A stretch of DNA of 38,820 nt from Gammaproteobacteria bacterium. GTDB taxonomy: Bacteria > Pseudomonadota > Gammaproteobacteria > PS1 > Pseudothioglobaceae. The notes beneath the pieces were generated by a model. The model saw only the letters and a list, made by a program, of their open reading frames with translations. It was not told the DNA's origin and ran no database searches. Both the position numbers and the translations under genes were made by a program. The stretch covers positions 1 through 38,820 of the forward strand of contig VMDI01000060.1 in NCBI GenBank assembly GCA_008080915.1, in the 5' to 3' direction. Shown here piece by piece: positions 1 to 38,820 of this stretch; the first letter of the stretch is position 1, and the number at the start of each line of letters is the position of its first letter.

Positions 1-962
1 TAGTTACCAACCTGCTTGATAATGTTATAACTCCATTTTTGATCTAAACCAAGATTTTCATGAAGTTTACCTGTTTTACCAACAAGACGCTGAATTGTAG
101 GATTGTTAGAATTAGCAGCTAAATCATCAATATTAGCAGACGTAACACCTAACTCATCACCTGTAATCAATGCGTTTAGTGACCATCTAACAATATTAAA
201 CCATGCGTCATCACCCTGTCTCACTACAGGACCAAGTGGTTCTTTTGAAATCACACCATCTAAAACTACTGCAGAGTTTGGATCCTTAAGTTGAGATCGA
301 ATCGAGTAAAGCTGAGATTGATCAGAAGTTAGCGCATCACAACGACCTTGTTCAAAACCAGTTCTTGTCTGAGCAGAAGTGTCAAAAGTGACAGCCTGGA
401 ACTGCATACCCTTAGATCTAAAATAATCCGCAAGGTTCAACTCAGTTGTTGTACCTGCTTGAATACAAAAGCTAGCGCCATTTAATTGATCAGCGCTTTT
501 AATACCACTTGCAGCTGAAACAAGGAAACCTTGACCATCATAATAGTTAACACCAGCAAAATTTAAACCGAGTGAAGTATCTCTAGTTTGCGTCCAAGTG
601 GTATTTCTTGAAAGTACATCAATTTCACCAGATTGAAGTGCTGTAAATCTCTCTTTAGCGGTTAATGGCACATATTTGACTTTAGAGTCATCCCCAAGTG
701 CCGCAGCAGCAACAGCGCGACATACATCAACATCAACACCAGTCCATTTACCAGCGTCATCGGCAGCTGAAAAACCACCTAAACCAGTAGATACACCACA
801 ACTTAGATAACCCTTAGATCTAACATCAGCCAAGGTATCAGCTTTTGCAGGTGCAGCTGAAGGTGCAGCAGCTTGTTTATCGCCACCAGTACAACCACCT
901 AGTGTAAGAACACCAGCAATAGCTACAGCAGAAGCAATAGAAAATGCTGAAATTTTTTTCAT
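1..962 (-). CDS. aapJ: Polar/general L-amino acid ABC transporter periplasmic substrate-binding protein (AapJ/BztA-like), C-terminus truncated by window edge
   Basis: My translation of the minus strand from ATG at 962: MKKISAFSIASAVAIAGVLTLGGCTGGDKQAAAPSAAPAKADTLADVRSKGYLSCGVSTGLGGFSAADDAGKWTGVDVDVCRAVAAAALGDDSKVKYVPLTAKERFTALQSGEIDVLSRNTTWTQTRDT...; SBP_bac_3 style motifs. Open at position 1, so absent from the ORF track. Preceded by AGGAGAAATAATT. Confidence 0.88.
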   Translation of the reverse strand, partial: MKKISAFSIASAVAIAGVLTLGGCTGGDKQAAAPSAAPAKADTLADVRSKGYLSCGVSTGLGGFSAADDAGKWTGVDVDVCRAVAAAALGDDSKVKYVPLTAKERFTALQSGEIDVLSRNTTWTQTRDTSLGLNFAGVNYYDGQGFLVSAASGIKSADQLNGASFCIQAGTTTELNLADYFRSKGMQFQAVTFDTSAQTRTGFEQGRCDALTSDQSQLYSIRSQLKDPNSAVVLDGVISKEPLGPVVRQGDDAWFNIVRWSLNALITGDELGVTSANIDDLAANSNNPTIQRLVGKTGKLHENLGLDQKWSYNIIKQVGN

Positions 963-1113
963 AATTATTTCTCCTCAATAAAAATATTAAACAGCAATCG
1001 AAAGATTACATACACAAAGTTTAACAAAAGATTTAGGGGAGAGGCGGTGAAAAAAAGACTTTTTTTATGTGGGCTGACAAAATTATCAGCCCAATTTTGG
1101 AGAGAGTAAGTTT

Positions 1114-1467
1114 TTATTGAAAGGTTGGATTTAAAAGATTATTAATGACCAAATTTGTTGACTGAGAATTCTTCAAAGAAGCTTTTTGATACCATCTATT
1201 AGCCTCAGATTCATCTTTCTCAACACCATCACCAATCAAATAAGAAAACCAAACATTGTACTGAGCTGCGATATTTCCTTGATTTGCAGCTTTCTTAAAC
1301 CAATAAAAGGCATATCTAGCATTCTTAATAATATTTCTTCCTTTCTGAAATGCAGAGGCTAGAGCAAATTGGGCATCTGCATCACCTAGATATGCTTTCT
1401 GCTGTAATTTAACAAGATCCAAAGGAAGCTGAGATTCAGCAATTAAATATGGATGTAAATTATTCAT
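1114..1467 (-). CDS. Small Sel1-like repeat (SLR/TPR-like) protein
   Basis: Repeat motifs GDADAQFALASAFQKG...A.YWFKKAANQGNIAAQYNVWFSYLIGDGVEKDESEANRWYQKAS; SD GAGGAG just upstream of ATG. Confidence 0.8.
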   Translation of the reverse strand: MNNLHPYLIAESQLPLDLVKLQQKAYLGDADAQFALASAFQKGRNIIKNARYAFYWFKKAANQGNIAAQYNVWFSYLIGDGVEKDESEANRWYQKASLKNSQSTNLVINNLLNPTFQ

Positions 1468-1498
1468 AAATGCTCCTCAATTAAGTTGATTGAAAACA

Positions 1499-1526
1499 AA
1501 TATAAACTCTTATAAAAAAGAATCAA
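1499..1526 (-). promoter_or_regulatory. Putative sigma70 promoter for the Sel1 gene (-35 TTGATT, 16-bp spacer, -10 TATATT on minus strand)
   Basis: Minus-strand TTGATT (1526-1521) and TATATT (1504-1499), followed by SD and ATG at 1467. Confidence 0.4.
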
Positions 1527-1607
1527 TATATTTTTTTAAACAAAAAATTACTATCATTTTTTTTATTAAAAAACAATAAGTTATAATTATATTATTTAAA
1601 AAATACC

Positions 1608-1666
1608 TTATAGTTATTTTTTAACTAATTATTAAAGATATATATACATGTATAAAATAACTATAA
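1608..1666. repeat. Perfect 13-bp inverted repeat TTATAGTTATTTT (1608-1620) / AAAATAACTATAA (1654-1666), flanking the 12-bp palindrome TATACATGTATA (1643-1654)
   Basis: Read directly; the right arm overlaps a TATAAT box (1662-1667) upstream of the ATG at 1700. Confidence 0.75.
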
Positions 1667-1667
1667 T
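1662..1667 (+). promoter_or_regulatory. Candidate -10 box (TATAAT) of the HTH-nadE gene
   Basis: Exact TATAAT 33 bp upstream of the start codon; no good -35 hexamer, so possibly activator-dependent. Confidence 0.45.
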
Positions 1668-1699
1668 GTGATTTAAAGTTAAATAATTTAAAAGAATTA

Positions 1700-3574
1700 A
1701 TGGCTCCAAAAACATCTGAATATCTTGCTAGAGTAAGGGAAAAGACTGGTTTATCTGATTATGCTATTTCTAAGAAATATAGTATTAATCAGTCAAATTT
1801 GAGTAAATATAGTTCTGGTAGATCTGCCTTATCAGAGACACATGCTTGGTTATTTGCAGATTTATTAGGTATTAACCCAGCTGAAGTAGTTGCCTATACC
1901 AAAATTGAGCAAGCAAAAATTACGAAGAATAAAGAGAAGCTCAAATTTTGGGAAAATCAGCTTTTTAAGATCAATAATGATCAATCACCAATCAAAATAA
2001 AAATTGCCCAAATAAACCCCACTGTTGGCGATTTGAAAAATAATAGTCTTCAGATTATTTCTGCAAGTCTTGATGCAGCTAATGAAGGATATGATCTAAT
2101 AATCTTTCCCGAACTTGCTTTAACTGGATACCCACCAGAAGATCTTCTTCTTCGCCCAGAATTTCATTCTGAAATTAATTCCTGCATACAAGAAATTTCA
2201 GACAAGGTTGGATTTACAATAAATCTTATATTTGGAGCTCCAGAATACTCGAATAATCTTATTTATAATTCTGCCTATCTTTTGCAAGATGGTATTTATA
2301 AAACCTACCGTAAACAAATATTGCCTAATAATGGGGTATTTGATGAAAAACGTTATTTCTCGAGTGGTGATAGCCCCTTTCTTTTTGACTGCAAAGGTCA
2401 CAGATATTCAATTTTAATTTGCGAGGACATATGGCACGACAACATGTTGGACCAAGTTGCCAATCTTGGTGCTCAGAATGTTATTGTTTTAAATGCCTCT
2501 CCATATCATCTTGGAAAACACCAAGAAAGAATTAATGTTTTAAGAAATAGCGTTTTAAGAAACAATATTAATCTTATTTATGTCAACCTGGTTGGTGGTC
2601 AAGACGAACTTGTTTTTGATGGTGGATCTTTCGTGATGAATAATAAGGGTGAATTAACACTTCAAATGCCTTTCTTTGAAGAATCTATTCAAGATTTTTC
2701 TTCTCATGATTCTGCTCCGAATAACATTGAGATAGAAAATGTCTACAAAGCGTTAGTTTTATCTATTAAGGACTATGTAAATAAAAATGGAGTTTTTGAT
2801 GGAGCCATATTAGGCTTATCTGGAGGTATTGACTCTGCTCTCACACTTGTATTAGCTGCAGATGCTCTTGGTAATGAAAATATTACTGCAGTTATGATGC
2901 CATTTACCTATACTTCATCCGAGTCTATCAGGGACGCACGAGAACAAGTCAATCTGATGGATATTAATTATCAGGAGATTGAAATTAACCCAATCTATGA
3001 TCAGATGATTCACCAACTAAATCCATTGTTCAATAACTTACCTCAAGATACAACTGAAGAAAATATTCAATCAAGAATCAGAGGTAATCTTTTAATGGCA
3101 ACATCTAATAAGCTGGGTAAGATTTTACTTGCTACCGGTAATAAATCTGAAATGGCTGTTGGCTATGCAACTTTGTATGGAGATATGTGTGGTGGTTTTG
3201 CTCCGCTAAAAGATATTCCTAAAACAATGGTTTATGAGCTTGCAAAATATAGAAACTCTAATGGTCATGTCATCCCACAGAATGTTATTGATAGAGCACC
3301 TTCCGCTGAGTTAAGCCCTGATCAAATTGATGAAGATTCTCTACCACCCTACTCAATTCTTGATCAAATTTTAGAAAGGTTTATTGAGTTAAGACAATCA
3401 TCACAGGAAATAATTGAATTGGGTTTTGATAGAGAAACAGTTAAAAGAATTACAAAACTAGTTTTAAACAATGAATTTAAGAGAAGACAATCTGCTCCTG
3501 GCCCGAAAATCAGTAAGAATGCCTTTGGTAAAGAAAGAAGATATCCAATAACCTCAGGCTTTTACTCCTCTTAA
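1700..3574 (+). CDS. nadE: Glutamine-dependent NAD+ synthetase with N-terminal phage-type HTH (DUF3693-like) domain
   Basis: Residues 1-90 (MAPKTSEYLARVREKTGLSDYAISKKYSINQSNLSKYSSGRSALSETHAWLFADLLGINPAEVVAYTKIEQAK...KFWENQLFK) are HTH-like. From residue ~98 (IKIKIAQINPTVGDLKNN): nitrilase-type amidotransferase (FPELALTGYPPEDLLLR; YRKQILPNNGVFDEKRYF; ILICEDIWHD) and NAD synthase P-loop SGGIDSAL. No in-frame ATG between the domains. Confidence 0.93.
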   Translation: MAPKTSEYLARVREKTGLSDYAISKKYSINQSNLSKYSSGRSALSETHAWLFADLLGINPAEVVAYTKIEQAKITKNKEKLKFWENQLFKINNDQSPIKIKIAQINPTVGDLKNNSLQIISASLDAANEGYDLIIFPELALTGYPPEDLLLRPEFHSEINSCIQEISDKVGFTINLIFGAPEYSNNLIYNSAYLLQDGIYKTYRKQILPNNGVFDEKRYFSSGDSPFLFDCKGHRYSILICEDIWHDNMLDQVANLGAQNVIVLNASPYHLGKHQERINVLRNSVLRNNINLIYVNLVGGQDELVFDGGSFVMNNKGELTLQMPFFEESIQDFSSHDSAPNNIEIENVYKALVLSIKDYVNKNGVFDGAILGLSGGIDSALTLVLAADALGNENITAVMMPFTYTSSESIRDAREQVNLMDINYQEIEINPIYDQMIHQLNPLFNNLPQDTTEENIQSRIRGNLLMATSNKLGKILLATGNKSEMAVGYATLYGDMCGGFAPLKDIPKTMVYELAKYRNSNGHVIPQNVIDRAPSAELSPDQIDEDSLPPYSILDQILERFIELRQSSQEIIELGFDRETVKRITKLVLNNEFKRRQSAPGPKISKNAFGKERRYPITSGFYSS

Positions 3575-4878
3575 TTTAATACTCTCAGCAACCCCTCAGC
3601 TTTATGTATTGTCTCTTCTAATTCCTTTTCTGGATTAGAATCGCTAACAATTCCAGCTCCAGTTCTAAACTCCAGTCTTCCTCCGATCTTAGTAAAAGTT
3701 CTAATAAGAATATTGAAATCCATATTGCCATTATTGCTCACATAACCAAGTGAACCGGTATAGACCCCTCTTGGCATTTTCTCCAATTCTGCAATGATTT
3801 CCATACACCTGATTTTGGGACAACCAGTAATAGTTCCGCCTGGGAATAAGGCCTTGACAATATGCTCAAAACTAATTTCATCTCTAAGCTTACCGCTTAC
3901 ATTGGATACAATATGATGAACATATGGATAGGTTTCTAAAGTCATAAACTCATCAACCTTTATTGACCCATATTCACAAATTCTTCCCAAATCATTTCTT
4001 TCAAGATCAATTAGCATAAGATGTTCTGCTTTTTCTTTAGGGTGTGAGATAAGGTTTTCTTTCATTATTTGATCTTGATTACCCTCTCCTCTTGGATGTG
4101 TTCCAGCAATTGGGCGCGTGCTGATTGTTTGCATTGCCCCATCAACAGCAAAAAGTCTTTCTGGAGAGGAGGAAATAATATCAAATTCATTAAAGTGCGC
4201 AAATGCAGAAAATGGCGCTGGATTAATGTTTTTTAGACTCTCATATAGTCCTGAACTAGAAAAATCATCAGCAATTTCAACACTCCAATTTCTGGATAAA
4301 TTAACTTGGAATACATCTCCAGCTCTAATGTATTCTTTGCAACTATTTACCCCTTCTATATATTTCTTTCCATCCTCACTCATTAGCTTATTGAAACTAT
4401 TTTGCTTCTGACTCTGTTTCTTGATATTGCGAATATCTTCTTTAATCTGATTAAGTCTATCTGGATTACTGCTTTCATCAAAAATAATGGTTTGATTTTT
4501 TTGATGATCAAAAATAACACAAGTGGGTATTCTAGTTGCTATAGCTACAGGAATAATTGGGTCTTTAAGTTGACTTGATAGAACAGGCTCAATTTGTTTT
4601 ATAAGCTCATAACCAAGAAACACAAACCATCCGCCTGTAAAAGGCAAATTGGTGATTTTGTCTTTGGCAATATGGGTTGGGAAAATATCTAGAAATTTTG
4701 TTTCATCATTAAATTTGCTTATGATTTTTTCTTGAGGAAATGCAAAGAGTATTGAATAACGATTGTCATCATTAGAATTAACACTTTCTATAAGAAAGGG
4801 ATATTGGTCAATATTAGTGTTCTGAAGTTCCGAAAGTTTAAAGCTACTGACTTCTTCAAGGTATGGTCTATCTGACAT
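3571..4878 (-). CDS. pabB: Aminodeoxychorismate synthase component I (chorismate-binding family, PabB-like)
   Basis: Chorismate-binding motifs: SSSPERLFAVDGAMQTISTRPIAGTHPRG, ERNDLGRICEYGSIKV, ALFPGGTITGCPKIRCMEIIAELE, GVYTGSLGYVSNNGNMDFNILIRTF. Confidence 0.85.
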   Translation of the reverse strand: MSDRPYLEEVSSFKLSELQNTNIDQYPFLIESVNSNDDNRYSILFAFPQEKIISKFNDETKFLDIFPTHIAKDKITNLPFTGGWFVFLGYELIKQIEPVLSSQLKDPIIPVAIATRIPTCVIFDHQKNQTIIFDESSNPDRLNQIKEDIRNIKKQSQKQNSFNKLMSEDGKKYIEGVNSCKEYIRAGDVFQVNLSRNWSVEIADDFSSSGLYESLKNINPAPFSAFAHFNEFDIISSSPERLFAVDGAMQTISTRPIAGTHPRGEGNQDQIMKENLISHPKEKAEHLMLIDLERNDLGRICEYGSIKVDEFMTLETYPYVHHIVSNVSGKLRDEISFEHIVKALFPGGTITGCPKIRCMEIIAELEKMPRGVYTGSLGYVSNNGNMDFNILIRTFTKIGGRLEFRTGAGIVSDSNPEKELEETIHKAEGLLRVLN

Positions 4879-5571
4879 TTAATTAGATTGAGTAAGCTTT
4901 TGTTTCTTAAGAAGGTTTAACTCATTTAAAAACTCTTTAGCATTTTCAATTCTGTTGTTATTTGGAAAATTATCTATCAATCGAGTTATTAATAATATTG
5001 AATTATCAAAATCCTTATTGTTTTTGTAATTCTTAGCCAGATCAAACAATAGGTTAGGATACTTATAATGCAGTCTTAATTTTTCCTCATTTGCAACGAA
5101 TAAACTCTCTGCATTGGTGAAATCACCTTTTGCCAAGTAGCTTTTGATTAGCCAGTATCTGGAATCATTTAAATGCTCCCCAGTTGGGTAAAGTTCAAGA
5201 TAACTTGAAAATGAGTCAATTGATTTCTCAAATTGCTGAGTAAGAAGATATGATCTACCTCTTTTATAAAGTTTTAGAGCGTCTTCATTTGAAACTTTAA
5301 GAGATTGATTTGGCAATACATTATTGATATTTTCAGAGCCTTTTGTTGCCTGGAATTTTATAATTTCAGATAACTCATCAAGTTTTTTGATGGTTAGCTG
5401 TTGTTGGGCTTCAATTTCTTCTATTTTTCCTAATAATTCTCTATTTCTTGTTTTAAGCCCCTTAATTTGTTTGTTGAGATTGAGAATAACTTTCTCAGTA
5501 TCAAGAGCATAAGTAACAAATGGAGTAGCCACTCCAGTAAGAAAAAAGACTAAGAATAATAATTTTCTCAT
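4879..5571 (-). CDS. cpoB: Tol-Pal system protein CpoB (YbgF), TPR protein with signal peptide
   Basis: Signal peptide, coiled-coil, YbgF-type TPRs (LYKRGRSYLLTQQFEKSIDSFSSYLELYPTGEHLNDSRYWLIKSYLAKGDF); located after pal. Confidence 0.88.
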   Translation of the reverse strand: MRKLLFLVFFLTGVATPFVTYALDTEKVILNLNKQIKGLKTRNRELLGKIEEIEAQQQLTIKKLDELSEIIKFQATKGSENINNVLPNQSLKVSNEDALKLYKRGRSYLLTQQFEKSIDSFSSYLELYPTGEHLNDSRYWLIKSYLAKGDFTNAESLFVANEEKLRLHYKYPNLLFDLAKNYKNNKDFDNSILLITRLIDNFPNNNRIENAKEFLNELNLLKKQKLTQSN

Positions 5572-5575
5572 TTAC

Positions 5576-6160
5576 CTATTCATAAATAAAATCAACCCTA
5601 CGATTTTTCTTCCAACCCTCCTCATTATGCTCATTGGAAATAGGCTTTTCTTCTCCGTAACTTATTACCTGAGTTCTTGATATTAAGCCATATAAAGCTA
5701 GAACATCTTTAACTGCAAGTGCTCTATTTTCGCCCAAGGCAAGATTATACTCTCTTGTGCCCCTCTCATCTGCATGCCCTTCCAACCTCAAATTAAGCTG
5801 CGGGTAGTCTTTCATCAGATTGGCATGCTTAATTATCTCGTTGGTAGCTGCTTCGCTTATCTCATAACCATCAAATGAGAAATATAGAGTGAACTTCACC
5901 CCCTCATTCTTTAGTTTTTTGACTGCTATCGCCTCTGGGCTATTTGGATTAGTTACTCTGATGTCAGTTGGTGAAATTTCTTCTCCAATTATTCTGCCAA
6001 TTTGAGATTGAACGATTGCCTCTGAAGTGTTGCTAGTTTCATTGCTAACAATTTGATTTCTTGGCTCTACCTTTTCAACAATGTTCGCTTCTCCGCCTAT
6101 GCATCCTGACAAGAAAAACGCAGTAAAAAGAGTTGTTAAAAATAAACCTTGTTTTCTCAT
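5576..6160 (-). CDS. pal: Peptidoglycan-associated lipoprotein Pal (OmpA family)
   Basis: Lipobox LSGC; OmpA C-terminal LNLRLEGHADERGTREYNLALGENRALAVKDVL..YGEEKP. Confidence 0.93.
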   Translation of the reverse strand: MRKQGLFLTTLFTAFFLSGCIGGEANIVEKVEPRNQIVSNETSNTSEAIVQSQIGRIIGEEISPTDIRVTNPNSPEAIAVKKLKNEGVKFTLYFSFDGYEISEAATNEIIKHANLMKDYPQLNLRLEGHADERGTREYNLALGENRALAVKDVLALYGLISRTQVISYGEEKPISNEHNEEGWKKNRRVDFIYE

Positions 6161-6210
6161 ACTATAACCCCCTATTTAATATTCCTAATGAAGTCTTACC
6201 TTGAATTGAT

Positions 6211-7488
6211 TTATTGTGAATAGTTAGACCAGCTTGGCTCTCTGACCTCGCCATTGACAGATGACAACTCAAATGTTTGTCTTCCAATAATAGACACCAC
6301 CGACAATATTCCACGATTTTTTTTATTTGTCGAATATATTATCATATCACCACTCGGAGCAAAGAAAGGAGACTCATCTAATTCATTTTCAGTCAATATT
6401 GTTAGGTCTCTTGTTTGTATGTCGAGAATACCGACCCTGTAGTCTTTTCCTAATCTATGAACCAAGGCAAGTGATTTACCATCTGGGGAGAAAACTGCTT
6501 TTGCATTGTAATTTCCTTCATAGGTAGCTCTTGAAATTTTTTTAGACTCTAGGTCCATAATATAAATTTGAACCTGGCCAGATCTATTTGATGTAAATAC
6601 CATTTTTTTACCATCAGAGGAAAAACTAGCCTCGGTATCAATAGAGGGATTTTTGGTGATTCTTTCAAGAGATTTCTTTTCCATATCATAGAGGTAGATA
6701 TCTTTATTTCCATCTTTTGAGAGAGTTATTGCCAACTTATTGCCATCTGGATGCCAACTTGGAGAAGAGGCAATCCCATCAAAATAAGGCAACTTAAGTG
6801 TTTTTCTTCTTACAAATGGGTACTGTACAAATACCTCTGACCTGAGATTGCGGAATGAGACATATGCAATTTTATTCTGATCAGGGGACCACACTGGGGA
6901 AAGAATTGGGTCAGTAGAGGTTATGATAGTTTTAGGATTTTGCGCATCTGAATCTGATATTTCTAGTCGATACTCTTTCTTACCATGACTATTCTTTGAC
7001 ACAGTTACATAAGCCAATCTTGTATCAAATGACCCTCTAATTCCTAAAATAGATTCATATATTTGATCCGATAAAAAGTGTGCAGTCCTCCTGATTCCAG
7101 AGTCATGAACAGCATACTTCTTATTCATAATAGTTTTTTCAGAATAGGGATCAATAAGTTTCAACTGAATATCAAATATTTTTTCAGACTTTTTCTCAAG
7201 ACTTGCCATCACTAAAGCTTCAAACTTCTCAGAACGAAGTTGAGAAAAATTTATAACATTCTTGTCAAATGAAGGATCAACTTTAGCACTGAAATGCCCA
7301 GTTCTATTGAGATTATTTGTAATAATTTTTTCAATTAGATCACCCCCCTGGACAGATCCAATAATTTGAAATGGAAGGATTTTTACAGGTAGAGCGTTAT
7401 CTTCATTTTTTATAACACTAACCTCGAGTACACCCCAAGAAAAATTTGAAAAAAAGAGAATGAGAAGAGTTAGACGAGAGAGGATCAT
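6211..7488 (-). CDS. tolB: Tol-Pal translocation beta-propeller protein TolB
   Basis: Signal peptide, TolB_N and WD40-like repeats (SPVWSPDQNKIAYVSFR, PSWHPDGNKLAITLSKDGNKDIYLYD, ASFSSDGKKMVFTSNRSG); upstream of pal. Confidence 0.93.
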   Translation of the reverse strand: MILSRLTLLILFFSNFSWGVLEVSVIKNEDNALPVKILPFQIIGSVQGGDLIEKIITNNLNRTGHFSAKVDPSFDKNVINFSQLRSEKFEALVMASLEKKSEKIFDIQLKLIDPYSEKTIMNKKYAVHDSGIRRTAHFLSDQIYESILGIRGSFDTRLAYVTVSKNSHGKKEYRLEISDSDAQNPKTIITSTDPILSPVWSPDQNKIAYVSFRNLRSEVFVQYPFVRRKTLKLPYFDGIASSPSWHPDGNKLAITLSKDGNKDIYLYDMEKKSLERITKNPSIDTEASFSSDGKKMVFTSNRSGQVQIYIMDLESKKISRATYEGNYNAKAVFSPDGKSLALVHRLGKDYRVGILDIQTRDLTILTENELDESPFFAPSGDMIIYSTNKKNRGILSVVSIIGRQTFELSSVNGEVREPSWSNYSQ

Positions 7489-7679
7489 TCTCTCTCTTCA
7501 ATCCAGTTCATTTGAATAGCCTCGAGTATTTTTTCACCAGTCCGCTCTGGATCATCATCAAAGTCTTGCAGATTAACAACTAGATTTCTTAAATCAACAA
7601 AGTTGATTGATCTTGGATCAATATCTGGGTGATTTTCATCTAATTCTATGGCTATATCTAATGTATCAGTCCATTTCAT
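7485..7679 (-). CDS. iscX: Fe-S cluster assembly protein IscX
   Basis: MKWTDTLDIAIELDENHPDIDPRSINFVDLRNLVVNLQDFDDDPERTGEKILEAIQMNWIEE is typical IscX in length and motifs; overlaps tolB by 4 nt. Confidence 0.9.
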   Translation of the reverse strand: MKWTDTLDIAIELDENHPDIDPRSINFVDLRNLVVNLQDFDDDPERTGEKILEAIQMNWIEERE

Positions 7680-7734
7680 ACAGGTAAAAAAATTATCATT
7701 AAAAATATTTATTTTAAATATATTAATTCAGATG

Positions 7735-9846
7735 TTAACTAAATTTGCGTTCCACACTCTCGACACTTTCTAGTTTCAACAGTTGTTCCTTTGCTGACAA
7801 TAAAATTTCACTATTGGGCACTGAAATATGGAAATTTAAAGCCTTGATATAGTTATCTTTCTCATCAATATTTAAACTTTCTATATTTAGCCCAATTTTT
7901 GATAAAGTATTAGCAATAGAGGCCAAAGCTCCTCTTTTATTGGCCACATTCACACAAATTGGAACCTGAAATAATTCATCTTTATCAGGTGTCCAATTAA
8001 CATCTAAATATTGCTCATTTTTTCCTTTCGATTTAATAAAATTTGAACAAGTTTTTCTGTGCAAGACAAAGCCTTTTGTTGCAGTAAGTACCCCTACAAC
8101 ATCATCGCCAGGAATTGGAAAACAACAATGAGCAAAACTTATATTTTTTCCGGAGGTTTTACTGATATTAATACTTTTGATAGAAATATCAGAATTCATA
8201 TTATTGCTTAGTTTGTTTATAACCACTGATACCAATACTTCAGACAGACCTATTTTCATAAAAAGCTCATCTTCATTGATACAACTCAATTCTTTTAAAG
8301 ACTTATCAAATAAATCTTTATCTATTTTGTCAATATCAATGTTTTGATAAGCAAGAGAATTTCTTAACAAGTATCGACCCAGCTGAATCAACTCCTCTCC
8401 AGAATCAATCTTTAACTGGTTCTTTATTGAATTTCTAGCTCTAGGCGTAGTAACGAAATTTAACCAGCTAGTTTTTGGTTTAGAATTATCATGAGTTATG
8501 ATTTCGATTGTTTGACCAGATTTAAGCTCAGTATTTAGGTCCGCATTTTTTCTATCAATAATTGCTCCAACAGCTTTGGAGCCAATTTTAGTATGCACAG
8601 CATATGCAAAATCTAATGCAGTCGAGTGGAATGGCAATTGAATAATGTCACCATCTGGAGTAAAAACAAAGACTTCAGAGGGATATAAATCATTTTTAGT
8701 ATCCTCGATAAAATCAACTGAAGTCCCTGAAGCTTCCTGAATATCGAGTAATGAGCCAAGCCAATTAGACGGTGTAATTTTTTGTGCTTTGTTTGAATTT
8801 TTATAATGCCAGTGAGCGGCTATACCATATTCAGAAATGAAATGCATATCCTTAGACCTTATTTGAATTTCTATAAACATTTTCTTAGGTCCAAACAAAA
8901 CCGTGTGTAATGACTGATAGCCATTCGCTTTTGGTAGCGCAATATAATCTTTAAATTTTCCAGGTAATGGTTTGTATAAATTATGAATTATCCCAAGCGT
9001 TCTGTAACACTCTGCCACATCTTTAACTATTACCCTGAATGCAAATAAATCAAACACCTCTGATAGCTTGAGATGCTTGTATTTCATTTTTCTATAGAGA
9101 CTATAAGGCTCTTTTTGTCTTCCTTCTACCAATGCTCCACTCACACCTTCATCGCTCAGTCTCTGAATAATTTCAGACTGCACATGAGAAATATTTTTTT
9201 TGAAATTACCAAACTGCTTCTTTAAGTGTTGTTTAATTACCTTGCTCCTGTGAGGATTGAGCGTTTCAAAGGCAATATTTTCTAATTCAATCTTAATACT
9301 ATTTAGTCCAAGTCTTCGGGCTATGGGGGCATGAATATCGATTGTTTCTTGAGAAATTGCAATTTGTTTCTCTCTTGACATAGAGGAAATAGTTCTCATA
9401 TTATGAAGTCTATCTGCCAATTTAATGATAATCACTCTCATATCATTAGACATAGCTAGAAGAAGCTTTCTAAAGTTTTGTGCCTGCTGATCTTTTTTAG
9501 ATTTAAACTGAAGATCTGTTAGCTTTGAGACTCCTTCGACAATAAAAGCAACATCTTGTCCAAAATCCTTTTGAATCTCTTCATAAGTTATTTCCGTATC
9601 CTCAATACAATCATGAAGGAGTGCTGCTATTATTGAATCTCTGTCAAAGCCAAGATCAGCCAAAATCATTGCAACATTAATTGGATGAAAAACATAAGCT
9701 TCGCCAGACTTTCTATACTGACCATCATGAGCACTTGCTGCAACAATATAAGCTTTATATACATCAGCAACATCATCTTTTGACAGATACTTATCTAACA
9801 CCTTGCATAGATCGCTGATTAGTACTCTGTTTTTTATAATACTCAT
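7735..9846 (-). CDS. spoT: Bifunctional (p)ppGpp synthetase/hydrolase (SpoT/Rel family)
   Basis: HD domain (ALLHDCIEDTEITYEEI), synthetase (PGKFKDYIALPKANGYQSLHT, EIQIRSKDMHFISEYGIAAHWHYK), TGS and C-terminal ACT domains. Confidence 0.95.
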   Translation of the reverse strand: MSIIKNRVLISDLCKVLDKYLSKDDVADVYKAYIVAASAHDGQYRKSGEAYVFHPINVAMILADLGFDRDSIIAALLHDCIEDTEITYEEIQKDFGQDVAFIVEGVSKLTDLQFKSKKDQQAQNFRKLLLAMSNDMRVIIIKLADRLHNMRTISSMSREKQIAISQETIDIHAPIARRLGLNSIKIELENIAFETLNPHRSKVIKQHLKKQFGNFKKNISHVQSEIIQRLSDEGVSGALVEGRQKEPYSLYRKMKYKHLKLSEVFDLFAFRVIVKDVAECYRTLGIIHNLYKPLPGKFKDYIALPKANGYQSLHTVLFGPKKMFIEIQIRSKDMHFISEYGIAAHWHYKNSNKAQKITPSNWLGSLLDIQEASGTSVDFIEDTKNDLYPSEVFVFTPDGDIIQLPFHSTALDFAYAVHTKIGSKAVGAIIDRKNADLNTELKSGQTIEIITHDNSKPKTSWLNFVTTPRARNSIKNQLKIDSGEELIQLGRYLLRNSLAYQNIDIDKIDKDLFDKSLKELSCINEDELFMKIGLSEVLVSVVINKLSNNMNSDISIKSINISKTSGKNISFAHCCFPIPGDDVVGVLTATKGFVLHRKTCSNFIKSKGKNEQYLDVNWTPDKDELFQVPICVNVANKRGALASIANTLSKIGLNIESLNIDEKDNYIKALNFHISVPNSEILLSAKEQLLKLESVESVERKFS

Positions 9847-9935
9847 TGGTTGAAAAATAGAAATCTTTATGCAATTATAAACCAGCTAAATCAGTATAAT
9901 CACAGGCATTAATATCAATTTAATGTAGTTCTTAA

Positions 9936-10706
9936 ATGAGGTTTCTTTTTGTAATTTTCTTTTCTTTTTCTACTCTTTTTATGTCTGGCTGTTGGTGGGA
10001 AGAGGAAGAGGTAAGAGGTCCTATTTCAGAAGGCTTATCCCCAAAAGGCTTATTTGATAAAGCCCAAGAATTTAGAGATCAAGGTGCCTTAGATGAGGCC
10101 ATTAAAACATATGAAACTTTGCAGGCCGCATATCCTTCTTCAAAATATGCTATTCAGTCAAAACTTGAAATTCCTTATGCTCTCTATAAAAGAGAAAGAT
10201 ACGATGAGGCAATTGATAGTTTGAATGATTACATTAAGATTTATCCTAATCACTTTTCAACACCTTATGCCTATTATTTAAGAGGTGTGATAGCTGAGGA
10301 TAAATCTAAATCGATTCTTGACGACTTTATTACTGATAATGCTCAACGTGATGTTTCATCTGTAAAAAATGCCATGAACTATTATCTTGCTTTAATTGAT
10401 AAATTTCCTGATAGTGAATATGCTATTGAATCCAAAGCAAAGTTAGTAATATTAAGAAATATTTTGTCAAGACATGAGCTTTTTATTGCAATTTTCTACT
10501 CGAAACAAGACGCATTCATCTCTTCTATCAAAAGGTGTAAATATATTATTGAGAAGTTTCCCAATACACCATCTGTCCCTGCAGCTCTTCATTTGATCGC
10601 TCATAATTATGACAAAATTAATGCACCAAAACTCGCAGAAGATGCACGCCGAGTTCTCAAGGCAAGTTATCCAAAATATACCCCACATTATTCTCTTGAA
10701 GATTGA
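9936..10706 (+). CDS. bamD: Outer membrane protein assembly factor BamD
   Basis: Lipobox MSGC; TPR family YfiO motifs (LFDKAQEFRDQGALDEAIKTYETLQAAYPSSKYAIQSKLEIPYALYKRERYDEAI). Confidence 0.93.
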   Translation: MRFLFVIFFSFSTLFMSGCWWEEEEVRGPISEGLSPKGLFDKAQEFRDQGALDEAIKTYETLQAAYPSSKYAIQSKLEIPYALYKRERYDEAIDSLNDYIKIYPNHFSTPYAYYLRGVIAEDKSKSILDDFITDNAQRDVSSVKNAMNYYLALIDKFPDSEYAIESKAKLVILRNILSRHELFIAIFYSKQDAFISSIKRCKYIIEKFPNTPSVPAALHLIAHNYDKINAPKLAEDARRVLKASYPKYTPHYSLED

Positions 10707-11878
10707 TGCATAAAACTGAGCGCATCTTCGCTTTAAAAATCTCAACAATTATTGCCACTAGAATGTTGGCATTGTTTTTAATTTTTCCAGTTTTTTCTGT
10801 TTATGCAGAGCAATATATAGATCAAACTCCATATTTAATTGGATTAGCTATTGGTATCTATGGTCTTACTCAAGCAATATTTCAGATACCTTTTGGGTAT
10901 ATGTCTGATCAGGTAGGTAGAAAACCATTAATTTATTTAGGCATTCTTTTATTTCTTCTCGGTAGTGTTATTGCCGCTTTATCAGAGAATATATTCACAG
11001 TTATTATTGGTAGAGCGCTTCAGGGCGGAGGGGCGATTTCTGCAGTACTGATGTCCTTTTTAGCAGACTATGTTAGGCCTGAACAAAGATCAAAAGCCAA
11101 TGCATTTGTTGGTGCTCAAATTGGTTTGGCCTTCATGCTATCCTTAATACTTGGACCAGTTATTGCATCAACTTATGGAATTTCTGGTTTATTCTGGTTT
11201 ATTGGTGGCTTGTCTCTACTTGCACTCGTTATTGCTTCTCAATTACCCCAGGTTTCAACAAAAGCTCAGTATAGCTTGACTTTTTCAAACTTTAAAAAAA
11301 TACTAACCCCAACGCTTATTAGGTTGGATTTAAGCGTATTTGTAATCCATCTAATCTTAACTTGTTCTTTTATAGTCTTACCCCTTCTGCTTGTAGAAAA
11401 TAATATCTTCGACAAGTCATTGCATGGAAACTGGAAAATGTATTTACCAGTAATGATTCTCTCATTTATTGGGATGCTGCCTTTAATCATTTCTGCTGAA
11501 AAATTTAAGAAACATAAACTTGTTCTTATACTAACTATTCTAATATTAATAACTAGTCAGTTCTTGTTCTATACATTAGATTTAACTTTTACAAGCTTCA
11601 TGCTCTTCTTGACATTGTTCTTTGTAGCATTTAATGGCATTGAAGCAATGCTCCCATCTTTATTATCAAGAACCGCAGATCCTGATAAGAGAGGATTGGC
11701 TATGGGTGTATTTTCAACATCACAATTCTTTGGTTCTTTTATTGGGGGTGTTTTTGGTGGATGGATCTATCACAAATATGGAATAAATAGTGTATTCTTG
11801 TTTAATGTATCTGTGGCCATTATTTGGCTCATATTTATGTCTAATCTCAATCTAAATTTTATTAAGGAAAGTAAGTAA
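10703..11878 (+). CDS. MFS transporter, 12-TM (YajR-like)
   Basis: MFS motif [24 protein letters not shown], multiple hydrophobic helices; overlaps bamD by 4 nt and precedes ssb. Confidence 0.85.
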
Positions 11879-12327
11879 TGTCGGGAATAAATAAGGTTAT
11901 CTTGGTAGGAAATATAGGTGCAAAGCCAGAGGTTAAATATTCATCAAATGGATCAGCCATTGCTAATTTGTCAGTTGCAACTTCTGAGACATGGAATGAT
12001 AAAAATAGTGGTGAAAAACAAGAAAAAACTGAATGGCATCGAGTGAGTCTATATGGCAAGCTAGCTGAGATTGCTGGTCAATATCTTGATAGAGGATCAA
12101 AGGTTTATGTCGAGGGTAAATTACAGACTCGTAAATGGCAAGACAAAGATGGTCAAGATAGATACACCACTGAAATTGTTGTTTCAGGATACGGTGGTAC
12201 TCTTCAAATGTTAGATAGAAGAGAAGGCATGGCTACAGGCGGTCAATCAGCTCCATCGAATAATATGAGTAATGATACTGTCGAGGTTGCTGATAATTCT
12301 GGTTTTGAGGACGATATTCCTTTCTAA
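11878..12327 (+). CDS. ssb: Single-stranded DNA-binding protein
   Basis: [39 protein letters not shown]; acidic C-terminal tail DDIPF. Confidence 0.97.
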
Positions 12328-13907
12328 GACAAAATAGACCCTAGTAATTCTTTGGTGTAATCTTCTTTAGGATTCTTGAGCACCTTCGATGTAACACCAG
12401 ACTCAATTACCTCTCCGTCTTTCATTACGATGATTGCATCTGTGAAATATCTAACGATTGACATATCGTGGGTAATCATAATGTAAGAAATCTTTTTCTC
12501 TTTCTGAATCTTTAGGAGTAAATCAAGAATTTGAATTTTTATGGATGCATCCAATGCCGAAGTTGGCTCATCACAAATAATAACATCTGGATTAACGCTA
12601 AGTGCTCTCGCTATTGCACATCTTTGCAACTGTCCACCAGATAACTGATGGGGATATCTGTCCAATAAATCTATATTTAGATCAACTTCTCTCATAAGGG
12701 AATCAACATATTTTTTATTCGATTTAGAAGGGTTTAAAGCCCTAATTCCCTCAATAATAGTTTCATAAATAGTTTTTCTTGGATTAAAACTAGAAGTAAT
12801 GTTTTGAAAAACAATCTGAACATTCTTTGCATATTCGTTCTTTGGAATAGAATCAATGTTATTTTTTGAACCCTGATAAGCAAAAGAAATCTCTCCACTC
12901 GTAATTTTCTGCTGCCTTATTAAGCTCATCGCTGTAGTTGTCTTTCCTGAGCCAGACTCGCCAACTATGGCAATATTTTGGTTTTTGTATAAATCAAAAT
13001 CTAAGTTGTTTACTGCCTTAGTAAAACCCTTTACTCTTCTAAAAATTCCCGATTTAATAGGAAAATGAATACTTAACTCTTTTACTTGCATCAACAAATC
13101 TCCAAATCTCGCTTTTCTGGATTTATTAGGAATAGAGCTAATTAATGATTTTGAGTATTCTTTTTGGGGTTTATTAAAAAAAGCTTTTGATGATTGTTGC
13201 TCAATAATTTCCCCCTGATACATAACACCTACCTTATCTGACATCATTTTCACTACTGATAAGTCATGAGTTATTAGTAAAATTGATAGTTTTTGAGTTT
13301 TCTGGAGATCTTTTAGAAGGTTTAAGATAGTTTTTTGTGTAGTGACATCCAATGCTGTTGTTGGCTCATCAGCAATTATTAATTTCGCATCAGCTGCTAG
13401 CGCAAATGCAATTAATACTCGTTGTTTTTGTCCTCCTGAAATTTGGTGTGGATATCGATTAAGCATCTCATCAGATGAGTCCATCTCAACTTTATTGAAC
13501 GAATCTCTAATTTTTTGAAGCCTTTCACTTTTACCAAGGGATGTGTTAGCTTTGATCACTTCATCAATCTGTTCACCAACAGTCATTACAGGGTTTAAGC
13601 TATTACTTGGATCTTGGAATATGAAGGCAACCTCTGAGCCCCTAAGAGAAGACAATTCGGCTTGATCATAAACTTTTCCGTTGAATATTAAATTCCCTGT
13701 TTGGGTTAATCCCTTAGATAAGAGATCTAGAACTGACAAAGCAGTCAGAGATTTACCTGATCCTGATTCGCCTACTAGGGCAAAAATTTGCCCTTGATTG
13801 ATTTCAAAACTAATATTATTAACCAGTTTTTTCTTTTTTGTTTCAATCGATAAATTTTTAACGCTCAGAAGTGGGTTTTTAGGCATCCTCACCCTCCTTT
13901 GGATCAA
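12324..13907 (-). CDS. yejF: Oligopeptide/microcin C-type ABC transporter, fused dual ATPase (YejF-like)
   Basis: Two ABC domains: [13 protein letters not shown]/LSx[19 protein letters not shown] and [30 protein letters not shown]. Confidence 0.88.
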
Positions 13908-15180
13908 ATACCTGTCTTACCCTATCTGCGAAAAGATTTGCACTCAAAACTAGTCCAAACATGAAGATAAAGCTACTTGCTAAAGGCCACCAAACTATTG
14001 GGTCAGCAGATAACTCTAATCTGGCAGCATTAATCATATTTCCCCAACTCATAGTCGTTGCATCAACACCAACCCCTATGTAGGACAGGATAGCTTCAAT
14101 AAGAACCAGGCCTGAGAAATCCAAAACAATTGATATAAGCACTAAATGCATAACATTTGGCATCAAGTGACCAAATAATATCTTTAAATTTGCCACGCCA
14201 AAGACTTTTGCTGCCTTAACATACTCTAACTCTGATAATTTAAGGGTTTCAGCCCTAATTAGTCTGCAAAGGCCTGTCCAAGAGGTCAAAGCCAAAATAA
14301 CACAAAGCAAAAGCAACTTAAGATCTGATCTTTCTAGACTGGATGCATAATTTTGCGCGTTTTCATCCATATAAACTTGCAAAATCAGTACCAGTGCAGC
14401 AATTAACAAAATGCCAGGAATCGCATTGATGGTGGTATAAACATATTGAATAATATCGTCTACCCTGCCCTTATAATAACCCGCCATTAATCCAAGAATA
14501 ATGGCTGGTGGAAGTGCCATTAAAGTGGTCAACAGACCAAAAATCATTCCAGTTCTAATGCTTTTTACTGCTTTGTAGAAAACATCTGTTCCAGCTTTGT
14601 CAGTGCCAAGAATATGGTATTCAGGCAAGGTGTTAATCACCCATATTAGTAAGAAAACTATCGAGAAGATTGTCCAAAGAACAGGCTTATTGCTAAATAG
14701 TGGTCTAGAAGAGACTAACCAGTATATTGGAATAAATAGAATTATGGCAACAAGCAAACTCCATGCTGTAGTTGTCAAAATATATTGGATATTTTCACTT
14801 TGGCTGTTAATTTCATCAGGGGTATGTTTAAGATTAACAAACCCCCTCAGTCCATTGTCCAGATACTCTTTTGAGAATTGTTGATAGTTTAAGGGTGTTG
14901 AGTAGGTTTTTTCCTCACTTTCAATAACGGGCATTAAGGCAAAATCTAAAAGACTATAAACCTCAGATGTTTTCGAGTCCCTTAGATGAATTGAGTCAGA
15001 TAAACCTATAAAAATATAAAAAACAAATATGATGAATGACGAGAGTGCAATGGGTCTAGAAAAAATACTGATCCATTTCCTACTCAAACTTTCAGATTTT
15101 TTAATCTTATAAACAGCGAATATCGACAAAAGTGTCAAGACCCATAAGGCAATATCCGTCCAAAGCCAAACAATACTCAT
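13879..15180 (-). CDS. yejE: Oligopeptide-type ABC transporter permease (YejE/OppC-like)
   Basis: HILGTDKAGTDVFYKAVKSIRTGMIFGLLTTL ... BPD_transp_1; LIEAILSYIGVGVDATTMSWGNMI. Confidence 0.85.
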   Translation of the reverse strand: MSIVWLWTDIALWVLTLLSIFAVYKIKKSESLSRKWISIFSRPIALSSFIIFVFYIFIGLSDSIHLRDSKTSEVYSLLDFALMPVIESEEKTYSTPLNYQQFSKEYLDNGLRGFVNLKHTPDEINSQSENIQYILTTTAWSLLVAIILFIPIYWLVSSRPLFSNKPVLWTIFSIVFLLIWVINTLPEYHILGTDKAGTDVFYKAVKSIRTGMIFGLLTTLMALPPAIILGLMAGYYKGRVDDIIQYVYTTINAIPGILLIAALVLILQVYMDENAQNYASSLERSDLKLLLLCVILALTSWTGLCRLIRAETLKLSELEYVKAAKVFGVANLKILFGHLMPNVMHLVLISIVLDFSGLVLIEAILSYIGVGVDATTMSWGNMINAARLELSADPIVWWPLASSFIFMFGLVLSANLFADRVRQVFDPKEGEDA

Positions 15181-16154
15181 TTAAATTTCACCCGAGGATC
15201 TACAAATGTATAGGAAATATCGGTTAGCAATAATCCAATGATGTATAGAACAGAACCCAAAAACACCATTGCTCTAACAATTGCAAAATCTTGAGCATTG
15301 ATTGCGTCAATTGTGTAGCTTCCAAGACCTGGGATTGAGAAGAAACTTTCCATAATTAAACTCCCCATGAAAAGAGTTGGAATTACCACGACCACACCTG
15401 TGAGGATGGGAATCATTGCGTTTTTAAGTACGTGTTTAAATAAGACCCTATTCTCGCTAAGACCCTTTGCTCTAGCAGTATTAACATAGGGTTTATTGAT
15501 TTCTTCAAGGAAAATCGATCGATACCATCTTACCCCTGCTCCAAGACCTGCAATTACACCAATAATAATAGGAAGGGTGACAAATCTCCACGATTCTATC
15601 CCATCGATGTAACCCGATACAGGAAACCAATTCCACAATCCAGCCACTATTTTTTGACCAAGAATAATGTAAAAAAGTCCTGATATAGACATCAAGGCAA
15701 CTGAAAACACCAACGCAAATCTCTCGAGTTTCGATCCTAGAATCATCACCATCCATACCGCAAAAATAATGTTAGTTAATAATGCAAATATAAAACTAGG
15801 GATAGCCAAAGCCAAAGAGGGCCACATTCTTTGTTGAATATCTTCATTGATATTTCTTCCAGAGTCTGATTGACCAAAGTCAAGTTGAAAAAGTGGAGCA
15901 GATTTTTGATAGAAGATAGTATCAGTGAGTTTCTCCATACCTGATACTGATTCATTGAAGAATAAAGGCTTGTTATAGCCCTTTTGCTCTTTCCAAGAGT
16001 TAATGTCTGCTTGGGTCACATATTTAGTCCCAAGCTGAACTCTTGCCATATCGTCAGGAGTATTTACAATAAAGAATAAAACAAAGGTGATGAAATTAAC
16101 ACCAATCAGTATAGGAATACTATAGAAAATACGTCTGGTTATATATGACCACAT
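15177..16154 (-). CDS. yejB: Oligopeptide-type ABC transporter permease (YejB/DppB-like)
   Basis: MWSYITRRIFYSIPILIGVNFITFVLFF; YVNTARAKGLSENRVLFKHVLKNAMIPILT; YTFVDPRVKFK. Confidence 0.87.
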   Translation of the reverse strand: MWSYITRRIFYSIPILIGVNFITFVLFFIVNTPDDMARVQLGTKYVTQADINSWKEQKGYNKPLFFNESVSGMEKLTDTIFYQKSAPLFQLDFGQSDSGRNINEDIQQRMWPSLALAIPSFIFALLTNIIFAVWMVMILGSKLERFALVFSVALMSISGLFYIILGQKIVAGLWNWFPVSGYIDGIESWRFVTLPIIIGVIAGLGAGVRWYRSIFLEEINKPYVNTARAKGLSENRVLFKHVLKNAMIPILTGVVVVIPTLFMGSLIMESFFSIPGLGSYTIDAINAQDFAIVRAMVFLGSVLYIIGLLLTDISYTFVDPRVKFK

Positions 16155-16157
16155 AAT

Positions 16158-16183
16158 AAAAAAGCCAGCATTAAGCTGGCTTT
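16158..16183 (-). terminator. Intrinsic terminator of the downstream Asn/Tyr-rich gene (minus strand), ending 3 nt before the yejB ATG
   Basis: AAAGCCAGC (16161-16169) ATTAA GCTGGCTTT (16175-16183); minus strand reads GCTGGCTTTTTT then ATTATG. Confidence 0.8.
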
Positions 16184-16205
16184 ATTTTATAACACCGACT
16201 TAAAA

Positions 16206-16628
16206 TTACTTAGTAGTTTTAGCAGGTGTATTTGCCTTTGTTGAAACAGGTTTGTTGTAACCATTATTTCTCCAAGTGCTTCTATTCCATGGTCCATTGT
16301 GATTACCCCATGGTGTATTACCCCAGGAGTTATTATTCATTGGATTCATCCAGTTGTTGTTATATCGGTTTGGGCCATAGTATCTCTGACCATAATATCT
16401 CGGTCCATAGTTTCCTCTTGGGCCATAGTAATTATTACCTCCATCGAACTCATCAAACATATTCTCCATCTCCTCAGAGAACCAATTTGGAGTAAAAAAG
16501 CTGTATGGATTGTAACCAAAGAAGCCATTGTCTTTATAGCCATTGTAGCCGTTATAACCATTATTATTAAAAAAAGCATTGGTGCTTAAAGAGGCTGCTA
16601 TGGCAGCAATTGCGATCATTTTCTTCAT
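16206..16628 (-). CDS. Small secreted Asn/Gly/Tyr/Trp-rich low-complexity protein, sulfur-globule-protein-like (paralog 1)
   Basis: Signal peptide MKKMIAIAAIAASLSTNA/FF; composition N/Y/G/W/P rich; EEMENMFDEFDGGNN core. Start at 16628 preferred over 16634 for SD GGAG spacing. Confidence 0.75.
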   Translation of the reverse strand: MKKMIAIAAIAASLSTNAFFNNNGYNGYNGYKDNGFFGYNPYSFFTPNWFSEEMENMFDEFDGGNNYYGPRGNYGPRYYGQRYYGPNRYNNNWMNPMNNNSWGNTPWGNHNGPWNRSTWRNNGYNKPVSTKANTPAKTTK

Positions 16629-16676
16629 AAACATTTACTCCTTTTTAAAAAATATTTATTATAAATTAGTCGAAAA

Positions 16677-16704
16677 AAAAAGGACCAGAAAACTGGTCCT
16701 TTTT
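16677..16704 (-). terminator. Intrinsic terminator of the upstream Asn/Tyr-rich gene (minus strand)
   Basis: AAAAAGGACCAG (16677-16688) AAAA CTGGTCCTTTTT (16693-16704); followed on the minus strand by a T-tract. Confidence 0.85.
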
Positions 16705-16725
16705 AATCATAATTAGAGTGTCTAA

Positions 16726-17055
16726 TTACTTAGCAGCAGCTGGCTTAGCAACAGTCTTTGGAGCTGTGTAAGCGTTTGCCGCTGGAGCATTATAGTATGG
16801 GTTACCATAGTAGTATGGATTGTAACCATAGCCATTGTTATAGTTATTACCACCAAAGTTACCGAAATCATCCATCATGTTTGACATCTCTTCAACGTAC
16901 CAACGTGGATCGATGAAAGCATCATATGGGTTGTAACCAAAGATACCATTGTCTTCATAACCATAACCGTTGTAACCATTGTTATTCCAGTTATTGAAAA
17001 AAGCGTTAGAGCTTAAAGAAGCTGCTAAAGCAACGATTGCAATAATTTTTTTCAT
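16726..17055 (-). CDS. Small secreted Asn/Gly/Tyr-rich low-complexity protein, sulfur-globule-protein-like (paralog 2)
   Basis: MKKIIAIVALAASLSSNA/FFNNWNNNGYNGYGYEDNGIFGYNPYDAF...; start at 17055 preferred (SD GGAGAA, 10 nt spacing) over the ORF-track start at 17070. Confidence 0.77.
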   Translation of the reverse strand: MKKIIAIVALAASLSSNAFFNNWNNNGYNGYGYEDNGIFGYNPYDAFIDPRWYVEEMSNMMDDFGNFGGNNYNNGYGYNPYYYGNPYYNAPAANAYTAPKTVAKPAAAK

Positions 17056-17088
17056 TTTAAAATTCTCCATAATTTGTTTGGAATCAAT

Positions 17089-17097
17089 ATTATAACA
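17089..17097 (-). promoter_or_regulatory. Extended -10 promoter element TGTTATAAT upstream of paralog 2
   Basis: Plus-strand ATTATAACA at 17089-17097; about 35 bp upstream of the ATG at 17055. Confidence 0.5.
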
Positions 17098-17153
17098 TAA
17101 TAATATTCTTATAGATACTATTTTTATTAGAAATTAACCATGTTCCTAGTCTG

Positions 17154-17159
17154 TATAAT
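17154..17159 (+). promoter_or_regulatory. Candidate -10 box (TATAAT) for metH, implying a nearly leaderless mRNA
   Basis: TATAAT at 17154-17159, only 9 nt before the metH ATG at 17169. Confidence 0.35.
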
Positions 17160-17168
17160 GCTCAAATC

Positions 17169-20100
17169 ATGTCCATAAAAGACCAGTTAATTTCACTACT
17201 CGATAGCAAAATATTGCTCCTTGATGGCGCAATGGGGACTATGATTCAAAAACATAAGCTCCAAGAAGAAGACTATCGTGGGGAGCGCTTCAAAGATTGG
17301 GATTCACCCCTCAAAGGCAATAATGACCTATTGTCTTTAACGCAACCAGAAATAATTTCTGATATTCATCGTGCCTACCTAGCTGCTGGAAGCGACATTA
17401 TTGAAACCAATACCTTTAATGCGACTAAAGTCTCAATGGCTGATTACAACATGCAAGACTTGGCATATGAGATTAATGTTGAGAGTGCAAGGCTTGCAAA
17501 AAATGTGGTCAATGAATTTCAGTCTGAAGATAAGCCCAGATATGTTGCTGGAGTTTTAGGTCCTACCTCACGAACATGTTCACTTTCTCCGGATGTGAAT
17601 GATCCAGGTGCAAGAAATGTGACATTTGACGAGTTAGTGGATGTCTACAGTGAGTCAACTCGTGGTTTGATTGAGGGTGGAGCAGATATTATCCTAATTG
17701 AGACCATATTTGATACGCTAAATGCTAAAGCGGCTATTTTTGCTGTCATGAGTGTATTTGAAAATGACTCCATAGACTTGCCCATCATGATTTCGGGAAC
17801 CATTACTGATGCCTCAGGACGAACACTCTCGGGTCAAATGACCGAGGCCTTTTATAATTCATTGATTCATGCAAATCCAATCTCTATTGGTCTTAATTGT
17901 GCACTGGGCCCTGATCTACTTCGTCCTTACGTCGAAGAAATGTCTAGGATATCTTCAGCATATGTCTCTGCACATCCTAATGCAGGATTGCCAAATGAAT
18001 TTGGGGAGTATGACTTAATTGCAAAGGATATGTCTTCTCATGTCAAAGAGTGGGCTGAATCAGGATTTATCAATATTGTTGGTGGTTGCTGTGGCTCAAC
18101 ACCTGAGCATATCTCGGCAATTTATGATTCTGTTAAAGAAATTGCACCTAGACGTTTGCCTGAAATTGAAAAACAGTCTCGACTCTCAGGACTAGAAGCT
18201 TTTAATATCGGTAAAGACTCAAGATTTATCAATATTGGCGAAAGAGCCAATGTTACCGGTTCTGCTAAATTTAAGCGTCTCATACTCAATGAAGAGTTCG
18301 ATGAAGCAATCGATATTTGTCGAACCCAGGTTGAAGAAGGTGCTCAAATGATTGATATCAACATGGATGAGGGTATGTTAGACGGCAAGGAGGCTATGAT
18401 TCGATTCCTGAATCTAATTGCTGCTGAGCCGGATATCTCTAGAGTGCCTTTTGTGATTGACTCATCTAAATGGGAAATTATTGAGGCTGGACTTAAGTGC
18501 ATTCAAGGTAAATCCATTGTCAATTCTTTATCGCTCAAAGAAGGCGAAGAAAAATTTATACGTGAGGCTAAGCTTTGCAAGAAATATGGTGCTGCAATTA
18601 TTGTCATGGCATTCGATGAAGACGGTCAAGCAGATAGCAAAGATAGGAAAGTTGAGATATCTACTAGGGCCTATAAGATTCTAACCGAACAGGTTAAATT
18701 TCCACCTGAAGATATCATTTTTGATCCAAATATCTTTGCTGTAGCAACTGGCATTGAGGAGCATAATAATTACGCGGTAGATTTTATTGAGGCTTCTCGT
18801 GAAATCACTTCCACCCTTCCCTATGCAAAAATATCTGGTGGTGTTTCTAATGTCTCTTTCTCATTTAGAGGCAATAACCCAGTCAGAGAAGCCATTCATT
18901 CTGTCTTTTTATATCATGCTATTAAGGCTGGTATGACCATGGGAATTGTCAACGCTGGTCAGCTGGTAGTCTATGATGAAATTGACCCTGAATTAAAAAA
19001 GGCTGTTGAAGATGTCATTCTTAATTCAGACGAAGGAGCTGCAGACCGATTGATTGAAATTGCTCCGAAATTTTCTGAACAAGGAGAGATTAAAGACAAT
19101 AAGAAAGATCTTGAATGGAGAACATGGTCTGTTGAAAAACGTCTTGAACATTCCCTTGTTAAAGGCATTAATGAATTTATTAATGAAGACACTCAAGAGG
19201 CCCTAGATAAGCTTGGAAGGCCAATTAGCGTCATTGAAGGTCCTTTGATGGATGGTATGAATACTGTTGGGGATTTATTTGGTGAAGGCAAGATGTTTCT
19301 TCCGCAGGTGGTCAAATCTGCCAGAGTAATGAAGCAATCAGTGGCGTATTTAGATCCTTATCTCCAAGCGGAAAAAGTAGATGGTGCTTCTGATAGCCAA
19401 GGAAAAATTCTAATGGCAACGGTCAAAGGTGATGTGCATGATATTGGAAAAAATATTGTTGGGGTAGTCTTGTCATGTAATAACTTCGAGGTTATTGACC
19501 TTGGTGTCATGGTACCTGCTGAGAGAATTCTTGAGGTAGCTAGAGAAGAGAATGTCGATATTATTGGCCTCTCAGGTCTAATTACGCCATCACTTGATGA
19601 GATGGTACATGTCGCCAAAGAAATGAAACGCCTGGAATTTAATGTTCCGCTTTTGATCGGCGGTGCAACGACATCAAAAGCTCATACCGCAATTAAAATT
19701 TCACCAGAATATGACCAAGTTTTTTATGTCCAGGACGCATCAAAGTCAGTAGGTGTTGCAACTACTTTACTGTCCAAAGATCTTAAAAATAAGTTTATTG
19801 TTGATACTCATAAAGATTATGAAGAGGTGAGAGAAAGAAGAGCCAGTAAAGGTGCTACACGTCTTCTTAGTCTAGATAAAGCGAGATCAAATAAACCTAT
19901 CGTTTCGTTTGAGGATATTCAAAAACCAAACTTTATCGGGATTAAAGTTTTCGAAAATTATGATCTCAATGAGATTTATCAGTTTATTGACTGGACTCCA
20001 TTTTTTAGAACTTGGGATCTCCATGGAAAATACCCTGAGATTCTTGATGATTCAGTGGTCGGTGAAACTGCCTCGAAGCTTTATGATGATGCTAAAAAAA

Positions 20101-20819
20101 TGTTTCAGAAAGTTATTAATCAAAAACTCCTTACAGCAAGCGCTGTCATAGGTATTTTTAAAGCAAATAGCTTTAATGAAGATATTTTTGTCTATGATGA
20201 AAATAACCAACATATTGAAACACTGAATCATTTAAGACAGCAACTAGACAAAGGAGGTAATTCTCCGAATTTTTGTCTGAGCGACTTTATTGCCCCTATT
20301 GACTCAAAAATTGAGGATTACATGGGTGCATTTGCAGTTACAGCTGGCGGGAATATTGATCAGCTGATTTCTCAATATGAAAATGAGAATGATGACTACA
20401 ACTCAATTATGATCAAGGCGGTAGCAGATAGATTTGCAGAAGCCTTTGCAGAACTTATGCATTATCGATTCAGGACTGAGTTTTGGGGTTATAGTGATGA
20501 ATCTTTTGACAATGATCAGTTCATTAAAGAGAAATATATCGGTATCAGACCTGCACCAGGTTATCCAGCATGTCCAGAACACAGTGAAAAAGAAAAATTA
20601 TGGTCCCTTCTTGATGTTGAGAAAAATATTGGCATGACCTTAACCTCTTCTTTTGCTATGCTGCCTGCCTCATCTGTCAGTGGATGGTATTTCGCCAATA
20701 AAGCCAGTAGATATTTTGGAGTAGCAAAAATCAATGAAGAACAACTGAAGGATTATGCAACTCGTAAAAAAATCTCTCTGGATCTTGCCCAACGATATTT
20801 ATCCCCGAATTTAGATTAA
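17169..20819 (+). CDS. metH: Cobalamin-dependent methionine synthase
   Basis: All modules present: Hcy-binding ([22 protein letters not shown]), pterin-binding ([14 protein letters not shown]), B12-binding ([15 protein letters not shown]), activation domain ([15 protein letters not shown]). Confidence 0.97.
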
Positions 20820-20859
20820 AAACATCTTCACTCATTTTTTTTAATCTCAAATGAACGCG

Positions 20860-20865
20860 TATAAT
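20860..20865 (+). promoter_or_regulatory. Candidate -10 box (TATAAT) for typA
   Basis: GCGTATAATCTGCGC, 34 bp upstream of the ATG at 20899. Confidence 0.4.
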
Positions 20866-20898
20866 CTGCGCACCATAAGTTTCAACCTCTCTAAAAAA

Positions 20899-22707
20899 AT
20901 GATAGAAAATCTCAGAAATATTGCCATTATTGCCCATGTTGATCATGGAAAAACTACTCTTGTTGATAAATTACTTCAGCAATCAGGCACACTCAACCGT
21001 CGTGATGAGGATTCTGAGAGAATCATGGACTCTAATGACCAGGAAAAGGAGAGAGGAATAACAATCCTGGCAAAGAATACTGCTATTAAGTGGCAAGATT
21101 ATCGAATTAATATTGTTGACACCCCAGGTCATGCTGATTTTGGCGGTGAAGTTGAGCGAGTTCTATCTATGGTTGATTCCGTTCTCTTATTGGTAGATGC
21201 TGTTGATGGTCCAATGCCTCAAACTCGTTTTGTTACTCAAAAAGCATTTGCAAGAGGATTAAAGCCTATTGTTGTGATAAATAAGATCGATAGACCTGGA
21301 TCCCGTCCTCATTGGGTAATGGATCAGGTTTTTGAACTATTTGATAATCTAGGTGCGACAGATGAGCAGCTTGATTTTCCAGTGATTTACAGTTCTGCTG
21401 TCAATGGTATCGCTGGTGAAGATTTTGAAGACATGGCGGATGATATGACCCCTCTTTTTAATGCCATCATCAAGCATGTTGACTACCCTCAGGTGGATAT
21501 CAGTGGTCCATTTCAAATGCAGATTTCAGCTCTTGATTACAATAGCTATGTCGGCGTGATAGGCGTTGGTAGGATTACCAGAGGCTCTATTAAGCCTAAT
21601 ACAGCAATTAAGTTAATTGACGCCGAGTCAAAAACAAGATCCGGTAGGATTTTAAACATTATGGGTTATCACGGACTTGATAGAGTCGATGTGACTTCTG
21701 CACAAGCAGGAGATATAGTCTGCATAACGGGCATGGAAGAGTTGAATATCTCTGATACCCTTTGTTCACCGGATCATATTGAGGCACTACCAGCCTTATC
21801 TGTTGATGAGCCAACTGTATCTATGACCTTTCAGGTCAATGATTCACCCTTTGCTGGCAAGGAAGGAAAATTAATCACCAGTAGAACCATCAAAGATAGG
21901 CTAGATAGAGAACTTATTCATAATGTTGCCTTGAGAGTTGAACCAGGTGACAGTGCAGATAAATTTAAGGTCTCAGGCAGAGGTGAACTTCATCTATCAG
22001 TTCTAATAGAAAGTATGCGAAGAGAAGGTTTTGAGTTAGGCATATCTAGACCAGAAGTGATTCAAAAAGAAGTAGATGGAATTATTCAGGAACCTTTTGA
22101 ATTGGTAATGATTGATGTCGAAGAGCAGCATCAAGGCTCAATCATTGAAGAGCTCGGTAAAAGAAAGGGTGACATGACCAATATGGAGTCTGATGGTAAG
22201 GGACGCTCAAGGCTTACCTTTATGATTCCCTCAAGAGGCCTGATTGGTTTTAGAAGTCAGTTTTTAACTCTGACTTCTGGAACTGGCATTATGAATTCGA
22301 TTTTTGACCATTATGGTGAAGTTAAGGGTGGAGAATCAGTCTCCAGAAATAATGGTGTCTTGGTATCCATGGTCAATGGAAAGGTTTTGGCCTATGCCCT
22401 ATTCTCCTTGCAAGAACGTGGAAGATTGCTTATTGGACCAAATATCGATGTTTATGAAGGAATGATTGTAGGCATACATAACCGTTCAAATGACTTGGTT
22501 GTTAATCCCACCAAAGGTAAACAACTAACTAATATTCGCGCCTCTGGAAGTGATGAAAGCATCATCTTAACTCCACCAATTAATTTCAGTTTAGAGCAGG
22601 CACTCGATTTTATTGAGGATGATGAGTTAGTGGAAGTTACCCCAGAGAGTATACGTATTAGAAAAAAATATCTCAAAGAGCACGAAAGAAAACGCTCAAA
22701 TAGATAG
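20899..22707 (+). CDS. typA: Translational GTPase TypA/BipA
   Basis: MIENLRNIAIIAHVDHGKTTLVDKLLQQSGTLN; GTPase G-motifs DTPGHADFGGEVERVL, NKIDRPGSRP. Start taken at internal Met (20899), not 20851. Confidence 0.95.
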   Translation: MIENLRNIAIIAHVDHGKTTLVDKLLQQSGTLNRRDEDSERIMDSNDQEKERGITILAKNTAIKWQDYRINIVDTPGHADFGGEVERVLSMVDSVLLLVDAVDGPMPQTRFVTQKAFARGLKPIVVINKIDRPGSRPHWVMDQVFELFDNLGATDEQLDFPVIYSSAVNGIAGEDFEDMADDMTPLFNAIIKHVDYPQVDISGPFQMQISALDYNSYVGVIGVGRITRGSIKPNTAIKLIDAESKTRSGRILNIMGYHGLDRVDVTSAQAGDIVCITGMEELNISDTLCSPDHIEALPALSVDEPTVSMTFQVNDSPFAGKEGKLITSRTIKDRLDRELIHNVALRVEPGDSADKFKVSGRGELHLSVLIESMRREGFELGISRPEVIQKEVDGIIQEPFELVMIDVEEQHQGSIIEELGKRKGDMTNMESDGKGRSRLTFMIPSRGLIGFRSQFLTLTSGTGIMNSIFDHYGEVKGGESVSRNNGVLVSMVNGKVLAYALFSLQERGRLLIGPNIDVYEGMIVGIHNRSNDLVVNPTKGKQLTNIRASGSDESIILTPPINFSLEQALDFIEDDELVEVTPESIRIRKKYLKEHERKRSNR

Positions 22708-23127
22708 TTAAACTCCAGCTTTTCTGAGTTTCTTAGATGCGCTATCTAGTGCCGAATTAATGTACTTAAATGAACCATCTGCTCCAAATAATTTAGCAAT
22801 TTCAACGGCTTCATTAAGCACTACTTTAAGTGGAGTTTGAAGTACATTTTTCAGCTCAAACAAACCTACATACAATATTGCTTTCTCGACTGGTGCAATC
22901 TCATCCAATTTTCTTTCTGAAAACTCAGAAATTAACTTTTCTAGCTCGACCTTCTCTTTTACTGACCCTCTAAGAAGTAGAGTAAAAAAGGTCTTAGAAA
23001 TTTTTGTTTTCTTTTGCTCTAGAAATTGCTTCTCGATATCAACTATATCGTCGCCAGAGATAAAAAATTGGTAAAGAGCTTGAACAGCTCTTTCGCGAGA
23101 TTTTTGTTTAGGTGTTTTGAATTTCAC
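22708..23127 (-). CDS. nusB: Transcription antitermination factor NusB
   Basis: KSRERAVQALYQFFISGDD ... APVEKAILYVGLFELKNVLQTPLKVVLNEAVEIAKLFGADGSFKYINSALD. Confidence 0.95.
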   Translation of the reverse strand: MKFKTPKQKSRERAVQALYQFFISGDDIVDIEKQFLEQKKTKISKTFFTLLLRGSVKEKVELEKLISEFSERKLDEIAPVEKAILYVGLFELKNVLQTPLKVVLNEAVEIAKLFGADGSFKYINSALDSASKKLRKAGV

Positions 23128-23129
23128 TG

Positions 23130-23606
23130 TTATGAGTTATCCAGGAGATAAATCATCTCAATCATTGCCAAAGCTGCTTCTTCACCCTTATTGCCTTTAT
23201 AACCACCCGATCTTCCAACAGTTTGATCCATATTCTCAGTGGTTAATACCCCAAAGGCGGTTGGAATTTCGAATTGATATGATACATCCGCAACCCCTCT
23301 AGCACATTCATTACAAACATAATCAAAATGAGGGGTTTCACCCCTGATAACAGCACCCAAGGTAATGATTCCATTGAAATTTCCAGTTTGAGCTAATTTC
23401 TTGGCCATTAAAGGAATTTCAAATGCACCAGGAAGTCTATAAATATCAATATTTGAAGCTTTACAACCATAGTGTTCTATTGTCTCAATGGATGAATTTA
23501 GTAGGTTATCTGCAATATCTTTGTAAAAGTCAGCAACTATAATTGCTATTCGTTTATCAGCAAGGAATTCTCTATTTCCATCTCTGTCAAAACTTTTTGT
23601 ATTCAT
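23130..23606 (-). CDS. ribH: 6,7-dimethyl-8-ribityllumazine synthase
   Basis: [86 protein letters not shown]. Confidence 0.96.
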
Positions 23607-24688
23607 CTCGAATCCTTTTTTGTATCAACATATTCAACAACCTCCAGGCCAAAACCCTTAAGCCCATGAAGTTTTCTGGGACTGCCTAAAATTCGCATCT
23701 TTTTAACACCTAGGTCGGAAAGTATTTGGGCGCCAATGCCATAGGTCTTGATATCATCGCCAGAATACTCTAGATTAGTATTTTGAGCATTCTTGATTAT
23801 TGATTGCTCGTTTTGCTTTCTCAGTAAAAGAAATACTCCAGTTTCTGACTTAGAAACATGTTGTAAGGCAGCTTTGACATTAAAACCCGAAGATTTTTCT
23901 TGAAGAACATCTTTAAAGGTATCTTCTACATGCACCCTGACACAGGTTTCTGAATTATCATTTATTGAGCCTTTTACTAGGGCTAAATGAGTCTCGTTAT
24001 GAATGGTATCAAGATAAGTAACAAGTTTAAATGATTCAAACTCAGTTTCAAACGGACGCTCACTAATTTTCTCAATAGTTTTTTCGTGTTCAACTCGATA
24101 GGAAATTAGGTCCTCAATAGTTCCCCATTTAAGACCATGAACTTCAGCAAATTTTTCTAAATCAGGACGTCTAGCCATTGTGCCATCCTCATTTAGAATT
24201 TCTACGATGACACTTGCGGGCTCAAAGCCTGATAATCTCGCTAAATCACATCCTGCTTCCGTATGCCCTGCCCTAATTAAAACACCTCCAGGCTGTGCCA
24301 TCAACGGAAAAACATGCCCTGGTTGTACGATATCAGATGGCTTAGCATCAGCTGCCACTGCCGCTTGAACAGTTTTTGCTCTATCCTCAGCTGAAATACC
24401 AGTAGTGACTCCACTTGAAGCCTCAATACTCATAGTAAAGTTTGTTCCATTGGCATCATTATTTTGTGAAACCATCAATGGAAGATTTAATCTTTGACAT
24501 CTATCTTGTGTGAGTGTCAAACATATCAAGCCTCTGCCAAATTTTGCCATGAAATTAATATCTTCCTTAGTAACCTCAGAAGCCGCAATAATTAAATCAC
24601 CCTCATTCTCGCGATCCTCATCATCCATAAGGATAATCATCTTTCCTTTTTTAAAATCTTCTAAAAGTTCTGCAGTAGTGGCCTTCAT
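23603..24688 (-). CDS. ribB: 3,4-dihydroxy-2-butanone-4-phosphate synthase with degenerate GTP cyclohydrolase II-like C-terminal domain (RibBX-type)
   Basis: RibB motifs [29 protein letters not shown]. The C-terminal RibA-like domain lacks the zinc-binding CDCG motif and the QEGRGIGL segment. Confidence 0.93.
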
Positions 24689-24690
24689 AT

Positions 24691-25281
24691 TTATGCTTTG
24701 GTTAATTGCTCAACGTATCTTGCAATCATATCAACCTCGATATTTAATTTGTCACCAATTTCAAGGGAGGATAAATTGGTGTTCTCGAGTGTATGAGGAA
24801 CAATATTTACGTTAAATTCTTTTTCATTGATATTATTAACAGTAAGACTTATGCCATCAAGTGTTACTGATCCTTTTTTCGCAATATACTTTCGAAGCTC
24901 TGCGGGTGCCTCTATTTGAAATCTAAACGACTCGCCTTCTTGATATTTATCATTTATTTTTGCTATACCATCAACATGTCCACTCACTAAATGACCATCA
25001 ATTCCTTGATTTAACTTGAGTGCTGATTCCATATTTACGACCTTTCCTTCAAAAGCATCTTTATAGGAAGTGCAATTTAAGGTCTCTTGAGATAAATCAG
25101 CAACAAAGAAGTCTTTATCAAATGAGATTACTGTTAAACAAACACCATTAACAGCAATACTATCTCCAATTTTGATTTGTGAGAAATCAAATGCACTTGA
25201 CTGAAAAGTGATCACAGAACCTTTATCATGAGAATTGATATTCTTGATAATTCCAGTGGCTTGAATAATTCCAGTAAACAT
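24691..25281 (-). CDS. ribC: Riboflavin synthase alpha subunit
   Basis: [94 protein letters not shown]. Confidence 0.96.
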
Positions 25282-25282
25282 A

Positions 25283-26869
25283 CTAGTTTTTTGAAGCTAA
25301 GTAGTCCTCGTAGTTTCCAGCATAGTAATTAACTTTATCTTCTTTCAACTCAATCACTTTGGTTGAGAGGCTAGATACAAATTCTCTATCATGACTAACA
25401 AAAATAAGCGTACCTTCATAGTTTTCTAGAGCCAAGTTTAAAGCCTCTATTGATTCCATATCCAAATGATTAGTTGGCTCATCCATGACTAAGACATTGG
25501 GTTTTTGTAGCATTAATTTACCAAATAGCATTCTACCTTTTTCTCCACCAGATAACGCCTTCACACTTTTTTGAATAGCCTCTTTGCCGAATAACATTTT
25601 CCCCAGAACAGCTCTCATTTCCTGAATATCTTGATCAGGAGTTTTAAACTGAGACATCCAATCAAGAACGGTCATATCTTTCTCAAAATCTGCACTATGA
25701 TCTTGGGCATAGTAGCCAATATTTACATTTTCACTCCATTTAATGACTCCATTATCTGGTTGGTGCTCTCCAATGAGTGTCTTTAATAAAGTGGATTTTC
25801 CAATACCATTTTGACCAATAATGGCAACCCTCTCACCCACTTCATAAATGAAACTTAAATCTTTTAATACTTCCTCGCCATCGAAAGACTTACCTAGACC
25901 TTCGACTTCAATAATATTTCGATGTAACTCGCGATCTTGCTCAAAGATAATGTAAGGAGAGACTCTGGAAGAAGGTTTCATTTCTTGCAGTTCAATCTTG
26001 TCAATTTGTTTGAGTCTCGAGGTTGCTTGTCTTGATTTAGACGCATTAGCACTAAATCGAGATACGAAATGTTTTAACTCTTTAATCTTTGCTTCTTTTT
26101 TAGCATTATCCGCAGCCATCTTTTCTTGAATGGCAGTTGATGCAATCATGAAGTCATCGTAATTACCTGGGAAAACATTAATATGCTGATAATCTAGATC
26201 GGCCATATGTGTACACACACTATTAAGGAAGTGTCGATCATGAGAGATGATAATCATAGTTGCTTTTCTATCTCTCAAAACACCCTCAAGCCAACGAATT
26301 GAATCAATGTCGAGGTTGTTAGTAGGCTCATCCAGTAGCAAAATATCCGGTTCAGAAAATAAAGCTTGAGCTAATAAAACACGTAACTTCCAACCTGGTG
26401 CAATTTCACTCATGGGTCCATAATGCTGTGATTCCGGGATTTGAAGCCCCATTAATAACTCACTTGCTGATGACTCTGCCATGTAACCATTTAATTCAGC
26501 AAATTGGGTTTCCAATTCTGCCACCTTAATACCATCTTCCTCGGTCATTTCAGGCAAAGAGTAAATTCTATCTCTTTCCTTTTTGATCTCCCATAATTCC
26601 TCATAGCCCATAATAACGGTATCAACTACTTTGAAATCCTCATAAGCAAACTGATCCTGTTTAAGAACACCAATTCTTTGACCCTCAGAAAAAGTCACGG
26701 AACCATGCGTGGGCTTAAGCTCACCTGTTAGAATTTTCATAAAAGTAGATTTACCAGAACCATTAGCGCCAATAAGACCGTAACAGTTTCCATCCTGAAA
26801 TTTTAAGGATATGTTTTCAAATAATGGTTTTTCACCGAATTGCATGGTGATATTTGAGGTGACAATCAT
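25283..26869 (-). CDS. ybiT: ABC-F family ATPase (YbiT-type)
   Basis: [89 protein letters not shown]; closely resembles E. coli YbiT. Confidence 0.94.
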
Positions 26870-26948
26870 CTTAGATATGAAAAATTTAAAATAAATAATT
26901 ATCCCATAACGTAACTATAAAATATAGGCAAACGCTAATATAATTCAA

Positions 26949-28073
26949 ATGGTTTCAAAAACAAATCAACTCCCGGATAAGAAATTACTCAATGTTGTTT
27001 TTGCCTTGATGACACTGGGTTGGCTGATGGTTTTATCAGCATCGATACATCAGGGGTATGGTTATGCTATCAAGCAAGCGTTATTTATTTTTATTGGCTT
27101 ATTTGCTGGTTTTTTAGTTTTAAAAAATCCTATCTCATTATTTAAAAAATATTCAACACATTTATTTCTATTAACTTTAATTTTCTTGGTATTGGTCTTT
27201 ATGCCAGGTTTAGGACATGAGGCTGGTGGATCAACACGTTGGATAAAACTACCACTTTTCAATTTTCAACCTTCGGAGATGCTAAAACTTACGATGATTT
27301 TCTTTCTATCTGCATTTCTCATCAGACAAGAAGAAGATATTAGGAAACCATGGGTGGGTGTTGGCAAAACTGTAATTATTTTCTCAATTCCTGCTTTATT
27401 GTTGATGCTCGAGACTGATTTTGGCGCGACTGTTATTCTTGCAGCCATTACTTTTGGGTTAGTCTTTTCTGCAGGAATCTATCTTAAAGAGTTGATAGGC
27501 CTAATACTAATTCTGGGGTCTGCTGGTCTTTTATTTATCTCATTAAATCCTGTAAGGAGTAAACGTTTCTTTGATTTCTGGGCAACTGATCTTTGGTCAA
27601 ACAATAGTGACAAGGTTGATCAAACTAAGCAGGCTTTAATCGGTATTGCTAGAGGTGAATGGTCTGGCACTGGAATTGGAGCAGGAATTCAAAAATATGT
27701 TAAGTTGCCAGAAGCACATACCGATATGATTTTCGCTGTGATTGGTGAAGAATTGGGGATTTTTGGCATGCTCGGTGTATTGGCCTTATATGCATTTATC
27801 ATTGTCAAGGGCTTTGAAATATCTAAGGTTGCTCTTCAAAAAGGGAGAAAATTTTCATCCTATCTGGCAAATGGAATATGTATTTGGTTTTCCGTACAGA
27901 TAAGTGTCAATGTTGCTATGAATATCGGGCTAATTCCAATTAAAGGATGGACATTACCGCTCATTAGCTATGGCGGAAGTAGTCTCATATTTGCAATCAT
28001 TGCAATTGCAATTCTTGTTAGAATTGATATGGAAAACAGGGCTTCCTATGAAAAACAAAAGCACTTTGTGTAG
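26949..28073 (+). CDS. ftsW: SEDS-family peptidoglycan glycosyltransferase FtsW
   Basis: SEDS motifs RWIKLPLFNFQPSEMLKL, PEAHTDMIFAVIGEELG, GLIPIKGWTLPLISYGGSSL; immediately upstream of murG. Confidence 0.94.
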   Translation: MVSKTNQLPDKKLLNVVFALMTLGWLMVLSASIHQGYGYAIKQALFIFIGLFAGFLVLKNPISLFKKYSTHLFLLTLIFLVLVFMPGLGHEAGGSTRWIKLPLFNFQPSEMLKLTMIFFLSAFLIRQEEDIRKPWVGVGKTVIIFSIPALLLMLETDFGATVILAAITFGLVFSAGIYLKELIGLILILGSAGLLFISLNPVRSKRFFDFWATDLWSNNSDKVDQTKQALIGIARGEWSGTGIGAGIQKYVKLPEAHTDMIFAVIGEELGIFGMLGVLALYAFIIVKGFEISKVALQKGRKFSSYLANGICIWFSVQISVNVAMNIGLIPIKGWTLPLISYGGSSLIFAIIAIAILVRIDMENRASYEKQKHFV

Positions 28074-28081
28074 ATTTCAAG

Positions 28082-29113
28082 ATGAGTACTAAAAAAGTTG
28101 CAATATTAGCTGCAGGTACTGGTGGTCACATTTTTCCAGCACTTGCTGTGGCAAAAGAGCTCCAAAAAAATGGGGTCGATATTCTCTGGATTGGCACCAA
28201 AAGTGGCATGGAAAATAAAATTGTTCCTGAGCATAATATAAAAATCAATCAAATTGATGCCATAGGTGTCAGAGGTAAAAATCCTATCAAGGTTTTTCTA
28301 TCTATCTTCAAACTATTTCAAGCATTCCTTAAGTCTTATCAAATTCTTAAAAATAACAAGCCTGATGCGGTTCTTGGAATGGGTGGATATGTCTCTGGCA
28401 TTGCTGGATTGGCTGCTTTTTTTAGAGGCATACCTATAATCATTCAAGAGCAGAATGCCATACCTGGAACTGCAAACAAATTAATCTCCAAAATTAGTAA
28501 TAAAGTTTTTCAAGCTTTTCATGGAACATTTCCTATCAAGCTCAAGCCGATTACTTCTGGCAATCCTGTTTTTGTAAAGTCTTTAAAAAAGACTAAAAAT
28601 AATTCAGATTTTAATCTTTTAATTCTTGGTGGTTCACTTGGAGCAAAACCCATTAATGATGTGGTGATTCATCTTGAAAATAATATCAATATCTTGCATC
28701 AGACTGGAGATATGCATATCAATTCTGTTAAAAAGTCTCACCTCAATAAATCAGCAAAAGTGGTAGGATTTATTGACGACATGTCTAAGGCATATCAATG
28801 GGCAGATATAGTAATATCTCGAGCTGGAGCCATGACCGTTTCCGAGTTAATGTTAACTGGTACACCAGCAATATTGATTCCACTACCTCATGCAATTGAT
28901 AATCATCAATTTTATAACGCAAAAATACTTTCTGATAATGGGGCTGCCATTCTTATAGAGCAAAAAGATTTAAGCGCAAAAAAACTGAATGACTTAATCT
29001 CTAATCTTACTCAAGAAAAACTTGATTCTATGAGCCAGAATGCTAAGAAACTTGCCTCACCTAATGCCTCTAAAATTATCTCTGAGTGTCTATTAGAGTT
29101 AATTAATTCCTAA
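28082..29113 (+). CDS. murG: UDP-GlcNAc:MurNAc-pentapeptide-PP-undecaprenol GlcNAc transferase
   Basis: [76 protein letters not shown]. Confidence 0.96.
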
Positions 29114-30037
29114 ACTGGCAAATAATTCTTGATCTTTGTTTTGCGCAACATTAGGAGTTGTTAGCAGCTCATCTCCATAGAAAATCGAATTAGCTCCAGC
29201 AAAGAAGCAAGTTGCCTGCATCGATTCACTCATGTCAGTCCTCCCTGCAGAAAGCCTCACCACCGATTTTGGCATGACAATTCTAGCCACAGCAATACAT
29301 CGAATGAAATCAATTTCTGAGGGCTTATCGGCAAATTCAAGAGGAGTCCCAGGAATAGGAACTAGAAGATTAATTGGAACAGAATCAGGATGATGCTCCA
29401 TATTGGCGAGTGTTTGAAGCATAGAAGCCCTATCTTCAACTCTTTCACCCAAACCAAGAATTCCACCGCTACAAACGTTAATACCGGCTTTATGGACATT
29501 TTCGAGAGTGTCAATGCGATCTTGAAAGCATCTCGTTGTAATTACATTGGAATAGTGCTCTTTAGAGGTATCAAGATTGTGATTGTAATAATCAAGCCCC
29601 GCCTCTTTTAATCGGTTGGCTTGCTCAGATGTTAGCATGCCCAAAGTGACACAAGACTCCATATCAAGAGATTTCACTACTTTGATCATATCAATTACGC
29701 GATCCAAAGATTTATCTGTCGGGTTTCTCCATGCTGCTCCCATACAAAAACGCTCTGAGCCATTTTTCTTTGCCTGAAGCGCTGCATCCCTAACTTCTTC
29801 GAGGCTCATTAATCTTTCTCTTTCAAGCCCAGTGTCATATTTTGAGCTTTGCGAACAGTATGAGCAATCCTCAGGACATGCACCTGTCTTAATATTCAGT
29901 AGTTGACTCACTTGGACCTTATTAGGATCAAAGTTTTCACGATGAATGGTATGCGCTTTGAACAACAAATCATTAAATGGCATTGAGAATAATGCATTTA
30001 TTTCATCTAATGACCAATCATGTCTAATTTCTGTCAT
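29099..30037 (-). CDS. bioB: Biotin synthase
   Basis: Radical SAM motif [72 protein letters not shown]. Confidence 0.97.
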
Positions 30038-30061
30038 AGGAGAATTTTACTTCAATTAATA

Positions 30062-30090
30062 AAAAAAAAGTCGTACCGAAGTACGACTTT
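30062..30090 (-). terminator. Intrinsic terminator of glnA (minus strand) with TTCG tetraloop
   Basis: AAAGTCGTAC (30067-30076) CGAA GTACGACTTT (30081-30090); minus strand GTAC-TTCG-GTACGAC followed by a long T-tract. Confidence 0.9.
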
Positions 30091-30113
30091 TAAAGAATGA
30101 CTTAACTCTATTA

Positions 30114-31532
30114 TTAGCAAGAGTAGTACATATCAAACTCAACTGGAGAAGGGGCTGATCTAGCAGCGGTTACCTCTTCCATCTTAAGCTCTATGTATGA
30201 ATCAATCATGTCATCAGTGAATACACCGCCAGCCTTAAGGAATTCACGGTCATCATCCAATGCCTCAAGAGCTTCTTGAAGTCCTCCACAAACCTTAGGA
30301 ATCGCTCTTTTTTCTTTTTCCGTCAACTCATACAAATCTTCATCAGAAGGTTTACCTGGGTCAATCTTGTTTTTGATTCCGTCAATACCTGCCATTAACA
30401 TTGCAGCAAAAGCAAGGTAAGGGTTAGCAGTCGGATCAGGGAAACGAACTTCAATACGAGTACCCTTAGGGTTTGATACAAAAGGAATACGAATTGCAGC
30501 AGAGCGGTTTCTAGCCGAGTATGCTAACATTTCAGGAGCTTCGAATCCAGGCACTAAACGCTTGTAAGAGTTAGTTGAAGCATTCGTAAATGCATTTAAT
30601 GCTCTCGCATGCTTAATAATACCGCCAATGTAGTAAAGAGCTGTTTGGCTTAAGTTGCCATAAGCGCCTTTTTCATAGAAAAGATTAGTCCCATCTTTTG
30701 CAATAGATTGGTGAACATGCATACCATTACCATTATCAATCTGAATTGGTTTTGGCATAAACGTTGCAGTTTTTCCAAACATATGAGCAACGTTATGAAC
30801 ACAATACTTAAGGATTTGAGTCTCATCTCCCTTCTTGACCATAGTATTGAATAATGCACCAATCTCACACTGACCAGCAGTTCCAACTTCATGGTGATGA
30901 ACTTCACAGGTGACACCCATCTCTTCGATAGCATTGACCATGTTTGTTCTTAAATCGTTTAATGAATCAACTGGAGGAACTGGGAAATAACCACCTTTAA
31001 TTCTTGGACGGTGACCTTTGTTTCCACCTTCAAATTCATCTCCTGACTCCCAATCCGCTTCTTCAGATTTAATTTCAAAAAAAGCTTTACCCATGCCATG
31101 ACCTGTGTCCCATTTAACACTGTCAAAAACAAAAAATTCTGGCTCGTTACCGAAGTAAGCTGTATCACCAATACCAGAGTCATTTAAATATTGTTCAGCG
31201 CGTTTAGCAATTGATCTTGGGTCTTTTTCATAACCACTCATATCAGATGGTTCAACGATATCACATCTTACGATAAGCGTTGATTCCTCTGTAAATGGAT
31301 CCATGACACATGCATCTAAATCAGGCATTAGAATCATATCTGATTCATTAATGTGTTTCCAACCAGCAATTGAAGATCCATCAAACATTTGACCTTCTTT
31401 TAATTTCTCCTCATCAATTGTATGAGCAGGAACACTCACGTGTTGCTCTTTACCTTTAGTATCAGTAAAACGAAAGTCAATGAATGTAACTTCGTTATCC
31501 TTGATCATTTTCATTACATCTTTAGCAGACAT
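30114..31532 (-). CDS. glnA: Type I glutamine synthetase
   Basis: [83 protein letters not shown] Tyr adenylylation context. Confidence 0.97.
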
Positions 31533-31670
31533 ACCTTCTCCTATTAAATTTGTCTAAAACGTTAAAAGACTATCACTGTCTGGTTGCCTGCGCCGTTGCA
31601 TGCAAAAAAGTGGATGATAATTGAATATCAACCGCAATATTCTACCCTATGTTATTATGAAATTCTATAG

Positions 31671-32576
31671 CTATTCTTTGATCCAATCACGTGGTTTTAA
31701 ATACCGCTCATAAAGCCTTGCTTCTTCTGTTCCTTTCTCAGGGGAATAGTTATATTTCCAGTTCACTATTGGTGGAAGAGACATCAAAATTGATTCTGTT
31801 CTGCCACCTGTCTGAAGACCAAATAATGTACCCCGATCATAGACCAAATTAAATTCAACATATCGACCTCTTCTATAGAGTTGAAATGCTCTTTCTTTCT
31901 CTCCATATTCATAATCTCTTCTTCTCTGAACAATCGGTTTGTAAGCCTTAATAAAATGATTACCAACACTTTGCATAAAAGCAAAGGATTGATCAAATCC
32001 CATCTCATTCAAATCATCGAAAAATAGACCACCCACCCCTCTTTGTTCATCTCTATGTTTGAGATGAAAGTATTCATCACACCATTTCTTATATTTTGGA
32101 TAAATATCATTACCAAAAGGCTTGCATGCACTTTCAGCAGTTTTATGCCAACTGATTGCGTCCTCATCAAATCCATAATACGGGGTTAAGTCAAAACCAC
32201 CGCCAAACCACCAGATTGGATCCTCACCCTCTTTCTCAGCTATAAAGAAACGTACATTGGCATGAGAGGTTGGAATATAGGGATTTTTGGGATGAATTAC
32301 TAAGGACACACCCAACGCATGAAAACTTCTTCCCTCAAGTTCTGGTCTAATCGCAGTTGCAGATTTTGGCAAACTTTCACCAGATACTTCTGAGAAGTTA
32401 ACACCACCCTGTTCAAATACTTCGCCATTGTTGAGAACTCGAGTGATTCCACCTCCGGTATCGCCTTCCTTTTTCCATTCATCGACAATGAATTTTTCCT
32501 TGCCGTCAACCTCTTCAAGCTGCTGACAAATGTCTTGTTGCAACGATAATAAATAAGTTCTTACGGCATTTATCAT
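31671..32576 (-). CDS. hemF: Oxygen-dependent coproporphyrinogen III oxidase
   Basis: [90 protein letters not shown]. Confidence 0.97.
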
Positions 32577-33109
32577 CTAATTTTTTCTCCTGTTTTGAGA
32601 TTTATGATTTGAGATGGTGCTCCATTATAGTTAGAAGGCTTAACCAGGTAATCTAATTCATTTCGGAAAGTCTGTCTCAGTCCGAATAATGATGTGAGTA
32701 GTGATTTTCCAGATATATTAGCACTGGTAGAAACAATTGGACTTTTTAATCGATCGCATAGAGCTGAGATTAATGGATCATCAGTGAGCCTAATGGCTAT
32801 CGTTCTATGTCTCCCCTTAATCAATCTAGAAACCCCTCTTTTGGCATCAACTAGATAGGTAGTTGGAATCTTATCTTTACCGATTTTTTTTAAATCACTG
32901 GTATTTTTCACATACCTTTTAAAGAAAATAGTTTTATTAGCCAACAAAATAAGCCCCTTGGATTTGGCTCTTTTTTTAAGCTTGATTACTTTTCTTAACG
33001 CCAAGTCATCATCTGGCAAACAACTCAAGCCTTGAATCGTATCAGTTGGTATTGAAACCACTCCACTTCTTAAAATTCTATTAATAATCAATGAATTTTG
33101 GAATTTCAT
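32573..33109 (-). CDS. tsaC: Sua5/YciO/YrdC-family threonylcarbamoyl-AMP synthase (TsaC-like)
   Basis: [46 protein letters not shown]. Start at internal Met (33109) avoids the larger overlap with xerC. Confidence 0.87.
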
Positions 33110-33110
33110 G

Positions 33111-33983
33111 TTACTTTTTTGCTCTTGGATGAAACTGATCATAAACTTTTGAAAGTTCTAAATAATCAAGATGTGTATATACCTGGGTTGATTTGATACT
33201 TTCATGGCCAAGCATTTTTTGTACAGACCTTAGATCATGGCTAGATTGAAGAAAGTGACTCGCTGCTGCATGTCTCAACATGTGAGGATGAACATTACTT
33301 TTTATGCCAACCTTTTGAGCACGGTTTTTAATCATATTCTGCACAGTTCTAGCGCTAATTCTTTTATTCAAGTTTGATAAGAAAACTGCGCCATCATAAG
33401 CATTGATTGAATCAGCATATCTTTTGAGTGCAATGATGGCCTTTTCTCCTATGGGAGAATATCTATATTTTGATCCTTTTCCGAAGATCTTTAAGAAACC
33501 CTGACCATAATCAATATCACTAAAATCTAGTCCCACCAGCTCAGAAACCCTTAATGCACTTGAGTACATCACTTCAATGATAGCGATATCTCTTAATTCT
33601 TTCCAAGAGTTATTAAATTGTCTCGTTAAAAGTTCAATCTCAGAATAGGTAATTGTTTTGGGAAGCGCTTGATTAGTTTTTGGAGTGCTAATTTTTTTTG
33701 CATTATTCACTTCTAAAAAACCACTATTCACTAGATATGAAAAAAAAGATCTCAGAGTAGACATGGATCTTTTAATTGATTTAGGGTTGATTTGCTGATG
33801 TCTAAGTTTCATCACCCAAGCGTTTATTTGTTCAGTACTCACCTCTGACCATTTGCTTACACCAGATAATGTAATAAATTGATAAAAGTTAGATAAGTCC
33901 TTTTCATAAGCAAGCTGAGTATTGCTTGAATAACCTCTATCAACTTTTAGATAAGAAATGAAACCTGAAATTTCTTTTTTCAC
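33111..33983 (-). CDS. xerC: Tyrosine recombinase XerC
   Basis: Catalytic motifs ALRVSELVGL, HMLRHAAASHFLQSSHDLRSVQKMLGHESIKSTQVYTHLD; SAM-like N-domain. Confidence 0.9.
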   Translation of the reverse strand: MKKEISGFISYLKVDRGYSSNTQLAYEKDLSNFYQFITLSGVSKWSEVSTEQINAWVMKLRHQQINPKSIKRSMSTLRSFFSYLVNSGFLEVNNAKKISTPKTNQALPKTITYSEIELLTRQFNNSWKELRDIAIIEVMYSSALRVSELVGLDFSDIDYGQGFLKIFGKGSKYRYSPIGEKAIIALKRYADSINAYDGAVFLSNLNKRISARTVQNMIKNRAQKVGIKSNVHPHMLRHAAASHFLQSSHDLRSVQKMLGHESIKSTQVYTHLDYLELSKVYDQFHPRAKK

Positions 33984-34046
33984 TTGAATTTTATCTTCTT
34001 GACCCCATAAATAGTATTTTACGTATTAATCTTCAATAATAAAGTT

Positions 34047-35897
34047 ATGGCAACAAAACAAACTCATGAATTTCAAACGGAAGTTTCACAACTCCTAAAT
34101 TTAATGATTCACTCCTTGTATTCAAATAAGGAGATTTTTCTAAGAGAGTTGATTTCCAATGCATCTGATGCTATTGATAAACTCAAATTTGAATCACTTT
34201 CCAATAAGAAATTAATTGAAAAGGGTCAAGAATTAGGCATCCAAATTGATACCGATGAAAAAGCAAAGACCATAACTATCACTGATAATGGCATTGGTAT
34301 GACAGAGCAGGAGGTGATGGACAATATAGGTACGATTGCTAACTCAGGAACTAAGAAATTTTTAGAAGGTTTAGATAAGGATCAAGCCCAAGACTCAAAT
34401 CTTATTGGCCAGTTTGGTGTAGGTTTTTATTCGGCTTTTATTATTGCCAAAAAAGTAGTTCTAACTACCAGAAAAGCAGGTGATAAAAATGAAAACGGAA
34501 CGGTATGGACTTCGGCAGGTAAAGGGGAATATTCAATAGAAAATGCTGTGGTTGAAAACCCAGGAACCTCTATCACGCTTTTCCTAAAAGCTGAGGAAAA
34601 AGAGTTTTTAGAATCCTACAGACTCAAAGGCATAATTTCTAAATACTCTGACCACATCACTGTCCCAATTAAGATGTTAAAAACTGATGAAGAGGGCAAA
34701 AATCAAGAGTATGAAATCGTCAATAAAGCAAAAGCTTTTTGGACAGAAGATAAATCGAGTCTAAAACAAGAAGATTATGATGAGTTTTATAAATCGCTTA
34801 CCTATGACTTTGACGGTCCCCTGACTCAAATTCATAACAAAGTTGAGGGCAATCTTGAATATACCTCTTTGCTTTTCATTCCTAAAAAAGCCCCTTATGA
34901 TATGTGGGAACCCAAAAGGAAAGCTGGAGTTAAGCTTTATGCCAAAAGAGTCTTCATCATGGAAGACAATGAAGAGCTTATGCCGCTTTACCTCAGATTT
35001 ATCAAAGGAATCATTGATACTGCAGACCTACCTCTTAATGTCTCAAGAGAGATCTTACAAGGCTCAAAAGTGGTTGACACTATCAGGAAAGCAAATGTTA
35101 AAAGAGTTCTCTCAGAACTAGAAAAAATGAGCAAGAAAGACCCTGAAAAATACTCAGAGTTCTGGAATGAATTTGGAATGGTAATGAAGGAAGGTATTGT
35201 TGAGGATTTTGCCAATAAAGACAAAATTGCTTCATTGTTGAGATTTACTTCGACCCAATCTTCAGGCAATGATCAGGATGTATCACTAGCTGATTATGTA
35301 TCTAGAATGAAAGATGACCAAAAGTACATTTATTATGTCACTGCTGAGTCTTATCAAGCGGCCAAAGGCTCACCTCACCTTGAAATTTTCAAGAAGAAAG
35401 ATATCGAAGTTCTCCTATTATCGGATAGAGTAGATGAGTGGTTAGCCAGTAATTTTGGAGAATTTGAAGGCAAATCTTTAAGATCAATTGCTAAAGGCGA
35501 TTTGGAGGATTTGGATACCAAAGAAGATAAAAAGAAGAAAGAAAAGGTGGCTAAAGACTTCAAGGATGTGATTTCCAAAGTTAAAGAAATCCTTGACTCA
35601 CAGGTCAAAGATGTGAAGATTTCTAATCGTTTGAATGAATCCCCTTCTTGCTTAGTTGCCGATGAAAATGAGATGGGCGGAAATATGGAAAGAATTCTTA
35701 AATCCCTTGGTCAAGATGTTCCAGAAACTAAACCAATTTTAGAAATTAATCCTACTCACCCCCTTGTCGAGAGACTGAAAAATAAAGTGGATGAGGATTT
35801 GGTTAAGGTTCTATTTGATCAAGCAATTCTATCTGAAGGCGGACAACTTAAAGATCCGGGAGAGTTTGTTAAGAGGATGAATTCTCTAATTAAATAA
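34047..35897 (+). CDS. htpG: Molecular chaperone HtpG (Hsp90)
   Basis: HEFQTEVSQLLNLMIHSLYSNKEIFLRELISNASDAIDKL; DNGIGMTEQEV; GQFGVGFYSAFIIA; LPLNVSREILQ. Confidence 0.97.
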   Translation: MATKQTHEFQTEVSQLLNLMIHSLYSNKEIFLRELISNASDAIDKLKFESLSNKKLIEKGQELGIQIDTDEKAKTITITDNGIGMTEQEVMDNIGTIANSGTKKFLEGLDKDQAQDSNLIGQFGVGFYSAFIIAKKVVLTTRKAGDKNENGTVWTSAGKGEYSIENAVVENPGTSITLFLKAEEKEFLESYRLKGIISKYSDHITVPIKMLKTDEEGKNQEYEIVNKAKAFWTEDKSSLKQEDYDEFYKSLTYDFDGPLTQIHNKVEGNLEYTSLLFIPKKAPYDMWEPKRKAGVKLYAKRVFIMEDNEELMPLYLRFIKGIIDTADLPLNVSREILQGSKVVDTIRKANVKRVLSELEKMSKKDPEKYSEFWNEFGMVMKEGIVEDFANKDKIASLLRFTSTQSSGNDQDVSLADYVSRMKDDQKYIYYVTAESYQAAKGSPHLEIFKKKDIEVLLLSDRVDEWLASNFGEFEGKSLRSIAKGDLEDLDTKEDKKKKEKVAKDFKDVISKVKEILDSQVKDVKISNRLNESPSCLVADENEMGGNMERILKSLGQDVPETKPILEINPTHPLVERLKNKVDEDLVKVLFDQAILSEGGQLKDPGEFVKRMNSLIK

Positions 35898-35901
35898 ATT
35901 T

Positions 35902-35931
35902 ACAAGGGGGTAAGTTTACTTACCCCCTTGT
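35902..35931. terminator. GC-rich terminator hairpin after htpG that also encodes the C-terminus and stop of trmJ
   Basis: ACAAGGGGGTAAG (35902-35914) TTTA CTTACCCCCTTGT (35919-35931), followed by TGTTTTTT on the plus strand. Confidence 0.87.
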
Positions 35932-36659
35932 TGTTTTTTGTAGGGTTTAATATTCCTTAGAATCCCTCTTAATATTCCTAATTCATCTTCCTCTACTTCA
36001 GCCTTCGAGAAAAAACGCCTTAGTCTTCGCATGAGTAGTTCTTTGGGCCTCTTATCTTCAAAATATTCGATATGCTCCAAAACCTGAGATAGGTGATCAT
36101 AAAAAACTTCCATACTCTCAAAATTAGCTCTTTTTGCTGAATCATTATCAAAACTATCCTCTCGAGAGTATATAAAGTTTTGATAGGCAAAAACTTGAAT
36201 TGCAGATGCAACATTTAGTGAAAAATACTCAGGATTACCTGGTATGGTCATCAACACCTGACATAAATCTAATTCCTCATTACTCAATCCAGATTTTTCT
36301 GTTCCAAAAACCACAGCAACCTCTTGATTATTCTGAGTGATATCGTCAATTTCGGAGCAACTTTCAACAACATCCAATTGCCTCCATTTAATTCTTCTTT
36401 GTCTAGCACTTGCTCCAATCACTAAACTTACTCCATCTAGAGCCTCCTCTAGAGTTCCACAGACCTTTGCATTGAAAAGTACATCATCTGCCCCACTGGC
36501 TCTAGCAGTTGCTGTTGCAGAGGGGTAGTTACTGGGATTAACCAGGTACAATCTTGTAAGAGCCATGTTCTTCATTGCACGAGCTGCAGCTCCTATATTG
36601 CCAGGCTCAGTGGTATTGACCATTACAATTCTTATTTTGTTGTACTTATCATTTTTCAT
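35916..36659 (-). CDS. trmJ: tRNA (cytidine/uridine-2'-O-)-methyltransferase TrmJ (SPOUT family)
   Basis: IRIVMVNTTEPGNIGAAARAMKNM; VFGTEKSGLSNEELDLC; IPGNPEYFSLNVASAIQVFAYQ. Start at internal Met (36659). Confidence 0.92.
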   Translation of the reverse strand: MKNDKYNKIRIVMVNTTEPGNIGAAARAMKNMALTRLYLVNPSNYPSATATARASGADDVLFNAKVCGTLEEALDGVSLVIGASARQRRIKWRQLDVVESCSEIDDITQNNQEVAVVFGTEKSGLSNEELDLCQVLMTIPGNPEYFSLNVASAIQVFAYQNFIYSREDSFDNDSAKRANFESMEVFYDHLSQVLEHIEYFEDKRPKELLMRRLRRFFSKAEVEEDELGILRGILRNIKPYKKQQGGK

Positions 36660-36670
36660 TATCGGAACGG

Positions 36671-36676
36671 TATAAT
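36671..36676 (+). promoter_or_regulatory. Candidate -10 box (TATAAT) for suhB
   Basis: TATAAT at 36671-36676, 28 bp upstream of the ATG at 36705. Confidence 0.35.
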
Positions 36677-36704
36677 TTAGACATTTTTTTACCAAAGTTC
36701 ACCT

Positions 36705-37502
36705 ATGCACCCAACAATAAACATTGCAATCAAAGCTGCAAGAAAAGCTGGTGACATCATCATAAGATATCACAATCAAATTGATAATCTTAATATCGAA
36801 AATAAAGCCACTAATGACTACGTTTCTGAAGTTGACAAATTAGCTGAAAGTGCCATTATAAACGAGATTAAAAAGGCCTTTCCAAGTCATGCAATATTGG
36901 GTGAAGAAACTGGAAATATTATTGGCGATGATGACTATCAATGGATTATTGATCCATTAGATGGAACAACGAACTATCTCCATGGCTTTCCACAGTATGC
37001 CATATCCATAGCACTCTATGAAAAGAAAATCCCCACACATGCAGTAGTATACGATCCATTCAAAGAAGAGCTATTCTCAGCTTCTAAAGGGGAAGGTGCT
37101 TTTTTAAACAGCCAAAGAATTCGTGTCTCGAATGCACTTGGATTTAACAATTCATTAATTGGTACTGGCTTCCCTTATACCAATTTTGACCATTTGAATA
37201 CTTATGCCGAGATGTTTAAAAGCATAGCGCCTAAGGTTGCTGGTATTCGACGTGCTGGTTCCGCTGCTCTTGATTTAGCATATGTTGCCTCTGGCAGATT
37301 AGATGGTTTTTGGGAAATTGATTTAAGCATTTGGGATATTGCTGCTGGAACCTTACTAATCACTGAAGCGGGTGGATTTATTGGTGATTTTACTGGCTCA
37401 CCTAAATTTTTAGAAAGCGGTAATGTGGTTGCTGGTAATGAAAAGGTATACAAAGAAATTCTAAAAGAATTAAAGCCTCATCTCACAAAAGAACTAATCT
37501 GA
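36705..37502 (+). CDS. suhB: Inositol-1-monophosphatase family protein SuhB
   Basis: ILGEETGNIIG, WIIDPLDGTTNYLHGFPQYAISIAL, RRAGSAALDLAYVASGRLDGFWEIDLSIWDIAAG. Confidence 0.94.
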   Translation: MHPTINIAIKAARKAGDIIIRYHNQIDNLNIENKATNDYVSEVDKLAESAIINEIKKAFPSHAILGEETGNIIGDDDYQWIIDPLDGTTNYLHGFPQYAISIALYEKKIPTHAVVYDPFKEELFSASKGEGAFLNSQRIRVSNALGFNNSLIGTGFPYTNFDHLNTYAEMFKSIAPKVAGIRRAGSAALDLAYVASGRLDGFWEIDLSIWDIAAGTLLITEAGGFIGDFTGSPKFLESGNVVAGNEKVYKEILKELKPHLTKELI

Positions 37503-38255
37503 TAACACATCTATTGTGAGCTGATCACCGCTGTCATGACATGCCTCACTTGAAAGTACGAAAAGAATCACCTTTGAAACGTCACTTGGATCTGGGTTCT
37601 TGTCTGCATTCTCAGCAGGATAAGCGATTTGTCGCATCTTAGTTTTCATCCGCATTGGATCAATAGAGTTCACTTTTATCTCGGTCTTTTCTAACTCTTC
37701 TGCAAGGATACTAGAAAGACTTTCTATTCCTGATTTAGTTACGCTATATGCGCCCCAATAAGCCTTAGGAAATCTTCCCACATAAGAAGAAAGAAAAATG
37801 ATTTGAGCTGCAGGTGATTTCTTTAATGCTGGAAGCAAAAATTGTGTCAACAGAAATGGAGCATTGAGATTAATCTGCATAGTAGAAAACCAAACTTTTA
37901 AATCATATTGCTCAATGGGCATTAATGATCCAATAGTCGCTGCATTATGAATTAAACCATCTAATTGACCAAATTCAGACTCGATGTTCGTCAGTAAGTC
38001 CTCATAATCCTTAGGTCCTGCACCTTCTAGATCAAAAGGATATAAGAATGGCTCAGAATATCCCAGGTCTGTAATTTCATCATAAACGTTTTCTAATGAG
38101 GCTAGATCTCTCCCAAGCATGACAACCGTTGCACCAGCCTTTGATAAATCAATCGATAAGGAGCGTCCTAAGCCCCTATTAGCTCCAGTTATGAGATAAA
38201 CTTTATTAATAAAGTCGTTTGATTTAAATTTAAACTGCTGTTTGTATGTGACCAT
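37494..38255 (-). CDS. SDR-family oxidoreductase (YciK-like)
   Basis: LITGANRGLGRSLSIDLSKAGATVVMLGRD; HNAATIG; SSYVGRFPKAYWGAYSVTKSG (YxxxK). Confidence 0.88.
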   Translation of the reverse strand: MVTYKQQFKFKSNDFINKVYLITGANRGLGRSLSIDLSKAGATVVMLGRDLASLENVYDEITDLGYSEPFLYPFDLEGAGPKDYEDLLTNIESEFGQLDGLIHNAATIGSLMPIEQYDLKVWFSTMQINLNAPFLLTQFLLPALKKSPAAQIIFLSSYVGRFPKAYWGAYSVTKSGIESLSSILAEELEKTEIKVNSIDPMRMKTKMRQIAYPAENADKNPDPSDVSKVILFVLSSEACHDSGDQLTIDVLSD

Positions 38256-38820
38256 TATTTCAACTCTTTTTTACTTTGGACTCCTAACTCTTTAAGCTTC
38301 TCCGCTCTGCCAATTAAATTTCCAGTTCCTTCGGTTAATTTATTTCTTGCATCCTTGTAGCTCTTTTGCGCCTTATCAAGATTCTTCTCAATGCTATCCA
38401 TAGATTCCAAAAAACCAAACAGCTTGTCATACATTGCGCCAGCTTGTCTTGCAATCTCTTCAGAATTTTTATTTTGACGCTCAGTTTGCCAAATATGATG
38501 AACAGTTTTTAGACTCATCATTAAAGTTGATGGAGAGACCATCACAATATTTTTCTTCAAAGCATTGGTGAAGATTTCAGGTTTTTTATCTAATGCAATT
38601 AAAAGCGCGGACTCAATTGGAACAAAAACAAAGATAAAGTCCAAAGTATTCACACCCTCCAGGTTTTCATACTCCTTAATACTAATACCGTTAATATGAG
38701 CCTCAATTGATTTAATATGATCTTGAAGTGTTTTTTCATCACTCTGGCTCACAATATAATCTTTGTAAGCTTTAAGGGAGACCTTAGAGTCAATGATGAT
38801 ATCTTTTTCATCTGGCAAAT
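38255..38820 (-). CDS. rmuC: DNA recombination protein RmuC, C-terminal part (truncated by window edge)
   Basis: DEKDIIIDSKVSLKAYKDYI; LDFIFVFVPIESALLIALDKKPEIFTNALKKNIVMVSPSTLMMSLKTVHHIWQTERQNKN; frame remains open at the window end. Confidence 0.92.
   Translation of the reverse strand, partial: LPDEKDIIIDSKVSLKAYKDYIVSQSDEKTLQDHIKSIEAHINGISIKEYENLEGVNTLDFIFVFVPIESALLIALDKKPEIFTNALKKNIVMVSPSTLMMSLKTVHHIWQTERQNKNSEEIARQAGAMYDKLFGFLESMDSIEKNLDKAQKSYKDARNKLTEGTGNLIGRAEKLKELGVQSKKELK

Follow-up and report, generated by a model that had tools for sequence, protein, structure and literature searches.

The window, the whole stretch of 38,820 nucleotides that was analyzed, carries an HTH-NadE fusion gene at positions 1700-3574 of the forward strand, which encodes 624 aa from an ATG start with no internal stop. 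The product begins with an XRE/Cro-C1 helix-turn-helix (HTH) domain (residues 1-92; positions 1700-1975, forward strand), followed by a nitrilase-type glutaminase domain (residues ~98-330; 1991-2689, forward strand; CN_hydrolase, E 4.5e-24) and a NAD synthetase domain with an SGGIDS P-loop (residues ~346-622; 2735-3565, forward strand; NAD_synthase, E 3.9e-74). An initial sequence-only reading had described one uninterrupted ORF joining an HTH to a full NadE, and this was borne out by the translation, by Pfam and by the NCBIfam NAD+ synthase model PRK13981 (residues 97-622, 720.7 bits against a cut-off of 479). We confirmed that the ORF is a lambda-repressor-like HTH joined to a complete glutamine-dependent NadE, and it is the sole full-length NadE of the genome. 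The only Pfam domains over cut-off were HTH_3, CN_hydrolase and NAD_synthase. NadR carries NMN adenylyltransferase and ribosylnicotinamide kinase parts; the fusion has neither domain by Pfam, and identity with NadR was rejected. Identity with NrtR was likewise rejected, as Pfam gave no Nudix-like domain and no C-terminal winged HTH.

The HTH assignment was supported by sequence profiles and by predicted structure. HTH_3, which the sequence-only reading had proposed to check, matched residues 9-62 with 28.2 bits when the domain was scanned alone (cut-off 23, E 1.9e-6) and just at the cut-off in the full-length protein. PHROG 4441, annotated as "HTH DNA binding protein", matched residues 4-88 (E 4.9e-14), and PHROG 638 also matched this part. 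The proposed DUF3693 type did not hold, with no Pfam match even at E≤10 in the window HTH, three relatives or a standalone homolog, although HMMER filters drop most matches above about 0.1. AlphaFold2 placed helices at residues 5-16, 20-27, 31-39, 46-56, 60-75 and 78-92 in helix-turn-helix geometry (mean pLDDT 88.5 for the isolated domain), with the recognition helix at about residues 31-39 (QSNLSKYSS). Foldseek matched the domain to the lambda-repressor-like proteins ImmR, DdrO and C.AhdI with probability 1.00 and to lambda repressor with 0.99, the best E value being only 7e-3.

A separation between the two parts had been placed after residue 90 with a linker of about 8 aa; the separation stands, and its limits shift slightly. 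In the AlphaFold2 model residue 92 lies near the end of the last HTH helix and residue 100 near the start of the first NadE strand, which gives a linker of about 5-8 residues. No ATG lies between the domains, as had been reported: the next methionine after the start is residue 249, deep within the nitrilase domain, and the window gene has no in-frame ATG, GTG or TTG at residues 60-110. The nitrilase Glu-Lys-Cys triad (E138/K205/C241) and the P-loop (S374-G-G-I-D-S379), both read as intact from the start, are kept in 73/73 relatives.

The nearest solved relatives of the enzyme part are bacterial glutamine-dependent NadE proteins of ~540 aa, those of Acinetobacter baumannii (5kha) and Burkholderia thailandensis (4f4h), by sequence and by Foldseek of the whole chain. 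The B. thailandensis enzyme has been placed in the dimeric type-2 cluster (PMC7196632), and by sequence the fusion's enzyme part appears nearest to dimeric (type 2) NadE-Gln. An octamer, suggested by the sequence-only reading, does not fit this resemblance to the dimeric class, and a model with up to eight HTHs was dropped.

Distribution and origin of the fusion

We searched for the fusion across 84 genomes of the order, comprising one family and 11 genera. This order is apparently the SUP05/clam-symbiont group of small-genome gammaproteobacteria. The fusion was matched in 74 of the 84 genomes, including all 50 of high quality, and nearly all matches align from the first residues. One high-quality genome (G433) has a disrupted HTH start, where unrelated sequence breaks the region before residue 40 (L075), and another genome (G440) has an in-frame TAA near codon 69 of the HTH part (L058); either may be an assembly error. 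In G018 only a contig-end fragment of the fusion was found.

No fusion was seen outside the family: among the matches listed from a draw of 369 gammaproteobacteria, all non-family ones start at query residue 69 or later. We note that the listed matches are the best ones, that outgroup coverage is a sample, and that HTH-NadE fusions with unrelated HTHs would escape the searches used. A GTDB scan for relatives returned only NadE without an HTH, from a set in which the window's own relatives are possibly absent. In a tree of the catalytic part, the fusions all fall on one side of a branch with support of 100/99, and the window is the deepest fused lineage. The tree indicates that the fusion arose once.

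The origin of the HTH itself had been read as capture of a phage-like domain. An ancient fusion of single origin with a phage-type HTH agrees with this, whereas a viral relative did not emerge: two IMG/VR scans confirmed none, phage tblastn gave weak partial matches only (39% over 60 aa, E 2e-3), and a search of plasmids gave none. In two draws, the HTH profile (E≤1e-6 to 1e-7) matched nothing outside the family except short standalone proteins, each time in single genomes. Two other gammaproteobacteria (L152:1500-1830 and L129:307-681) have small standalone regulators with this type of HTH, which share a similar C-terminal helix and W motif. In one genome, a standalone 84-aa HTH (L086:2505-2759, G011:C117) matches the NadE HTH profile with E 3.7e-31. 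The gene downstream of it reads as ribonucleotide reductase NrdA, and a weak operator-like site (9.2 bits) directly precedes this HTH, which would be either a relic of the donor or copied from the NadE head.

Inverted repeats in the nadE promoter

Side-by-side comparison of promoters first revealed a recurring inverted repeat, TAGKTA-N5-TAMCTA. In the order, most nadE promoters carry two to four copies of it, placed around the -10 box and upstream of that box. We described it with a palindromic position weight matrix (PWM) of core GKTA-N5-TAMC flanked by TA. In the window, predicted operator O2 (TATAGTTATTTTTTAACTAAT, positions 1609-1629; 16.4 bits) contains the exact palindrome TAGTTATTTTTTAACTA at 1611-1627, and predicted operator O3 (TACATGTATAAAATAACTATA, 1645-1665) scores 17.3 bits, the best PWM score within the window. 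A weaker, operator-like site upstream, O1 (ATTATTTAAAAAATACCTTAT, 1591-1611; 9.3 bits), agrees in position with O1 of relatives. The right end of O3 is overlapped by a probable -10 box, TATAAT (1662-1667, forward strand). Outside g3, a genus with its own site positions, TATAAT occurs at about -40 in 48 of 51 promoters, usually overlapping or abutting the right end of O3. Some promoters have a good -35 box 17-18 bp before TATAAT (TTGACA in L011). Because the window has a weak -35 box, the promoter geometry is taken from relatives.

Site positions follow a regular pattern across the order. Measured from the ATG, most genera have site centers near -102, -83, -47 and -27; those of genus g3 are near -99, -54 and -35. 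Spacings cluster at 19-20, 35-36 and 45 bp. To avoid testing a model on the promoters from which it was built, we trained PWMs across genera. The PWM from g3 found sites in 44 of 50 promoters of other genera compared with 2.3% of dinucleotide-shuffled sequences, and the PWM from other genera found sites in all 21 g3 promoters compared with 3.8%; kinship inflates these counts, as related genomes do not contribute independent sites.

The repeats are also largely specific to this promoter, as judged by pattern searches of the genomes. In the genome of the window, O2 is the sole occurrence of the exact palindrome pattern. Across the 84 genomes, the exact palindrome TAGKTAWWWWWTAMCTA has 12 sites, 11 of them directly upstream of nadE. 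The half-relaxed form GGTAWWWWWTAACTA has 97 sites, of which 81 (in 56 genomes) fall in the 250 bp preceding nadE, stretches that make up very little of what was searched; the remaining 16 are single and mostly inside ORFs. A reversed control pattern gave 0-2 matches per genome and strand. No site was found in the nadE promoters of 19 genomes lacking the fusion, nor any operator array at the nadA and nadB loci in ten genomes of the family. The divergent gene beyond the promoter varies between genera while the operators persist, which indicates that the sites belong to nadE. Conserved operator-like sites in its own promoter are expected of an autogenous regulator, or trigger enzyme, with a DNA-binding domain, and nadE has them.

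Single sites were seen elsewhere. The one stray exact palindrome lies between the convergent ends of gyrB-like and leuS-like genes. At window positions 29094-29114, where murG-like and bioB-like gene ends converge, a single operator-like PWM match (14.0 bits) is probably due to chance. One good site (18.2 bits; L090:988-1008, G412) stands just upstream of a purE-like gene, with no array. No Rfam element was found in the window.

Selection on the HTH domain

With the exception of one clade, purifying selection acts on the HTH. Five genus groups gave dN/dS values of 0.03-0.12 for the HTH, similar to those of the enzyme domains, and the mean top-residue frequency of the HTH was 0.82 compared with 0.69 for the glutaminase. 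No other near-invariant stretch is as long as the recognition helix, with N30-Q31-S32-N33-L34-S35-K36 conserved at 99-100% over the family.

A clade of symbionts with 1.0-Mb genomes (L028, L030, L031 and L073) showed a different pattern, which we count as one evolutionary event, not four. Here HTH dN/dS was 1.02 (bootstrap 0.60-2.06), while the glutaminase and synthetase remained at 0.088 and 0.095, suggesting that the enzyme does not need the HTH in this clade. None of the four genomes retains O1 or O4, and their O2 is either weakened or gone. O3 has bases in common with the -10 box and is partly kept. The promoters of these genomes are four of the six missed by the cross-validated PWM. The frame through the HTH is nevertheless open in all four, with every catalytic residue kept, as expected if translation must pass through the HTH to reach NadE. 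Ordinary genes of clade I clam symbionts have dN/dS of about 0.16-0.35 (PMC5310779); if the 1.0-Mb clade corresponds to these symbionts, an HTH value close to 1 cannot be put down to the genome as a whole. These patterns indicate that the HTH and the operators were released from selection together, a natural experiment tying the domain to the sites.

Proposed autoregulation and comparison with known systems

With matching sites found almost only before nadE, it is very probable that the enzyme shuts down its own synthesis. Our best explanation, which we hold with good confidence on comparative sequence evidence, is a bifunctional NAD synthetase whose XRE-type HTH binds the repeats of its own promoter and represses nadE. 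The N-terminal HTH would bind the inverted-repeat array, the two HTH heads of one NadE dimer reading one palindrome; with neighboring sites spaced by about two helical turns, the dimers bound to them would together occupy the core promoter. A repressor seated at O3 and the -10 box would block RNA polymerase; plentiful NadE would shut the gene, and diluted NadE would reopen it. We infer repression rather than activation only because O3 and O4 lie over the core promoter. The sequence-only reading had proposed that the enzyme controls transcription directly, and this gains strong comparative support, with the breadth of targets narrowed to nadE itself. Since nadA and nadB lack an operator array, HTH-NadE looks like an autoregulator rather than a regulator of a NAD regulon, with nadE as its only detectable target. 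The standalone HTH paralog in one genome (G011) counts against this explanation.

Whether a ligand gates repression divides two versions of the proposal. In the simpler one, repression is proportional to NadE concentration and has no ligand gate. The regulon of one gene favors it, as simple autorepression is enough to hold an enzyme level constant, and we consider that it has a substantial chance of being correct, if somewhat short of an even one. However, dimeric type-2 glutamine-dependent NadE is allosterically inhibited by NAD+ elsewhere, an inhibition relieved by P-II (PMC7196632), and repression could be coupled to this ligand signal. A gate of this kind, with the enzyme part binding NAD+ or NaAD, is plausible. 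We tentatively suggest, as a possibility we would not yet call probable, a one-gene homeostat in which NAD+ or NaAD at a regulatory or active site alters HTH geometry, coupling catalysis, feedback inhibition and nadE transcription, and which replaced a nadE-linked P-II system. By sequence and fold the fusion belongs to the same enzyme class as these P-II-controlled enzymes, but their control is post-translational and P-II is often encoded beside nadE. In a simple motif search, a P-II-like gene adjoined nadE at 7 of 19 outgroup loci compared with none of 73 fusion loci, and P-II genes persist elsewhere in the fusion genomes. That the HTH replaced the local nadE/P-II arrangement is speculation.

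Other readings separate the HTH from the repeats. A separate regulator could read the inverted repeats while the NadE HTH serves nucleoid association or protein contact, since any AT-rich palindrome can serve another factor. We consider this unlikely: the sites are specific to one promoter, whose gene carries the HTH; they are missing from the nadE promoters of the 19 fusion-free genomes; and HTH and sites decay jointly in one clade while the enzyme does not. XRE proteins also commonly autoregulate, which counts against a separate regulator. The ORF could yield two products, the full fusion and a NadE started internally near residue 95, as the relatives L014 and L020 have an ATG at codon 96 and 45 of 73 relatives have some GTG, TTG or ATG at residues 60-110. 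Yet the junction has no conserved start codon, the window gene has none in that interval, and the frame stays open in the 1.0-Mb genomes despite a neutral HTH, making this quite improbable.

An HTH that is in frame, never lost and highly conserved might instead be a structural or allosteric enzyme part that does not bind DNA, conserved for folding or oligomer contacts. This reading seems very improbable to us, as the HTH is neutral (omega 1.02) in the 1.0-Mb clade with both enzyme domains at ~0.09 and catalytic residues kept, as the most invariant stretch is the recognition helix, and as NadE of this type functions elsewhere without an HTH. An assembly artefact or chance fusion in one genome, conceivable for an assembly that is 86% complete in 90 contigs, is refuted by identical architecture in more than 70 genomes, many of them single-contig.

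Autorepression by HTH-NadE would resemble several known systems in part. NadR, a NAD-pathway enzyme with an HTH, represses NAD genes; it occurs only in Enterobacteriales and has nadA-pnuC as its core target, with nadB, pncB and niaP in some (PMC5343134). In the fusion, NadE takes the enzyme's place, and no target is visible besides the gene that encodes it. NrtR and NadQ also exert transcriptional control within NAD metabolism of Proteobacteria, each with a related C-terminal HTH, but the effector domain of NrtR binds ADP-ribose, that of NadQ is different, and neither protein is a NAD synthetase (PMC5343134). The nearest in kind is BzdR, in which an HTH-XRE domain lies N-terminal to a shikimate kinase fold (PMC3602430). 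Natural BzdR is no longer active as an enzyme and regulates genes for benzoate degradation, whereas the fusion keeps all catalytic residues and its predicted target is its own gene. The Q1 chimera, a laboratory-made bifunctional enzyme-repressor with an HTH and an active kinase (PMC3602430), is the laboratory analog of natural HTH-NadE. Fusions of a restriction endonuclease with its controller (C protein) also set a small regulator on an enzyme, there a restriction enzyme and here one of core metabolism (PMC3850674).

The sequence-only reading had supposed the architecture undescribed, and we found no description of it in the literature searched, with subscription papers mostly outside the search. 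In a survey of NAD synthetase architectures in over 800 genomes (PMC3376133), the terms HTH and DNA-binding are absent. Few enzymes double as repressors, and in cases such as BzdR catalysis is gone. Across the present order, a cofactor enzyme that is still intact bears a repressor-type domain of its own; the operator is visible, the origin single, and in one lineage HTH and operator decay jointly. Domain capture is a route to gene control whose evolution this system makes directly testable, and HTH-NadE would add a further, NadE-based route to NAD homeostasis in small-genome organisms.

Follow-up and report, generated by a model that had tools for sequence, protein, structure and literature searches.

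Sulfur-globule proteins (Sgp) have been recognized mainly through their composition and in a small number of cultured bacteria. In Allochromatium vinosum, SgpA, SgpB and SgpC are small, exported paralogues that form the envelope of periplasmic sulfur globules on an rDsr background; the Allochromatium Sgp are described as extremely hydrophobic, and SgpD as possibly coiled-coil (PMC10386293). In Candidatus Thioglobus autotrophicus EF1, four putative sgp genes have been reported, periplasmic sulfur globules have been imaged and three Sgp proteins have been detected by proteomics (PMC6509183). On the viral side, the sulfur auxiliary genes dsrA, dsrC/tusE, soxYZ and soxC/D have been reported in phages (PMC8190135, PMC4164917), with TusA, NifU and IscA noted beside phage dsrA and dsrC (PMC8190135).

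The window analyzed here, a stretch of 38,820 nucleotides, belongs to a SUP05-type genome of the family Thioglobaceae, which includes Vesicomyosocius and the thiotrophic symbionts of Bathymodiolus; the closest records by sequence come from this symbiont group and from related uncultured bacteria. As originally predicted, the window contains a tandem pair of genes for secreted Asn/Gly/Tyr-rich proteins, both on the minus strand (Table 1). We estimate at about 0.8 the probability that the products of these two genes are structural components of the envelope around periplasmic sulfur globules, in a sulfur oxidizer of this type. Either start is preceded, at a distance of ~8-9 nt, by GGAG or AGGAG, which resembles a ribosome-binding site, and position 17055 is favored over 17070 as the start of the type-B gene because GGAG lies ~8 nt upstream of it. 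Downstream of each gene lies a hairpin with T runs; the one beyond the type-C gene was also scored by the hairpin scan, and the stem 3' of the type-B gene, which was read by eye and is absent from the output of the scan, likely represents a two-way intrinsic terminator, judging from its sequence.

Table 1. Coordinates of the two sulfur-globule-like genes, their surroundings and selected genes in other genomes and phages
Feature	Sequence	Positions	Strand	Basis or remark
Type-B sulfur-globule-like protein gene (P0002, 109 aa)	window	16726..17055 (coding 16729-17055, stop 16726-16728)	minus	ORF reading
Type-C sulfur-globule-like protein gene (P0001, 140 aa)	window	16206..16628 (coding 16209-16628, stop 16206-16208)	minus	ORF reading
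GC stem with A and T runs on either side, AAAAAGGACCAG-AAAA-CTGGTCCTTTTT	window	16677..16704		by eye
Intrinsic terminator-like hairpin 3' of type-C gene	window	16161..16183	scores on both	hairpin scan
metH-like gene	window	17169..20819	plus	divergent neighbor, marker of the conserved locus
ssb	window	11878..12327	plus	second conserved neighbor of the locus
opp-like ABC transporter genes	window	12324-16154	minus	between ssb and the sgp-like genes
Type-C gene of genome G075	L034	1929-2288		
Small exported protein upstream of a homolog	L094	7641-7970		phage contig
Recurring exported protein, ~285-305 aa	L087; L086; L100; L107; L131	6980-7843; 9426-10343; 6740-7588; 9706-10578; 4584-5441		phage contigs
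Ammonium transporter genes	L084; L089; L090; L092	2163-3335; 8894-10057; 6412-7575; 6431-7594		phage contigs
Further exported Asn/Gly-rich protein	L107	10758-11168		phage contig

Both proteins start with what is, by inspection, a Sec-type signal peptide, consisting of MKK and a hydrophobic stretch that ends in S(S/T)NA-FFNN, in agreement with the near-identity of these segments claimed at the outset. In the type-B protein, the signal peptide is followed by the core DNGIFGYNPYD..DPRWYVEEMSNMMDDF and an N/G/Y-rich tail, and in the type-C protein, by the core DNGFFGYNPYS.FTPNWFSEEMENMFDEF and a long tail rich in N/G/Y/P/W. The common form of the core, ..DNG.FGYNPY..F..P.W..EEM.NM.D.F, had been read correctly, and the alignment identifies it as the part that is kept in all relatives. 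The anticipated compositional bias amounts to 57-60% N/G/Y/W/F in the mature parts, with zero cysteines, and the proposed Lys/Ala/Thr-rich C-terminus exists in a weak form and is variable across the family. The mature parts of the two proteins are 62% identical over 68 residues and align with 86.3 bits, compared to 37.0 bits for the best of 200 shuffles, so that the likeness cannot be ascribed to compositional chance and, on this sequence evidence, the two proteins are paralogs. The idea that low-complexity ORFs look alike only through AT-rich codons and similar signal peptides would suit an AT-rich genome (GC 0.36) and the highly variable length of the Asn-rich tails, but is refuted by the shuffle controls and the conserved core and is at odds with the conservation of the locus in many genera, which leaves it with next to no credibility. 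The tail of the type-C protein aligns with the type-C proteins of free-living relatives; the core tree does not resolve its placement.

The search against the Pfam model of sulfur globule proteins that had been suggested as a check turned out negative: neither of the two proteins matches PF17228 (SGP) at E<=10, and PF17228 is not among the Pfam families matched by any of 28 host members of the family, even at E<=10. The two proteins have no match in NCBIfam either; Pfam and NCBIfam matches to porins, the prion octarepeat and keratin were discarded as composition or signal-peptide noise, and PF14771, tried in the same genome as a first guess, was uninformative. Searches of GenBank phages, plasmids and the PDB retrieved no homologs, although low-complexity masking in BLAST might hide matches. 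An AlphaFold2 model built from 17 rows (pLDDT 52, pTM 0.18) has helices only at the signal peptide (residues 4-19) and the core (residues 50-65); with these values, the model is too poor for a fold search, and it suggests, at low confidence, a short helix in the core.

The window genome (984 kb, 86% complete) encodes DsrA (494.8 bits) and SoxB (705 bits), both above the cut-off, so that the sulfur oxidation pathway on which the original prediction had been made dependent is present. No soxC above the cut-off was found in any of the 83 genomes of the family, including the window genome, where 86% completeness makes the absence less than absolute. Several of the features that define Sgp functionally are found here, namely, the Sox system without SoxCD along with reverse Dsr; small proteins with a signal peptide and a low-complexity Gly/Asn/Tyr-rich sequence; and several paralogs per genome, with two in the window genome and up to four in the arrays of its relatives.

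A profile search identified the family in 48 of the 83 Thioglobaceae genomes but in none of the 29 genomes of genus g5 and not in the only genome of genus g2. In both genera, no DsrA comes close to the cut-off, and SoxB either is missing or scores no better than distant relatives do (<=116 bits, with the cut-off at 550). Overall, dsrA is present in 45 of the 48 genomes with the family versus 4 of the 35 without it, a correlation that is strong as a match of traits but weak if taken as a tally of independent events because the negatives come mostly from one genus; being phylogenetically clumped, it stems for the most part from one or two events at clade level (the absence in g5 and g2). The four dsrA-bearing genomes without a family match (G049, G051, G054 and G080) are all unclosed assemblies. 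This distribution bears on the possibility that the proteins are structural components of another extracytoplasmic assembly (an S-layer accessory, adhesin, matrix or outer-membrane-associated structure) kept by chance in chemolithotrophic lineages. Export and composition are all that is directly visible, and SUP05 cells do possess an S-layer (PMC6509183); still, the absence of the family from g5, a genus with neither dsrA nor true soxB, the ~34 kDa size of the EF1 S-layer protein, far above that of products of 109 and 140 aa, and the phage homologs located beside dsrA, dsrC and tusA, which would be unexpected for a surface role, render such an assembly unlikely.

In free-living and clam-symbiont relatives, the metH locus harbors an array of four low-complexity genes, all exported by inspection: type A (motif ..WPIWTPM.WMEK..), type B, typified by P0002, type C (..TPDWFSEEM..), which resembles the tail of P0001, and type D (NWNSN.PMNFG.. 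..PWNYGYN). In G062, a genome of 1.5 Mb on a single contig, there are exactly four such genes, two of them from the window family. Type A occurs in 27 of the 83 genomes; the window genome displays types B and C, and no type A was detected in it. Beyond the signal peptide, type A shows no supported homology to types B and C (score 17, compared with <=15.5 for shuffled columns), and types A and D appear, from their sequences, to be neighbors of a similar kind for which homology to B/C is unsupported. The type-C gene of the genome G075 extends into unread bases of its assembly.

The sgp-like gene also adjoins metH in Vesicomyosocius and the Bathymodiolus symbionts, and in the loci L002-L005, the homolog is flanked by metH on one side and ssb on the other; another homolog (L001) has different neighbors. 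The Opp-type ABC transporter genes are missing from L002-L005, where ssb is located near the sgp-like gene. The bacterial genes thus sit at metH/ssb and not next to sulfur genes, which counts against the globule reading.

Among 370 genomes of the class that were scanned, 14 matches, several of them weak, were detected outside the family; dsrA is present in 12 of these 14 genomes versus 107 of the 351 non-matching ones, and most dsrA-bearing Gammaproteobacteria have no family member. In the other gammaproteobacterial families, the common core NPYDEWDPRYWMEEM is followed by Gly/Tyr-rich tails of the GGYGNPYGG type (GGYGGNPYGGGYGNPY..). With the signal peptides removed, the core matches these members with an hhalign score of 66.7 versus <=16.7 for shuffled columns, a value somewhat favored by the fact that the rows compared had been found with the profile itself. 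The alignment suggests that the core is the conserved element and that lineages differ in tail composition. In one of these families, f86, the homolog lies near a gene that, by eye, encodes an RND/HAE-type exporter (L048, L050, L051 and L053). Allochromatium sgpD has been described as adjoining the gene of a hydrophobic/amphiphilic exporter (PMC10386293).

Homologs are also encoded by phages. A profile scan of IMG/VR yielded 20 loci, and a further scan that used the viral rows yielded 42 contigs (L080-L119, L070 and L078) with 19 distinct proteins, some of the records being near-copies of each other. The viral proteins keep the signal peptide and the core (profile score 128.5 versus <=18.8 after shuffling) but, with a shortened tail, are smaller overall (median length 96 aa versus 112-143); in two viral lineages (L060 and L074), the core is doubled. 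The contigs carry a phage primase-helicase, DNA polymerase, topoisomerase II, exonucleases, DNA ligases, NrdA and a weak match to a neck protein; in the first 20 loci, no further ORF matches proteins of the host locus. As a phage marker, phrog_2 was rejected as unspecific since it matches 11 of 14 control genomes. In a tree of low resolution built from 77 columns, the viral rows group with the type-B proteins of free-living genera (95/98) and form one group in 74% of the bootstrap trees; this placement makes a host origin of the phage copies likely. Type-A proteins have no viral relatives.

The setting of the viral genes is that of auxiliary metabolic genes, with phage genes rather than bacterial flanks around them and links to other sulfur genes. 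Pfam searches of neighboring genes identified TusA and DsrC along with two sulfite-reductase (DsrA-like) proteins, a NifU/IscU protein and an ammonium transporter. The gene order is sgp-tusA-dsrC in L080 and L086, sgp-dsrA-dsrA-iscU-iscA-tusA-dsrC in L087 and sgp-X-dsrC in L106 and L107; a DsrC above the cut-off is present in 14 of the 42 viral records. These neighborhoods tie the family to sulfur oxidation independently of the bacterial distribution and, together with the dsrA and soxB of the window genome and the co-occurrence with dsrA, support the structural role in sulfur globules that had been proposed from the sequence. They could also be taken to indicate that the proteins are soluble periplasmic binders or dispersants of polysulfide or zero-valent sulfur, in the manner of a sulfur-transfer chaperone, given that TusA and DsrC are sulfur carriers and that the phage forms retain the core while shortening the tail. 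However, the long low-complexity tails and several paralogs per genome suit a coat better, and there is no cysteine for persulfide chemistry, so we regard a soluble binder as quite improbable.

Several other phage proteins were observed near these genes. Directly upstream of the homolog in L094, there is a second small exported protein (GRGRG..DAEGNFSMTINASG) that, along with six relatives on other phage contigs (L124-L136), weakly matches PF17228 (best E 2.2e-4; one of these proteins scores 18.8 bits, with a cut-off of 26.7); on L136, dsrC lies close by. A recurring exported protein (..SG.YEGTFT.G..ATYAQDLDL.LVGS..), porin-like by eye, is encoded near the sgp-like genes and has no Pfam match in the two members scanned. 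Ammonium transporter genes lie near the sgp-like gene in four contigs, and L107 encodes a further protein with WGPF repeats ~2.5 kb from its sgp-like gene.

Under the sulfur-globule reading, both proteins would leave the cytoplasm through Sec; the conserved core (NPY..W.P.W..EEM..M.D.F) with its putative short helix would pack or oligomerize, and the disordered, cysteine-free tail, aromatic and Asn/Gly-rich, may cover the hydrophobic sulfur surface. Zero-valent sulfur produced by Sox without SoxCD would be stored in the coated globule, from which the carriers TusA and DsrC could pass it to reverse Dsr. Paralogs with different tails (A-D in the relatives, B and C here) might form a mixed coat, like SgpA-D in Allochromatium. 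T4-like phages, with short-tailed versions beside their own dsrC, tusA and dsrA, would probably change how far the stored sulfur can be accessed in the course of infection. The proximity of the phage copies to virus-borne sulfur-oxidation genes suggests that viruses interfere with the sulfur store of the host, and we lean slightly towards the more specific proposition that T4-like SUP05 phages encode a sulfur-globule protein of their own within a tusA/dsrC/dsrA cassette and remodel or open the host store to fuel replication. If so, this would be an auxiliary gene that acts on a storage inclusion instead of an enzymatic step.

The phage contigs are of the same kind as those described previously, that is, marine contigs with DsrC/TusA/NifU/IscA neighborhoods and SUP05-type hosts; the earlier studies list enzymes and carriers among the phage genes and name no globule protein (PMC8190135, PMC4164917). 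In the open-licence literature, we found no paper that joins a sulfur globule protein, a virus and an auxiliary metabolic gene; an earlier mention elsewhere is possible. The phage copies beside dsrA, dsrC and tusA make it testable whether viruses control the sulfur stored by marine chemolithotrophs; the open-licence models of viral sulfur cycling that we consulted do not include such a step.

Compared by description only, the window proteins are like SgpA-C of Allochromatium in size, export, number of paralogs and rDsr background but, unlike those extremely hydrophobic proteins, possess Asn-rich tails and the EEM..M.D.F core (PMC10386293). PF17228 carries the same named role, yet matches to this model are absent from the window family; in one phage lineage, a protein resembling PF17228, albeit with weak matches to the model, directly adjoins a homolog from the window family. 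The closest counterpart is Ca. T. autotrophicus EF1, from the same clade, where four paralogous sgp genes (PMC6509183) compare with the four-gene array of G062 and with types B and C in the window genome. The match of four genes is suggestive, and the EF1 genes, known here by description, are likely identical with types A-D. The surmise that the two proteins represent a new Sgp family thus holds inasmuch as the family is absent from Pfam and NCBIfam but not with respect to SUP05 bacteria, where sulfur-globule proteins were already known (PMC6509183). What the present analysis adds to the described systems is a defined core with its distribution, the lack of a match to PF17228 and the occurrence in phages; the core makes sulfur-globule proteins findable in the widespread, uncultured SUP05 clade, in the animal symbionts belonging to it and in other sulfur oxidizers.
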